Below are positions 1-64,000 of a stretch of 64,000 nt of DNA, piece by piece (the first letter of the stretch is position 1; each line of letters starts with the position of its first letter). The notes beneath the pieces are model-generated. The model saw only the letters and a list, made by a program, of their open reading frames with translations, had not been told where the DNA came from and made no database searches. A program made the translations under genes and the position numbers. This stretch comes from Candidatus Purcelliella pentastirinorum (GTDB taxonomy: Bacteria; Pseudomonadota; Gammaproteobacteria; Enterobacterales; Enterobacteriaceae): assembly GCF_003391335.1 (NCBI RefSeq), contig NZ_CP028374.1, positions 1 through 64,000 of the forward strand, written 5' to 3'.

Positions 1-135
1 TTGTATTTCACCTATTCTTTTTAAAACATCTATTGCACTTTCTAACATATTCTTATTTGTAAATTCATTAAATCTTGAAATTACTATTGCTATTTTTGCA
101 TTTGATGCTGTTAATGAAACTTTTATAATATTCAT
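1..135 (-). CDS. ribH: 6,7-dimethyl-8-ribityllumazine synthase (N-terminal 45 residues, cut by window edge)
   Basis: Lumazine synthase condenses the RibA/RibD-derived aminopyrimidine with the RibB product to give lumazine, the substrate of riboflavin synthase. Only the first 45 codons are visible, starting at an ATG (133-135). They read like the enterobacterial protein: an MNII start, the strand that ends I-S-R-F-N and binds substrate, and the helix with L-E-S-A-I-D-V-L-K-R-I-G. The gene lies 40 bases downstream of ribD on the same strand, as in E. coli (ribD then ribH, there called ribE). The rest lies outside the window. Confidence 0.93.
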   Translation of the reverse strand, partial: MNIIKVSLTASNAKIAIVISRFNEFTNKNMLESAIDVLKRIGEIQ

Positions 136-175
136 AATTTATTTTTTTAATTTTAAAATGTGTATTTTATTAAAG

Positions 176-1294
176 TTAATGTTTCGGTGTCAATATTATT
201 CTTAGATCAGATCCTATATATTTTATATCATTAAATTTAAATTTATATCCTTCAGATATCATTTTTATTTTGGGTATTATAAATGAACTTCTCGATAAAT
301 CACCTAAAATTTTAGGAGCCACATATAATATTAATTCGTCGACTAATTTTAATTTTATCAAAGACCCAGCTAGTGATGCTCCTGATTCAACCCATAAATT
401 ATTTATATTTGTTTTCCCAATCATATACATTAATTTTACTAAATCTATAATTTTATTGCTTGAATTTAAAATTATTTGTTTTACATATTTTGGCCAAATA
501 TTATTATCTTTTTTCAAACGAATTAACCAAATTTTGCTTTTATAATTAAATAAATTATACATAGGGGTTATAAGATTTTTACTATCTATTATAATTCTTA
601 ATGGTTGTAGGATGTTAATCCTAATATGTTTATTAGTAGAAATCAATATTTTTCTATTACTAAAGAATTTTTTTTGAATTATTAATTTAGAATTATCTGA
701 TATTATTGTTTTACTAGTACTTAATATAGCATCATTTAACATTCTAAATTTTTGAACATCATTACGAGATGTTATAGAAGTTATCCATTTACTTTGACCA
801 TTAGCTAATGCCGTTTTACCATCTATAGATATTGCTAATTTTAATTGTACAAATGGCATTCCTTTCTTCATTCTTTTAAAAAATCCTTTATTTATTCTCT
901 CTGCTTTTTTTTTTAGCAACCCTATTTCTACAATAATGCCGTTTTTTTTCAATTCTAATAAACCTTTTCCTGATATCCTAGGATTAGGATCTAATGTTGA
1001 AATAATAACTTTTTTTATACCCGATTTTATTAATTCTTTGCAACATGGTGGTGTTCTTCCATAGTGATTACATGGTTCCATAGTAATATAAGCAGTAGCA
1101 CCATTTGATTTATGTCCTGCCATTTTTAATGCATTTATTTCTGCATGATCACTACCTGCTTTAATATGCCATCCTTCTCCTACAATATTATTATTTTTTA
1201 CAATTACACATCCCACATTTGGATTAGGTGAAGTTGTATATTTACCTAGATAGGCTAGTTTTATAGCATGGTTCATATAACGTTTTTTATACAT
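176..1294 (-). CDS. ribD: Bifunctional riboflavin deaminase/reductase RibD
   Basis: Cytoplasmic two-domain enzyme for steps 2 and 3 of riboflavin synthesis. The N-terminal cytidine-deaminase-like domain carries the zinc ligands H-A-E (residues 50-52) and P-C-N-H-Y-G-R-T-P-P-C (about 74-84). The C-terminal reductase domain begins near residue 150 (Q-L-K-L-A-I-S-I-D-G-K-T). Length is 372 aa, against about 367 in E. coli, and both domains look complete. The ATG is at 1292-1294. It is followed by ribH, and riboflavin synthase is at 51.5 kb, so three steps of the pathway are encoded here. No FMN riboswitch is visible upstream. Confidence 0.97.
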   Translation of the reverse strand: MYKKRYMNHAIKLAYLGKYTTSPNPNVGCVIVKNNNIVGEGWHIKAGSDHAEINALKMAGHKSNGATAYITMEPCNHYGRTPPCCKELIKSGIKKVIISTLDPNPRISGKGLLELKKNGIIVEIGLLKKKAERINKGFFKRMKKGMPFVQLKLAISIDGKTALANGQSKWITSITSRNDVQKFRMLNDAILSTSKTIISDNSKLIIQKKFFSNRKILISTNKHIRINILQPLRIIIDSKNLITPMYNLFNYKSKIWLIRLKKDNNIWPKYVKQIILNSSNKIIDLVKLMYMIGKTNINNLWVESGASLAGSLIKLKLVDELILYVAPKILGDLSRSSFIIPKIKMISEGYKFKFNDIKYIGSDLRIILTPKH

Positions 1295-1339
1295 TTTAAT
1301 TTGTTAATAATTTTTTAAAATTTTAATATTATTTTTTGT

Positions 1340-2038
1340 TTATTTTAAATAATAATTTTTTATTAATTGATTTTTATCTGAAAATTCATAAATTATCGGA
1401 ACACCAGTTGGTATATTTAATTTGCTAATTTGATTTTCATTTAAATTACTAATATATTTTATTAAACTTCTTAAAGAATTACCATGTGCTACTATAATAA
1501 TACATTTACTTTTTTTTAATTGATTAATAATATTTTTTTCCCAATATGGAATTATTCTTTTGATTGTAGAAGATAAACTTTCACCATTAGGTATATATTT
1601 TTTTTTTAAATTTTTATATCTGATATCATTTGTAAAAAATCTTTTATCTTTTTCATTCATTTTTGGGGGTGATACATTAAGTGATCTTCTCCATGAATGC
1701 ACTTGTTTTATTCCATATTTTTTTTTTATTTCATCTTTATTCATACCCTCTAAATTACCGTAGTGTCTTTCATTTAATCTCCATGTTTTATATACAGGAA
1801 GCCATACTTGGTTAAGTATTTTTAATATTATCCATAATGTATGTATTGCTCTAGTTAACATTGAAGTATATGCGACGTCTAAAAAATATTTTTTTTTTTT
1901 TAATAAATTTCCAGCTTTTTTTGCTTCAATAATACCATTTTCTGATAAATCAATATCTTGCCATCCGGTAAATTTATTTTCTTTATTCCAGATACTTTCT
2001 CCATGTCTTATGAGTATTATTTTTTTATTTTTCTTCAT
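1340..2038 (-). CDS. gpmA: 2,3-bisphosphoglycerate-dependent phosphoglycerate mutase
   Basis: Glycolytic enzyme interconverting 3- and 2-phosphoglycerate. Visible are the phosphohistidine motif R-H-G-E-S near residue 12, the E-R-H-Y-G substrate motif and the second catalytic histidine in A-H-G-N-S-L-R. I chose the ATG at 2036-2038, which gives 232 aa. An upstream in-frame ATG at 2095 would add 19 residues with no counterpart in the family. The protein ends about 15-20 residues earlier than E. coli GpmA, losing the flexible C-terminal tail. The gene holds a run of 13 A (coding strand) that is in frame as written. Confidence 0.95.
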   Translation of the reverse strand: MKKNKKIILIRHGESIWNKENKFTGWQDIDLSENGIIEAKKAGNLLKKKKYFLDVAYTSMLTRAIHTLWIILKILNQVWLPVYKTWRLNERHYGNLEGMNKDEIKKKYGIKQVHSWRRSLNVSPPKMNEKDKRFFTNDIRYKNLKKKYIPNGESLSSTIKRIIPYWEKNIINQLKKSKCIIIVAHGNSLRSLIKYISNLNENQISKLNIPTGVPIIYEFSDKNQLIKNYYLK

Positions 2039-2167
2039 AAAATTTACTTTTATATTTTTTCTATGTATTATTATATGTTTTAATAAACTTGTCAATCAAT
2101 TGTAAATTTGTGTTAAAATTTTAGATTTATTAAATATTTTTTCATTTTATAGATGTAATATTATTCT

Positions 2168-2827
2168 ATGAATCAAGATGAATTGAAAAAAAAGGTTGCT
2201 GAGTATGTATTAAAATATATACCGTTTAATACTATTATTGGTATAGGCACAGGTAGTACTGTTTCTTATTTTATTGATGCTCTTAGTACTATAAAACATT
2301 TAATTAAAGGTGTAGTTTCTAGTTCTCATTCTTCAACTTTAAAGTTAAAGAATTTTGGTTTTTCTATTTACGATTTAAATAAAGTTAATAAAATTATGGT
2401 ATATATTGATGGAGCGGATGAAATAAATCATCAATTACAGATGATCAAAGGTGGAGGTGCCGCATTAACTAGAGAAAAAATTATTGCATCTGTTGCTAAT
2501 AAATTCATTTGTATTGTTGATAAATCTAAATATGTGAAATATTTAGGTTCTTTCCCTTTACCAATAGAAGTAATACCTATTGCATGTAATTATGTTATTA
2601 ATAAAATGAATAAATTTGGTGGTATATGTAAATGTAGAAATAATGTAATTACTGAAAATGGTAATATTATTATTGATGTTTATAATTTAAAAATTTATGA
2701 TCCCATTAAATTAGAAAATTCGATTAATTTAATTGATGGAGTAGTTACTGTTGGACTATTTGCAAATCGTAAAGCTGATTTATTACTTATTGGTACCGAA
2801 TACGGTGTTGAAAAAATATATTGTTAA
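2168..2827 (+). CDS. rpiA: Ribose-5-phosphate isomerase A
   Basis: Interconverts ribose 5-phosphate and ribulose 5-phosphate in the non-oxidative pentose phosphate pathway. It is 219 aa, the same length as E. coli RpiA. The phosphate loop G-T-G-S-T (27-31), catalytic region D-G-A-D-E (81-85) and [10 protein letters not shown] (94-103) are all intact. With zwf at 13 kb and rpe at 30 kb it indicates a working route to ribose phosphate and NADPH. It is transcribed divergently from gpmA. Confidence 0.97.
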
Positions 2828-2936
2828 TAGATTTTGTTGATTATTATTTTTTAATTTATATTAAATTTTTATTTATTTATTATAATTTTAGATTATTTTT
2901 TATTTTATAAGATTTTAAAATATTTTGGAGTTATGA

Positions 2937-3296
2937 ATGTTTTTAAAATATTTTTCTTTATCTATAATTAATTTATTTGTTGGGATATGTATTGGTTTAT
3001 TGATTAGTTATTTAAAAAATAAAAGAATATCAAAGATTAATCAATCGTCCGATTTTTTTATAAATAATGAAATTAAATTACATAATTATAAAAACATATT
3101 AACATATCATTTTTCTCATACTGCTGAATTATTAAGTAAGATATCTGAAGAATACAAAAATTTATATAAGCATATGTCTGAAAGCTCAAAAGATTTGTTA
3201 TTTAATGATAATGAAAATAATGAATCTTTGTTTAAAAATTCAATACATAAAGATTCATTGATTAAAATGCCTAGAGATTATTCTGATGATTCTTAA
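2937..3296 (+). CDS. zapG: ZapG/YhcB-type inner-membrane division/envelope protein
   Basis: A 119-aa DUF1043 protein. One N-terminal membrane segment (about residues 5-26) is followed by a cytoplasmic region likely to be coiled coil. The family signature F-S-H-T-A-E-L-L, the tract Y-K-N-L-Y-K-H-M and the closing M-P-R-D-Y-S match E. coli YhcB (ZapG). That protein is linked to cell division and envelope synthesis. A G-G-A-G ribosome-binding site precedes the ATG. It lies upstream of rplM-rpsI on the same strand, near its ancestral position. Confidence 0.88.
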   Translation: MFLKYFSLSIINLFVGICIGLLISYLKNKRISKINQSSDFFINNEIKLHNYKNILTYHFSHTAELLSKISEEYKNLYKHMSESSKDLLFNDNENNESLFKNSIHKDSLIKMPRDYSDDS

Positions 3297-3472
3297 TATT
3301 TTAAGTCTAATAAAAAAATTTTATGATTTAGATTATTTATATTTTATTATTTGTTAAATAAATTTATTTTCTTATCAATTAATTGTATCATTATATATTG
3401 TTGTTTCATTAATTAAATTTTATTAATTTATAAATTAAATTTGAATTTTTATCTAACAGGTATCTTAAAATA

Positions 3473-3901
3473 ATGAAAAATACAAAAAATAATTTGAGTA
3501 CTTTATTACCTCGATGGTTTATTGTAGATGCAAGTAATAAAATTTTAGGTAGATTAGCTAGTTTTGTAGCTAATATATTAAGAGGTAAACATAAGGTTTA
3601 TTTTTCCCCTCACATTGATGTTGGAGATTATGTTATTATTATTAACGCTAAAAATATTATTGTTTCTGGTATGAAATTTAAAAATAAATTATATTACTCT
3701 CATACTGGTTATATAGGTGGTATAAAATGTAAATCATTCGAGGAATTATATAAAAAATATCCTGATCGTTTATTAAAAATTGCTGTTAAGGGTATGTTAC
3801 CTAAAAATGCTTTAAATGATCGTATATTTAATAAATTGAAAGTATATGTTGATAATAAACATAAACATTTGGCTCAATGCCCAATAATTTTAAATGTTTA
3901 A
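3473..3901 (+). CDS. rplM: 50S ribosomal protein L13
   Basis: Large-subunit protein L13, 142 aa, the same length as in E. coli. Recognisable segments are W-F-I-V-D-A, L-G-R-L-A-S, the central H-I-D-V-G-D-Y-V-I-I-I-N-A and K-G-M-L-P-K-N-A-L. It is followed 15 bases later by rpsI, the conserved L13-S9 operon. An A-C-A-G-G stretch upstream of the ATG is the likely ribosome-binding site. Confidence 0.98.
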   Translation: MKNTKNNLSTLLPRWFIVDASNKILGRLASFVANILRGKHKVYFSPHIDVGDYVIIINAKNIIVSGMKFKNKLYYSHTGYIGGIKCKSFEELYKKYPDRLLKIAVKGMLPKNALNDRIFNKLKVYVDNKHKHLAQCPIILNV

Positions 3902-3916
3902 TTGGATTAACTTGAT

Positions 3917-4309
3917 ATGTCAATAATTAAGAATTATGGTACTGGTAGACGTAAAACTTCTACAGCTCGTGTTTTCCTAAGTATAGGTAATGGTAGTATT
4001 TTAATTAACAAGCGTTCATTAGAAAAATATTTTAATTGTGGTAATGCAAAAATGATTATTTATCAACCATTAAAATTATTGGATTTAATTAATAAAGTTG
4101 ATTTATTTATTACTGTTAAGGGTGGAGGAATATCCGGACAAGCTGGAGCAATTAGACATGGTATTTCTCGTGCATTAATTAAATATAATCTATCTTATCG
4201 TTTAAGTTTAAGAAAATCGGGTTTATTAACACGTGATTCTCGAAAAGTTGAACGTAAAAAGGTTGGGTTACGTAAAGCTCGTAGAAGTCCACAATTTTCA
4301 AAACGTTAA
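3917..4309 (+). CDS. rpsI: 30S ribosomal protein S9
   Basis: Small-subunit protein S9, 130 aa, matching the usual length. It has the Y-G-T-G-R-R-K-T-S start, the central [14 protein letters not shown] motif and the basic C-terminal tail ending S-K-R, which reaches the P-site tRNA. It forms an operon with rplM and is convergent with the rapZ remnant, whose stop codon lies 11 bases away. Confidence 0.98.
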
Positions 4310-4320
4310 TTTTATTTTTA

Positions 4321-4755
4321 TTAAATAATTTTTTTATTTAATAATGAATTATGTATTGTTATAATATTATAACCTTTTACTTTAAATATATTATATAATT
4401 TTTCAACAATATATACTGAGCGATGTTGTCCACCTGTACAACCAAAAGAAATTATGATTAATTCGCATTTATTTTTTTTTGATATATTTATTAAATAATT
4501 AATATATTTTTTTGTTTTTTCTATAAATATATTAAATTTTTTTTGTTTTTCTATAAATTTTATTACTTTTTTATTTAGTCCATTTAGTTTTTTAAGTTTT
4601 TTTTTCCAATATGGATTAGGTAAAAATCTAACATCAAATAAATAATTTGTATAAGATGGAATTTTATATTTAAATCCAAAAGATTGAAAAATAATTTTTA
4701 GTATTTTATTATTATTTTTTTGTAAAATAGTATTTGAGATATTATTAAGTTTCAT
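4321..4755 (-). CDS. rapZ: RapZ C-terminal domain only (N-terminal ATPase domain missing)
   Basis: E. coli RapZ (about 284 aa) binds the small RNAs GlmY and GlmZ, and its C-terminal domain senses glucosamine-6-phosphate. Here only 144 aa remain, matching about residues 140-284. They include F-Q-S-F-G-F-K, F-D-V-R-F-L-P-N-P-Y-W and the strongly conserved G-C-T-G-G-Q-H-R-S-V-Y. The P-loop N-terminal half is absent, and the 184 bases upstream hold no trace of it. At the basic C-terminus K270 aligns with Y and K281 with N, while two basic residues remain. The ATG start gives an intact frame. It may be a working single-domain protein or a slowly decaying one. Confidence 0.85.
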   Translation of the reverse strand: MKLNNISNTILQKNNNKILKIIFQSFGFKYKIPSYTNYLFDVRFLPNPYWKKKLKKLNGLNKKVIKFIEKQKKFNIFIEKTKKYINYLINISKKNKCELIIISFGCTGGQHRSVYIVEKLYNIFKVKGYNIITIHNSLLNKKII

Positions 4756-4939
4756 TATTTTGTTATTTTTATTATTTTTTCTTTTATATTTTATTTATTA
4801 TTTTTTAATATTGATAATATTGTTTTGTATTTATAATCATTTTTTTTATTTAATTAAATTAAATAACTATGGTATTCTAATATTATATATTTATTTTTTT
4901 ACATTTCATATTATAATTTAACTTAATATTATTTTATAT

Positions 4940-5521
4940 TTATATTAAATTATTTTTTTTATAATTAAATTTGTTATAATTAATTTTATTTTTTGCAATT
5001 AAAATTAAATCACATATTTCTCTTACAGCACCTTTACCACCTTTATTATTAGTTATATATTGTGCTTTTTTTAAAATAAAAGGATGAGCATTAGATACAG
5101 CAACACTTAATCCTACTAAATTCATAACAGGCCAATCAATTATATCGTCACCTATGTATGCAATTTTATTATAAGATATATTTGTTTTTTTTATCAAATC
5201 TTTAAGTGCTTTTATTTTATTTGATTGACCTTGATAAATATATTTTATTCCTAAGATTTTACATCTATCTTCTATTAATTTTGTATTTCTTCCTGTTATT
5301 ACAGCAACTTTTATTGAAAAGCTTAATAAAATTTTTATACCATATCCATCTCTTGCATAAAATGCATTTGTTTCTTTTCCTTTTTCATCTAAATATATCA
5401 ATCCATTAGTCATTACACCATCTATATCACATATAAGCAATTTTATTATTTTTGCTTTATCTAATATTTTTTTATTTATTTTTCCATAATATGTTTGTTT
5501 ATATTTATTTTTTAAAAACAT
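4940..5521 (-). CDS. kdsC: 3-deoxy-D-manno-octulosonate 8-phosphate phosphatase
   Basis: HAD-family phosphatase that releases KDO for lipopolysaccharide inner core. It is 193 aa, close to E. coli KdsC. The HAD motifs are present: D-I-D-G-V-M-T-N-G near residue 33, the I-T-G-R motif, and G-D-D-I-I-D-W-P-V-M near the end. It sits between rapZ and ibaG as in the ancestral order. The intervening kdsD, lpt and rpoN-hpf-ptsN genes are gone. No other LPS gene is in this window, so whether KDO is still made cannot be judged here. Confidence 0.95.
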   Translation of the reverse strand: MFLKNKYKQTYYGKINKKILDKAKIIKLLICDIDGVMTNGLIYLDEKGKETNAFYARDGYGIKILLSFSIKVAVITGRNTKLIEDRCKILGIKYIYQGQSNKIKALKDLIKKTNISYNKIAYIGDDIIDWPVMNLVGLSVAVSNAHPFILKKAQYITNNKGGKGAVREICDLILIAKNKINYNKFNYKKNNLI

Positions 5522-5779
5522 GTTTTGTTTACCTCTTTTTAAAATTTTGTTTTATATAGTGTTAATTACCATTTATTTCATTAATTATTAACTAATTTAG
5601 TTTTTATTATCACTTTATTGGTTTTAATAATTTGATTTTTTTAATTTTTATTTTAATATATATAGTAATTGTTATTAATTAATATTTATAAATTATCTTA
5701 ATATAATTAAGATATTCATAGTAAATTTATGTTTATTATTGTATATTATACATACAATATACATTGTTTTTATATCATT

Positions 5780-6022
5780 ATGAATAATAATAAAGTTAAA
5801 TCAATTATTTTAGATAAAATACCTTTACACGAATTACATGTTAGTGGTAATGAGTATCATATAAAGATTATAGCTGTTAGTGATATATTTATTGGTTTGA
5901 CTAATGTAAAAAAACAACAAATTATATATAAACCATTAAGAGATTTTATCATTAATAATACAATTCACTCAATTTCTATTGAATCATATACATTGGAAGA
6001 ATGGTCTAAACATTCTATTTAA
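5780..6022 (+). CDS. ibaG: BolA-family protein IbaG
   Basis: Small BolA-like protein (80 aa) that in E. coli pairs with the monothiol glutaredoxin Grx4 to carry [2Fe-2S] clusters. The match is clear in L-H-V-S-G-N-E-Y-H, V-K-K-Q-Q-I-I-Y and the closing I-H-S-I-S-I-E-S-Y-T-L-E-E-W. I use the ATG at 5780; an in-frame upstream ATG at 5729 would add 17 unmatched residues. It lies directly upstream of murA, as in E. coli. grxD at 53 kb is its probable partner. Confidence 0.92.
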   Translation: MNNNKVKSIILDKIPLHELHVSGNEYHIKIIAVSDIFIGLTNVKKQQIIYKPLRDFIINNTIHSISIESYTLEEWSKHSI

Positions 6023-6099
6023 TTATTGTAATCAATGTATTAATTTATTATTTAATTTTAAAAATGTATTTTAATATTGTTTTATCATAAATATATTAT

Positions 6100-7350
6100 A
6101 TGAATAAATTTCGTATTTTAGGTCCTAAAAAATTAAAGGGAAAAATTAAGATTTCAGGTTCTAAAAATTCAGCTTTAGCAATAATATTTATTTCTTTATT
6201 AACTGAAAAACCTATTACATTAAAAAATGTTCCTTATATACAAGATATTGATATTGCTATTAAAATATTAACTAAATTAGGAGTTAAAATAGATCGTAGA
6301 GAATTTATGAAAATAGATTCTTCAAAAATTTGTAATAAATTTTTTTCTTGTAGTTTAATAAAATATATACGAGCTTCTATTTGGTTATTACCTGCCATAA
6401 TTATACGTTGGGGTAGTGGTGAACTTCTTTTACCTGGAGGTTGTTCTATAGGTAATAGACCCGTAGATTTGCATATTTGGGGTTTAAAAGAATTAGGTGT
6501 AAAAATAAAATTCAATCGTAATTATTTAAAAATTGATAGTATTAATAAATTAATTGGTAAAACTATTTGTTTTAATAAAATTAGTGTTGGAGCTACAATC
6601 ACTGTCATGAGTGTTGCGACATTAGCTTATGGTATAACTATTATAAAAAATGCAGCTAGGGATCCAGAAATTATAGATATTGCTAATTTTCTTAATAAAC
6701 TTGGAGCTAAAATTATAAATGCAGGTGAGAGTAAAATTATTATTGTAGGTGTTAAATATTTAAAAGGTTGCATTTATAGTATAATGTCAGATAGAATTGA
6801 GACTGGTACTTTTTTAACAGCTGCAGCCGTATCTGGGGGAGATGTATTATGTTATAATACTTGTGTTAGTAATTTAAAAATAGTATTAAAAAAATTACAA
6901 TTTACTGGAGCAAAAATTACCTATGGACAAGATTGGGTACGATTAAATATGATTGATAAATGTCTTAGGTCTGTAAATATTAATACTGCTCCATATCCAA
7001 GTTTTCCCACTGATATGCAATCACAATTTACCTTATTAAATTCAGTTTCTAATGGTTCTAGTATTATTACTGAAAATATTTTTGAAAATAGATTTATGCA
7101 TGTTGCAGAATTTATTAAAATGGGGGCGCGTCTAAAAATTAAAAACAATAAAATTATTTGTCATGGAGTAAAAAAATTAATAGGTAATAAAGTAAATGCT
7201 ACAGATTTAAGATCATCAATTAGTTTGGTTTTAGCTGGTTGCATAGCAGATGGTATTACCGTTGTTAAAAATATACATCATATTTACAGAGGTTATGAAT
7301 CTATAAAAAATAAATTGAATTCTTTAGGAGCTGTTATAGAATGTATATAA
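6100..7350 (+). CDS. murA: UDP-N-acetylglucosamine 1-carboxyvinyltransferase
   Basis: First committed step of peptidoglycan synthesis: enolpyruvyl transfer from PEP to UDP-GlcNAc. It is 416 aa, a normal length. The catalytic cysteine is at residue 115 in the loop G-G-C-S-I-G-N-R-P-V-D, the same number as in E. coli, so the fosfomycin-sensitive form is expected. The substrate Asp lies in F-P-T-D-M-Q. Its presence indicates that the symbiont still makes, or recently made, a cell wall. Confidence 0.97.
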   Translation: MNKFRILGPKKLKGKIKISGSKNSALAIIFISLLTEKPITLKNVPYIQDIDIAIKILTKLGVKIDRREFMKIDSSKICNKFFSCSLIKYIRASIWLLPAIIIRWGSGELLLPGGCSIGNRPVDLHIWGLKELGVKIKFNRNYLKIDSINKLIGKTICFNKISVGATITVMSVATLAYGITIIKNAARDPEIIDIANFLNKLGAKIINAGESKIIIVGVKYLKGCIYSIMSDRIETGTFLTAAAVSGGDVLCYNTCVSNLKIVLKKLQFTGAKITYGQDWVRLNMIDKCLRSVNINTAPYPSFPTDMQSQFTLLNSVSNGSSIITENIFENRFMHVAEFIKMGARLKIKNNKIICHGVKKLIGNKVNATDLRSSISLVLAGCIADGITVVKNIHHIYRGYESIKNKLNSLGAVIECI

Positions 7351-7475
7351 AAATTAATTTTTATATATTTTTTGTATGTATTTTAAAATTTTTATATATT
7401 TTTTTATTAGTTTGATTATTTTATATACGAAATTTATATTTTTAAAGTAAATATAATAAAATCCAGGAGTTTTTT

Positions 7476-7790
7476 ATGTATGCTGTTATCCAAAATGGTG
7501 GAAAACAATATAAAGTATTAGAAGGTGTTAAATTAAGAGTAGATAAAATTGAACTTCCTGTAGGGAAAAAATTTAAAATAAACAAGATTTTGATGTTTGT
7601 TAATAAAAATGATACAATAGTTGGCTTTCCATATGTATCTAATATCTTTATAAAAGCAAAAATATTATTTCATGGTAGAGATAAAAAAATAAAAATAATA
7701 AAATTTAATCGTCGTAAACATTATCGTAAGTTTAGAGGACATAGGCAATATTTTACTGATATTAAAATTTTAAATATCATTTTATGTTAA
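7476..7790 (+). CDS. rplU: 50S ribosomal protein L21
   Basis: Large-subunit protein L21, 104 aa (E. coli 103). It starts M-Y-A-V-I-Q-N-G-G-K-Q-Y and has the basic C-terminal signature H-Y-R-K-F-R-G-H-R-Q. A good ribosome-binding site, A-G-G-A-G at 7465-7469, stands 6 bases before the ATG. This is one of the few clear Shine-Dalgarno sequences in the window. rpmA follows 39 bases later. Confidence 0.98.
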   Translation: MYAVIQNGGKQYKVLEGVKLRVDKIELPVGKKFKINKILMFVNKNDTIVGFPYVSNIFIKAKILFHGRDKKIKIIKFNRRKHYRKFRGHRQYFTDIKILNIILC

Positions 7791-7829
7791 TTAATTTTTT
7801 ATTAAAAATAATTATTTGGGTTATTTTTT

Positions 7830-8084
7830 ATGGCACAAAAAAAAGCTGGGGGTTCGACTAGAAATGGTCGTGATTCTCATTCTAAAAGATTGGGTGTAAA
7901 ATGTTTTGGCGGTGCTTTTGTCTTTGTTGGATCTATTATAGTACGTCAAAGAGGTACAAAATTTCATCCTGGTAAAAATGTCTCCTGTGGTAGAGATCAC
8001 ACTCTATTTGCTACTAAAAATGGTTATATAAAATTCGAGAAGCGTGGTCTTAGGAATAAGAATTATGTTAGTGTTATTTCTTAA
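7830..8084 (+). CDS. rpmA: 50S ribosomal protein L27
   Basis: Large-subunit protein L27, 84 aa. The N-terminal arm that reaches the peptidyl-transferase centre reads [15 protein letters not shown], as in E. coli. [10 protein letters not shown] and G-R-D-H-T-L-F also match. It lies in the conserved rplU-rpmA-obgE cluster; yhbE, between rpmA and obgE in E. coli, has been lost. Confidence 0.98.
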
Positions 8085-8158
8085 TTTTATAAAAAAATAT
8101 ATTTATATAATTTAAATTAAATATAAATTTTTTATATATTTTTATGGAATATTTGAAA

Positions 8159-9178
8159 ATGAAATTTGTCGATGAAGTTGTTATATGTGCTTCAGGAGGT
8201 ACTGGTGGAAATGGATGTATTAGTTTTAAACATAATAAAAATATGAGTTATCCAATTCCTGATGGCGGGGATGGTGGAGATGGTGGTAATGTATGGTTAT
8301 TAGCAGATAGAAATTTAAGTAATTTAATTGATTATAAATTTAAAAAATATATAATTGCTTCTAATGGTAAAAATGGTGGAAGTAATGGTCGATCTGGTAA
8401 AAACGGTCGTGATATTATAATTAAAGTTCCAATTGGAACTTTAATTATAGATTATGATACGGGTGCTACAATAATTGATATAATTAATTGCAATCAAAAA
8501 ATATTATTGGTTAAAGGTGGTAAAAAGGGTTTAGGAAATATACACTGTAAATTATTTTCAAATTCTTTTTTGAATAATAAAAATAATGGTTCTATTAGTA
8601 AAAAACATTTTTTTTTATTTAGGTTTATTTTTCTAGCCAATGTTGGTATGTTAGGTATGCCAAATGTTGGTAAATCAACTTTTGTAACTAAAATATCAAA
8701 TGTTAAATCTAAGATTGGGTTATATCCATTTACGACTATTAGACCTCATTTGGGTGTTGTTCGTTTAAATAAAGAAAATTGTTTTACTATAGCTGATATA
8801 CCCGGTTTGATTGAAGGCGCATCTAAAGGTGTTGGTATGGGTGTAGATTTTTTAAAACATTTAGAAAGATGTGATATTTTATTGCATATGATTTCTTTAT
8901 CTTCTATGAAAGTAAAGAATATAATAAATGATATTAATATAATAATTTATGAATTAACTAAATATAAAAATTTATTATCCAATAAAACATGTTGGTTATT
9001 GTTTAATAAAATGGATTTATTTAATTTAAATGAAATTAAAGATATAGTAAATGCAGTTATTAAAAAATTATGTTGGAAAAGTAATTATTATATTATTTCT
9101 GCTATTAATAATACTGGAATTAAAAATTTATGTTGGGATATTGTTAATTTTATAAATAAAAATATTTCTAAAATGTAG
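8159..9178 (+). CDS. obgE: GTPase ObgE, short form
   Basis: Ribosome-associated GTPase acting in late 50S assembly. The glycine-rich Obg fold fills the first ~155 residues, followed by the G domain with P-loop G-M-P-N-V-G-K-S-T and switch motif D-I-P-G-L-I-E-G-A. The guanine-specificity motif N-K-M-D and a terminal S-A-I motif follow. I start at the second in-frame ATG (8159, MKFVDEV), which matches the family start; the first is at 8144. The protein stops at 339 aa, against 390 in E. coli, so the acidic C-terminal extension is missing. Confidence 0.95.
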   Translation: MKFVDEVVICASGGTGGNGCISFKHNKNMSYPIPDGGDGGDGGNVWLLADRNLSNLIDYKFKKYIIASNGKNGGSNGRSGKNGRDIIIKVPIGTLIIDYDTGATIIDIINCNQKILLVKGGKKGLGNIHCKLFSNSFLNNKNNGSISKKHFFLFRFIFLANVGMLGMPNVGKSTFVTKISNVKSKIGLYPFTTIRPHLGVVRLNKENCFTIADIPGLIEGASKGVGMGVDFLKHLERCDILLHMISLSSMKVKNIINDINIIIYELTKYKNLLSNKTCWLLFNKMDLFNLNEIKDIVNAVIKKLCWKSNYYIISAINNTGIKNLCWDIVNFINKNISKM

Positions 9179-9214
9179 TTTTATTTATTTTGTAATTTTT
9201 ATGATTAAATTATT

Positions 9215-10297
9215 ATGTCATTAGCTAATGAGTGGCGTCCTAAAATATTTGATGATGTAGTTGGTCAAAAATATGTATTATTAGCGATAAAAAATAGTTT
9301 AAATTTAGGATTTATACATCATGCATGGTTATTTTCCGGTATAAGAGGTATTGGTAAAACAACCATTGCGAGATTATTATCTAAATCTTTAAGTTGTGAA
9401 ATTGGTATTTCTTTTATTCCATGTAATATTTGCAATAACTGTAAGGATATAGACGATGGACATTTTATTGATTTATTAGAAATAGATGGAGCATCAAAAA
9501 CTAAAGTAGAAGATATGCGTGATTTATTGGATAGCACACAATATTTACCGTTAAAAGGAAGATTTAAAATTTATCTTATAGATGAAGTACATATGTTGTC
9601 TAAACATAGTTTTAATGCTTTACTTAAAACATTAGAAGAACCTCCAACACATGTTAAATTTATATTAGTTACTACCGATTTTAGTAAAATACCTTTAACA
9701 ATAATATCAAGATGTATTCAATTTAATTTAAAAAGTATAAATAAATTTGAAATGATTAAAAGATTGGAATATATTTTATCAAAAGAAAAAATAGCTATTG
9801 ATTTGTTATCTTTAGATTTATTAGCTAATTATTCTTATGGATGTATGAGAGATGCTATTAGTTTAACTGAACAGGCATTATTAATAGGTAATGGTAAAAT
9901 TTTTTCTAATATAATTATTAAAATGTTAGGTATTTTAAATAAAAAATATTATTTTTCTTTAATTAGATGTTTAATTTTTCGTAAAACAAAAAAAATGTTG
10001 TTGTTGTTAAATGATATATCTAATCATGATATTGATTGGGATATTTTATTAGTAGAATTATTAGTTTTACTAAATAAAATTGCAGTTATGAAATATTTAC
10101 CTGATATAAATAACAATTGTTCAATTTCAGAAATAAAATTTTTTAAAGAAATATCTTTATTTATAACAATTGAGATGATTCAATATTTTTATAAAATATT
10201 GTTAATAGGTAGAAGAGAACTATTTTTATCACCAACCTATAAAATGGGTATAGAAATGATTTTAATAAAGGCTATTTTATATATTCCAATTAAATGA
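9215..10297 (+). CDS. dnaX: DNA polymerase III clamp-loader subunit DnaX, minimal gamma-like form
   Basis: Clamp-loader ATPase. The P-loop G-I-R-G-I-G-K-T is at 42-49, followed by the zinc cysteines (C-x-I-C-N-N-C), Walker B D-E-V-H-M-L-S and the S-R-C arginine-finger motif. The frame ends at 360 aa, about where the oligomerisation domain III ends. The domains of E. coli tau (643 aa) that bind DnaB and the polymerase core are absent, and so is the frameshift site that makes gamma. holA at 36 kb supplies delta; no delta-prime gene is seen here. Confidence 0.95.
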   Translation: MSLANEWRPKIFDDVVGQKYVLLAIKNSLNLGFIHHAWLFSGIRGIGKTTIARLLSKSLSCEIGISFIPCNICNNCKDIDDGHFIDLLEIDGASKTKVEDMRDLLDSTQYLPLKGRFKIYLIDEVHMLSKHSFNALLKTLEEPPTHVKFILVTTDFSKIPLTIISRCIQFNLKSINKFEMIKRLEYILSKEKIAIDLLSLDLLANYSYGCMRDAISLTEQALLIGNGKIFSNIIIKMLGILNKKYYFSLIRCLIFRKTKKMLLLLNDISNHDIDWDILLVELLVLLNKIAVMKYLPDINNNCSISEIKFFKEISLFITIEMIQYFYKILLIGRRELFLSPTYKMGIEMILIKAILYIPIK

Positions 10298-10319
10298 TTA
10301 TTAATAAATTAGGTTTGAA

Positions 10320-10353
10320 ATATATTGTTTTTTTTTATTTAAACACAATATAT
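10320..10353 (+). repeat. 9-bp inverted repeat downstream of dnaX
   Basis: A perfect 9-base inverted repeat (ATATATTGT at 10320-10328, ACAATATAT at 10345-10353) with a 16-base T/A-rich loop starts 23 bases after the dnaX stop codon. It could form a weak hairpin at the transcript end. It lacks a G+C-rich stem and a downstream T run, so it is not a standard intrinsic terminator. In DNA this A+T-rich it may be chance. Confidence 0.25.
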
Positions 10354-10505
10354 AGATGTTGTCTGATTTTTTATATTTATTATATATTAAATTTAATTAT
10401 CTATTTTAAATAAAATTTATTAATTTATATAATCTTTAAATTTTATATAAAATTTTTATAAATAATTATAGTTTTTTTAAAATTTATATATCATTGAGAG
10501 TTGAA

Positions 10506-12377
10506 ATGAATAAAATAAAATATGAAACTAAAAATTTTAAATCTGAAACACAGCAACTTTTGCATTTAATGATTAATTCATTGTATTCTAATAAAGAAAT
10601 TTTTGTTCGTGAATTGATTTCTAATGCTTCAGATGCTATAGAAAAATTACGTTTTCATATTTTATCTACTCCTAATTTGTGTGAACATGATGATATTTTT
10701 ATTATAAAAATTATTATTGATAAAGATAATGGTATTATAAAATTTATTGATAATGGAGTAGGAATGAATAAAGATGAAGTTATAGTTAATTTAGGTACTA
10801 TAGCTAAATCCGGTACTAAAGAATTTATTGAATTATGTAAAAGTAAAGATTTTAACAAAAATAATTATATTGGTCAATTTGGAGTTGGTTTTTATTCTGC
10901 TTTTATAGTTTCCGATAAAATTGTTGTACGTACAAAGAGTGTATTTGATAATAATAATGGTATTTTATGGAAATCTAAAGGAAAAGGTAATTATATTATT
11001 AGTGAATGTATTAAGAATAATAGAGGAACGGAAATTAGCTTGCATATACGTGATAATGAAAAAAAATTTTTAGATTATGATTATATAAAAAATATTGTTG
11101 TTAAATATTCTGAACATATATCTGTTCCAGTAGAAGTAAGTACTATATCTAATAGTAATATTCATAAATCAGAAAAAATAAATAAAGGTATTGCTTTTTG
11201 GGCTCGTAATAAGTCTAATATTACAGATAATGAATATAAACAATTTTATAAAAATATTTCACACGATTATGAAGATCCTTTATTATGGATACATAATCAT
11301 GTAGAGGGAAATCAAGAATATATAAGTTTATTATATATACCTAAAAAATTACCGTTTGATATATGGCATAATAATAAAAATGGTATAAAATTATATGTTA
11401 ATCGCATGTTTATAATGGATAATAACGAAGTATTTATACCTAAATATTTAAGATTTGTAAAAGGTATAGTTGATTCTAGTAATTTATCATTAAATATATC
11501 TCGTGAAACCTTGCAAGATAATTATATTGTAAAATCATTAAAAAAATCTCTCACAAGAAAAATTTTATCTAAATTAAATAGTTTAGCAAATGACAATTTA
11601 AATAAATATCAAATATTTTGGAATACATTTGGTGTTATTCTTAAAGAAGGTTTAGCTGAAGATATAATTAATAAAGATAAAATAGCTAATTTATTAAGAT
11701 TTTCTTCCAATAAAAGTAATGTTGAAGATCAAGTAATTTCTTTAAAAGAATATACTAGCAAAATGATTAATAATCAAGATAAAATTTATTATATATCATC
11801 TGATAGTTATATTACTGCTAAAAATAATCCTCATTTAGAATTTTTTAATAAAAAAGGTATTGAAGTTTTATTTTTATATGATCGTATTGACGAATGGATG
11901 ATTAGTTATTTATCTGAATATGATGGAAAAAGATTACAATCAATTAATAAATTTGATGAATCATTAAATAAATTAGATAATGTTAATATTAAAAAATTAG
12001 AAGAATATCAAAATACGTTAAATCCTGTTCTTAAAAAAATTAAAAATATTTTATTTGATTATGTAAAAGATGTGAAAATAACTAATCGTTTAATTAATTC
12101 ACCTTCTGTATTAGTTACTGATTCTAATGATATGAATACTCAAATGATAAAATTATTAGTATCTACAGGACAAAAAGTACCTGATATAAAATATATATTT
12201 GAAATAAATCCTAAACATGGTTTAATAAAAAAATTGATAAATATAAAAGAAAATTCTAAATTCATAGAATTAGTCAAATTGTTATTTGATCAATCAATGT
12301 TAATTGAGTATGGTAGTTTACGTGAACCTAGTGCTTTTGTAAATCGTATTAACAATTTTTTATTAAATAAATTATAA
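10506..12377 (+). CDS. htpG: Hsp90-family chaperone HtpG
   Basis: ATP-dependent cytosolic chaperone. The ATP-binding GHKL motifs are clear: E-L-I-S-N-A-S-D-A, D-N-G-V-G-M and G-Q-F-G-V-G-F-Y-S. The middle and C-terminal domains continue to a normal length. With the ATG at 10506 it is 623 aa (E. coli 624). A TTG four codons upstream is possible, but a G-A-G stretch just before the ATG supports the later start. ybaB and recR, which lie between dnaX and htpG in E. coli, are missing. Confidence 0.97.
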   Translation: MNKIKYETKNFKSETQQLLHLMINSLYSNKEIFVRELISNASDAIEKLRFHILSTPNLCEHDDIFIIKIIIDKDNGIIKFIDNGVGMNKDEVIVNLGTIAKSGTKEFIELCKSKDFNKNNYIGQFGVGFYSAFIVSDKIVVRTKSVFDNNNGILWKSKGKGNYIISECIKNNRGTEISLHIRDNEKKFLDYDYIKNIVVKYSEHISVPVEVSTISNSNIHKSEKINKGIAFWARNKSNITDNEYKQFYKNISHDYEDPLLWIHNHVEGNQEYISLLYIPKKLPFDIWHNNKNGIKLYVNRMFIMDNNEVFIPKYLRFVKGIVDSSNLSLNISRETLQDNYIVKSLKKSLTRKILSKLNSLANDNLNKYQIFWNTFGVILKEGLAEDIINKDKIANLLRFSSNKSNVEDQVISLKEYTSKMINNQDKIYYISSDSYITAKNNPHLEFFNKKGIEVLFLYDRIDEWMISYLSEYDGKRLQSINKFDESLNKLDNVNIKKLEEYQNTLNPVLKKIKNILFDYVKDVKITNRLINSPSVLVTDSNDMNTQMIKLLVSTGQKVPDIKYIFEINPKHGLIKKLINIKENSKFIELVKLLFDQSMLIEYGSLREPSAFVNRINNFLLNKL

Positions 12378-12430
12378 TATTTAATTATAATTTATTTATA
12401 TAAAATAAAATTTTATATTTAATTATTTTT

Positions 12431-13066
12431 TTATATGTCAAGTATTTTTGATATATTTTCGTTTATTTCTTTAATTGTTTTATTACAATCTATTTTATGA
12501 AATTTAATTTTTTTATTTATTGATTTTTTTTTATAAAAATCTATTATTTTTTTCTGATTTTTTAAGTATATTTTTATTCTTTTTTTTGCAGTTTTTATGT
12601 TATCGTCTCTTCTAATAGTTAATTTATCTTTTGATATTTTTCTTTTTTTTAATATATTTTTTACATGATATGTCTTTCCAGATGATGAATCAATTCTTCT
12701 TCCTAATATTCTTTTAATTAATGTATTATGTAATGCTATTAATTCAAATACATAAGTAATATTTAAACCAATATTATCTATTGAATATGCTTGTTCTATA
12801 GTTCTTGGAAATCCATCTAATAATATTTTATTTTTTAAATTATTTTTTAAAATATATTTTTTTATAATTTTGATTATTAATTTATCATTAATTAATTTAC
12901 CTGAATTTATTACATTTGAAATTTTTTTCCCTAAAATTGTATTTTTATTTATTTCATTTCTTAAGATATCACCTGTAGATATTATTTTTATATTATATTT
13001 TTTTGAAATAAATTTTGCTTGTGTTCCTTTACCAACACCTGGAGCTCCAAATAATATAATATTCAT
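12431..13066 (-). CDS. adk: Adenylate kinase
   Basis: Interconverts ATP+AMP and 2 ADP. It is 211 aa (E. coli 214). The P-loop G-A-P-G-V-G-K-G-T is near residue 7, the AMP-binding D-G-F-P-R-T is intact, and the LID opens with G-R-R-I-D-S-S-S-G. The LID has no zinc cysteines, as in other Gammaproteobacteria. It is convergent with htpG; in E. coli adk follows htpG on the same strand, so a local inversion has occurred. Confidence 0.97.
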   Translation of the reverse strand: MNIILFGAPGVGKGTQAKFISKKYNIKIISTGDILRNEINKNTILGKKISNVINSGKLINDKLIIKIIKKYILKNNLKNKILLDGFPRTIEQAYSIDNIGLNITYVFELIALHNTLIKRILGRRIDSSSGKTYHVKNILKKRKISKDKLTIRRDDNIKTAKKRIKIYLKNQKKIIDFYKKKSINKKIKFHKIDCNKTIKEINENISKILDI

Positions 13067-13113
13067 TATTATTGCTGATATTTTTTATTAAAGAAAAATT
13101 TCATAATGTAAAA

Positions 13114-14610
13114 TTATAGGTTATTTTTTTGATAATTATTAAAATTATTCCAATTACGTTTATCTTTATTAATCATTAGTAAAGACTTATTAGGACCCCA
13201 GCTTCCAGCTGGGTATAAATAAATTTTTTGTTTTTTTATTTTCCAAGCTTCTATTATTAAATCTATCCATTTCCAAGCTTCTTCTATTTCTTCTTTTTTA
13301 ACAAATAATTTTTGTATACCTATCATACTTTCTAGTAATAAATTTTCATAAGAATCTGATAAGTACGAATAATTGAATATTTCACTATAAGTACAATTTA
13401 ATTTTATTGCTTGTAATTTATCTTTATTATTCAATCCTGGAGTTTTATTTAAAATTTGTATATCAATGCCTTCATTTGATTGAAGTCTTATTGTTATTTT
13501 ATTCTGGGGTAATTTTATCAACGATTTTTTAAATAGATTTATTTTAGGTTTTTTAAAATAAATTACTATTTCAGAATATTTAATTGGTAATCTTTTCCCT
13601 GTACGTAAATAAAATGGGACTCCATACCATCTCCAATTATCGATATTTGCTTTTATACATACGAATGTTTCCGTATTACTTTTTTTATTAGCTTCATTTT
13701 CTTCTAAATATCCTTTTATATTTTTATTTTGTATAATATTAGATGTATATTGTCCTTTTACGGTTTTTTTTAAAACATTTTTATAATTAATTGGACGTAG
13801 AGATTTTAAAACAGATATCTTTTTTTCTCTTAATTGATCTTCATCTAAACTTTCTGGAGGATCCATAGCGATTATTGTTAAAATTTGTAATAAATGATTT
13901 TGCACCATATCTCTCATTTGTCCAATTTTATCAAAATATTTCCATCTTCCTTCAATACCAATACTTTCCGCTATTGTTATTTGAATATGATCAATTGTTT
14001 TATTATCCCAATTATTTATGAATAAAGTATTTGCGAATCTTAATGATAATAAATTTAGAATAGTTTCTTTTCCTAAATAATGATCTATTCTAAATATTTG
14101 TTTTTCTGTAAAATATTTTTTTATATGATTATTAATTTTTTTACATGTTATAAAAGATTTTCCAAGTGGTTTTTCTATTATTATTCTTGAATTTTTATTG
14201 TTTAAATTAGAATAATTTAACCCGTCACATATAATTTTAAAGGTATCTGGAGGAGTTGCAAGATAATTGATTATTATTTTTTCTTTTTCTTCTATAATAT
14301 TTTTTAATTTTAAAAATTGAGATGGAAAATTTATATCAATATTATAAAAACTTAAACGATTATTAAATTTTTTCCATATAACTTCTTTAATATTTTTTTT
14401 ATTAGAAATTTTAAGTGATTGATATACCATTTTAATATAATCTTCTTTACTAAACTGCACTCTTCCTACACCAATTATTTTAGTATCATTATGTAACATA
14501 TTTTTTTTTTCTAATTGGTATAATGATGGTAATAATTTTTTTTTTGCTAAATCTCCATTAGTACCAAATATTATTAGATTGCATGCTTGTAAAATATTTT
14601 TATTTTTCAT
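13114..14610 (-). CDS. zwf: Glucose-6-phosphate 1-dehydrogenase
   Basis: Entry enzyme of the oxidative pentose phosphate pathway, producing NADPH. It is 498 aa (E. coli 491). The dinucleotide motif F-G-T-N-G-D-L-A-K-K is near residue 15, and the catalytic segment R-I-D-H-Y-L-G-K-E lies in the first half. R-T-G-K-R-L-P in the second half also matches. 6-Phosphogluconolactonase and Gnd are not in this window. NADPH supply is relevant to RibD and ribonucleotide reduction here. Confidence 0.96.
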   Translation of the reverse strand: MKNKNILQACNLIIFGTNGDLAKKKLLPSLYQLEKKNMLHNDTKIIGVGRVQFSKEDYIKMVYQSLKISNKKNIKEVIWKKFNNRLSFYNIDINFPSQFLKLKNIIEEKEKIIINYLATPPDTFKIICDGLNYSNLNNKNSRIIIEKPLGKSFITCKKINNHIKKYFTEKQIFRIDHYLGKETILNLLSLRFANTLFINNWDNKTIDHIQITIAESIGIEGRWKYFDKIGQMRDMVQNHLLQILTIIAMDPPESLDEDQLREKKISVLKSLRPINYKNVLKKTVKGQYTSNIIQNKNIKGYLEENEANKKSNTETFVCIKANIDNWRWYGVPFYLRTGKRLPIKYSEIVIYFKKPKINLFKKSLIKLPQNKITIRLQSNEGIDIQILNKTPGLNNKDKLQAIKLNCTYSEIFNYSYLSDSYENLLLESMIGIQKLFVKKEEIEEAWKWIDLIIEAWKIKKQKIYLYPAGSWGPNKSLLMINKDKRNWNNFNNYQKNNL

Positions 14611-14738
14611 AATTCTTTTTTGTATTTAATACACATTATATTTTTGTAAGGTGGATTTATTATTTTTAATATTTTATTTTTTATTATTTTTTTATGTAAT
14701 TCTATATTATTTTTTATATATTTTAAACTATAAAATCA

Positions 14739-16448
14739 TTAATAATTATTATTAAATATATTAGTTGGAGCTCCGGTTAATAGACAAGAGGCTTTATTTG
14801 TCTTAGGAAAAGCTATTGTGTCACGTATATTATTAGCATTACTGAGTAGCATTACTATTCTATCTAAACCGAATGCAATTCCTGCATGTGTAGGAGTACC
14901 ATATTTTAAAGCATTTAAAAAAAATCCAAATTTTTCGTTTTGTTCTTTATCATTAATACCTAATATATTAAATATTATTTTTTGCATTTTTATATTATTT
15001 ATTCTTACTGATCCTCCACCAATTTCATATCCATTTATAATCATATCATAAGAATTAGAGATAATTTTATTTGGTTTATCTTTTAGTTTTTTAATTGTTG
15101 TATTTTTTAATGGAGCTGTAAATGGATGATGCATGCTACTGATAGTATAATCTGAATTAATTTTAAATAATGGAAATTTTGTTATCCAAATAGGTCTATA
15201 TAATGATTTATTTATTAAATTTAAATCTTTACTTATTTTATTACGTAATTTACCTAATGCTTTAGTGGCAATATCATATTTTTCATCTACAAAAAATATT
15301 ATATCTCCGTTTTTTGCCATAGTTTTATTAATTATATTATTCAAAATATTTCCTGAAATAATATTTTTTAATGGAGTTTTTATTTGATTATTTTGATTTT
15401 CTATTTTTATAATTTTAATCCAAAATAATTTATCAATATTATATTTTTTTAAAAATGAATTATAATAATTGATTTTTTTATTTGTTAATTTTATTCCTTC
15501 AGGAATGGATATTGCTGCTATACGATTATTTTTTTTTAAGTTAGATTGTTCGATAATATCTTTTATATCAATAATTTTTATTGGAATTCTTAAATCTGGT
15601 TTAGATGTTCCATATAATTTTAGTGATTTTTTATAACTAATTTCTTTAAATTTTTTTAATTTTATATTTTTAATATTTTTCCATAACATTATAATCATTT
15701 TTTCAGTTATTTTTTTTATATATTTTTCAGTAACAAATGAAGCTTCTATATCAATTTGAGTAAATTCTGGTTGTCTATCAGATCTTAAATCTTCATCTCT
15801 AAAACATTTAGCTATTTGATAATATTTATCTAATCCTGATATCATAAATAGTTGTTTAAATAATTGTGGTGATTGTGGTAATGCATAATATTTATTTTTA
15901 TGTATACGACTAGGTATTAAATAATCTCTAGCTCCTTCAGGAGTAGATTTTGTTAGCAATGGTGTTTCTATTTCTAAAAAATTATTTTTTGTCATAAATT
16001 TTCTAATTAAATACATAATTTTAGAACGTATTTTTATTATTTTTATCATTTTTTCACTTCTTAAATCTAAATAACGATATTTTAATCTTAAATCTTCACT
16101 ATTTTCTTTTGATATATTAATAGGCAATGGTTTAGATTTATTTATTATAATTAATTTATTAGGAATTAGTTCTATTTTACCAGTATTTTTATTTTTATTT
16201 CGATTTTTTTTATCTCTTAACTTTATTATACCTTTTATTTTAATACAAAATTCATTTCTTAATTTTGATGCTATTGCAAATATTTTTTTATCTTTTATAT
16301 TAAATTTTACTTGAATTATTCCTTCATTATCTCTTACATCTATAAATATTAAATTACCTAAATTTCTTAAATTATTAACCCATCCATAAATAGTTACTAA
16401 TTTATTTACATGTAATAAATTTAATTTACCACAATATTCAGTTCGCAT
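14739..16448 (-). CDS. aspS: Aspartate--tRNA ligase
   Basis: Class II aminoacyl-tRNA synthetase of the bacterial type, 569 aa (E. coli 590). The N-terminal OB fold begins M-R-T-E-Y-C-G and includes F-I-D-V-R-D-N-E-G. Motif 2 is represented by C-F-R-D-E-D-L-R-S-D-R-Q-P-E-F, and motif 3 by G-I-A-F-G-L-D-R near the C-terminus. The bacterial insertion (GAD) domain is present but very Lys/Asn/Ile-rich, as expected from base composition. Confidence 0.97.
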   Translation of the reverse strand: MRTEYCGKLNLLHVNKLVTIYGWVNNLRNLGNLIFIDVRDNEGIIQVKFNIKDKKIFAIASKLRNEFCIKIKGIIKLRDKKNRNKNKNTGKIELIPNKLIIINKSKPLPINISKENSEDLRLKYRYLDLRSEKMIKIIKIRSKIMYLIRKFMTKNNFLEIETPLLTKSTPEGARDYLIPSRIHKNKYYALPQSPQLFKQLFMISGLDKYYQIAKCFRDEDLRSDRQPEFTQIDIEASFVTEKYIKKITEKMIIMLWKNIKNIKLKKFKEISYKKSLKLYGTSKPDLRIPIKIIDIKDIIEQSNLKKNNRIAAISIPEGIKLTNKKINYYNSFLKKYNIDKLFWIKIIKIENQNNQIKTPLKNIISGNILNNIINKTMAKNGDIIFFVDEKYDIATKALGKLRNKISKDLNLINKSLYRPIWITKFPLFKINSDYTISSMHHPFTAPLKNTTIKKLKDKPNKIISNSYDMIINGYEIGGGSVRINNIKMQKIIFNILGINDKEQNEKFGFFLNALKYGTPTHAGIAFGLDRIVMLLSNANNIRDTIAFPKTNKASCLLTGAPTNIFNNNY

Positions 16449-16694
16449 ATTTTAAATTACCTATTTATATTTTTACTCATATTTATTTTTAATATATTAT
16501 TGTTTTATTTTTATATATATTATATTAATATAATATTTTATCTTGTAAATTTAAATTTATAATTTTAATTATGTTGCAAAAATTATTTTATTTTATATTA
16601 TGTATCATATATAACTATTAATTAATTATTTTTTAGATAAAAAAAATTTTTTTTTATATTTTAATTTTATTTATTTTGTAAGTTATTTAATTTT

Positions 16695-17390
16695 ATGAAT
16701 ACTATTTTATCAATTGATACTTCTTTTAATGTATGTTCAGTTAGTCTTTTAAAAAATAATAAGATTAATACTATATATAAAAGAACTAAAAATAATCACG
16801 CAAAATTTATTTTGTTTATAATAAACAAAATTATATTAGATAATAATTTAAAAATAGATAAATTAAATGTTATTGCTATAAACATTGGTCCAGGTAATTT
16901 CACCAGTTTACGTATTGGTATTAATGTTTCTCAAAGTTTGAGTTTAGCATTAAACATTCCTATTGTCGTTATGTCTTCTATGTTAATAGTTGCAGAAGAA
17001 GTTTATAAAAAATATAAAAAAAAAAAAGTACTTATTTTAATTAATGCTAAAATTGATAAATTTTATTTTGCTAGTTATATACTAGATAAATATAAAAAAA
17101 TGAGTTTATTAGGAAATGAAATTATTATTTCTTCTAAAGAATTATTAAATATATTGAGTTTATATGACAATTCATGGGTTGCAGCAGGAAATGGTTGGAA
17201 AACATTTTTTAATATATTAAAAGATTTTAATTTAAATAAAAAGGTTAATTTTAAAAAAATAAATATTTATCTCCCTTCTTCTAAAAATATGATTTATATT
17301 GCTTTAAATTTATTTAAATTAGGTAAATTACTTTTGCCTGAAAATATTGTTCCTAACTATCTTTTTACTAAAATTCCATATACTAAATAA
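16695..17390 (+). CDS. tsaB: tRNA threonylcarbamoyladenosine biosynthesis protein TsaB
   Basis: ASKHA-fold partner of TsaD in making t6A37 on tRNAs that read ANN codons. It is 231 aa, the same as E. coli TsaB (YeaZ). The N-terminal I-L-S-I-D-T-S-F-N-V-C-S-V-S and the G-P-G-N-F-T-S-L-R-I-G motif are diagnostic. A run of 12 A lies inside the gene and is in frame as written. It is convergent with lysS. Confidence 0.95.
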   Translation: MNTILSIDTSFNVCSVSLLKNNKINTIYKRTKNNHAKFILFIINKIILDNNLKIDKLNVIAINIGPGNFTSLRIGINVSQSLSLALNIPIVVMSSMLIVAEEVYKKYKKKKVLILINAKIDKFYFASYILDKYKKMSLLGNEIIISSKELLNILSLYDNSWVAAGNGWKTFFNILKDFNLNKKVNFKKINIYLPSSKNMIYIALNLFKLGKLLLPENIVPNYLFTKIPYTK

Positions 17391-17432
17391 TTTTTTATCT
17401 TAATTTATTTTATTTTATAAACGATATTATTT

Positions 17433-18920
17433 TTATTTTTGCGGTTTCATAACTGGAAATAAAATAACATCTTTTATAGAATGTGAATTAGTTAATATCA
17501 TTATCAAACGATCTATTCCAATTCCTAACCCTGCAGTTGGAGGTAATCCATATTTTAATGCTTTAATATATTCATTATCATAAAATGTATATTTATTATT
17601 ATCTTTAATTTGTTTTTTAAATCTATATTCCTGTTCTTCAGGATCATTTAATTCTGAAAACCCATTAGCTAATTCATGACCGTTAATAAAAAATTCAAAT
17701 CTATCTGCAATTTCTGAATTAATATCATTTTTTTTAGCTAAAGGAGATATATCAATAGGATAATTTGTGATGAAAGTTGGATGTATTAAGTAAGGTTCTA
17801 CTGTTTTTTCAAATATTTTTTTTATTATATATCCCTTTGTGCTATTAATATTTAATTTAATATTTAATTCTTTTGCAATTTTATTTAATTCATTAAAATT
17901 ATTTATATTTTCTGAGGTTATTTTTGGGTAATATTTTATAATTGATTCTTTCATTGTCATTTTTTTAAATGGAGGCTTAAAATTAAAAATATGATTACCA
18001 TATTTAATTTTATATTTTTTTTTAATTGTTTTTGTTATTTTATATAATAATTTTTCAGTAAATTTCATTAGATCTTTATAATTTTTATAAGCTATATATA
18101 ATTCCATCATTGTAAATTCTGGATTATGATGTGTAGATATACCTTCATTTCTAAAACTTCTGTTTATTTCAAATATTTTATTAAAACCTCCTATAATTAA
18201 TCTTTTAAGAAATAATTCTGGTGAAATACGTAAATAAATATTCATATTTAAAGCATTATGATATGTTTTAAATGGTTTCGCAATTCCTCCTCCAGGAATA
18301 GATTGCATCATAGGTGTTTCTACTTCTATAAAATTATTTTTTGTCATAAATTTTCTAATTTCATGTATTATTTTTGATCTAATTATAAATTTTTTTTTTA
18401 TTTTTGCATTACTTATTAAATCTAAATATCTATATCTATATTTTAATTCTTTATTAATAACTCCATGAAATTTATTTGGAAATGGTTTTAATGATTTAGT
18501 AAGTATTTTAATATAGTTACAATAGATCGATAATTCTTTTGTATTTGTTATAAATAGTTTGCCCTTTACTCCTATAATATCTCCTATATCTAATATTTTA
18601 CATTTTTCTTTATACGAATCATTAATTAATGAGTTTTTGTTAAAATATAATTGTATTTTACCATATTCATCTTGTAAAATAATAAAAGTAGCTTTCCCCA
18701 TTATACGCAAATTTGTTATTCTACCAGCAATTTTAATATTTATATTTTTTTTTTGGAAATATATTTTTTTTTTGGAAATATATTTTTTTTTAATTTGCTT
18801 ACTATTATTTATAAAATTAAAATTATTGGGAAAAGAAAAACCTTGATATCTTAATATATCAAGTTTATTTAATCTTGATATGATTTCTTGATTTTTTTTA
18901 TTATTTTTTAATTGATTCAT
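17433..18920 (-). CDS. lysS: Lysine--tRNA ligase
   Basis: Class II lysyl-tRNA synthetase, 495 aa (E. coli 505). Motif 2 is seen in F-R-N-E-G-I-S-T-H-H-N-P-E-F and motif 3 in G-L-G-I-G-I-D-R near the end. The OB-fold anticodon domain is preceded by a variable linker that contains a 19-bp tandem duplication (18741-18791). That region reads as Lys/Ile/Tyr-rich filler without a stop. It is 12 bases downstream of prfB, the conserved prfB-lysS operon. Confidence 0.97.
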   Translation of the reverse strand: MNQLKNNKKNQEIISRLNKLDILRYQGFSFPNNFNFINNSKQIKKKYISKKKIYFQKKNINIKIAGRITNLRIMGKATFIILQDEYGKIQLYFNKNSLINDSYKEKCKILDIGDIIGVKGKLFITNTKELSIYCNYIKILTKSLKPFPNKFHGVINKELKYRYRYLDLISNAKIKKKFIIRSKIIHEIRKFMTKNNFIEVETPMMQSIPGGGIAKPFKTYHNALNMNIYLRISPELFLKRLIIGGFNKIFEINRSFRNEGISTHHNPEFTMMELYIAYKNYKDLMKFTEKLLYKITKTIKKKYKIKYGNHIFNFKPPFKKMTMKESIIKYYPKITSENINNFNELNKIAKELNIKLNINSTKGYIIKKIFEKTVEPYLIHPTFITNYPIDISPLAKKNDINSEIADRFEFFINGHELANGFSELNDPEEQEYRFKKQIKDNNKYTFYDNEYIKALKYGLPPTAGLGIGIDRLIMILTNSHSIKDVILFPVMKPQK

Positions 18921-18932
18921 TTTTTTACCATT

Positions 18933-20034
18933 TTATAGTTTCATATTCAAACTTGCTTTAATAAATTTATCCAAATTACCATTTAATACATATTGAACAT
19001 TTCTAATTTCAATACCTGTCCTAAGATCTTTTACACGAGAATTATCAAATATATAGGATCTTATTTGATTACTCCATCTTATATCAGATTTTTTATTTTC
19101 TATTTTTTGTTTTTTAATATTATTTTTTTTTATTTCTAAGTTGTACAATTTTTTTTTAATTTGTTTCATAGCAGTATTTTTATTTTTATGTTGTGATCTG
19201 TTGTTTTGACATTGTACAACAATACCTGTAGATATATGTGTTATTCTTACAGCAGATTCTGTTTTATTTACATGTTGTCCTCCTGATCCGGATGATTTAT
19301 ATACATCTATACGTAAATCATTTTGATTAATTTCAATATTAATTTTATTTTTTGTTTCCGGGTATACAAAAATTGAGCTAAAAGAGGTATGTCTTTTATT
19401 TCCTGTATTAAATGGACTTTTTCTAACTAAACGGTGTACTCCACTTTCAGTACGCAACCAACCAAATGCATATTTACCTATTACATGCAATGTTACTGAT
19501 TTAATTCCAGCTTTTTCACCATTTAATTTATTAATTATTTTACTTTTAAATCTTTTTTTCTCTATCCATCTTAAATACATTTTTAATAAAATTGAAGTCC
19601 AATCTTGAGCTTCTATTCCACCTGATCCTGATTGAAAATCTATATAACAATTATATTTGTCATATTTTTTACAAAACATTGTTTTTATTTTTAGATTATT
19701 TATTTTTATATTAATATTTTTTATATATATATTTATATCATTAAGTATGGAATTATCTTTTGTATCAATTGATAATTGAAATAATTCTTTAACATATTTT
19801 ATTTTTTTTTTTATGTTTTCTATATTATTAATAATTTCTTTTAAAATTTTATATTCTTTTTTTATTTCTTTAAAATTTTTACTTTGTTTAGATAAATATA
19901 TTTTTTTTAAATTATTTTTCATTATTATAAGATTTGCTTTATTATTTTTATAGTTAAAAATACCTCCTAATATTTTTATATTTTTTATTTAAATCTTTAA
20001 TATAACTTGTAATAGTATTAATTTCTATTTGCAT
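18933..20034 (-). CDS. prfB: Peptide chain release factor RF2, requires +1 programmed frameshift
   Basis: RF2 ends translation at UGA and UAA. The main frame holds the codon-recognition tripeptide S-P-F and the catalytic G-G-Q. The true start is an ATG at 20032-20034, giving M-Q-I-E-I-N and 26 codons in all, aligned with the first residues of E. coli RF2. That frame stops at TAA (19954-19956). A +1 shift at TTT-T then continues as N-Y-K-N and joins the long frame, for 366 aa in total (E. coli 365). The signal is AGG-AGG-TAT-TTT-TAA-C: an internal Shine-Dalgarno, a spacer codon, a slippery Phe codon and a stop. The stop is UAA where E. coli has UGA. Confidence 0.95.
19953..19968 (-). promoter_or_regulatory. 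prfB programmed +1 frameshift signal
   Basis: On the minus strand the order is an anti-rRNA sequence AGGAGG (19968-19963), one codon TAT, the slippery codon TTT, the stop TAA (19956-19954) and C. Spacing is the same as in E. coli (AGGGGG-TAT-CTT-TGA-C). tRNA-Phe can re-pair fully with UUU in the +1 frame, so slippage should be efficient. The zero frame ends here, and the +1 frame runs on to the full RF2 domains. Confidence 0.93.
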
Positions 20035-20095
20035 TATTTTATATTTGATTAAATTTATAATTTATACTATATTACATTAAATAAAGCATTACTTA

Positions 20096-20554
20096 TTATT
20101 TTTTTCTTTTATTTTTAAAAAAATCTATCAGAATATCAGAACATTTTTTTGTTAAAATTTTATTTTTAATTTTATTTTTTTTTATATTGTTAATTAATAT
20201 TTTTTGTAAAATTCTTGTTATATTATTTTTATTATCATATGTTCCAAAAATTATTTTTTTTATTCTACTATAAATTAATGCTCCATAACACATTAAACAT
20301 GGCTCTAATGTTACATAAATTAAACTGTTAGTTAATCTATAATTTTTTTTAAATTTAGCAGCATTTCTTATTGCTATTATTTCAGCATGTGCTGTAGGAT
20401 CGTTATTATTTATCACACAATTTTTTCCTTCACCTATTAATTTATTATTTAATGTTATTACTGCTCCTACTGGTATCTCACCTATTTTCAATGCCTGTTC
20501 AGCTAATTTTAATGCGTATTGTATCCAATACCTTTTATTTATGTTATTTTTCAT
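20096..20554 (-). CDS. tadA: tRNA-specific adenosine deaminase
   Basis: Deaminates the wobble adenosine of tRNA-Arg(ACG) to inosine. It is 152 aa (E. coli 167, whose extra N-terminus is variable). The zinc and catalytic motifs are H-A-E-I-I-A-I-R and P-C-L-M-C. It should not be confused with RibD or cytidine deaminase: the D-P-T-A-H-A-E context and the E-P-C-L-M-C-Y-G-A-L spacing are typical of TadA. Confidence 0.94.
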   Translation of the reverse strand: MKNNINKRYWIQYALKLAEQALKIGEIPVGAVITLNNKLIGEGKNCVINNNDPTAHAEIIAIRNAAKFKKNYRLTNSLIYVTLEPCLMCYGALIYSRIKKIIFGTYDNKNNITRILQKILINNIKKNKIKNKILTKKCSDILIDFFKNKRKK

Positions 20555-20658
20555 TTTTTTAGTTATTTATTTTTATATATAATATTATATTAATAAAGTT
20601 AAGTTTTATTATATTTTTGTTTTTTTATATAATTAAATATTTAATTTTAAATTAAAAT

Positions 20659-23241
20659 TTATTCTTTTTTATTATTTATATTTTCTATAAATATATTATT
20701 TATTATAGATTTCTCTAATCTTTGCAATTCTACTACTTTTTCATTTTTTATTATTCTTATTAAAATTACTCCTTGAGTATTTCTTTTTATTATATTTATT
20801 TCTGATACAGGTATTCTTACTAAAGTTGCAGCATTTGTTATAATCATAACTTGATCACTATCTAAAACTTGTACCGCACCTATAACTCTTCCATTACGTT
20901 TATTTATTTTAATAGAAATTACTCCCTGCGTTGCTCTTGATTTAGATGGATATTCTTTTATTTTTGTACGTTTTCCATATCCATTTTCTGTGACTGTTAA
21001 AATATTTCCATTTTTTTTGGGCACAATAAGTGAAACTAATCTATCTTTTTTAAATAATTTAATACCTTTTACTCCATATGTTATTCTATTTGTTGTACGT
21101 ATGTTCTTTTCTTTAAATCTCACTACTTTACCCATAGAAGAAAATAACATAATTTCATTTTTACCGTTAGTTAATGTTACATTAATTAACTCATCTTTAT
21201 CACGTAAATTTATTGCTATAATTCCTTTATTTCTTTCTTTTTTAAATTTAGTTAATGATGTTTTTTTCACTATACCGTAAGCTGTAGCCATAAAAATATA
21301 CAAATTACTTTTATATTTATCTATTGATAACATTGCTGTTATTCTTTCGTTTTTTGTTAATGGCAATAAATTAACTATAGGTTTTCCTTTAGTATTACGA
21401 GTTGATTTAGGCAATTGATAAACTTTTATCCAATATATTACCCCTAAACTAGAAAAACATAATATAGTACAATGAGTATTTGTTATTAATAAATTTTCTA
21501 TGAAATCTTCTTTTTTAATTTTGGCCGCAGATTTTCCTCTACCACCTCTATGTTGAGTTTCATAATGAGATAATAATTGATATTTTATATAACCTTTATT
21601 TGATAATGTTACTATTACATTTTTTTTATCTATTAGATCTTTTGTTTTTAAATTACTTTTATTTAAATATATCTTAGTACGTCTTTTATCTCCAAATTTT
21701 TGTTTTATTTTATTGAGTTCTTTTTTTATTATTGATGTTAAATAATTATCATTATTTAAAATTTTTTTAAATTTATAAATTTCTTTATTTAGTAAATTAT
21801 GTTTTTGTGAAATGTTTTTATATTCCATATTAGTTAATTTATGTAATTTTAAATTAAGAATTGCTTTTATTTGTTTTTTAGTTAGAATATATGTAAATTT
21901 ATTATTTTTAATATAAATATCTTTTTTTTTTTTATATTTTTCTTTATTAAAATCTATATTTTTTATTTTTTTACTTATATTAAAATCCCATTTATGACTT
22001 ATTAATGATTTTTTAGCTTTATTTAGTGTTTTTGAATTTTTAATTAAATTTATAATTAAATCTATATTAGTTAATGCAACCATCAAACCTTCTAATAGAT
22101 GTGTTTTTTTTTCTGTTTTTTTTAATTCATATATTGTTCTTTTAGTTATTATTTCACGTCTATGATTTATAAATATTTTAATTATTTTTTTTAAATTTAA
22201 TATTCTTGGTTGTGATTGATACAATGCTACCATATTAATACCAAATGATGTTTCTAATTTAGTTAATGAATATAGATTATTTAAAACAATTTTTGCTACT
22301 GCTTCACGTTTAATATCTATAACTATATTCATTCCACTTTTATCTGATTCATCTCTAATATTACTAATGCCTTCAATTTTTTTTTCTTTTATTAATTCGA
22401 CAATATTTGATATTAATTTTGATTTATTTACTTGATATGGTATTTCTTTGATTAATATCTTTTCTTTTTTAGTTTTTTTATTTATTTCTATTTTACTTTT
22501 TGCTCTTATATATATTATCCCTTTACCAGTATTATAAGCATCTTCTATACCTTTATTGCCATTTATAATACCTCCTGTAGGAAAATCTGGACCTGGTATA
22601 TAATGCATTAATTCCGTTAATGTTATATTATTATCATTAATATAAGCCAAACATGCATTTATTATTTCATTTATATTATGTGAAGGAATATTAGTAGCCA
22701 TACCTACAGCAATTCCAGATGAACCGTTAATTAAAAGATTAGGTATTTTAGTAGGTAATATTTCTGGAATTTTTTCACTATTATCGTAATTATCTACAAA
22801 ATTTATTGTTTCCTTATCTAAATCCGTTAAAAATTCATTTGCTATTTTTGACATTCTTATTTCAGTATATCTCATAGCTGCAGCAGAATCTCCATCTATG
22901 GAGCCAAAATTACCTTGACCATCAATCAATACATATCTTGAAATAAAAGATTGTGCCATTCTTACTATTGTATCATATACTGCTAAATCACCATGAGGAT
23001 GATATTTACCTATAACATCACCTACTATTCTTGCGGATTTTTTATATGATTTATTCCATTCATTATTTAGTATCTTCATAGCATATAATATTCTTCTATG
23101 TACTGGTTTTAGTCCGTCTCTTACATCAGGTAATGCTCTTCCTATAATAACCGACATTGCGTAATCTAAATATGAATTTTTAATTTCTTCTTCTATATTA
23201 ATTAATGTAATTTCTTTAGCTAAATTATTAATATCATTCAT
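20659..23241 (-). CDS. gyrA: DNA gyrase subunit A
   Basis: Breakage-reunion subunit of gyrase, 860 aa (E. coli 875). The catalytic tyrosine is in A-A-M-R-Y-T-E (residue 125, equal to Tyr122). The C-terminal wrapping domain keeps a GyrA box, Q-H-R-G-G-R-G, which supports gyrase over topoisomerase IV. The acidic tail of E. coli GyrA is missing. In the quinolone-resistance region the residue equal to Ser83 is Leu (codon 22984-22986) and the Asp87 equivalent is kept. Confidence 0.97.
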
Positions 23242-23589
23242 TTTTATTTATTCCTAATTATTTTTATAATATTAGTAAATATTTTAATTAAAGATATTTT
23301 AATATTTTAAATATTAATATCATTAAAATTTCAATGTTTTAAATTTATTATTTATTATGTTAATTTAAATCATTTCTTTCTTTTATTTTAAAACTCAAAA
23401 TAATATTTATTATTAAATAATTATTTATAATATGCATTATAATATATAATGAATTAAATAATATTTAATTATTATTTTTAATTGTTTTTTAATTTATTAA
23501 ACATTTAAAATTACATGTTTTTATTTATTTTATTAAAAATTTTCTTTTTTTATATTATTTTGTTTTAAAATATACAGGTATAAGAATTT
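23242..23589. other. 348-base divergent intergenic region gyrA/nrdA
   Basis: This holds the upstream regions of gyrA (minus strand) and nrdA (plus strand) and is almost pure A/T. Several TATAAT-like hexamers occur, for example around 23449-23460, but in this composition they cannot be told from chance. I see no NrdR or DnaA box, no RNA structure and no gene remnant. Confidence 0.5.
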
Positions 23590-25869
23590 ATGAATCAAAA
23601 TTTATTTGTAATAAAAAGAAATGGAAATAAAGAAAATCTTAATTTAGAAAAAATTCATAGAGTTCTTAATTGGGCATCTAAAGGTTTAAATAATATTTCT
23701 ATTTCTCAGGTTGAATTAAAATCTCATATTCAATTTTATAATGGTATAAAAACATCTGATATACAGGAAACTATAATTAAATCTGCAGCAGATCTAATAT
23801 CAAGTTCAGTACCTGATTATCAATATTTAGCAGCAAGATTAGCGATTTTTCATTTACGTAAAAAAGCATATGGTAAATTTGATCCACCTAAATTATATGA
23901 ACATGTCATTAATATGATTAATTTAGGAAAATATGATTTTATTTTAACTAAACTTTATTCTAAATTAGAATTTGATCATATGGATAAATATATAGATCAT
24001 TTAAGAGATATGAATTTTTCTTATGCGGCTGTAAAACAACTAGAAGGAAAATATTTAGTACAAAATAGAGTTACTGGTAAGATATATGAAAGTGCGCAAT
24101 TCATATATATATTAATATCGGCATGTTTATTTGCAAATTATCCTAAAAGTATCCGTTTAAATTATGTATGCAAATTTTATGACGCTATTTCTACTTTTAA
24201 AATTTCATTACCTACCCCAATTATGGCAGGTGTAAGAACACCAACCAGACAATTTAGTTCATGTGTTTTAATTGAATGTGGGGATAATTTAGATTCTATT
24301 AATTCTACCGCTAGTGCTATTGTAAAATATATTTCACAAAGAGCTGGAGTAGGTATTAATGCTGGTCGTATTCGTGCTCTTGGCAGTTCAATCAGAGGTG
24401 GTGAAGCATTTCATACTGGTTGTATTCCTTTTTATAAACATTTTCAAACAGCTGTAAAATCTTGTTCTCAGGGTGGTGTTAGAGGGGGAGCCGCTACACT
24501 TTTTTATCCTATTTGGCATTTAGAAATAGAAAATTTGTTAGTCTTGAAAAATAATAGAGGTATTGAAGAAAATCGTGTAAGACATTTAGATTATTGTGTA
24601 CAATTAAATAAGTTAATGTATCAACGTTTTTTAAAAAATAAAAAGATTACACTTTTTAGTCCATCAGATGTTTTAGATTTGTACAATGCTTTTTTCTGTG
24701 ATCAAAATGAATTTATAAAATTATATTTATATTATGAAAATCTTAAAAATATTCGTAAAAAAAAAATAAAAGCATTAGATTTATTTTCTCTTATGATGAA
24801 GGAAAGAGCTTCTACTGGTCGTATATATATACAAAATGTTGATCATTGTAATACACATGGAGCATTTAATCCTTTATTAGCTCCTGTTCGTCAATCTAAT
24901 TTATGTTTAGAAATAACATTACCTACAAAAGAACTAAATAATATTAATGATCCCAATGGGGAAATCGCTTTATGTACTTTATCTGCATTTAATTTAGGTA
25001 CTATTAATAAATTAAGTGAATTGAAAAATTTATCTAACTTAATTGTAAGAGCATTAGATTCTTTATTAGATTATCAACATTATTTATTACCTTCTGCAAA
25101 AAAAAATGCTATAAATAGAAGATCTTTAGGTATTGGTGTAATTAATTATGCATATTATTTAGCAAAAAATAATGTTAAATATTCAGATGGTAGTGCGAAT
25201 AAATTAACACATAAAACTTTTGAAACTATACAATACTATTTATTATCTTCATCAAATAAATTAGCTGAAGAAAAAGGTTCATGTGTTTATTTTAATCAAA
25301 CATCTTATTTTATGGGTAAATTACCAATAGATACCTATAAAAAATTTCTAGATCATATTTGTGATGAACCTTTACATTGTAATTGGAACAAATTAAGAAA
25401 AAATATAAAAAAATATGGTTTACGAAACTCTACTTTATCAGCATTAATGCCATCAGAAACTTCTTCACAAATATCTAATTCTACTAATGGAATAGAACCA
25501 CCAAGAGGTTATGTTACTATCAAATCTTCTAAAGATGGTATTTTGCGTCAAATTGTACCAGAATATGAAAGATTAAAGAATAATTATGAACTAGTATGGA
25601 ATATGCCTGATAATAAAGGTTATTTATCATTAATTGGAATAATGCAAAAATTTGTAGATCAATCTATATCTGCTAATACCAATTATGATCCTAAAAAATT
25701 TTCAGATAATAAAGTTCCTATGAAAATATTAATTCAAGATTTATTATTTTCTTATAAATTAGGTTTAAAAACACTTTATTATCATAATACCCGTGATGGT
25801 ACTAAAGATATACAAGATAATAATTTATTTATCAATCCCACTTGTGATAGTGATTCATGTAAAATATGA
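23590..25869 (+). CDS. nrdA: Class Ia ribonucleotide reductase, alpha subunit
   Basis: Reduces ribonucleoside diphosphates to deoxy forms. It is 759 aa (E. coli 761). The N-terminal ATP-cone (about 1-90) is complete, which implies dATP feedback control is kept. Active-site segments S-N-L-C-L-E and A-L-C-T-L-S-A-F-N are present, and the C-terminal redox pair survives as C-D-S-D-S-C-K-I. nrdB starts 31 bases later. The ferredoxin gene yfaE that follows nrdB in E. coli is absent. Confidence 0.98.
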
Positions 25870-25900
25870 TTTATTAAATAGATTTCATCTAGGATGCTTT

Positions 25901-27031
25901 ATGATTTATACTATTTTTCCAGAAAAAAAAAATAATCAGTTAAATGAACCTATGTTTTTTGGTCAATCGGTTAATATAGCAAGATATGATCAACAAAAAT
26001 ATGTTATTTTTGAAGAATTAATTGAAAAACAATTATCTTTTTTTTGGAGGCCTGAAGAAATTGATATTTCTAGAGATCGTGTTGATTTTATAAATTTGCC
26101 AGAACATGAAAAACATATATTTTTAAGTAATTTAAAGTATCAAACATTACTTGATTCTATTCAAGGCAGAAGTCCTAATATAGCATTTTTACCATTAATA
26201 TCTCTGCCTGAATTAGAAACTTGGATTGAAACATGGTCGTTTTCTGAAACTATTCATTCTCGTTCATATACTCATATTATTCGTAATATAGTTCATGATC
26301 CTTCAATTATTTTTGATGATATTGTTGATAATAAACAAATTTTAGAACGTGCTAGAGATATTTCTATATATTATGATAAATTGATAAATCTAACTAATTA
26401 TTGGCACTTGTTTGGTGAAGGAATACATAAAATTAATAATAATAAAATTCATGTAGATTTGCACGAATTAAAAAAAAGTTTATATTTATGTTTAATGAGT
26501 GTAAATGCTTTAGAAGCTATTCGTTTCTATGTAAGTTTTGCTTGTTCTTTTGCTTTTGCTGAAAGAAAAATAATGGAAGGAAATGCTAAAATTATTCGTT
26601 TAATTGCACGTGATGAAAGTTTACATTTAATAGGAACACAATATATGATAAATTTAATGCGAAAGGGTAAAGATGATTATGAAATGTATGAAATAGCTAA
26701 TGAATGTGAATTGAAATGTAATAATCTTTTTCAATCTGTAGCTGAACAAGAAAAAAAATGGGCCGAATATTTATTTTGTGATGGTTCTATGATTGGATTA
26801 AATAAAGAGATTTTATGTCAATATATTGAGTATATAACAAATATACGTATGAAATCTGTAGGTTTAGATACACCTTATGATATATCCCATAATCCTATAC
26901 CATGGATTAATAGTTGGTTAATATCTGATAACGTACAATCCGCTCCTCAAGAAGTGGAATTAAGTTCTTATTTAATTGGACAAATTAATTCAGAAATTGA
27001 TAGTGAAGATTTCCAAAATTTTGAACTTTAA
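25901..27031 (+). CDS. nrdB: Class Ia ribonucleotide reductase, beta (radical) subunit
   Basis: Di-iron tyrosyl-radical subunit, 376 aa with the ATG at 25901, identical in length to E. coli NrdB. The radical tyrosine lies in H-S-R-S-Y-T-H-I-I, and the iron ligands in L-P-E-H-E-K-H and R-D-E-S-L-H. The C-terminus that docks NrdA ends D-F-Q-N-F-E-L. A T-A-G-G-A stretch upstream is the likely ribosome-binding site. The frame is open further upstream (25793), overlapping nrdA, but that extension has no family counterpart. Confidence 0.98.
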
Positions 27032-27049
27032 TTAAGTAAATAAAATATA

Positions 27050-28693
27050 TTAAATTCTTTTATATCTATTATTTAAATTAGTAATTAGGTTGAATATAAG
27101 ATTATTTGATTTATTTTCAATTTTATCTAAACAATAATATCCTTCTCTCTCAAATTGATATTTATTTCCTATTTTTGCTGTTTTTAAAGATTCTTCTACA
27201 AATCCATTTTTAATAATTAGAGATTTTTTATTTACATTATTTGTTAATTTATTTTTTTTTAATGGATTTATTTTATTAAATAATTTTTCATATAGATAAA
27301 ATTTTGCTGGAATAGAATGTAATACTGATACCCAATGTATTATTTTTATATATTTATAATCTTGATTCTTTTTATGTTTACATGTACAAATTATTTTTTT
27401 AATTTCCCCTTTTTTATTTTTTATTATAAATTTAATAATTATATTATATGCATTTTTTAGACGTATTTTATTTCCTACCACTGGATGATTATATTTATTA
27501 TTATTTTTATCTTTAAAATCATATTTATCTATATAAATTTCTTTATTAAAATAAATTTTTCTTTTCCCCATATTTTTATTGATTGGATGATTGTTTATTA
27601 TTAATTGTTCTTCATATTTATTTGGAATATTTTCTAATATAATTTTGATAGGATTTATAATGGCCATTGTTCGAGGAGAATTTTTGTTCAAATCATTTCT
27701 TATACAATTTTCTAATAATGACATTTCAATTATATTATTTTGTTTGGTAACCCCAATTCTAGAACAAAAATCTATTATTGAATCTGGTGTATATCCTCTT
27801 TTTCTTAATCCTGTTATTGTTAATATCCTTGGATCATTCCATTTTGTTATTATTTTTTTTTTAATTAATTTATTTATATATCTTTTAGACATAATATTAT
27901 ATTCTATATTTAGTCTAGAAAATTCATATTGTTTAGGTCTATTTTCTATAGTTATATTTTTTAAAATCCAATTATATAAATTTTTATTATCTATAAATTC
28001 CAATGTGCATATAGAATGTGTAATTTTTTCTAATGCATCAGATATACAATGTGAAAAATCATACATAGGATAAATACACCATTCATTTGCAGTTTTTATA
28101 TGTTCTTTATATTTTATTCTATATAAAATTGGATCTCTCATTAGTATTATAGGGGATAACATATTAATTTTAGCTCTTAAACACATTTGTCCTTCTTTAA
28201 ATTTACCTTCTTTCATTTCTTTAAATAGTTTTAAGTTATCATTTATACTTCTATTTCTATATGGACTATCTTTTCCTATAGTTTTTAATGTTCCTCTATA
28301 TTTTTTTATTTCTTTAGAATTTAATTCATCTACATAAGCTAATTTTTTTTTTATTAATTCAATTGCATAATTATATATTTTTAAAAAATAATTTGATGTA
28401 TAATATATGTTGTTTATTTTAAATCCTAACCATTTAATATCTTTTTTTATTGATTTTATGTATTTTTTTTTTATTTTACTGGGATTACTGTCATCAAATC
28501 TTACATTACATGTACCATTAAAATCTTTAGCTATATTATAATTTATATATAATGATTTAACGTGTCCTAAATGTAAATAGCCATTAGGTTCTGGAGCAAA
28601 TCTAGTTTTAATTTTAGAATATTTTTTTTTATTTAAATCATTTTTTATTATTTTTCTTATAAAATTATTTTTATTTATTGTGTTTTTATTCAT
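27050..28693 (-). CDS. glnS: Glutamine--tRNA ligase
   Basis: Class I synthetase, 547 aa (E. coli 554). The HIGH-type motif is A-P-E-P-N-G-Y-L-H-L-G-H-V and the KMSKS-type motif is V/I-M-S-K-R. The F-D-D-S-N-P segment and the C-terminal anticodon-binding barrels are intact. Its cognate tRNA-Gln(UUG) is at 31.9 kb. Its stop is 18 bases from the convergent nrdB stop. Confidence 0.97.
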   Translation of the reverse strand: MNKNTINKNNFIRKIIKNDLNKKKYSKIKTRFAPEPNGYLHLGHVKSLYINYNIAKDFNGTCNVRFDDSNPSKIKKKYIKSIKKDIKWLGFKINNIYYTSNYFLKIYNYAIELIKKKLAYVDELNSKEIKKYRGTLKTIGKDSPYRNRSINDNLKLFKEMKEGKFKEGQMCLRAKINMLSPIILMRDPILYRIKYKEHIKTANEWCIYPMYDFSHCISDALEKITHSICTLEFIDNKNLYNWILKNITIENRPKQYEFSRLNIEYNIMSKRYINKLIKKKIITKWNDPRILTITGLRKRGYTPDSIIDFCSRIGVTKQNNIIEMSLLENCIRNDLNKNSPRTMAIINPIKIILENIPNKYEEQLIINNHPINKNMGKRKIYFNKEIYIDKYDFKDKNNNKYNHPVVGNKIRLKNAYNIIIKFIIKNKKGEIKKIICTCKHKKNQDYKYIKIIHWVSVLHSIPAKFYLYEKLFNKINPLKKNKLTNNVNKKSLIIKNGFVEESLKTAKIGNKYQFEREGYYCLDKIENKSNNLIFNLITNLNNRYKRI

Positions 28694-29040
28694 GAAATGT
28701 TATTCAATTTTTATTTAATTCAAAAATTTTTTTTAAGAAACAGATATAATTTCAATAAAATATATTGAATTAATCAAATTTAATTTAATATAAATTATAT
28801 TATAAATTTTAATTAATAAAAGATATCTTTTTTATATTAAATTTTTATTTTATTCATTTATCATTTTTTTTATATCTATATATTATAAATAATTTTCTAT
28901 TTAGTATTTTACATATGGTATTTATTTATTATATTTAAATCATAAATAACTAAATTTTAGTGTTTTAAATGTTTAATTTAATAAATATTTTAGTTTTAAA
29001 TAATTAATCTTTTATATTTTTTTTTCATAAAATTAAAAAA
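28694..29040. other. 347-base divergent intergenic region glnS/metK
   Basis: Almost pure A/T sequence carrying the upstream regions of both genes. I see no conserved hairpin, SAM-riboswitch core, MetJ-box array or gene remnant. metK begins directly after an A-rich stretch with no clear Shine-Dalgarno sequence. Confidence 0.5.
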
Positions 29041-30186
29041 ATGACAAAATATTATTTTACTTCTGAATCCGTATCTGAAGGTCATTCAGATAAAATTGCT
29101 GATCAAATATCTGATGCTATTTTAGATGCTATTTTAATTCAAGATTCTGAAGCTCGTGTTGCTTGTGAAACATATATAAAATCTAATTTTGTACTAGTTG
29201 GAGGTGAAATCACGACAATTGCATCAATTAACATTGAAAATATAGTACGTAACACTATTAGAAATATTGGATATATTGATTCTAATTCAGATTTTAATGC
29301 TGATTCTTGTAATATAATAAATATTATAAATAAACAATCAAAAGATATTAAAAGAGGTATATCTAATATTAATCCATATGATCAAGGGGCTGGTGATCAG
29401 GGATCAATATTTGGTTATGCTACAAATGAAACTGATGCATTTATGCCAGCACCTATTCTTTACGCTCATAGATTAGTTAAACGTCAATCTGAAGTTAGAA
29501 AAAATGGTAAATTATCTTGGTTACGTCCTGATGCAAAAAGTCAAATTACTTTTCAATACGAAAACAATAATATTATTGATATTGATAATGTTGTATTTTC
29601 TACACAACATTCAGAAGATATTTCTTATAAAGAATTAAGAGATGCTGTAATGGATGAAATAATAAAACCTGTTTTACCTGATAAATGGTTAAATTCAAAA
29701 ACTAAATTTTTAATTAATCCTACTGGAAAATTTGTTATTGGAGGACCTATATGCGATTGTGGATTAACTGGAAGAAAAATAATAGTTGATACTTATGGTA
29801 GTACAGCCAGACATGGAGGTGGTGCTTTTTCTGGAAAAGATCCTTCAAAAATGGATAGATCTGCATCTTATGCAGCTAGATATATTGCAAAAAATATAGT
29901 TGCTGCTGGTCTAGCTGATCGTTGTGAAATACAAATATCATATGCCATTGGTGTTGCTAAACCAACATCTATTATGATAGATACTTTTGGTACAGAAAAA
30001 ATTAGTATAAATAATTTAATTTATTTGATAAAAAATTTATTTGATTTACGTCCTTATGGGTTAATCAAAATGTTAGATTTATTACATCCTATTTATTTAA
30101 ATACTGCTGTTTATGGACATTTTGGGAGAAATGAATTTTCTTGGGAAAAAATAGATAAAAAAAATGATTTACATTCTTTAATTTAA
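29041..30186 (+). CDS. metK: S-adenosylmethionine synthase
   Basis: Makes SAM from methionine and ATP. It is 381 aa (E. coli 384). Signature segments are [18 protein letters not shown] (P-loop-like) and [13 protein letters not shown] is needed here by the radical enzymes LipA and MiaB. It is convergent with rpe (25 bases). Confidence 0.98.
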
Positions 30187-30211
30187 AAAAAAAAATAATA
30201 AAATATTATTT

Positions 30212-30886
30212 TTAATTTTTAATTTTTTTCAATTTTTTTTTTATTTTATATATTATTTTATTATAATTATTTTTTTTAAAAATTTCGGATCCAAAAACAA
30301 AGATATCTACTCCTGTTTTCGCTATTTTACTAATATTATTTATTTTAACACCTCCATCAACTTCTAATAAAATATTAGAATTATTTTTTTTAATTAGTTT
30401 ATTGACATAATTTAATTTATTTAAAATAAAAGGCATAAATTTTTGTCCTTCTAATCCTGGATTAACTGACATAATTAAAATCATATCTATTTCATTCATA
30501 ATATAATCTAAACAATTTAATGAAGTGTAAGGATTTATTGCTATTCCAACTTTACATCCATTTTTTTTAATTATTTGTATTGTATTATAAATATTTTTAC
30601 TTGTTTCTGGATGAAAGCTGATATAATCAACTCCAATTTTAATAAACTGTTTTATAAGATTATCTACTGGTTTCGCCATTATATGTACATCAATAGGTAT
30701 ACTAATACCATATTTTTTTAAACTCTTTAATATAATAGGTCCCATAGTTAAATTTGACACATAATGATTATCCATAACATCGTAATGAATCATATCACAT
30801 CCAGCTAATATTACTTTTTTTATATCTTCTCCTAATTTAGCAAAATTAGCTGATAAAATAGATGGTGCTAGTAAAAAATTTTTCAT
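30212..30886 (-). CDS. rpe: Ribulose-phosphate 3-epimerase
   Basis: TIM-barrel epimerase of the pentose phosphate pathway, 224 aa (E. coli 225). Catalytic and metal-binding positions are present in H-Y-D-V-M-D-N-H-Y-V, D-V-H-I-M and L-E-V-D-G-G-V. One oddity is the loop normally reading N-P-G-F-G-G-Q, which reads N-P-G-L-E-G-Q here (residues 142-148). The gene is 76 bases from aroK on the same strand, echoing the aroK-aroB-damX-dam-rpe order with the middle deleted. Confidence 0.94.
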   Translation of the reverse strand: MKNFLLAPSILSANFAKLGEDIKKVILAGCDMIHYDVMDNHYVSNLTMGPIILKSLKKYGISIPIDVHIMAKPVDNLIKQFIKIGVDYISFHPETSKNIYNTIQIIKKNGCKVGIAINPYTSLNCLDYIMNEIDMILIMSVNPGLEGQKFMPFILNKLNYVNKLIKKNNSNILLEVDGGVKINNISKIAKTGVDIFVFGSEIFKKNNYNKIIYKIKKKLKKIKN

Positions 30887-30961
30887 TCATTTATTCTTTC
30901 ATACTTTATTTATTAAAATATTTTATTTAATTAATTCTAAATAATTTTAAAAAGATAATTA

Positions 30962-31483
30962 TTATTTATTTTCTAAAATTTTGATAATTTGATTAGTTAT
31001 TTTTTTAGTATTATATTTATCAGTTAAAATAGTAAAATCAGCTATATCTTTGTATATTAAATTATTTTTTTTTTCAAGTTTTTTTAATTTATGATATAAA
31101 ATAGTGTTTTGTTTTTTCCAAAACAATTTTTTTTTATCATGTTTAGTACGAGATAATTGTTTTTCTATACTTGTTTTTAAATATATTACTATACCTCTAG
31201 CAGACAATCTATTTTTATTATTTTTATTTTTTATTGCTTCTACTCCTGTAGCTAATATTATACCTTGTTTATCTGTTAGTTCTAAAATTATTTTATTTTC
31301 TCGTTTTCTAAAACCTTCTTCTCCTTCTAAATCAAATATCCACCCTATATCTACTCCTGTTCTTTTTTCTATTTCTTTATCTGAATCATAAAATTCCATG
31401 TTAAGTTTTTTTGATAAATGTTTTCCTATAGTGCTTTTACCTGATCCTACAGGACCAATTAGAAATATATTATTTTTTTTCAT
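30962..31483 (-). CDS. aroK: AroK-type shikimate kinase homologue with eroded shikimate site
   Basis: By sequence this is E. coli-type AroK, 173 aa from the ATG at 31481-31483, the same length. The P-loop G-P-V-G-S-G-K-S-T (10-18), D-S-D (33-35), W-I-F-D-L-E-G-E-E-G-F-R and N-R-L-S-A-R-G are well kept. The invariant shikimate-binding G-G-G reads G-V-E at 80-82. The lid arginine aligns with K119, and the arginine of the R-N-P-L-Y motif aligns with N140. ATP binding therefore looks intact while the acceptor site does not. The frame is open, so it is kept as a gene; it may be inactive or serve another role. Confidence 0.85.
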   Translation of the reverse strand: MKKNNIFLIGPVGSGKSTIGKHLSKKLNMEFYDSDKEIEKRTGVDIGWIFDLEGEEGFRKRENKIILELTDKQGIILATGVEAIKNKNNKNRLSARGIVIYLKTSIEKQLSRTKHDKKKLFWKKQNTILYHKLKKLEKKNNLIYKDIADFTILTDKYNTKKITNQIIKILENK

Positions 31484-31757
31484 TATCAATTAATTATTTT
31501 ATTTAGATAAGTTAATAAATTTTAAGTTTTGATATTGTATTAATTTTATTAAATTTAAAATACAATTTATATTATTATTTCTCTATACATATCATAATAT
31601 TTTTTATTTGGAAATAAAATTATTAATATGTAAAATTAAATTAAAATTATTTTATATACACTTTTTATTATTTTGTTAATAAATTTGAATTAATTATAAA
31701 TTTATGTTTATTATATGTAATATATAATAATTTTCAATTTTATCATAATAATTATAT

Positions 31758-31833
31758 GGCTACGTAGCTCAGTTTTGGTTAGAGCGCGGCACTCATAATG
31801 CCGAGGTCACAGGTTCAATCCCTGTCGTAGCTA
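31758..31833 (+). tRNA. metT: tRNA-Met (CAU), elongator type
   Basis: The cloverleaf is complete. Acceptor GGCTACG pairs with CGTAGCT (first pair G-U) and the discriminator is A. The D arm is GCTC/GAGC, the anticodon stem CGGCA/TGCCG carries the loop CTCATAA with anticodon CAT, and the T arm is ACAGG-TTCAATC-CCTGT. It matches E. coli elongator tRNA-Met in the metT position, first of a Met-Leu-Gln cluster before miaB. The 3' CCA is not encoded. Confidence 0.93.
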
Positions 31834-31840
31834 TTTTTTT

Positions 31841-31924
31841 GTGGGAGTGGCGAAATTGGTAAACGCACCAGATTTAGGTTCTGGCCCATTTTATGGAATA
31901 CGAGTTCAAATCTCGTCTCCCACA
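31841..31924 (+). tRNA. leuW: tRNA-Leu (UAG)
   Basis: A class II tRNA of 84 nt. Acceptor GTGGGAG pairs with CTCCCAC and the discriminator is A. The anticodon stem CCAGA/TCTGG carries loop TTTAGGT with anticodon TAG. A short variable arm (CCCATTTTATGG) and T arm ACGAG/CTCGT follow (T-loop TTCAAAT). It reads CUN leucine codons and sits 7 bases after tRNA-Met. CCA is not encoded. Confidence 0.94.
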
Positions 31925-31934
31925 TAAAATTTGT

Positions 31935-32005
31935 TGGGGTATAGCTAAGTGGTAAGGCACCGGTTTTTGATACCGGCATCCCTGGTTCGAATCCAGGTAC
32001 CCCAG
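31935..32005 (+). tRNA. glnU: tRNA-Gln (UUG)
   Basis: Acceptor TGGGGTA pairs with TACCCCA, the discriminator is G, and the weak U-A first pair typical of tRNA-Gln is present. The anticodon stem ACCGG/CCGGT carries TTG in its loop, and the T arm CCTGG-TTCGAAT-CCAGG is intact. The variable loop is one base shorter than in E. coli. CCA is not encoded. Its synthetase GlnS is at 27-28.7 kb. Confidence 0.94.
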
Positions 32006-32086
32006 GAAAAATTTATTTATAAACTTATATAAATTATATAATTTTAATGCTAAATTTATTCAATATTTTATTTATTTTAAACAATT

Positions 32087-33415
32087 ATGAGTAAAAAATT
32101 TTTTATAAAAACATGGGGATGCCAAATGAATGAATATGATTCATTAAAAATGGCAGAATTATTAAAAGTAAAAAATGGTTATATACATACTAAAAATATA
32201 AATGATGCAGATATTTTATTATTAAATACATGTTCTATACGTGAAAAAGCACAAGAAAAAGTTTTCCATCAACTAGGTAGATGGAAAAAACTAAAAAAAA
32301 AAAAAGATAATTTATTGATATGTGTAGGTGGATGTGTTGCTAGTCAAGAAGGAAAATATATTTTAAAAAGAGCAAGTTTTGTTGATATTATTTTTGGGCC
32401 AAAAACAATACATTATTTACCAAATATGATTAATAAACTTATATATAATAATAATACAAAAATTATAAATATTAAATGTAAAACTTTAGAAAAATTTAAT
32501 CATTTACCTGAATTAAAATATTTTAATTTTATTGCATCTATTACAATAATGGAAGGTTGCAATAAATTTTGTAGTTTTTGTATAGTCCCCTATACTAGAG
32601 GAAGGGAATTAAGCAGATCTGTTGATGATATTTTATTTGAAATTAATAAATTAGTTGATTGTGGTGTAAAAGAATTAACATTATTAGGTCAAAATGTAAA
32701 TGCATACAAAGGTATTGATTCTAGTGGTAAAATTTACAATTTCTCTATGCTTTTACGTAAAATATCAAAAATACATGATATTAAACGTATAAAATTTATT
32801 AGTAATCATCCTTTATATTTTACAGATGATATTATTGATGTTTATCGTGATATACCTAAGATCATGAGTTATTTACATTTACCTGTACAAAGTGGATCAG
32901 ATAAAATTTTAAAATTGATGAAAAGAGGACATACTATTTCTTATTATAAAAATATAATCAAAAAACTAATATCTATAAGGCCGGAAATTCGTATTAGTTC
33001 TGATTTCATTATAGGTTTTCCAGGTGAAAACGAAGAAGATTTTAATAAAACAATGCAATTAATTTCAGAAATAAATTTTGATCATAGTTACAGTTTTATT
33101 TATTCAAAAAGAAAGTATACTAAAGCATATTATTTAAATGATTTTATATCTTATAAAAAAAAACAAAAACGTTTATACAAGTTACAAAATTTAATAAAAG
33201 AACAAATTAATATATGGAGTAGATCTATGATTGGTACAAAACAAGTTATTTTAGTAGAAGGTAAATCTAAATGGAATAATAAATTTTATTTTGGTCGTAC
33301 ACATACAAATAAAATTATTAATTTTATAGGAAATGTTAATATAATAGGTAAATTTATTAAATTAAAAATTACAAATTTGTATAAAAATATGTTATTTGGT
33401 GAAATTTATAATTAA
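32087..33415 (+). CDS. miaB: tRNA-2-methylthio-N6-dimethylallyladenosine synthase MiaB
   Basis: Radical-SAM methylthiotransferase acting on i6A37 of tRNAs reading UNN codons. The N-terminal cluster cysteines appear in T-W-G-C-Q-M-N, N-T-C-S-I-R and V-G-G-C-V. The radical-SAM motif is C-N-K-F-C-S-F-C and a C-terminal TRAM domain is present. It is 442 aa (E. coli 474). A run of 13 A (32293-32305) encodes the K-K-K-K stretch before the third cysteine. It follows the tRNA cluster, with ybeY next; ybeZ has been lost. Confidence 0.96.
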   Translation: MSKKFFIKTWGCQMNEYDSLKMAELLKVKNGYIHTKNINDADILLLNTCSIREKAQEKVFHQLGRWKKLKKKKDNLLICVGGCVASQEGKYILKRASFVDIIFGPKTIHYLPNMINKLIYNNNTKIINIKCKTLEKFNHLPELKYFNFIASITIMEGCNKFCSFCIVPYTRGRELSRSVDDILFEINKLVDCGVKELTLLGQNVNAYKGIDSSGKIYNFSMLLRKISKIHDIKRIKFISNHPLYFTDDIIDVYRDIPKIMSYLHLPVQSGSDKILKLMKRGHTISYYKNIIKKLISIRPEIRISSDFIIGFPGENEEDFNKTMQLISEINFDHSYSFIYSKRKYTKAYYLNDFISYKKKQKRLYKLQNLIKEQINIWSRSMIGTKQVILVEGKSKWNNKFYFGRTHTNKIINFIGNVNIIGKFIKLKITNLYKNMLFGEIYN

Positions 33416-33422
33416 TTTTTTT

Positions 33423-33866
33423 ATGAATAAAATAATTTTAAATATAAAATTTTATATTGATTATCCCAGTTGGTTTCCTTGTAAAGATATTTTAAAATTT
33501 TGGTTAAATACTATATTTGAAAAATATTCAAAAAGAATTATTAAAATTACTCTTTGTATAGTTAATAAATCTATTAGTCGCGAATTGAATAAATTATGGA
33601 GAAATAAAGATAATCCTACTAATGTTTTAACTTTTCCTTTTGTTATTCCTGTTTTTAAAATATTACCCATTTATTCAGATATAATTGTATGTTCAGAATT
33701 GATAAAAAATGAATCCTTATTATTAAAACAATCTGTAAAAAATTATTGGGCCTATATTATAGTACATTCTTCTTTACATTTAATGGGATATAATCATAAT
33801 AATTTTAAGTCAGCAAGGAAAATGAAAAAAGTAGAAAAATATTTTTTAAATTTATTGAATTTATAA
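33423..33866 (+). CDS. ybeY: Endoribonuclease YbeY
   Basis: Zinc-dependent endoribonuclease for 16S rRNA 3'-end maturation and ribosome quality control. It is 147 aa from the ATG at 33423 (E. coli 155); an earlier ATG at 33396 overlaps miaB and is less likely. The metal motif reads H-S-S-L-H-L-M-G-Y-N-H, with the three histidines kept. The N-terminal half carries the family pattern T-N-V-L-T-F-P-F. Confidence 0.92.
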   Translation: MNKIILNIKFYIDYPSWFPCKDILKFWLNTIFEKYSKRIIKITLCIVNKSISRELNKLWRNKDNPTNVLTFPFVIPVFKILPIYSDIIVCSELIKNESLLLKQSVKNYWAYIIVHSSLHLMGYNHNNFKSARKMKKVEKYFLNLLNL

Positions 33867-33920
33867 TTATTATTTAAATTATATTTAATTAATTTTTTAT
33901 TAATTTTTAGTTATAATATA

Positions 33921-34796
33921 TTATTTAATTTTAATTTCGATTCCTCTGAATTGTAATTCTGCATTATATGAAGATCTTACAAATGGACCACTAGCTATAT
34001 ATGTAAAACCAATTTTTTTTCCTATTTTTTTTAATGTTTTAAATTCTTTTATTGTAATATATTTTTTTACTGAAATATGTTTTTTTGTAGGTTGTAAATA
34101 TTGTCCAATAGTTAACATAGATACACCATTATCATGTAAATCATGCATGGTTTTTAATATCTCATTCATTTTTTCACCTAATCCTAATATAATTCCTGAT
34201 TTTGTAAGTATATTAGGATTTCTTTTTTTAAACATATAAAGTAAATCTAATGATGATTTATAATTACCACCAGGTTTTATTTCAGAATGTATTCTTTCAA
34301 CATTTTCAATATTATGATTGAATATATCTGGAGGGTTATAAGTAAATATTGTTATAGCTTCTTTTTCACAATTTTTAAAATCTGGAACTAATATTTCAAC
34401 TTTTATTTTTTTGTTTTTTTTACGTATTTTATTTATACAATAAGAAAAAAAAAGAGCTCCTCCATCTTTTAAATCATCACGATTTACTGAAGTTATTACT
34501 ACATATTTTAAATTCATTTCATATATTAATTTAGATAATTTTTTAGCTTCTGAAAAATTTATAATATCTGGTTTGCCTTTATTTATATTACAAAATAAAC
34601 ATTTTCTAGTGCAAATATTACCTAATATCATAAAAGTAGCTATACCTTTATTAAAACAATGCATTAAATTTGGACACGAACTTTCTTGACATACTGAATG
34701 TAAATTATTTTTTTTAAGATTATGTTTAATAATATTTATATTTTTATTACTTTTTAGTATTTTTATTTTTAACCATTTAGGTTTTATAATATTCAT
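33921..34796 (-). CDS. lipA: Lipoyl synthase
   Basis: Radical-SAM enzyme inserting two sulfurs into protein-bound octanoate. The auxiliary cluster motif C-Q-E-S-S-C-P-N-L-M-H-C, the radical-SAM motif C-T-R-K-C-L-F-C and the C-terminal R-S-S-Y cluster ligand are all present. It is 291 aa (E. coli 321), short only at the variable N-terminus. It lies 27 bases downstream of lipB on the same strand; the intervening ybeF is gone. Confidence 0.97.
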   Translation of the reverse strand: MNIIKPKWLKIKILKSNKNINIIKHNLKKNNLHSVCQESSCPNLMHCFNKGIATFMILGNICTRKCLFCNINKGKPDIINFSEAKKLSKLIYEMNLKYVVITSVNRDDLKDGGALFFSYCINKIRKKNKKIKVEILVPDFKNCEKEAITIFTYNPPDIFNHNIENVERIHSEIKPGGNYKSSLDLLYMFKKRNPNILTKSGIILGLGEKMNEILKTMHDLHDNGVSMLTIGQYLQPTKKHISVKKYITIKEFKTLKKIGKKIGFTYIASGPFVRSSYNAELQFRGIEIKIK

Positions 34797-34823
34797 AATA
34801 ATAAATATAATGAAAAATTAATA

Positions 34824-35468
34824 TCAATTTCTGATATTAAAATTTTTAATAATTTTTTTAATTAAGATTTTTTTAACATCATTAAATCTTATATTTTTTT
34901 TATAATCCTGCATTTTAGTCATTTTTATATTTTTATTACCACATGGATAAATATTATTAAATGGTTTAAGATTAATATTTATATTAAGTGCAAATCCATG
35001 ATAAGTATATCCATTTTTTATTTTCAATGCAAAAGAACAAATTTTTTTTTTTTTTACATATATACCTGGAATATTTTTGTTAATTTTAGCTAAAATAGAA
35101 AAGTGAAATAACGTTTGTACAACAATATCATTGATAATATTAATTAATTTACGAACATTTAATTTTCTTTTTTTTAAGTTTATTAATATATAAACTATTT
35201 GTTGTCCTGGAGCATGATAAGTAATTTTACCTCCTCTATCACTTAATAGCACTGGAATATTATTAATGTTTTTAATATTTTTTTTGTTTATACTACTTGT
35301 ACCATTAGTATATATTGGATAATGTTCAACTAACCATATTTCATCTAATGTTTTAGAATTACGTTTATTTGTAAATTCTTGCATTTTCTTAAATATATCT
35401 ACCCAATGATTTAAACCTAATTGTCTAATTATAATATTTTTATATAATTTATTATTTTTTTTTTTCAT
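34824..35468 (-). CDS. lipB: Octanoyltransferase LipB
   Basis: Transfers octanoyl from acyl carrier protein to lipoyl domains. It is 214 aa from the ATG at 35468 (E. coli 213); another ATG at 35477 adds three residues. Family segments are L-V-E-H-Y-P, S-D-R-G-G-K-I-T-Y-H-A-P-G-Q-Q and K-I-C-S with the catalytic lysine just before it. The catalytic cysteine is in I-Y-P-C-G. A run of 14 A (coding strand) at 35042-35055 sits right at the catalytic lysine. With LipA it gives a complete de novo lipoate pathway. Confidence 0.95.
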   Translation of the reverse strand: MKKKNNKLYKNIIIRQLGLNHWVDIFKKMQEFTNKRNSKTLDEIWLVEHYPIYTNGTSSINKKNIKNINNIPVLLSDRGGKITYHAPGQQIVYILINLKKRKLNVRKLINIINDIVVQTLFHFSILAKINKNIPGIYVKKKKICSFALKIKNGYTYHGFALNININLKPFNNIYPCGNKNIKMTKMQDYKKNIRFNDVKKILIKKIIKNFNIRN

Positions 35469-35658
35469 TATAATCATAATGAATTAATTAAGTTATTTGA
35501 ATATATTTTAATAATTAATATTTTTTTAAAGAGTATATTTTTATCTAAAATAGATTAAATGATTTTATTTAATATTAAAATATTTATTTTTATTAATATA
35601 TTAATGATTTTATATATTAATTATTAATAAAATTATAATTTTATATATTTCATTTATT

Positions 35659-36645
35659 TTAAAATGTTGATAAAATTTTTAAATGTAACCAAACAATTTT
35701 TTCATTATTTTCTTTATGTATCATTAATTCTATTTTTATTAAAAATTTTAATATTAAATATATTTTTTTATTATCTAATAAATTTATAATTTTGTTAAAA
35801 AATAATTTACGTATATTATATATATAATAATTATTTATAGATAATATTTCTTTAATATTTTGTTTAAATCTTTTAATAATAATTAATATTAATAAATCGT
35901 TTTGTAAAAATCTAATTAATGTAATAGGACTATATTTATTTTTAAATAATTGTTTTAATATATGTATTGACCTAGTATAATTTCCATATAAAAGTGATTC
36001 ACTCCATTGTGATGGATGAAAAAGTGCTTGATCAAATATTATTTTTTTAATATTTAATATATTTAAAGATTTTGTTAATGAAATTAATGAAATTATTTTT
36101 AGTATTTGATTAAGTGCTAAAATATTTCCCTCATAATAATAACATAATAATTTAATTATTTTATAATTTAAATTAAATTTTAATTCTTTAATTCTTTTTT
36201 TTATCCATTTATGTAAATATATACCAATAGGAGTATTACAATTTATTAAATTTACTTGTATTTTTGTTTTTTTTATCAAAAAACAATCTATTTTATCAAG
36301 TTTATCTGATTTAATTATTAAAAAAATATTTTTATTTAATAAATTAATCAATCTATTTATATTTTTAAATAATATTTTATGATACTGTTTAATAACGGTT
36401 AAAATTATAGTTTTTTTTTTTATAAAAAGATCATTTTCTTTTATAAAATTTGATATCATTTCAAATTTAAAAGTATTATCTACCATAATTCTTATAGTAT
36501 TATTAAAATTAAATTTGTTTGCTAATTTTAATATATTTAATATACTATTTTCTTTTAAAAAAATATTATTACCATAAATAATATAATTATTACAAAATTT
36601 ATTTGATACACATTTTTTGTATTTGTCAGAATAAAAAAAATTCAT
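35659..36645 (-). CDS. holA: DNA polymerase III subunit delta
   Basis: Clamp-loader wrench subunit that opens the beta ring. It is 328 aa (E. coli 343) and highly diverged. Recognisable parts are Y-I-I-Y-G-N-N near the start, the C-Y-Y-Y-E-G-N-I-L-A-L-N-Q motif mid-protein and S-Q-W-S-E-S-L-L-Y-G-N. Position supports the call: in E. coli holA lies next to leuS, with lptE between them, which is missing here. It should work with the short DnaX at 9.2 kb. Confidence 0.88.
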   Translation of the reverse strand: MNFFYSDKYKKCVSNKFCNNYIIYGNNIFLKENSILNILKLANKFNFNNTIRIMVDNTFKFEMISNFIKENDLFIKKKTIILTVIKQYHKILFKNINRLINLLNKNIFLIIKSDKLDKIDCFLIKKTKIQVNLINCNTPIGIYLHKWIKKRIKELKFNLNYKIIKLLCYYYEGNILALNQILKIISLISLTKSLNILNIKKIIFDQALFHPSQWSESLLYGNYTRSIHILKQLFKNKYSPITLIRFLQNDLLILIIIKRFKQNIKEILSINNYYIYNIRKLFFNKIINLLDNKKIYLILKFLIKIELMIHKENNEKIVWLHLKILSTF

Positions 36646-36830
36646 TTTTTTAATTTTAGTATAAAATTCAATTAACTTTTATTTTAAATTTAAATATTTT
36701 AACTAAAATAATATATATAATTATGATAAAATTTTTCATTATTATTTATAGTTTTTATACATATGTCTATTTATTATTAATATTATCTTTATTTGTTATT
36801 AATATATTAAATTAGTAAAAAAATTGTTTT

Positions 36831-39392
36831 TTAATTAGTAACTATGTTTAAAATTTTTTTAGGAATATATATTATTTTTATTATTTTTTTGTTATTTAAT
36901 GATTCATATATTTTATTTATTGCCATTTTTTTTATTTCTTTATCATTTAAATTATTTGAAATATTTATTATTCCTTTTTTTTTCCCATTTATTTGTATAA
37001 TTACTACAAAATTTTTATAAATTATTTCTTTTTCACATATAGCTGGCCATTTAGTTTTTTCTATATCATATGTACCATATATTTCTTTCCATAAAATAAA
37101 GCAAAAATGTGGTGTAAATGGATAAAGCATTTTTATTATTATAGTTATTATTTTTTTAATAAATTTTTTATTTTGTATTATATAATCAAATATTTTTGTT
37201 AATTCATTAATTAATTTCATTATTGATGAAATAGCTGTATTAAAACTTTGTTTCATTTCAATATCTTTTGATACTTTATTAATAGTTTCATATAATTTTT
37301 TTTCAAAAATTATTTGTTTATTAATACTAAAATAGGTTATTATTGATGTTTTATATTTATATTTTTTATATCTAAAAACTATTTTCCAAAAACGATGAAG
37401 AAATCTATTCATACCAATAATTCCTGATTCATTCCAATCTAATGGCATGTTAACCGGAGCTGCAAACATTATAAATAATCTTATTGTATCAGCGCCGTAT
37501 TTTTTTATTATTTCTTCTGGATTTATTCCATTGTTTTTAGATTTAGACATCTTTTTTTTTCCATCATAAATTATTTTTTTACCATATATATGTTTTATAT
37601 TTATTATTTTACCTATTTTATTTCTTTTAATAATTACATCTTCAGGAGAAATCCAAATACGTTCATTATTTTTACTTATATAATAAAAAGTATCAGAAAT
37701 AACCATTCCCTGACATAATAATTTTTTAGCTGGTTCAGATGTTTTTACAAATCCAAAATCTCTTAATAACTTATGATAAAATCTAAAATATAATAAATGC
37801 ATTGTTGCATGTTCTATTCCTCCAATATAATAATCTATTGGTAGCCAATAATCTGATGTTTTTGAATCTAACATGCCTTTTTTATAATTAGGACAAGTAT
37901 ATCTTGCATAGTACCATGAAGATTCAAAAAAGGTATCCAATGTATCTCTTTCAAGAGAAAATTTTTCTTTATTAATTTTAATTTTATTTGGTTTATATTT
38001 TAATTTAATTTTTTTATTTCTTTTTTTAATTTTTATATTTTCTGGTAGAATTATTGGAAGTTTATTTTCTGGTACTGTTTTAATTTTACCAGATTTAGAT
38101 ATAGCAATAGGAATTGGAGTACCCCAATAACGTTGTCTTGAAATATTCCAATCACGTAATTTATATTTAATTTTTTTTATCCCTTGTTTTGTCATTAATA
38201 ATCTATACTTTATAGATTTATTTAATTTATTTGTTTTTAAATTATTAATTTCATTAAAATTATATAATTTGTTTTTTTTACGGACTAACTTATCATCTAA
38301 ATATTTTACTTTTGGTAAATTATTTAAATAAATATTATATTTTTTAGCAAATAATAAATCTTTCTTATTATTATTTGGTATACATATTTTTGCATAATAA
38401 TTATAATCTGTTACATTAAAATTTGATATCCAAATAGGTATTTTATTTTCATTAACAGGATTTATTGCAAATAAATTTGTATTTATACCATAAATATTAT
38501 TTTTAGATGAATCATCAGTAAATTTAGTAAAATTTTTATATTTATTAACAAATTTTGATATTGAAATATTATTTTTTAATAAATATTTTGTTAATTTATG
38601 CCTTATAGATATTTTAATATATATAAAATCTTTAAGAAAATTTGGATTAGTAGTAAAAATTTTTATTTTTTTATCATTTTTTAATATTTTAAAGCAGATT
38701 TCTATTCCCTTAGTTCTACCAATCCAATTACGTTGCATGGTCTTTACTTCTTCAGGCCATAATGTTAAATTCTTTAATTCACTAAATAATTCTTCTGCAT
38801 ATTTAGTAATTTTTAAAAACCATTGTGATATTCTTTTTTGTATAATTTTTTCATCGCAACGCCAACATTTACCATTTATTACTTGTTCATTAGCTAAAAC
38901 TGTTTTATCATTTTTACACCAATTTACTAAAGACTTTTTTTTATATATTAACTTACTTTTATACAATTTTATAAAAAACCATTGTTCCCATTTATAATAT
39001 TCTGGTTTACATGTAATTAATTCTCTGTTCCAATCATATGAATAACCTAAAGATTTTAATTGTTTTTTCATTTTTTTTATATTTTTATATGTCCAATCCG
39101 ATGGTCTTTTATTATTTTTTATAGCTGCATTTTCAGCAGGCAAACCAAAAGCATCCCATCCCATAGGATGTAGAACATTTTTACCTAACATTCTTTGATA
39201 TCTTGCTATAACATCCCCAATAGTATAATTTCTAATGTGTCCCATATGTAAATTACCTGAAGGATATGGTATCATCGATAAACAGTAATATTTTTCTATA
39301 TATTTATCTTCTTTTGTTATAAAAGTTTTTTTTTTATTCCAAAATTTTTGTACAAATTTTTCTATTTCTTTATGATTGTATATTTTTTTCAT
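36831..39392 (-). CDS. leuS: Leucine--tRNA ligase with degenerate editing site
   Basis: Class I synthetase, 853 aa (E. coli 860). The HIGH motif Y-P-S-G-N-L-H-M-G-H and K-M-S-K-S are intact, as are the zinc cysteines (N-W-C-K-N-D and C-W-R-C). The CP1 editing domain is kept in length and numbering matches E. coli, but key residues are changed. The T-T-R-P-D-T motif (247-252) reads T-T-N-P-N-F, G-T-G (331-333) reads N-Y-Y, and D342 reads N; D345 remains. Aminoacylation is expected, but hydrolysis of mischarged tRNA-Leu is doubtful. Confidence 0.96.
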   Translation of the reverse strand: MKKIYNHKEIEKFVQKFWNKKKTFITKEDKYIEKYYCLSMIPYPSGNLHMGHIRNYTIGDVIARYQRMLGKNVLHPMGWDAFGLPAENAAIKNNKRPSDWTYKNIKKMKKQLKSLGYSYDWNRELITCKPEYYKWEQWFFIKLYKSKLIYKKKSLVNWCKNDKTVLANEQVINGKCWRCDEKIIQKRISQWFLKITKYAEELFSELKNLTLWPEEVKTMQRNWIGRTKGIEICFKILKNDKKIKIFTTNPNFLKDFIYIKISIRHKLTKYLLKNNISISKFVNKYKNFTKFTDDSSKNNIYGINTNLFAINPVNENKIPIWISNFNVTDYNYYAKICIPNNNKKDLLFAKKYNIYLNNLPKVKYLDDKLVRKKNKLYNFNEINNLKTNKLNKSIKYRLLMTKQGIKKIKYKLRDWNISRQRYWGTPIPIAISKSGKIKTVPENKLPIILPENIKIKKRNKKIKLKYKPNKIKINKEKFSLERDTLDTFFESSWYYARYTCPNYKKGMLDSKTSDYWLPIDYYIGGIEHATMHLLYFRFYHKLLRDFGFVKTSEPAKKLLCQGMVISDTFYYISKNNERIWISPEDVIIKRNKIGKIINIKHIYGKKIIYDGKKKMSKSKNNGINPEEIIKKYGADTIRLFIMFAAPVNMPLDWNESGIIGMNRFLHRFWKIVFRYKKYKYKTSIITYFSINKQIIFEKKLYETINKVSKDIEMKQSFNTAISSIMKLINELTKIFDYIIQNKKFIKKIITIIIKMLYPFTPHFCFILWKEIYGTYDIEKTKWPAICEKEIIYKNFVVIIQINGKKKGIINISNNLNDKEIKKMAINKIYESLNNKKIIKIIYIPKKILNIVTN

Positions 39393-39451
39393 AAATTTTT
39401 TCTGAAGTTTGAATTTAAAATTTCAATATATTATTTAACTATTAAAATATT

Positions 39452-40855
39452 TCAATTAATTAAATTAATTAAATACTTAGTATAACTATATATTTTTTTT
39501 AATAATTTTTGATTATTTAAATTATTTTTATAATATAAATGTAATTTTTTTATTTTTATTAAATAATTTTTTATATAAGGAAAATTAAAATATTTTTTTT
39601 TATGTTTATCCCATTTTTTTTTTTCAGTGTTATTTAATGTATAATAAAAATTACGAGCTCTATAACGAAATAGTAAATTTTTAAATCTTTCATCGTATTT
39701 ATCTAAATCAATTAATTTTAATTTATTAACATTTGTTTTTCTAATTATTTCCATTAATTGATAATCTTTATTTGTAAAAAACCTTTTATATAATTGACAA
39801 TCTATATTATCTTTATATTTAAAATCATTTATTTTATGATAATCATAAATATTTTTTATTTTTTTATGAATCTTATATTTTTTTATAAAATCAATATTTT
39901 TCATATATTTTTTTTTATTTATTTTTAATCTTTTACAAGAAATTTCATTTAATAAATTTATTGGTATAATTATTGGACATTTATTTAGATAAATTTCTAT
40001 TATGGATGATTTTTTATTTTTATTAAATAAATATTTTTCTTTATCATTTATATTATTATTTAGAAATAATGAAATATCTTTCATTATATTAAGTGCAACA
40101 AGTACATTTTTTTTGTAAATCTTAATAGGTAAAATTATATTTATAATGTTTTTTTTTACATCAAAAATATTAGAAATATATATAAATGGTATATTTTTAT
40201 TTTTTTTTATTAAAGATAATAATTGATTTTTTTTTCTATTATTAAATAAAAAATTGAAGAATTTAGGTTTCTTTTTTTTAATTGATTTTATTATCAATAT
40301 AGTAGCATATACGTCAGACATTGCATCATGTGAATCTATATTTTTATATTTGTTTATTTTCACAAAATCTTCCAAGCGAAAACTAGGAATTCCATTTTTT
40401 TTGTACGGCCATTTTATATTTTTAGGACATAATAAATAACAACTACGAATAATATTTATTAAATCCCAATTATTATTACCATTATACCAACTCCACATAT
40501 ATGGATGGAAAAAATTACGATAAAAAATGTTACGAGTAAAAAAATCATCAAATTTTATATTATTATATCCTATTATACAATTTTTTTTTTTTAAAAATAA
40601 CTTATATATTAATTTTGCAAATTTTGATTCAGAAACTCCTAATAAATTAGCTTTTTGAGGAGATATTTTATGAGTTAATACGGATTCCGGATTTGGCAAA
40701 TAATCATCAGGTAATTTACAATAATAAATTTTAGGTTTATCAATAATATTAAAATCAAAATCTGTACGAATAGCTGCAAATTGTGCTGGTTTATCCAAAC
40801 TAGGATTTATACCAAAAGTTTCATAATCGTAAAATAAAAAAGTATTTTTAATCAT
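39452..40855 (-). CDS. sbcB: Exodeoxyribonuclease I
   Basis: 3'-5' single-strand DNA exonuclease used in recombination and mismatch repair. It is 467 aa (E. coli 475). The DEDDh exonuclease domain begins F-Y-D-Y-E-T-F-G-I-N-P, with I-G-Y-N-N-I-K-F-D-D and H-D-A-M-S-D-V further on. The C-terminal half is diverged and Lys/Asn/Ile-rich but keeps R-Y-R-A-R-N-F. It is divergent from xthA. Confidence 0.94.
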   Translation of the reverse strand: MIKNTFLFYDYETFGINPSLDKPAQFAAIRTDFDFNIIDKPKIYYCKLPDDYLPNPESVLTHKISPQKANLLGVSESKFAKLIYKLFLKKKNCIIGYNNIKFDDFFTRNIFYRNFFHPYMWSWYNGNNNWDLINIIRSCYLLCPKNIKWPYKKNGIPSFRLEDFVKINKYKNIDSHDAMSDVYATILIIKSIKKKKPKFFNFLFNNRKKNQLLSLIKKNKNIPFIYISNIFDVKKNIINIILPIKIYKKNVLVALNIMKDISLFLNNNINDKEKYLFNKNKKSSIIEIYLNKCPIIIPINLLNEISCKRLKINKKKYMKNIDFIKKYKIHKKIKNIYDYHKINDFKYKDNIDCQLYKRFFTNKDYQLMEIIRKTNVNKLKLIDLDKYDERFKNLLFRYRARNFYYTLNNTEKKKWDKHKKKYFNFPYIKNYLIKIKKLHLYYKNNLNNQKLLKKIYSYTKYLINLIN

Positions 40856-40950
40856 TTTAAACTTATAATATTTCTGTTTATTATTTTATATAGTATATTA
40901 TTGTATTTATGTTTTAAACACTACATAAATAAAATAATAAAACTTATAAA

Positions 40951-41757
40951 ATGAAATTTTTATCTTTTAATATTAACAGTATTAGAATTAGGTTGCATCA
41001 AATAAAAGAAATTATAAAAAAACATAATCCAGAAATTATAGCTTTACAAGAAACCAGAGTAGATAATAATTTATTTCCTGTAGATGATATATTTAAATTA
41101 GGATATAAAGCTTATTATTATGGTAAAAAGGGATATTGTGGAGTGGCATTTTTAAGTAAAATATGTCCTTTTTATGTTTTAAATGATTTTCCAAATTACA
41201 AAGAAAATAATGAATGTAGAATCATTACAATAAAAATTTCAACATATATAGGAAATATTACTTTAATAAATATATATGCACCTCAAGGTGAAAATCGCAA
41301 TAATTATATTAAATTTAATAATAAATCAGCTTTTTTTCTAAATTTATATATTTTTTTAAAAAGAATGATTAATCCAAAAGAATTAATTATTATCATGGGA
41401 GATATGAATATAAGTATGACTAATAATGATATAGGAATAGGTGAAAAAAATCGTTTATTATGGTTAAAAAGAGGTAAATGTTCTTTTTTACCTGAAGAAA
41501 GATCATGGATGCAAAAAATATTTGATTGGGGATTTATAGATGCATGGAGATTTAAAAATATAAATAATTATTTTAGTTTTTCTTGGTTTGATTACAGATC
41601 TTATGGATTTTTAAAAAATAAAGGATTAAGAATTGATTATATATTAATTAGCAAACCATTAATTCGGTATTACCATAATACTGGTATTGATTATTATATA
41701 AGAAATATGAATAGACCTTCAGATCATGCGCCAATTTGGATTGAATTGGATATTTAA
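40951..41757 (+). CDS. xthA: Exodeoxyribonuclease III
   Basis: AP endonuclease and 3'-repair exonuclease, 268 aa, the same length as E. coli XthA. The N-terminal F-N-I-N-S-I-R, A-L-Q-E-T-R, G-D-M-N-I-S and terminal S-D-H-A-P-I-W motifs contain the catalytic Asn, Glu, Asp and His. This is likely a main base-excision repair enzyme of the symbiont. Confidence 0.97.
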   Translation: MKFLSFNINSIRIRLHQIKEIIKKHNPEIIALQETRVDNNLFPVDDIFKLGYKAYYYGKKGYCGVAFLSKICPFYVLNDFPNYKENNECRIITIKISTYIGNITLINIYAPQGENRNNYIKFNNKSAFFLNLYIFLKRMINPKELIIIMGDMNISMTNNDIGIGEKNRLLWLKRGKCSFLPEERSWMQKIFDWGFIDAWRFKNINNYFSFSWFDYRSYGFLKNKGLRIDYILISKPLIRYYHNTGIDYYIRNMNRPSDHAPIWIELDI

Positions 41758-41789
41758 AATTATAACTTATTAATTTAACATAACAAAAT

Positions 41790-43811
41790 TTATTTAATAT
41801 TGAGCAAAGATAAATCACATATACAAGAGAATAATTTCAATAATTTCTTAAGAATTGTTAATCTATTAATTCTTATTATCTTTATTGGATCGTTTATCAT
41901 AGTATTTTTTAAATAATTTTCAACTATGTAATTTAAAGAAGATAATTCTATTATTATACTTTTATAATCTTTTTTTTGTAATAGTTTTTCAATTTTTTTT
42001 TTTGATATATATAAGTTATTTACAAGTAATATTTCATATTCATTTTGTAAATTTTTTTTATTAATTTTTTTATTTATTTTTTCATTAGATTTTAATAGAA
42101 ATTTAAATATTCTTTTACTTGTTAAAATTAGTTTATTTAAAATATTTGATTTATAAAAATATGATATTACGGAAATTTTTTTATCAATATCAATAAAAAA
42201 TTTATCATTTTTATAAAAAATTGCATTTATATAATTTTTATTATGACCTTCTTTATTATACAAATTAATCATTCTTTTTAATAAAAAATTAAATACATCA
42301 TTAGTCACATTTAAGTTAAACAAATTATGATTAAATAATAATTTATTTTCTTCTATTATTTTTTTTACATCAATCAACAATTTGTTATGTAAAATTATTT
42401 TTATTATACTTATAGCTGATCTTCTTAATCCAAATGGATCATTACCCCCCTTAGGGTATATATTTATACCAATCATTCCAACTAAATTATCTATTTTATC
42501 TGCTATAGCTAATAACAATGATATATGATTAGATGGTATTTTTTTTACAAATAAACTGGGATAATATTGTTCTTTTAAAGAAAGAGCAATATTTTTATTT
42601 TCATTATCTTTTAATGCATGATACATACCTATAATACCCTGCATATCAGGAAATTCAAATACCATTCTTGTTAATAAATCACATTTAGATAACATTGCCG
42701 CACGTTTAATGTTTGTTATGTCAACATTTATTATTTTTGCTATTTTAAGAGATATATTTTTTATTCTTTTTGTTTTTTCTAACATGGTACCTAATTTTTC
42801 ATGAAATAAGATATTATTTAAAGATAAATAATAGAATTCTAATGAATTTTTATAATCTTGATTTATTAAAAATTCAATATCTTTAAAACGATTGCATAAA
42901 ACAATTTCATGTTCTTTTATTATTTTTTTATATTTTTTTATTTCTATATTTATTATAAAAATAAAATAAGGTACTAATATATTATTATTGTTATATATAG
43001 GAATAAATTTATATAAATTTCTCATAACGTAAATTAATATTTCTTTAGGTATATGAAGATATTTTTTTTTAAATGATCCAATTAAAACTATAGGCCATTC
43101 TGTTAATGAAGCAATTTCATTTATTAATTTATTTTCTGACTTAATTTTCCCATTAATTTTATTAATTTTATTTACAATCATGTTTTTTATTTTTTCTTTT
43201 CTTTTTTTATTTTTTACTATTACTTTTCCTTTATTAAATAAAATTTCAGGATATTCATCAGCATGTTTAAGAATTATATTTTGTTTACCCATAAATCTAT
43301 GTCCAAATGTTGATCTAGAAGATTTTATACCAAAAATATCAATATTTATTATTTTTTTATCTAACATTATTAATAAAGAATGTACTGGACGAAGAAATCT
43401 ATTATTTGTATTTCCCCATCTCATATATGTTTTTTTTTGCATTTTATGCAATATTTTATTTACTAAAATTGCTAGTATTTTTTTTATATACTTTTTATAT
43501 TTTATTAATTGATTACTATTATTTTTTACATTAATATTATAATTATTTTGATTTATTTTAACTATATATTTATTAAATATTTTAAGATTATTTAATAAAT
43601 ATGTTTTATTTATATTTTTTTTAAATTTTAAATTATATATTTTTAAAGATATTCTGCGAGATGAATAATAATTATTTATTTTTTTATAGATAAAACTAAA
43701 TTCATCTAATTCCCTTATAAAATTAATATAAAGTTCGTTGGAAATTACTTTTAATTGTTTATAAGGTAGTTCTTCTGTTCCTATTTCTATTACAAATATA
43801 CCTTTTTTCAT
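41790..43811 (-). CDS. glyS: Glycine--tRNA ligase beta subunit
   Basis: Large subunit of the bacterial alpha2beta2 glycyl-tRNA synthetase, 673 aa (E. coli 689). The start F-V-I-E-I-G-T-E-E-L-P, the D-L-L-T-R-M-V-F-E-F-P segment and G-G-N-D-P-F-G-L-R-R are family signatures. The middle is strongly Lys/Asn/Ile-biased. It is 24 bases downstream of glyQ in a two-gene operon. Confidence 0.96.
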   Translation of the reverse strand: MKKGIFVIEIGTEELPYKQLKVISNELYINFIRELDEFSFIYKKINNYYSSRRISLKIYNLKFKKNINKTYLLNNLKIFNKYIVKINQNNYNINVKNNSNQLIKYKKYIKKILAILVNKILHKMQKKTYMRWGNTNNRFLRPVHSLLIMLDKKIINIDIFGIKSSRSTFGHRFMGKQNIILKHADEYPEILFNKGKVIVKNKKRKEKIKNMIVNKINKINGKIKSENKLINEIASLTEWPIVLIGSFKKKYLHIPKEILIYVMRNLYKFIPIYNNNNILVPYFIFIINIEIKKYKKIIKEHEIVLCNRFKDIEFLINQDYKNSLEFYYLSLNNILFHEKLGTMLEKTKRIKNISLKIAKIINVDITNIKRAAMLSKCDLLTRMVFEFPDMQGIIGMYHALKDNENKNIALSLKEQYYPSLFVKKIPSNHISLLLAIADKIDNLVGMIGINIYPKGGNDPFGLRRSAISIIKIILHNKLLIDVKKIIEENKLLFNHNLFNLNVTNDVFNFLLKRMINLYNKEGHNKNYINAIFYKNDKFFIDIDKKISVISYFYKSNILNKLILTSKRIFKFLLKSNEKINKKINKKNLQNEYEILLVNNLYISKKKIEKLLQKKDYKSIIIELSSLNYIVENYLKNTMINDPIKIIRINRLTILKKLLKLFSCICDLSLLNIK

Positions 43812-43835
43812 ATAATAATAATTCCAATTGAAATT

Positions 43836-44726
43836 TTATTTATTTATTGATAAATAAAATCTATTTGTTAATATTTTCATTAGATTTCTTATACATAAAA
43901 TATAATTTTGTCTTTCTATTACTGAAATCACATTACGTGCATCTAATAAATTAAATACATGTATTATTTTTAATATATTTTCATATATTGGATAAATTAA
44001 TAATTTGTTTTTTTTTAATAAACGATTAATTTCTTTTTCATATTGATTAAAAATATTTATTAAAAAATCAATATTTGAATATTCAAAATTATATATAGAA
44101 TATTCAAATTCATTTTTTTTAAAAATTTCACCATATGTTATTTTATTAAATTTATTATTATCCCAAATTATGTCATAAATATTTTCAATTTCCTGGACAT
44201 GCATAGCAATACGTTCCAAACCGTATGTTATTTCACCCGTAATAGGTTTACAATTAATACAACCGACTTGTTGAAAATAAGTAAACTGTGATATTTCCAT
44301 ACCATTTAACCAAATTTCCCAACCTATTCCACATGCACCTAATGTAGGATTTTCCCAATTATCTTCTATAAAACGTAAATCATTGTTTTTTAAATCTATT
44401 TTTAAAAATTTTAATGAATTAATGTATAAATCTTGAAAATTTCTGGGTGATGGTTTAATTATAACTTGTAATTGATAATAATGTTGCAATCGATTATTTT
44501 TCATACCGTATCTACCATCATTGGGACGTCTTGATGGTTGTACATAAACTGCAGAAAAAGGATTAGTACCTAAAGCTTTTAAACAAGTTAGAGGATGAGA
44601 AGTTCCTGCTCCTACTTCTATATCTATAGCTTGATAAATATGACATCCATGTTCAGACCAATATTGTTGTAATAAATAAATTATTTTTTGAAAAGTAAAA
44701 TTATTTTTTTTAAAATTTTTATTCAT
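43836..44726 (-). CDS. glyQ: Glycine--tRNA ligase alpha subunit
   Basis: Catalytic class II subunit, 296 aa (E. coli 303). Highly conserved stretches include [33 protein letters not shown] and [14 protein letters not shown]. It pairs with glyS directly downstream. Confidence 0.98.
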
Positions 44727-44846
44727 AAAAAATATTTAGATTTAAAATATATATTAAATTTATAATTTTTAATTTTAATATATAAATTTAAAATAATTTT
44801 ATTTAAATTATAAATTAAAACTTATATAAAAATTAAAATTATTATT

Positions 44847-45365
44847 TTATTCGTTAAAATATTTTAACAAGCTTTTACTCCAATTATACACACGTTTTTT
44901 AGTTAAATGTGACTGACGATCTTCATCTATAACTAAACCTAAAAATTCTTTTGAATTAATTAATGATCTAGATTTTTTAAAATTATAATTTTTTATAGAC
45001 CAATTACCAACAATACAACCATTATTTTTTTTAATGATATTATATATTATTCTCATAGCATCACAAAAATATTCTGTATAATCTTCTTGATCTCCACAAC
45101 CAAAAATAGCGATTTTTTTATTAAAGAAATCAATTTTTTTTAAATATGGTAAAAAATTATCCCAATCAAATTGAACTTCACCATAATACCATGTAGATAT
45201 ACCAAATATTAAAATATTAAATGATTCAATATCTTTCTTTTTACTTTTAGATATATTGTATAATTTAACTTTAAATTTATTTTTTTTAAATTGTTTTTTA
45301 ATTTGTTTTGCTACTTTTTTTGTATTACCAGTATTTGTACCAAAAAATATTCCTATTTTTTTCAT
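44847..45365 (-). CDS. fldA: Flavodoxin
   Basis: FMN-binding electron carrier, 172 aa (E. coli FldA 176). The phosphate loop is F-F-G-T-N-T-G-N-T. The isoalloxazine loops are S-T-W-Y-Y-G-E-V-Q and G-C-G-D-Q-E-D-Y-T-E-Y-F. In this context it is the likely electron donor for the radical-SAM enzymes LipA and MiaB, and perhaps for NrdB activation. Its FMN comes from the riboflavin pathway encoded in the same window. Confidence 0.96.
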   Translation of the reverse strand: MKKIGIFFGTNTGNTKKVAKQIKKQFKKNKFKVKLYNISKSKKKDIESFNILIFGISTWYYGEVQFDWDNFLPYLKKIDFFNKKIAIFGCGDQEDYTEYFCDAMRIIYNIIKKNNGCIVGNWSIKNYNFKKSRSLINSKEFLGLVIDEDRQSHLTKKRVYNWSKSLLKYFNE

Positions 45366-45417
45366 TACATAACTCTCTATTTTTTTCTTAATATTATTTT
45401 TAAAATAATATAATTAA

Positions 45418-46857
45418 TTAAAATATTTTTTTATAAATTTTATTTGTTTTTTTTATAAAAAACCAACCTATAATTAATAATATACAAATAAATGGTATAG
45501 ATGCAATAGCATAAGTACCATTTGGATAATCGAATATCATAATAACAAGAACAAATATTAAAAAAATAATGTCATCCATGAAGTGTATGGCGAACCTGTA
45601 AGTCTAAAATAAATTTTATTTTCTTTTACTTTGTTTATTTTAGATCTTAATTTTATTTGACATAATATAATAAATATCCAAGATGATAAAATACCCAATG
45701 ATGCAATATTTAATGCTATATTAAAAATTATTGATGGTATATAATAATTAAATATTACACCTATAAAATATATACTAATAGTAGTTAATATACCAGCATA
45801 AGGAATACCATTATCATTTATTTTATTCATATATTTTGGTGCCGACCCTCCCATAGACATTGAACGTAAAATTCTACCAGTTAAATATAAACCGTAATTT
45901 AAACTTGATAAAGCTGCTGTTAATACTACAATATTCATAATGCTATCTGCATATGGAATTTTTAAACTTAAGAAAACTGTAACAAAAGAACTTTGATTGG
46001 AATGATATTTACACCAAGGTATTAGTAATAATAATATTATTATAGAACCAATATAAAATATACCTATACACCATGTTATACTATCTATTGCTTTAGGTAA
46101 AATTGTATTACAATTTTTACATTATCCTGCTGCTGTGCCTATTAATTCTATTGATGAAAATGAAAAAATAATACTTTGAGTTACAGCGATAGATCTAATA
46201 ATACCCAGAGGGAAGATACCACCTTGATCTAATAAAAGATGATATCCAGGAATAAATCCTTGTAATGTGTTACCAATAATTATAAAAAATATTCTACATA
46301 ATATAAAAATTATTATAGCCAATACCTTGATTATAATAAAATAAAACTCTAATTCAGCAAACCACTTTACTGTTAACATATTCATTATACTTATAATAAA
46401 TAATGTTATTAATGAAAATATCCATTGAGATATATGAGAAAATATAGTCCAATATTGCATATATATAGAAATTGCAGTGATATCCACAATACCTGTCATA
46501 GCCCAATTGATAAAATACATCCATCCTGTAATATAAGATGCTTTTTCACCAAAAAATTCTCTTGCATAAGATACAAAATTACTACTAGATACTCTGTGTA
46601 ATATTAATTCTCCCAAGGAGCTTAAAATAAAAAAAGAAAAAATACCACAAATCAAATAAATAAATATTGATGATGGACCAGTTTGTTGTAATTCGTTTCC
46701 AGTTCCTAAAAATAATCCAGAACCAATTGATCCTCCAATAGCTATCATTTGTAATTGACGATTATTAATTGTTTTTTTATATCCTATATCATGTGAACTT
46801 AACCATTTTTTTTTTAGTAAAATATCTTTTTCTTTTATTTTTTTTAATTTTTTGCAT
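45418..46857 (-). pseudogene. ansP: L-asparagine permease AnsP, broken by two frameshifts and one nonsense codon
   Basis: The remains read as E. coli AnsP nearly end to end. From the ATG at 46857, a 10-A run (46806-46815) puts the frame out. W-L-S-S-H-D-I-G-Y then M-I-A-I-G-G-S-I-G-S-G-L-F-L-G continue in the restored frame up to G-T-A-A-G. There a TAA (46122-46124) replaces the expected Glu codon; the same frame then continues without change as C-K-N, I-P-W and M-N-I-V-V-L-T-A-A. Near the C-terminus a run of 7 T (coding strand; 45560-45566) is one base short of what would keep the frame, which then reads F-D-Y-P-N-G-T-Y-A. About 480 codons are recoverable, so loss is recent. The open pieces 45558-45938 and 46122-46748 are parts of this one gene. 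Confidence 0.93.
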
Positions 46858-47046
46858 TATAATGTCCTTTATTAATAAAATTTTATTTATTATTTTGCTA
46901 TATAAAATATTATTTATGATTTTATTTAAAATCATATATTTAAAGTCATATTATAAATTTAAAGATAATTTAATCTTTTATTAATATTTAATTTTTTTTA
47001 TATTTAATTTAAATGTTTATTTAATTTATAAAATTATATTGAAATT

Positions 47047-48210
47047 ATGACCAATTTTAATCGTATCATGATAACCTGGATTTGTTATTTATCCTATGCA
47101 TTTGTTGGTGCTTTAATAATTGTAAACGGTATAATAATGGAAAGTATTTCTAAATATTTTAAATTACCTATATTGAAAATAAGCACTAGTTTTACTTTTC
47201 TAAATTTAGGTATCTTAATATCTATTTTTTTAAATTTTTGGTTGATAAAAATTATTTCATTTAAAAAACAATTTGTAGTTAATTTTTTCTCTATTTTATT
47301 AATTATAATATTTTTAATAAATAATCATAATATAAAACTATTTTCTTTTTGTATGTTTATACTGGGAATAATTGCTGGTACAACAATATCTAATTGTACC
47401 TTTTTAATAATAAATTTGTATGAATTTAAAAAACGAGGTTATTATTTAATGATAACTGATTCGTTTTTTAGCTTATCTGGTATATTATTTCCTATAATTT
47501 CTATAAATATATTAAAACAAAATATTTGTTGGTATTGGATATATTTTATAATAAATATTATATATTTATTAATAGTAATATTAACCATTAATGTAACATT
47601 TCCTATTATAAAAATTGATAATTATAATAAATTAAAAATTAATAAAATATTCAAAATAGATACTTTATTATTGTCTATATCAGCCATGTTTTATATTTTT
47701 GCACAATTAACTTTTATAAGTTGGGTTCCTCAATATATGAATAAATATTTAAATTTAAATATAATGTATTCAGGAAAGCTAATAAGTAATTTTTGGTTTT
47801 ATTATATGTGTGGTATATGGGTATTTAGTCTATTATCAAAATATATAACTTTACAGAAAATTTTTATATTTATGACTGGAATATCTACAATTTTTATGTT
47901 TTGTTTTATAAAAAGTACTATTTTATTATATCTTAATTTAAATATTATAGGTTTAGGTTTTTTTTCTAGTGGTATTTATATGATTATAATTACTATTGCA
48001 TCATTAAATAATAAAATTAATAATTTTAATAATATAAATATAATTTTAACTTTTGGAACAATAGGTACTATGTTAACATTTATTATAAGTAATTTTATCA
48101 TAGAAAAAATTAGTTTATATTCATCATTAATTATGTCAAATATTCTTTATTTTATTGTATTTATTTTATCTATTTTATCTTATTTTATTAAATTATATAA
48201 AAATTATTAA
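47047..48210 (+). CDS. tsgA: MFS transporter TsgA
   Basis: Major-facilitator protein with about 12 predicted membrane segments, 387 aa (E. coli TsgA 393). It is recognised by M-T-N-F-N-R-I at the start, F-T-F-L-N-L-G-I-L-I-S-I-F, T-D-S-F-F-S-L-S-G and L-T-F-G-T-I-G-T-M-L-T-F. The substrate of TsgA is not established in E. coli. Intact here beside a dead permease, it appears to be under selection. It is convergent with trpS (9 bases). Confidence 0.93.
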   Translation: MTNFNRIMITWICYLSYAFVGALIIVNGIIMESISKYFKLPILKISTSFTFLNLGILISIFLNFWLIKIISFKKQFVVNFFSILLIIIFLINNHNIKLFSFCMFILGIIAGTTISNCTFLIINLYEFKKRGYYLMITDSFFSLSGILFPIISINILKQNICWYWIYFIINIIYLLIVILTINVTFPIIKIDNYNKLKINKIFKIDTLLLSISAMFYIFAQLTFISWVPQYMNKYLNLNIMYSGKLISNFWFYYMCGIWVFSLLSKYITLQKIFIFMTGISTIFMFCFIKSTILLYLNLNIIGLGFFSSGIYMIIITIASLNNKINNFNNINIILTFGTIGTMLTFIISNFIIEKISLYSSLIMSNILYFIVFILSILSYFIKLYKNY

Positions 48211-48219
48211 TTTTAAATT

Positions 48220-49215
48220 TTAAAGAAAACCAATTTTGTTATATATTTCTTTTAACGTATTATTAGCACGTATTTTAGCTTTTTCTGCTCCATCATGGAC
48301 AATATCCATTAAATATTTATAGTTATTTATATAATAAAAATATTTTTCTTGTAAAATAAATAATTTTTTTATTAAAATATCTATAACTTCATTTTTTAAC
48401 GAATTATATGTTTCACCCCTAAATTTTTTTTCTAAATAAAAAAGATTTTTTTCTGACATACTAGATAAAATAATAAGTAAATTAGAAATGCCTTTTTTAT
48501 ATTTTGGATCATAATGAATAGTAGGTGGATTATCTGAATCAGTAATAGCTTTTTTTATTTTTATTTTTATTATTTCTTTTTTATCTAACAAAGAGATAAA
48601 ACTATTTTTATTAGTATCAGATTTAGACATTTTTTTTTCAATATTTGACAAAGACAATATATTTGATTTATTTTTTATAATATATGATTTAGGTATTTTA
48701 AATAAATCACCATATATATTATTAAATCTTTTAGCTAAAGTACAACTTAATTCTAAATGTTGTTTTTGATCTTTACCAACAGGAACTATATCAGTTTTAT
48801 ACAATAGTATATCAGATGCCATCAATACTGGGTATGTAAATAATCCATTATTTAATTTACTCTTTTTATTTTCTTTTTTTTTTTTGAATTGAGTCATTCT
48901 TTTTAATTCATTAAAATAAACATAACAATTAAGTATCCAACTAAGTTGTACATGAGCTGGAACATGAGATTGTATAAATATTATACTTTTTTTAGGATCT
49001 ATACCACATGCTAAATATATAGCAATAGTATTTAATATATTTTTTTGTAATGTAAAAGGATCTTGTTTTACTGTAATAGTGTGCAAATCAACTATAGAAT
49101 ATATACAATCATATTTATCTTGCATTTTTATCCATTGTTGTATTGCACCGATATAATTTCCTATTGTTAATATTCCTGAAGGTTGTATAGCACTGAACAC
49201 AACAAGTTTATTCAT
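48220..49215 (-). CDS. trpS: Tryptophan--tRNA ligase
   Basis: Class I synthetase, 331 aa (E. coli 334). The HIGH-type motif is P-S-G-I-L-T-I-G-N-Y-I-G-A and the KMSKS-type motif is K-K-M-S-K-S-D. G-K-D-Q-K-Q-H-L-E-L matches the family. It normally lies downstream of rpe-gph, so its separation from rpe shows a rearrangement. Confidence 0.97.
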   Translation of the reverse strand: MNKLVVFSAIQPSGILTIGNYIGAIQQWIKMQDKYDCIYSIVDLHTITVKQDPFTLQKNILNTIAIYLACGIDPKKSIIFIQSHVPAHVQLSWILNCYVYFNELKRMTQFKKKKENKKSKLNNGLFTYPVLMASDILLYKTDIVPVGKDQKQHLELSCTLAKRFNNIYGDLFKIPKSYIIKNKSNILSLSNIEKKMSKSDTNKNSFISLLDKKEIIKIKIKKAITDSDNPPTIHYDPKYKKGISNLLIILSSMSEKNLFYLEKKFRGETYNSLKNEVIDILIKKLFILQEKYFYYINNYKYLMDIVHDGAEKAKIRANNTLKEIYNKIGFL

Positions 49216-49451
49216 AATTATTTACCTATTAAATTTTGAAAATTAAATTTATTTATATTAATATCAATAAGATATTATTTTATAAAAAATATAAATATTT
49301 TATATTATTATTAATATTTATTAAGTATTTTTTCTTAAATTTATATGGGTTTTATTAAATTTTAATAATCATCTATAGCTATTTTTAAAATAATATGATT
49401 TAGTATATATTAAAGATAATACTATTTTTTATATTATTAAATAAAAAATTT

Positions 49452-49757
49452 ATGAAATTTGATTATTCTGGACATTTAAAAAATTTTTATGATTGGGATA
49501 AAAAAATAGCCCATGAAATAGCAAAAAAAGAAAATATTTTATTAAATGAAGATCATTGGAAAATTATATATTTTATAAGAGAATTTTATTCTGTTTACAA
49601 AATATTACCAAAAACTCGCATTATTGTAAAGTCAATATCATTTAAATTAAATACAACAGTTAAAAATAGTGTTTACTTATTTATGTTATACCCTAAAGGA
49701 ATAATAACACAAGCAAGTAAAATAGCTGGAATACCTAAATCTATACATTGTTTTTAA
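49452..49757 (+). CDS. tusE: Sulfurtransferase TusE (DsrC family)
   Basis: Last carrier in the IscS-TusA-TusBCD-TusE sulfur relay that feeds MnmA for 2-thiouridine at tRNA wobble U34. It is 101 aa (E. coli 109; the first ~8 residues are missing). It has the E-D-H-W-K-I-I-Y-F-I-R-E-F-Y core, Y-P-K-G-I-I-T-Q-A-S-K-I-A-G-I-P-K and the functional cysteine at the next-to-last position. Tus partners are not in this window. Confidence 0.94.
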   Translation: MKFDYSGHLKNFYDWDKKIAHEIAKKENILLNEDHWKIIYFIREFYSVYKILPKTRIIVKSISFKLNTTVKNSVYLFMLYPKGIITQASKIAGIPKSIHCF

Positions 49758-49796
49758 TTAAAAATTTATTTAATTATTTTAAAATATTATTTAATA

Positions 49797-49870
49797 TGCA
49801 TCTGAGTGGACTTGAACCACTAACCACTACCATGTCATAGTAGTACTCTAACCATTTGAGCTACAGATGC
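49797..49870 (-). tRNA. valV: tRNA-Val (GAC)
   Basis: Minus-strand cloverleaf. Acceptor GCATCTG pairs with CAGATGC and the discriminator is A. The D arm is GCTC/GAGT, the anticodon stem CTACT/GGTAG (one U-G pair) carries loop ATGACAT with anticodon GAC, and the T arm is AGTGG-TTCAAGT-CCACT. It reads GUU/GUC, so a UAC isoacceptor must exist elsewhere. It is close to mdtK, as valV/valW are in E. coli. CCA is not encoded. Confidence 0.94.
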
Positions 49871-49946
49871 AATAATTTAATAATTTATTTCATAATATAT
49901 AAAATTATTTTAAAAATATAAATTTTATTTACTTTAAATTTATAAT

Positions 49947-51329
49947 TTAATTTTTTGAACTTAATCTTATTATTTCATTCGGTAATCTTTGTAATTTTAT
50001 TATACGTAAAAATATCATAATAGCTGCAATACTCAATCCAATAATAAACCCATACCAAAAACCAACTGGACCCATAGCAGGAAAAATTATATCAGTTAAA
50101 GCAAAAATATATCCTATAGGTAATCCAACAATCCAATAAGCAAAAAATGTTATAAATAAAATTGTTTTTGTATCTTTATAACCTCTTAAAATTCCACTTC
50201 CGATTGCTTGTATAGCATCAGGAAATTGATATATTGCAGAAAACAATATTAATTTAGTTGCTAATTTGATAATTTTTAAATTATTACTATATAAAAAAAC
50301 AATTTTATTTCTAAAAAAAATACTAAAACTTGCTGTAAATAAAGCTAAAATAATTCCAATTATATGAGCACAATAACCAGTAATAAAAACCTCGTTAATT
50401 TTATTCCTACCAATATTATATCCTATTCTTATAGTTGAAGCAATACCAATGGAAAAAGGTAAAACAAATAACAAAGAACTAAAATTTAAAGCAATTTGAT
50501 GACCAGATACTTCTACAATCCCCAAAGGGGACAATAAAATAGCTACAATAGCAAATAAACTAACCTCAAACATTAAAGAAAATGCAATTGGCAAACCTAA
50601 TTTAATTAAATCCAATAAAATTTTAATATTAGGTAATTTATTAAAAATTTTTTTAATATTTTTAATTCCACGATTATAATAAAACCATATTAATATTATC
50701 AAAAACATAATCCAATAAACAGAAGATGTTGCAATTCCACAACCTATACATCCCATTGCTGGCATGCCAAAATTACCATATATAAAAATATAATTTATAA
50801 TTATATTAAAAATTAACCCAATAAAACTAATTATCATTACTGGTTTTGTACGAGATTGTCCTTCATATTGATTTCTCATTACTTGATAAAATAAATATCC
50901 TGGAACACCCCATAATAAGGTTCTTAAATATTTAATTACTTTTATTTTTAATAAAATATTAATATTATGCATTATTTTTATTAAATAATAACTATTCCAT
51001 AAAATCAACATTATTAAACATGAAGTAAAAATTGCTAACCAATATGCTTGATTTATATATTTATTGAATATATTATTATTTTTATTAGCTCCATGTAATT
51101 GAGCTATAACAGGAGTTAAAGATAGTAATAACCCATGACCAAATAAAATTGTTGGAAACCAAATTGAACTTCCTACAGCAATAACAGCCATATCAATACT
51201 GCTTGCTGCACCTGTCATGATCGTATCTACAAAACTCATAGCTGTTTGTGTAATTTGTGTTAATATAACAGGTATAGCAATAATTAATAATTTTTTTGTT
51301 TCAAAGATATATTTATGTAATGCAAACAT
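49947..51329 (-). CDS. mdtK: MATE-family multidrug efflux protein MdtK (NorM)
   Basis: Cation-coupled MATE antiporter with about 12 membrane segments, 460 aa (E. coli 457). Conservation is unusually high for this genome: I-P-V-I-L-T-Q-I-T-Q-T-A-M, L-L-W-G-V-P-G-Y-L, G-H-Q-I-A-L-N-F-S-S-L and I-G-S-G-I-L-R-G-Y-K-D-T. Divergent from ribE, as in E. coli. Keeping an intact efflux pump suggests a physiological export role in the host cell; the substrate is unknown. Confidence 0.96.
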   Translation of the reverse strand: MFALHKYIFETKKLLIIAIPVILTQITQTAMSFVDTIMTGAASSIDMAVIAVGSSIWFPTILFGHGLLLSLTPVIAQLHGANKNNNIFNKYINQAYWLAIFTSCLIMLILWNSYYLIKIMHNINILLKIKVIKYLRTLLWGVPGYLFYQVMRNQYEGQSRTKPVMIISFIGLIFNIIINYIFIYGNFGMPAMGCIGCGIATSSVYWIMFLIILIWFYYNRGIKNIKKIFNKLPNIKILLDLIKLGLPIAFSLMFEVSLFAIVAILLSPLGIVEVSGHQIALNFSSLLFVLPFSIGIASTIRIGYNIGRNKINEVFITGYCAHIIGIILALFTASFSIFFRNKIVFLYSNNLKIIKLATKLILFSAIYQFPDAIQAIGSGILRGYKDTKTILFITFFAYWIVGLPIGYIFALTDIIFPAMGPVGFWYGFIIGLSIAAIMIFLRIIKLQRLPNEIIRLSSKN

Positions 51330-51457
51330 AATATAGTTTTATTTATATCAGATAATATTAATAATACCATAACTATAATGATAAAATTAAATTTATTATT
51401 TTAGTAAAAAAATATTCTATCAAATATTAAAATTAATTAAATATTATTGAGGTAAAA

Positions 51458-52084
51458 ATGTTTAATGGTATAGTGCAAGGTACAGCTAAGCTCTCATCAA
51501 TTGAAATAAAAAATAATTATAGAACGTATACTTTTTATTTTCCTAATAATATTATTAAAAATTTATCATTAGGATCATCCATTTCTAGTAATGGTTGTTG
51601 TTTAAGTATAGTTAAAATGAATAAAAATTATATAAGTTTTGATATAATTAATGAAACATTTAACAAAACTAATTTTAAGAATTTAAATATAGGTGATTCA
51701 ATAAATATTGAAACACCTTTAACATTACAAGATGGAATTAGTGGACATTTAGTTTCAGGACATGTTATATGTACAGCAAAAATCATTAATATAAAATATA
51801 ATTTAGATAACTTTAAATTATATTTAAAACTTAATAATATTTACTTTATGAAATACATATTTATAAAAAATTTTATTTCTATTGATGGTGTAAGTTTAAC
51901 TATTTCTGAATTAAAATCCAATAGTTTTTGTGTGTCTTTAATACCAGATACATTAAAACGTACTATTTTTTTACATAAAAAAGTAGATGATATTGTTAAT
52001 ATTGAAATAGATAATAATATACAAACTATTGTTGATACTACCGAAAAATTCATAAAAGATCATATATCAGATATAATTAAATAA
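51458..52084 (+). CDS. ribE: Riboflavin synthase, alpha chain
   Basis: Final enzyme of riboflavin synthesis (called ribC in E. coli K-12), dismutating two lumazine molecules. It is 208 aa with two similar barrel halves. The family start is M-F-N-G-I-V-Q-G-T-A; S-I-S-S-N-G-C-C-L-S lies in the first half and F-I-S-I-D-G-V-S-L-T in the second, with G-H-L-V-S-G-H between them. A G-A-G-G-T Shine-Dalgarno precedes the ATG. It completes the ribD-ribH steps at the left edge. Confidence 0.97.
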   Translation: MFNGIVQGTAKLSSIEIKNNYRTYTFYFPNNIIKNLSLGSSISSNGCCLSIVKMNKNYISFDIINETFNKTNFKNLNIGDSINIETPLTLQDGISGHLVSGHVICTAKIINIKYNLDNFKLYLKLNNIYFMKYIFIKNFISIDGVSLTISELKSNSFCVSLIPDTLKRTIFLHKKVDDIVNIEIDNNIQTIVDTTEKFIKDHISDIIK

Positions 52085-52219
52085 AAATTAGTTAATTTAA
52101 TATTTTTTGATAATATATTAATAAAATTAAAAAAATATTTTAATTAAATAGATAAAATTTTAATTTAATCTATTTTAAAAAATAAATAATAACATTATAT
52201 ATGTTATTTTGGATATAAT

Positions 52220-52882
52220 ATGTATTATATTAATAAAAATTTTATAAAAGATCGTTTTCGTAATTTTTATCCTGTAGTAATTGATGTAGAAACAGCAGGT
52301 TTTGATCCATTTACTGACGCAATATTAGAAATAGGATTGATTACACTAAAAATGAATATAAACGGATGGTTAAAAAAAGACGAAATTTTACATTTTAATA
52401 TTAAACCATTTAAAGGTTCTATTATTAAACCATCCGCACTTGCTTTTAATGGTATAGATCCTATGAATCCTTCAAGGAAAGCTATACAAGAAATAAATGC
52501 AATAGAAACAATATTTAAAATTATTAATAAGAAATTAGATTTAAATAAATGTAGTAAAGCAATAATTGTGGGACACAACGTAACATTTGATCATAGTTTT
52601 ATTATGGCTGCAGCTGCAAGATCATTTATCAAAAACAATCCATTTCATCCATTTACTACATTTGATACAGCAACTCTAAGTGGGTTAGCAGTAGGTGAAA
52701 CCGTATTAGCAAAAGCATGCGAAGCTTTAGGTTTAATTTTTGATAATAAAAAAGCTCATTCTGCTGTTTATGATACAATACAAACTGCAAATTTATTTTG
52801 CATTATCATAAATAAATGGAAAGAATTAGGAGGATGGTCTTCACCTGTAGTAAAAAGAAAAAAAAATATTTTAAATATTTAA
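52220..52882 (+). CDS. rnt: Ribonuclease T
   Basis: DEDDh 3'-5' exoribonuclease that trims tRNA and other stable RNA 3' ends. It is 220 aa (E. coli 215). Catalytic motifs are V-I-D-V-E-T-A-G-F-D, G-H-N-V-T-F-D and H-S-A-V-Y-D-T. Since the tRNAs here lack encoded CCA, RNase T trimming followed by CCA addition is the expected maturation route. It is convergent with grxD (7 bases). Confidence 0.96.
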   Translation: MYYINKNFIKDRFRNFYPVVIDVETAGFDPFTDAILEIGLITLKMNINGWLKKDEILHFNIKPFKGSIIKPSALAFNGIDPMNPSRKAIQEINAIETIFKIINKKLDLNKCSKAIIVGHNVTFDHSFIMAAAARSFIKNNPFHPFTTFDTATLSGLAVGETVLAKACEALGLIFDNKKAHSAVYDTIQTANLFCIIINKWKELGGWSSPVVKRKKNILNI

Positions 52883-52889
52883 CAATTAA

Positions 52890-53237
52890 TTATTTATTAT
52901 TAATATTATTTTTATTATTTTTTTTAGAAGAAATACTATTTAATAAAATTTGCAACTTACCACTTTTAAACATTTCTACAATTATATCACACCCTCCTAT
53001 TAATTCTCCATTTATCCATAATTGAGGAAAGGTAGGCCAATTAGCATATTTAGGTAATTCTTTTCTAATTAATGGGAATTTTAAAATATCTATATAAGCA
53101 TATTGTTGATTACAAATAGATAATATTTCTACAGCTTGTGCTGAAAAACCACAATTAGGAAATTCAGGGGTACCTTTCATATATAATATGATTGGATTAT
53201 TTGCTATTTGATCCTTAATTTCATCAATTGTATTCAT
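52890..53237 (-). CDS. grxD: Monothiol glutaredoxin Grx4
   Basis: Iron-sulfur cluster carrier, 115 aa, same length as E. coli GrxD. It has the monothiol motif C-G-F-S in F-P-N-C-G-F-S, the glutathione-binding W-P-T-F-P-Q-L and G-G-C-D-I. It normally forms a cluster-bridged complex with BolA or IbaG; ibaG is kept at 5.8 kb. It retains its place next to rnt. Confidence 0.97.
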   Translation of the reverse strand: MNTIDEIKDQIANNPIILYMKGTPEFPNCGFSAQAVEILSICNQQYAYIDILKFPLIRKELPKYANWPTFPQLWINGELIGGCDIIVEMFKSGKLQILLNSISSKKNNKNNINNK

Positions 53238-53922
53238 ATGTTCTCCCTGATAAAATTAAAAATAAAATTTTTATATTCTAATAAATTATTAATATTCATT
53301 AAATTAAATAATATTCGATATAAAATTACATTTTTTATTTTAATGAATTAAAAAATATTTTTATTATAAAATTTTTTAATATTATAACATATTAATTTTA
53401 ATATTTAAAATTTAAATAATATTAAATAATTTGTTTTATATTTATTTATTTATTTTTTAAATACATCATAATTTTAAAATTTTATCAAAATATTATTTTT
53501 TTTAATATAATTTTTAATTAAAATATATTATTTTTTAATATATTTATTTTATAATAATAAATTATAGTTTATTTTTATTAAAAAAATAAAATAATAATGA
53601 TTATAAAATAATAAAAATATCATTAAATAACGTCTAATTTTATATTTAAATGTTATTAATAATAATTTAATTTATTTTAATAAATTAAATTATTATATTT
53701 ATTTTTAATATCTTGATATATAACTTAATGTTTAGTATAATTTAAATAAATTTCAATATTATTAATTAATATATTTTTAAATTTAAATTAAAAAAAAAAA
53801 ATAAATATATTTAACATAAAACGGATATATTATAAAATTATTATTTTTAAAATTATTAATAAATTTTATTAAGAGATTTAGTTTTTATTTAATAAATATT
53901 AAGTATTTTAGTATATATTAAT
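53238..53922. other. 685-base region without a recognised gene
   Basis: The longest gene-free stretch of the window, between the start of grxD and the start of argS, and almost entirely A/T. I read it in both directions. I found no open frame with family resemblance, tRNA, G+C-rich RNA island or repeat array, only short A and T runs (for example 12 A near 53790). It contains the upstream regions of both flanking genes and is probably a fully eroded gene remnant. Confidence 0.55.
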
Positions 53923-55650
53923 ATGAATTTAAAAAATTATTTGTATAAAAAAATAATTAAAGCTACAATTTTATCTGGTATTTATGATACTTCCTATATT
54001 TCATTAAGACACTCTAATAAAGAAGTATTTGGAGAATATCAAATAAATGGTATTATTAAAATAGCAAATAAATTAAATAAAACACCAACATTCATAGCAA
54101 AAAATATAATTCATAATTTAAATATTAAAAATATTTTATATAAAATAAAAATAGTTAAACCTGGTTTTATAAATTTATTTATACATAGATTGTGGTTAGC
54201 TAATCAAGCAGAATTAATGTTTAATAGTATTAATTTTAACATCAAAAAACAAACAGGCACTGTTATAATCGATTATTCATCCCCAAATATTGCCAAAGAA
54301 ATGCATGTAGGACATTTACGTTCTACTATATTAGGAGATACAGCTGTAAGAATTTCAAAATTTTTAGGATATAAAGTTATAAAAGTGAATCATATAGGAG
54401 ATTGGGGGACTCAATTTGGTATGTTAATTACTTATTTAGAAACAAATAATATATTATTTAATAAAAAAATTACATTAGAAAATTTAGAAAAATATTATTG
54501 TCTAGCTAAAAAAGAATATAAAAAAAATAAAGAGTTTGAAAAAAAAACAAAAATATGTGTAGTAAAATTGCAAAAAAAAAATGTTAAGTATTATTCAATA
54601 TGGAAAAAAATAACTAAAATTACCATAAATTATAATCAAAATATATATCATCTACTTAATATAACTCTTAAAAAAAAGAATATTGTAGGAGAAAGTTTTT
54701 ATAATGATAAACTATCTTTAGTTGTAAATGATCTTATAAAAAAAAATATAGCGACTAAAAATAATGGATCAATAATTGTTTTTTCACAAAAATTTAAGGA
54801 TAAAAATAACAAAAATTTAGGTGTTGTGATTAAAAAAAAAGATGGTAGATATTTATATACAACAATTGATATTGCATGTTTAAAATATCGTTGCAATGAA
54901 TTAAAAGCAAAAAATATTATATATTATGTAGATTCAAGACAAAAACAACATTTCGATCAAGTTTATGAAATTTCTTTGAGAGCTGGTTATATTCCTAAAA
55001 ATGTAAAAATAAAATACCATTTTTTTGGTATGATTTTAAATGAAAATAATCATCCATTTAAAACAAGAAATGGTGATAATATAAAATTATTATATTTAAT
55101 ACATAAAGTAATAAAAAGAACAAAAAAATTGGTAATTAAAAAAAATAATAAAAAATCATTAAAAAAAATTAATCATATTACTAATATTATTGCTATAGGT
55201 GCAATAAAATATTATGATCTATCTAAAGATAGAAAAATTAATTATGTCTTTAATTTAGATAAAATGTTATCCTTTGAAGGAAATACTGCTTTGTATATAC
55301 AATATAACTATGCAAGAATAAAATCAATAATAAACAAATCAAAAAAATATAAATTTAATCAAAAAAATAGTTTAATAATTACTAATGGTTTAGAAGCAAA
55401 AATAATTTTTAAAACACTTCAATTCGAAGAAATTGTAGTAAGATCTACTAAACAAGGTAAATATCATATACTCTGTGAATATCTTTATAATATAACTAAT
55501 CTATTCTCCAAATATTATCAAAAATACCCAATAATTAAAATAATAAAAAATGAAATAGGTCAAAATAGATTAAAAATATCTATTCTAGTTTCTAGAATTA
55601 TAAAACAATCTTTAAATATCTTAGGAATTAAAACTGTTGATAAAATATAA
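53923..55650 (+). CDS. argS: Arginine--tRNA ligase
   Basis: Class I synthetase, 575 aa (E. coli 577). The HIGH motif appears in S-S-P-N-I-A-K-E-M-H-V-G-H-L-R-S-T. As in the family there is no canonical KMSKS. G-D-W-G-T-Q-F-G-M and the C-terminal anticodon-binding domain (A-L-Y-I-Q-Y-N-Y-A-R-I) are present. Codon use is markedly A-rich compared with plus-strand genes at the left end of the window. Confidence 0.97.
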   Translation: MNLKNYLYKKIIKATILSGIYDTSYISLRHSNKEVFGEYQINGIIKIANKLNKTPTFIAKNIIHNLNIKNILYKIKIVKPGFINLFIHRLWLANQAELMFNSINFNIKKQTGTVIIDYSSPNIAKEMHVGHLRSTILGDTAVRISKFLGYKVIKVNHIGDWGTQFGMLITYLETNNILFNKKITLENLEKYYCLAKKEYKKNKEFEKKTKICVVKLQKKNVKYYSIWKKITKITINYNQNIYHLLNITLKKKNIVGESFYNDKLSLVVNDLIKKNIATKNNGSIIVFSQKFKDKNNKNLGVVIKKKDGRYLYTTIDIACLKYRCNELKAKNIIYYVDSRQKQHFDQVYEISLRAGYIPKNVKIKYHFFGMILNENNHPFKTRNGDNIKLLYLIHKVIKRTKKLVIKKNNKKSLKKINHITNIIAIGAIKYYDLSKDRKINYVFNLDKMLSFEGNTALYIQYNYARIKSIINKSKKYKFNQKNSLIITNGLEAKIIFKTLQFEEIVVRSTKQGKYHILCEYLYNITNLFSKYYQKYPIIKIIKNEIGQNRLKISILVSRIIKQSLNILGIKTVDKI

Positions 55651-55695
55651 AAGTATTTATAAAAATATATATTTTAAATAGTTTTTATTTAAATG

Positions 55696-56208
55696 TTAAA
55701 TCCATATATTCAACCAATAAACACCTAACAATCCTGGCAATAAAATAATTATTGACCAAATTATTGAAGAAAAAAAATTAGCTATTTGAAATTTCCATAA
55801 TGACATTTGACACATACCAGCTATTAATGGGATTGTTGCTCGTAATGGACCAAAAAAACGTCCAATAAAAACCCCAAACATACCCCATCTATTAAAAAAA
55901 ATTTTACCATTAATTAAAAATCTTGGATATTTATTAAACAGCCAAAAATTTATAATACGTTTTTTGTAATGACTACCAATAATCCAAGATAACCAATCCC
56001 CTAGAAAAGCTCCTGATGCAATAATAAAACAAAATATTATAAATGAAAAATTAAAAAATTTAATAAATGTACTACAAGTAAGTAATAAGATAGTTGCAGG
56101 AAAAAATAAAGAAAAACAAGCTATGGATTCAAAAAAAGATAAAAAAAATACAATTGGTGGTAACCAATTTTTATGAAATTGTAAAAAAATTATAATTTCT
56201 TTTAACAT
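55696..56208 (-). CDS. yabI: DedA-family membrane protein (YabI-like), short
   Basis: Integral membrane protein of 170 aa with the DedA signature. F-L-S-F-F-E-S sits near the start, G-D-W-L-S-W-I-I-G mid-protein, and the essential region G-R-F-F-G-P-L-R-A-T-I-P-L-I-A-G later. The nearest recalled E. coli relative is YabI (254 aa), so about a third at the C-terminus is absent. Some DedA proteins are proposed to recycle undecaprenyl phosphate, which would suit the presence of murA. The exact paralogue is uncertain. Confidence 0.8.
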   Translation of the reverse strand: MLKEIIIFLQFHKNWLPPIVFFLSFFESIACFSLFFPATILLLTCSTFIKFFNFSFIIFCFIIASGAFLGDWLSWIIGSHYKKRIINFWLFNKYPRFLINGKIFFNRWGMFGVFIGRFFGPLRATIPLIAGMCQMSLWKFQIANFFSSIIWSIIILLPGLLGVYWLNIWI

Positions 56209-56402
56209 TATATTAATAAATATTATTTATACATGATTAAAAATAAAAATATTCATAAATTAAATATAATTATATAATTTTATATATCTAAAATTATATA
56301 AAAACCAAAATATTATTAAGGTATACAAAATTTAACTTGTAAAATTATTATATTTTACTATAAAAAAAATTAAATTTTATAAAAAAGCTTCTAAAAATAA
56401 AA

Positions 56403-58793
56403 TTATTTATTTTTTTTAAATATGTCAATTGCATTATCTATAACTCTATTTGGAAATCCTGCTAATTTAGCGACATAAAAACCTAAACTTTTATTAGACG
56501 GTTTATTTTTTAATTCATATAAATAAACTATATTTTTATTTTTTATAATAGCATTAAAACTGACATTACATACATTTTTATTATTTTTTTTTATTTTAGT
56601 TAATTCAAAATAATGTGTTGCAAATAAAGTAATGGCTTTAATTTTATTTATCAAATAATTAGCGCATGCAAATGCTATAGCTAATCCTTCTTGAGGTGAT
56701 GTTCCTCTACCTATTTCATCTATTAATATTAAACTTTTAGATGTAGCATTATTTAAAATATTGGACATTTCTGACATTTCAACCATAAAAGTGGAACGAT
56801 TAGATGAAATATCATCAATAGAACCAATTCTAGTGAATATCTGATCAAACCAACCTATTTCAGCATAATTAGCTGGAACAAAACTACTACTCCATGCCAT
56901 AAGTACTATTAATGCTATTTGTCTCATATAAGTACTCTTACCTCCCATATTTGGACCTGTTATTATTAACATACGCTTATTTTTATTAATTTTTAAAGAA
57001 TTTGTAATAAACGGTTTATTCATACTATATTCAATAATAGGATGTCTACCATCATCAATATTTATTTCTTGATTATAACTTAAAATAGGACAACAATAAT
57101 TTAAAGTTATTGCTCTTTCGGACATATTTAATAATACATCTAATTCAGCAAGATATTTGGAAGATTTTTTTAAAAGATTAATATATGGCAAAAATATATC
57201 AAATAATTCATTATATATTTTTTTTTCTAAAGATAAAATTTTTATCTTTGAAAAAAAAACTCTATTTTCATATTTTTTCAATTCTGGTGTAATATATCGT
57301 TCCACATTTTTTAAAGATTGTTTAAGTATATAATGAACAGGTACTAAATGCTTATGTGTTTTACTGATCTGTATATAATACCCGGTTATTAAATTGAAAT
57401 TTATTTTTAAAGAATTTAAATTTAATTTTTCACGTTCAGATTTTTCTAAATTATTTATGTATTTATTCATCCAAGAGTTTAATTCTCTTAACTTATCTAA
57501 TTTTTTATTATAACCAGTTGCAATAACTCCACCATCTTTAATAGATATAGAAGGACTATCATATATAGCTTTTTTTAAAATTAAATTAAGGTTATTAAAA
57601 TCATCTATTTTTCTATATATTTTTTTTAAATACGGATTTTTTCTTTTAATCAATATATATTTAATTTTAGGTATAATATTAAATATGTTTCTAACATGAA
57701 TAAAATCTCTAGGAATAGCTGTTTTTAAAAAAATTCTAGCTAAAATTCTTTCAAAATCACCAACTTGAGATAATATTGGTTGTAATTTTTGATATACATC
57801 CATTAATGATAATATACTTTTTTGCCTATTTTTAATCAAATTAATATCTTTAATAGGAGAATGTAACCATCTTTTTATCATTCTACTTCCCATAGGAGTT
57901 ACAGTTTTATCTAATATATAAGATAATGTATTGGTTTTTATATTAGATAAACTTTTAGTGATTTCTAAAGATTTACGTGTTGAAGCATCTATCATAATAT
58001 TTTCATTTTCATATTTAATTTTAATATTTTTAATATGACGTAAAATAGTACATTGAGTATTTTTGATATATTGTAATAAACAACCAGCGGATCTTAAAGA
58101 AAAATTTGTAATATTCAAACCAAAACCTGACAAATCATTTGTAGAAAATTGTAAATTTAGTTGTTTTATTGCCGTATCCAAATCAAATTCCCAATAACGT
58201 ACACATTTTGTACAATTTATTTTTTTAATTAAATCCATTGATTTAAAATTATCTGGATAAATTAATTCTACAGGATTTGTTTTTTCTATTATATCAGCCA
58301 TAGATTTAAAATTAAATAATTCATAAACAAAAAAATCTCCGGAACCAATATCTATAGTTGAATAACCAAAATAAAAATCTTCATTTTGCCATATAGCTGC
58401 TAAAATATTATTTTCTTTATCTTCTACAAGACCTTCCTCAATAATAGTACCTGGAGTATAAACTTTGATAACTTTTCTTTCTATTAAGCCATTATGTTTA
58501 CAAATATTATCTGTTTGATTACATAATGCTATTGATTCTCCTAAAGAAATTAATTTATGTAAATAATTATTTACTGTTCTACATGGTATTCCAGCCATGG
58601 GAACTATTTTACCACATGATACACCCTTATTTGTCAATGTAATACCTAATAGACCAGAGATTTTTTTAGCATCATCATAAAATAATTCATAAAAATCACC
58701 CATTTGATAAAATAATAAAATATCAAAATACTTTTCTTTAATAGATAAATATTGTTGTATAATAGGGATGTGTATATTTAATTTTTTATTCAT
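56403..58793 (-). CDS. mutS: DNA mismatch repair protein MutS, lacking the C-terminal tail
   Basis: Mismatch-recognition ATPase, 796 aa (E. coli 853). The mismatch-reading F-x-E motif is in M-G-D-F-Y-E-L-F. The Walker A G-P-N-M-G-G-K-S-T and Walker B D-E-I-G-R-G-T-S are intact. The protein stops just after the last ATPase helices (F-P-N-R-V-I-D-N-A), so the beta-clamp-binding and tetramerisation tail is missing. No mutL or mutH is in this window. Confidence 0.97.
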   Translation of the reverse strand: MNKKLNIHIPIIQQYLSIKEKYFDILLFYQMGDFYELFYDDAKKISGLLGITLTNKGVSCGKIVPMAGIPCRTVNNYLHKLISLGESIALCNQTDNICKHNGLIERKVIKVYTPGTIIEEGLVEDKENNILAAIWQNEDFYFGYSTIDIGSGDFFVYELFNFKSMADIIEKTNPVELIYPDNFKSMDLIKKINCTKCVRYWEFDLDTAIKQLNLQFSTNDLSGFGLNITNFSLRSAGCLLQYIKNTQCTILRHIKNIKIKYENENIMIDASTRKSLEITKSLSNIKTNTLSYILDKTVTPMGSRMIKRWLHSPIKDINLIKNRQKSILSLMDVYQKLQPILSQVGDFERILARIFLKTAIPRDFIHVRNIFNIIPKIKYILIKRKNPYLKKIYRKIDDFNNLNLILKKAIYDSPSISIKDGGVIATGYNKKLDKLRELNSWMNKYINNLEKSEREKLNLNSLKINFNLITGYYIQISKTHKHLVPVHYILKQSLKNVERYITPELKKYENRVFFSKIKILSLEKKIYNELFDIFLPYINLLKKSSKYLAELDVLLNMSERAITLNYCCPILSYNQEINIDDGRHPIIEYSMNKPFITNSLKINKNKRMLIITGPNMGGKSTYMRQIALIVLMAWSSSFVPANYAEIGWFDQIFTRIGSIDDISSNRSTFMVEMSEMSNILNNATSKSLILIDEIGRGTSPQEGLAIAFACANYLINKIKAITLFATHYFELTKIKKNNKNVCNVSFNAIIKNKNIVYLYELKNKPSNKSLGFYVAKLAGFPNRVIDNAIDIFKKNK

Positions 58794-58989
58794 TAATAAA
58801 GAAACTCAAATTATTATTTTGATTAAAAATATATTTTTATAAATAAAATTAAATTATTAATAATTGACTTTTAATATATTCTCATCCAATATGAAATATT
58901 AAAGTAAATATCTTAATTTTATAAACAGCTTTTATATTATATAATAAATCATAGTAAATAATACAAATTAAATTTATAAGGGTCAATTT

Positions 58990-60507
58990 ATGAAATTTAA
59001 TGTAAAAAATATTGATATTAAAAAAGAAAAAAATATTTATATTATAACGGGAATATTTGAAAAATATAAATTATCAAAATATACTAAAATAATTGATGCA
59101 TTTACAAGAAACTATATAAGTTCTTTATTTAAAGAAAACATTTTTCAAAATTGTAAAATAGGACAATCTTTATTTTTAAATTATTTACCTAATCTTCCAT
59201 TTACAAAAGTATTATTGGTGTATTGCGGTAAAGAAAAAAAATATGATGAATATACATATAAAAAAATAATAAAATCTATTATAAATACATTAAATTATGT
59301 TTCTTATAAAAAAGTATTTTTTTCTATATCTAATATAAATATTATAAATAAAGATGAATATTGGAAAATACGGTTAGGAATAGAATATTTTAGAGAATGT
59401 ATGTATGAATTTAAAAAATTCAAACGTAATATAAATTCTTCATTATCTCATATATCTAAAGAAATAATATTTCCTATAAAATTAAATAAAGATAAAATAA
59501 TATATGATAATGCAATAAAAGATGCATTAATCATATCAAATGCTGTTGAATATGTTAAAAACTTATCAAATATGCCTCCAAATATATGTAATTCTAATTA
59601 TTTAATAAAAAAAACATATAATTTCGCAAATAAACATAAAAATAAAATTAATATAAAAATATTAAAAAAAAATGAAATAGAAAAATTAAATATGAATGCA
59701 TATTTATCAGTAAGTAATGGTTCTATAAATGAACCAATGATATCAATAATTAAATACAATGGAAATAATAATTTAAAATTAAAACCAATAGTAATAATTG
59801 GAAAAGGAGTAACATTTGATTGTGGAGGTATATCAATCAAACCATCATCAAAAATGGATGAAATGAAATATGATATGTGTGGTGCTGCGTCTATATATGG
59901 AATAATGCATGTTATATCTGAACTAAATATTCCGTTAAACGTAATTGGTATATCAGTAGTATGTGAAAACATGATAAGTGAAAGATCTTATAGACCAGGG
60001 GATATAATAAAAACTATGTCTGGAAAAACAGTAGAAATATTAAACACTGATGCTGAAGGTAGATTAATTTTATGTGATATATTACACTATGTTAGAAAAT
60101 TTAATCCGGAAATGATTATAGATATTGCAACTTTAACAGGTGCCTGTGTTGTTGCATTAGGACATCATATGAGTGGATTTATGTCAAATAATAAACTATT
60201 AATTAAACAAATAATTAAAGCATCAATAGAAACTGGAGATTTAGTGTGGAATTTACCTATATCTAAAATATATCATAAAAACTTACAATCCAATATTGCT
60301 GATATGACAAATACAGGTATTGGAGGAGCTGGTGCTATTACTGCTGCATGTTTTTTATCAAAATTTATAAGTAAAAAACTTTCATGGATACATTTAGATA
60401 TAGCAGGTACTGCATGGCATTATAGCAAAAGAAATTATGCCACTGGACGTCCAGTTAAATTAATATCACAATTTTTAATAAATTATTCATCTTTATATAA
60501 AAGATAA
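58990..60507 (+). CDS. pepA: Leucyl aminopeptidase PepA
   Basis: M17 metallo-aminopeptidase, 505 aa (E. coli 503). The two-metal site is carried by G-K-G-V-T-F-D-C-G-G-I-S, M-K-Y-D-M-C-G-A-A and N-T-D-A-E-G-R-L. The N-terminal domain that binds DNA in E. coli is present but diverged. A likely role is peptide turnover. It leads into valS, with holC deleted between them. Confidence 0.96.
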   Translation: MKFNVKNIDIKKEKNIYIITGIFEKYKLSKYTKIIDAFTRNYISSLFKENIFQNCKIGQSLFLNYLPNLPFTKVLLVYCGKEKKYDEYTYKKIIKSIINTLNYVSYKKVFFSISNINIINKDEYWKIRLGIEYFRECMYEFKKFKRNINSSLSHISKEIIFPIKLNKDKIIYDNAIKDALIISNAVEYVKNLSNMPPNICNSNYLIKKTYNFANKHKNKINIKILKKNEIEKLNMNAYLSVSNGSINEPMISIIKYNGNNNLKLKPIVIIGKGVTFDCGGISIKPSSKMDEMKYDMCGAASIYGIMHVISELNIPLNVIGISVVCENMISERSYRPGDIIKTMSGKTVEILNTDAEGRLILCDILHYVRKFNPEMIIDIATLTGACVVALGHHMSGFMSNNKLLIKQIIKASIETGDLVWNLPISKIYHKNLQSNIADMTNTGIGGAGAITAACFLSKFISKKLSWIHLDIAGTAWHYSKRNYATGRPVKLISQFLINYSSLYKR

Positions 60508-60554
60508 TAGATTTACATAAATTACTTTTGTACAAATCTTATCAATGAAATTTT

Positions 60555-63170
60555 ATGAAAAAAAAATATGATCCTAACTATATTGAAAAAAAAATTTATA
60601 GTTTGTGGAAAAAAAATAATTATTTTAAATTTAACAAAAAAAAAACTAAAAAAAAATATTGTATAACATTACCGCCTCCTAATATAACAGGTACATTGCA
60701 TATGGGGCATGCATTCCAACATACGTTAATAGATATTTTAATACGTTATAATCGTATGAAAGGTAAAAATACATTATGGCAAATTGGTACAGATCATGCT
60801 GGAATTGCAACACAAATACTCATTACAAAAAAAATTATAAAAAAAGGTCATGACATAAATAATTATGATAGAGATACTTTCATCAAAAAAATTTTAAAAT
60901 GGAAAGAAAAATATGGGAAAATAATAAAAAATCAAATGAAACGTTTAGGATATTTCATAGATTGGGATAGAGAGCGTTTTACAATGGATAAAAAATTTTC
61001 ATATACTGTTAAAAAAGTTTTTATTAATTTATATAAAAATAATTTGATTTATAGAACAAAAAGCATAGTTAATTGGGATACTAAACTAAATACAGTAATT
61101 TCAGATTTGGAAATAAAACATAAAAATAAAAAAGTATCTATGTGGTATATAAAATATAAATTATTGAACAACATAAAAACAAAAGATGGTAAAAAACATT
61201 TATTAATAGGAACAATACGCCCTGAAACAATTTTTGGTGATACTGCTATTATGATTAATCCTGAAGATAAACGTTATAACAATTTAATAGGATATTTTGT
61301 TAAAGTTCCTTTAATTAATCGTATTATACCTATCATTAGTGATATAAAAGCAAAAATAAAAAAAGGTAGTGGTTGTGTAAAAATAACTCCAGCTCATGAT
61401 TTTAATGATTATAAAATAGCAATTAAGTATAATTTACCTATGATAAATATTTTTACATATGATGGTAAAATATTATCTAATACTAATGTTTTTGATAGTA
61501 AAGGAAATCCTTCAACATTTTATGATAATAAAATACCTAAATCATTTCATAATCTTGATCGTTATGTTGCTAGAAAAAAAATAATAAGAAAACTAAAAAA
61601 AAATAAACTACTAAAAAAAAAATATCAATATAATACTTATATACCATATAATGAACGTAATGGAGCTATTATAGAACCCATGCTAACTAATCAATGGTAT
61701 ATTAAAATGAATAAATTAACTAAGTTAGCAATAAATTCTGTTAAAAACGGAAACATAAATTTTATTCATAAACAATATGAAAACATTTATTTTTCATGGA
61801 TGAAAAAAATAAAAGATTGGTGTATATCTCGTCAAATATGGTGGGGACACCGTATACCTGTATGGTATGATGAAAAAAATAATATTTATGTAGGACAAAA
61901 CGAAAAAAAGATAAGACTAAAATATAACATACCAAACAATAAAATATTAAAACAAGATAATGATGTATTAGATACATGGTTTTCTGCAAGCATGTGGACT
62001 TTTTCTTCATTAGGATGGCCTAAATCAAAAAAAATATTTAAACAATATCATCCAACAAATGTAATTATTTCTGGATTTGATATAATATTTTTTTGGATCG
62101 CTAGAATGATAATGATAACAATGTATATTGTAAAAGATAAAAAAAATAAACCACAGATTCCTTTTAAAAATATTTATATTACTGGTTTAATTTGTGATGA
62201 AAATGGTGAAAAAATGTCAAAATCTAAAGGAAATATTGTTGATCCTATAGATATAATAAATGGAATATCATTAAATAATATTATTAAAAAACGAACAAAA
62301 AATACGATAAAAAATAAATCATTTGTAAAAATTATTAATAACACTAAAAAAAAATTTCCTTATGGAATTAAAGCAACAGGAGCAGATCCTTTAAGATTCA
62401 CAATTGCTTCTTTATCATCAACTAACAGATTAATAAAATGGGATATGAATAGATTAGAAGGATATAAAAAATTTTGCAATAAATTATGGAATGCTAGTAA
62501 ATTTGTTATAGATAAAAGTAAAAATGTTAAATATTTATCACATAAAAATGATATTTCAATAATAGATAAATGGATTATAAGTGAATTAAATATTATCATT
62601 AAAGAATTCGAAAAATCTATAAATAATTATAGATTTGATATTGCAGCTAATAAATTATATAGTTTTATATGGAATCAATATTGTGATTGGTACATAGAAT
62701 TTATTAAACCTATAATTAATTTATTTGATGAAAATAATTCCATAGGTACTATAAATACATTATTATATGTATTAAAAATAATACTAAAATTAGCACATCC
62801 AATTATTCCATTTATTACAGAATATATATGGCAAAAATTAATTAAATATGATTTTAACAATGAATTTAATAGTATTACAATGGAAAAATTTCCAAAATAC
62901 AATAATAAATTTATAAACAAAAAATTAAATATTGATGTAATATGGTTAAAAAATACTATTATACAAATTAGAAACTTTAGAGTAAAAAGAAAAATTAAAT
63001 TCAACAAGAAAATAAAAATTATTTTTAAAAAAGATGATCTTATCAAAAAAAGAATTAAAAATTTAGGTTTTTTTATAAAAAAAATGGTAAATATAAAAAA
63101 AATATTGATAACAACAAAAGATATTAAATCTACATTTAATAATAACATTACAAATAATATTTTTTTATAA
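60555..63170 (+). CDS. valS: Valine--tRNA ligase, without the C-terminal coiled-coil arm
   Basis: Class I synthetase, 871 aa (E. coli 951). HIGH motif P-P-N-I-T-G-T-L-H-M-G-H and K-M-S-K-S-K-G-N are intact. In contrast to LeuRS, the CP1 editing motifs look functional: R-P-E-T-I-F-G-D-T and G-S-G-C-V-K-I-T-P-A-H-D-F-N-D-Y. The protein ends about 75 residues early, losing the C-terminal arm that contacts tRNA. It starts 47 bases after pepA. Confidence 0.97.
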   Translation: MKKKYDPNYIEKKIYSLWKKNNYFKFNKKKTKKKYCITLPPPNITGTLHMGHAFQHTLIDILIRYNRMKGKNTLWQIGTDHAGIATQILITKKIIKKGHDINNYDRDTFIKKILKWKEKYGKIIKNQMKRLGYFIDWDRERFTMDKKFSYTVKKVFINLYKNNLIYRTKSIVNWDTKLNTVISDLEIKHKNKKVSMWYIKYKLLNNIKTKDGKKHLLIGTIRPETIFGDTAIMINPEDKRYNNLIGYFVKVPLINRIIPIISDIKAKIKKGSGCVKITPAHDFNDYKIAIKYNLPMINIFTYDGKILSNTNVFDSKGNPSTFYDNKIPKSFHNLDRYVARKKIIRKLKKNKLLKKKYQYNTYIPYNERNGAIIEPMLTNQWYIKMNKLTKLAINSVKNGNINFIHKQYENIYFSWMKKIKDWCISRQIWWGHRIPVWYDEKNNIYVGQNEKKIRLKYNIPNNKILKQDNDVLDTWFSASMWTFSSLGWPKSKKIFKQYHPTNVIISGFDIIFFWIARMIMITMYIVKDKKNKPQIPFKNIYITGLICDENGEKMSKSKGNIVDPIDIINGISLNNIIKKRTKNTIKNKSFVKIINNTKKKFPYGIKATGADPLRFTIASLSSTNRLIKWDMNRLEGYKKFCNKLWNASKFVIDKSKNVKYLSHKNDISIIDKWIISELNIIIKEFEKSINNYRFDIAANKLYSFIWNQYCDWYIEFIKPIINLFDENNSIGTINTLLYVLKIILKLAHPIIPFITEYIWQKLIKYDFNNEFNSITMEKFPKYNNKFINKKLNIDVIWLKNTIIQIRNFRVKRKIKFNKKIKIIFKKDDLIKKRIKNLGFFIKKMVNIKKILITTKDIKSTFNNNITNNIFL

Positions 63171-63176
63171 ATAAAA

Positions 63177-63791
63177 TTAAATAATTTTCATAGATTTTAA
63201 TAATAGAATTATTTTATTTACAGATACTGATATTTTTTGTTCTCCATTTAAAATAATTTCAGGGTTGACTGGTAATTCATATACAGAATCAACACCAGTA
63301 AAATTTTTTATTTTTTTATTAGAAACTTTTTTATATAAACCTTTAGAATCTCTTTCTTTACATAAATTAAATGATGTATCAATAAATATTTCTATAAATT
63401 GATTTTTACCTAATATATATCTAATTTTTTTACGCTCAAATCTATGAGGAGATATAAAAGTAGATAAAACTATTAAACCTGCATCCACCATTAATTTTGA
63501 TACTTCTCCAACTCTTCTAATATTTTCTTTACGATCCTTATCAATAAAACTTAAATCAGAACATAACCCAGATCTAATATTATCACCATCTAAAATATAA
63601 GTATGTATATTCATAAAATAAAGTTTTTTTTCTAAGGCATTAGCAATAGTAGATTTACCAGATCCTGATAACCCAGTAAACCATAATAACGCTGATTTAT
63701 GATTATTTAATTTTTCACGTTTTATTTTATTTATATAAAAATATTGCCATATAACATTATTTTTATTTTTTTTATTTATATTATCTATCAT
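63177..63791 (-). CDS. cysC: Adenylyl-sulfate kinase
   Basis: Phosphorylates APS to PAPS in assimilatory sulfate reduction. It is 204 aa (E. coli 201). The P-loop G-L-S-G-S-G-K-S-T, the D-G-D-N-I-R motif, R-K-E-N-I-R-R-V-G-E-V, F-I-S-P-H-R and G-L-Y-K-K are all conserved. The ATG is 14 bases after the cysN stop, the conserved cysN-cysC operon. It is convergent with valS, 6 bases away. Confidence 0.97.
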   Translation of the reverse strand: MIDNINKKNKNNVIWQYFYINKIKREKLNNHKSALLWFTGLSGSGKSTIANALEKKLYFMNIHTYILDGDNIRSGLCSDLSFIDKDRKENIRRVGEVSKLMVDAGLIVLSTFISPHRFERKKIRYILGKNQFIEIFIDTSFNLCKERDSKGLYKKVSNKKIKNFTGVDSVYELPVNPEIILNGEQKISVSVNKIILLLKSMKII

Positions 63792-63805
63792 AAAAAATTA
63801 TATTC

Positions 63806-64000
63806 TTAATTTAAAAAATAACGTTTTATTAATTGATTTAATTCTTTTTTAAATAATTTATATTTATTTATTTTATTATCTTTTATCGACAATATTTTAT
63901 AAATTAATCCTGCTCCAACTGTCATATTAGTTAACTTATCGATAAAAATAATACCACCCATAACCTTGTTATTTTTATAAAGATCTACCACTATAGGTTC
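63806..64000 (-). CDS. cysN: Sulfate adenylyltransferase subunit 1 (C-terminal 64 residues, cut by window edge)
   Basis: This is the C-terminus of the GTPase subunit of ATP sulfurylase. The visible part has I-I-F-I-D-K-L-T-N-M-T-V-G-A-G, matching the end of E. coli CysN, then a shortened tail with E-L-N-Q-L-I-K-R-Y-F. The frame is open to the window edge at 64000, so the gene continues beyond it. It lies directly upstream of cysC. Confidence 0.9.
   Translation of the reverse strand, partial: EPIVVDLYKNNKVMGGIIFIDKLTNMTVGAGLIYKILSIKDNKINKYKLFKKELNQLIKRYFLN

Follow-up and report, generated by a model that had tools for sequence, protein, structure and literature searches.

Bacterial autoregulatory frameshifting has its textbook case in prfB, where UGA is believed to persist as the stop codon because no release factor but RF2 reads it. 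In the survey of Prince et al. (2025; PMC12421855), 98.6% of 8,164 prfB sites had TGA, 1.4% had TAA and none had TAG, the TAA sites being described as randomly distributed. The same survey reported 21 genomes with the poly-T form TTTTTGA, with TGA in all of them, and cites Baranov et al. (2002) for TGA at all prfB sites but one, a count given here as it stands in that citation. The autoregulation itself has been lost repeatedly, and its removal had no detected fitness cost in P. fluorescens (Lim et al. 2026; PMC13245932).

In this work, we describe the prfB site of Candidatus Purcelliella pentastirinorum, in which the zero-frame stop is UAA and the slippery site UUU_U. The first-pass annotation of this DNA treated UAA as a surprise, but the codon is already on record in the survey cited above and proved common in reduced relatives.

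The prfB site and its conservation

The genome is a single contig of 479,855 bases. The window, that is, the whole stretch of 64,000 nt analysed here, has a GC content of 20%, and the gene order on its minus strand is gyrA, tadA, prfB, lysS. The features of the locus are as follows.

20096..20554, minus strand: tadA, upstream neighbour of prfB on the same strand
20034-20032, minus strand: prfB start ATG, read directly from the window
19957..20034, minus strand: zero-frame prfB leader ORF of 26 codons, MQIEINTITSYIKDLNKKYKNIRRYF, read directly
19963..19968, minus strand: SD-like internal AGGAGG (Arg-Arg codons), read directly; the anti-SD CCTCC is present in the genome's own 16S
19960..19962, minus strand: spacer codon TAT, also the commonest spacer among relatives
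19956..19959, minus strand: slippery site UUU_U (tRNA-Phe) in place of CUU_U, with slippery codon TTT at 19959-19957
19954..19956, minus strand: zero-frame stop UAA in place of UGA, the same in G001 (L004)
19953, minus strand: C, the +4 base after the stop (weak termination context)
18933..19955, minus strand: RF2 body, read in the +1 frame up to the stop ending at 18933; 340 aa, or 366 aa when the leader is counted
19920..19922, minus strand: in-frame ATG with no SD-like sequence just upstream
17433..18920, minus strand: lysS, downstream neighbour of prfB

Direct reading of the minus strand confirmed the leader, AGGAGG, spacer and UUU_U claimed in the first-pass annotation, all spaced as in E. 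coli, and also its TAA rather than TGA, the TAA being found again in G001; the alternative ATG that it placed near 19922 lies at 19922. The leader ORF ends in a stop codon and is followed in the +1 frame by RF2 (NCBIfam prfB TIGR00020, 434 bits against a cut-off of 370). AGGAGG precedes the slippery TTT by one codon and matches the anti-SD of the 16S, which is intact (3' end GGATCACCTCCTT). UUU_U is a minority form of the slippery site, CUU_U being that of nearly all prfB frameshift sites; the UAA can be read by RF2 and is followed by C at 19953. The form of the circuit that senses RF2 alone has a UGA stop, whereas Purcelliella has UAA there and also carries prfA. A leader of about 25 codons was also found in nearly all relatives classified. 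RF2 appears to be made solely through programmed frameshifting in this tiny, symbiont-like genome.

By chance, the exact 16-nt motif should occur 5e-5 times in the window; at 20% GC, AGG makes up just 3.7% of Arg codons. The hexamer AGGAGG by itself occurs 10 times in the window, against about two predicted from base composition, at 60680, 52998, 35235, 22576, 19968, 19284, 18291 and 18192 on the minus strand and at 8194 and 52828 on the plus strand.

In G001, the only same-genus genome searched, RF2 is 88% identical and the 16-nt site is unchanged, while 9 of 66 leader positions and 72 of 987 in the remaining RF2 differ. With two genomes of the genus, this conservation may be taken as modest statistical evidence of selection. 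That the stop or T run of TTTTTAAC was misread or misassembled is very unlikely, since G001 carries the identical 16 nt although its leader differs; moreover, UAA sites occur in 14 further genera of the sample.

UAA sites among relatives and their origin

The prfB genes of 146 genomes, most of them from the family of Purcelliella, were classified, taking genomes under 2.5 Mb as small. The 94 small genomes comprised 20 with UAA sites, 36 with UGA sites and 38 without a recognised site, and the 52 larger ones 51 with UGA, none with UAA and one without a recognised site. UAA thus accounts for 20/56 frameshift sites in small genomes and 0/51 in large ones (Fisher p = 3.6e-7, uncorrected for relatedness), in 15 genera altogether. 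Since every large relative with a site has UGA, this codon is likely the older state. On the RF2 tree, the UAA label requires 15 changes, at least seven of them forced by well-supported branches, or 12 changes when only UAA and UGA sites are retained; this is a quick single-gene tree with long branches, and the counts do not separate gain from loss. Both stops occur within genera g134 and g151, and genus g62 combines UAA, in-frame and leader-less forms of prfB. Taken together, such a distribution suggests that UAA arose at prfB sites by several independent changes in shrunken, AT-rich relatives.

Further searches used strict UAA-only patterns, which degenerate sites escape. Among 392 family genomes, no UAA prfB site was found in any large genome; the large-genome matches (G209, G287, G355 and G415) fall outside prfB, and all four genomes have a UGA-type prfB site. 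Across 369 genomes of the class, three UAA prfB sites were found beyond that of Purcelliella, two of them in loci with 57% and 65% GC, indicating that UAA arises outside AT-rich genomes too. A scan of named genomes placed at least 15 prfB loci among the 119 matches listed, most matches being due to chance; the UAA prfB sites among the matches listed include those of Serratia symbiotica, Marinospirillum and Thiospirillum. A plasmid search returned no match.

The UAA sites of the relatives classified retain strong SD pairing. Relatives without the frameshift have mostly fused the same leader of about 25 codons in frame, which indicates that the leader belongs to RF2. Elsewhere, at L035 (G008), L151 (G156), L155 (G234) and L124, L126 and L130 (genus g155), the zero-frame stop is kept with a weak or lost SD (AAAAAT, AAAGAA, ACTGAT, AAGGAT). 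No leader was recognised before RF2 at L110 (G210), L119 (G198), L154 (G125) and L156 (G073), where loss of the N-terminus, rather than fusion of the frames, may have done away with the frameshift.

At the same place, free-living relatives have AGG GGG TAT CTT TGA C TAC. The four differences from the Purcelliella site (AGGGGG to AGGAGG, CTT to TTT, TGA to TAA and TAC to TAT) all run from G/C to A/T, and the best explanation is therefore AT pressure under retained function. In the small genomes, the loci with UAA sites have a median GC of 21.9%, compared with 28.1% for those with UGA sites (p = 0.013, uncorrected). AT-biased mutation would thus be the simplest cause of UAA. Nevertheless, UGA remains the majority at small-genome prfB sites (36/56), whereas 86% of gene stops are UAA in Purcelliella, the one genome in which gene-stop usage was measured; this hints at a lingering preference for UGA at the site.

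The slippery codon and the decoding parts of the cell

The combination of UUU_U with UAA was found in Purcelliella, G001 (L004) and G087 (L087). UUU_U had been proposed as a better slippery codon than CUU_U, compensating for competition by RF1. The first part of this proposal is wrong for E. coli, in which, according to the passages of the review by Atkins et al. that deal with these sites (PMC5009743), shifting is far more efficient on CUU_U than on UUU_U, which yields much less and is the form of only a small minority of species. The compensation fares no better and we reject it, since UUU_U shows no association with stop identity in the small genomes (3/20 UAA sites vs 9/36 UGA sites; p = 0.51). 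Other routes to the present site were also rejected. The tRNA-Leu(GAG) gene, whose loss might lie behind UUU_U, is kept; tRNA-Phe(GAA) and tRNA-Trp(CCA) are present as well. MiaA begins the modification of A37 in tRNA-Phe; its loss, which might make this tRNA slip better, is contradicted by MiaA matches in 72/72 genomes searched, Purcelliella included. Reinitiation in the +1 frame driven by the SD would need a start codon, and there is no ATG, GTG or TTG at a suitable distance past AGGAGG. A further shift site, GUU_U, is seen at L089 (G145), which reads AGGAGG TAT GTT TGA; three fellow genomes of its genus have UUU_U, and an upstream in-frame ATG could serve L089 as an alternative start.

The first-pass annotation pointed out that UAA is also read by RF1, which is correct, and asked whether prfA is present. 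The gene is retained, at G000:C1:400594-401568, and its translation has the PAT motif. RF2 carries SPF and GGQ, and a Ser corresponds to residue 246 of the E. coli protein, for which K-12 has a weak Thr. In 111 ORFs sampled from the window and a further 100 kb, the gene stops are 96 UAA, 11 UGA and 4 UAG; as UGA still ends 11 of them, RF2 keeps a UGA-specific job, though a small one. C follows just 4 of the 96 sampled UAA stops, so that the C after the prfB UAA is unusual for this genome. The use of SD sequences is low, with 22/111 starts. No match to RF3 (prfC) above the cut-off was found in the genome; among the small genomes, RF3 occurs in 4/20 with UAA vs 18/36 with UGA (p = 0.045, uncorrected for relatedness). 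In E. coli K-12, prfB frameshifting rises upon loss of RF3 (PMC5373646), and such a loss may be a candidate compensation for UAA.

What the site may sense

Ribosomes would translate the 26-codon leader until AGGAGG pairs with the anti-SD of the 16S, and would then stall while UAA occupies the A site. There, either termination would occur or tRNA-Phe would slip by +1 on UUU_U, giving full RF2. Termination at UAA, and hence RF2 synthesis, would respond to both RF1 and RF2, according to how much of the UAA reading each performs. RF2-specific feedback should be weaker than in the UGA version because both factors read UAA. The level of frameshifting could be low, given that CUU_U is the efficient site of E. 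coli and that UAA is normally a strong stop. Both the occurrence of frameshifting and what it senses are inferred here from the DNA sequence. We regard it as probable that this is a working +1 frameshift site, rewritten by AT pressure from an E. coli-type ancestor, and that its most likely response is to RF1 and RF2 combined. A circuit reading RF1 plus RF2 is plausible, and there is a precedent in rsbV of B. subtilis, where a swap of UGA for UAA removed the factor-specific response (PMC8073009). It is a more tentative suggestion that the RF2 thermostat was repeatedly rewired in reduced AT-rich relatives, from a sensor of RF2 to one of total UAA-reading capacity, with RF1 repressing RF2 synthesis. 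If true, the rewired sensor would suit genomes that use UAA as the stop of almost every gene.

If RF2 does nearly all of the UAA reading, the frameshift would work with feedback that is in effect RF2-specific and almost unchanged, and the change of stop would be nearly neutral. We consider this rather unlikely, though it has several points in its favour. The RF2 of Purcelliella has Ser instead of the weak K-12 Thr at the residue-246 position, Prince et al. argue that RF2 mainly reads UAA in most bacteria (PMC12421855), and E. coli synthesises roughly nine times as much RF2 as RF1 (PMC5373646). We set up a simple partition model that assumes 30% frameshifting; with an RF1:RF2 ratio of 0.11, taken from E. 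coli synthesis rates (PMC5373646), the log-gain to RF2 drops only from -0.70 for UGA to -0.63 for UAA, whereas with equal amounts of the two factors it is -0.35. On the other hand, replacement of UGA by UAA at rsbV of B. subtilis left no response to knockdown of RF2, nor to that of RF1 (PMC8073009), which indicates that a UAA site can be indifferent to the loss of either factor alone. It is improbable, in our view, that frameshifting runs at a fixed, constitutive level, with vestigial regulation and the site as a step towards frame fusion. Such a course would fit the 38/94 small genomes in which no site was recognised (in many of these the leader and RF2 share one frame), the three forms of prfB in genus g62 and the removal of the regulation in P. 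fluorescens at no measurable cost (PMC13245932). However, Purcelliella and its sister species both have an intact SD and slippery site, correctly spaced, and the +4 C, and UAA sites keep strong SD pairing, although efficient frameshifting alone could explain the pairing.

It is quite doubtful that RF2 is made from the ATG at 19922, with the leader and site as relics. In favour of this, the ATG shares the frame of RF2 and recurs in G001, few starts of the genome have an SD (22/111), and the leader seems to have been lost entirely at L110, L119, L154 and L156. Nevertheless, the residues between the site and the ATG align with the RF2 of relatives, the relatives that lack the frameshift mostly retain the leader in frame, and in a genome of 20% GC, AGGAGG and the +4 C should have eroded if they were relics. 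Slippage of RNA polymerase on the T run, restoring the frame, is very improbable: slippage on long poly(A) runs does rescue broken genes in insect endosymbionts, but the bacterial example in the relevant passage of the review has runs of nine (PMC5009743), and the run in prfB has five T.

The repeated replacement of UGA by UAA in one clade offers natural replicates with which the importance of RF2 specificity can be examined. The same replicates bear on the tolerance of cross-talk by RF1 and on whether the circuit is lost after a change to UAA.

With its leader of about 25 codons, SD-like hexamer, single spacer codon, four-base slippery site, RF2-readable stop followed by C, RF2 in the +1 frame and lysS downstream, the Purcelliella locus is much like the E. 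coli-type site. It differs from the E. coli-type AGG GGG TAT CTT TGA C in having UAA, UUU_U and AGGAGG in place of UGA, CUU_U and AGGGGG. UAA as the zero-frame stop is shared with the published TAA class (1.4% of sites; PMC12421855), but that class is reported as CTTTAA, whereas the slippery codon is UUU in Purcelliella, G001 (L004) and G087 (L087). The low GC, the UUU_U read by tRNA-Phe and the retained SD and spacing recall the published poly-T class (TTTTTGA, 21 genomes), in which the stop is always UGA; Purcelliella pairs UUU_U with UAA. UAA alone and UUU_U alone were thus already known, and the combination UUU_UAA is absent from the published survey (PMC12421855). That survey describes UAA sites as randomly distributed; in the family of Purcelliella they were found only in small genomes (20/56 vs 0/51), and this distribution is new.
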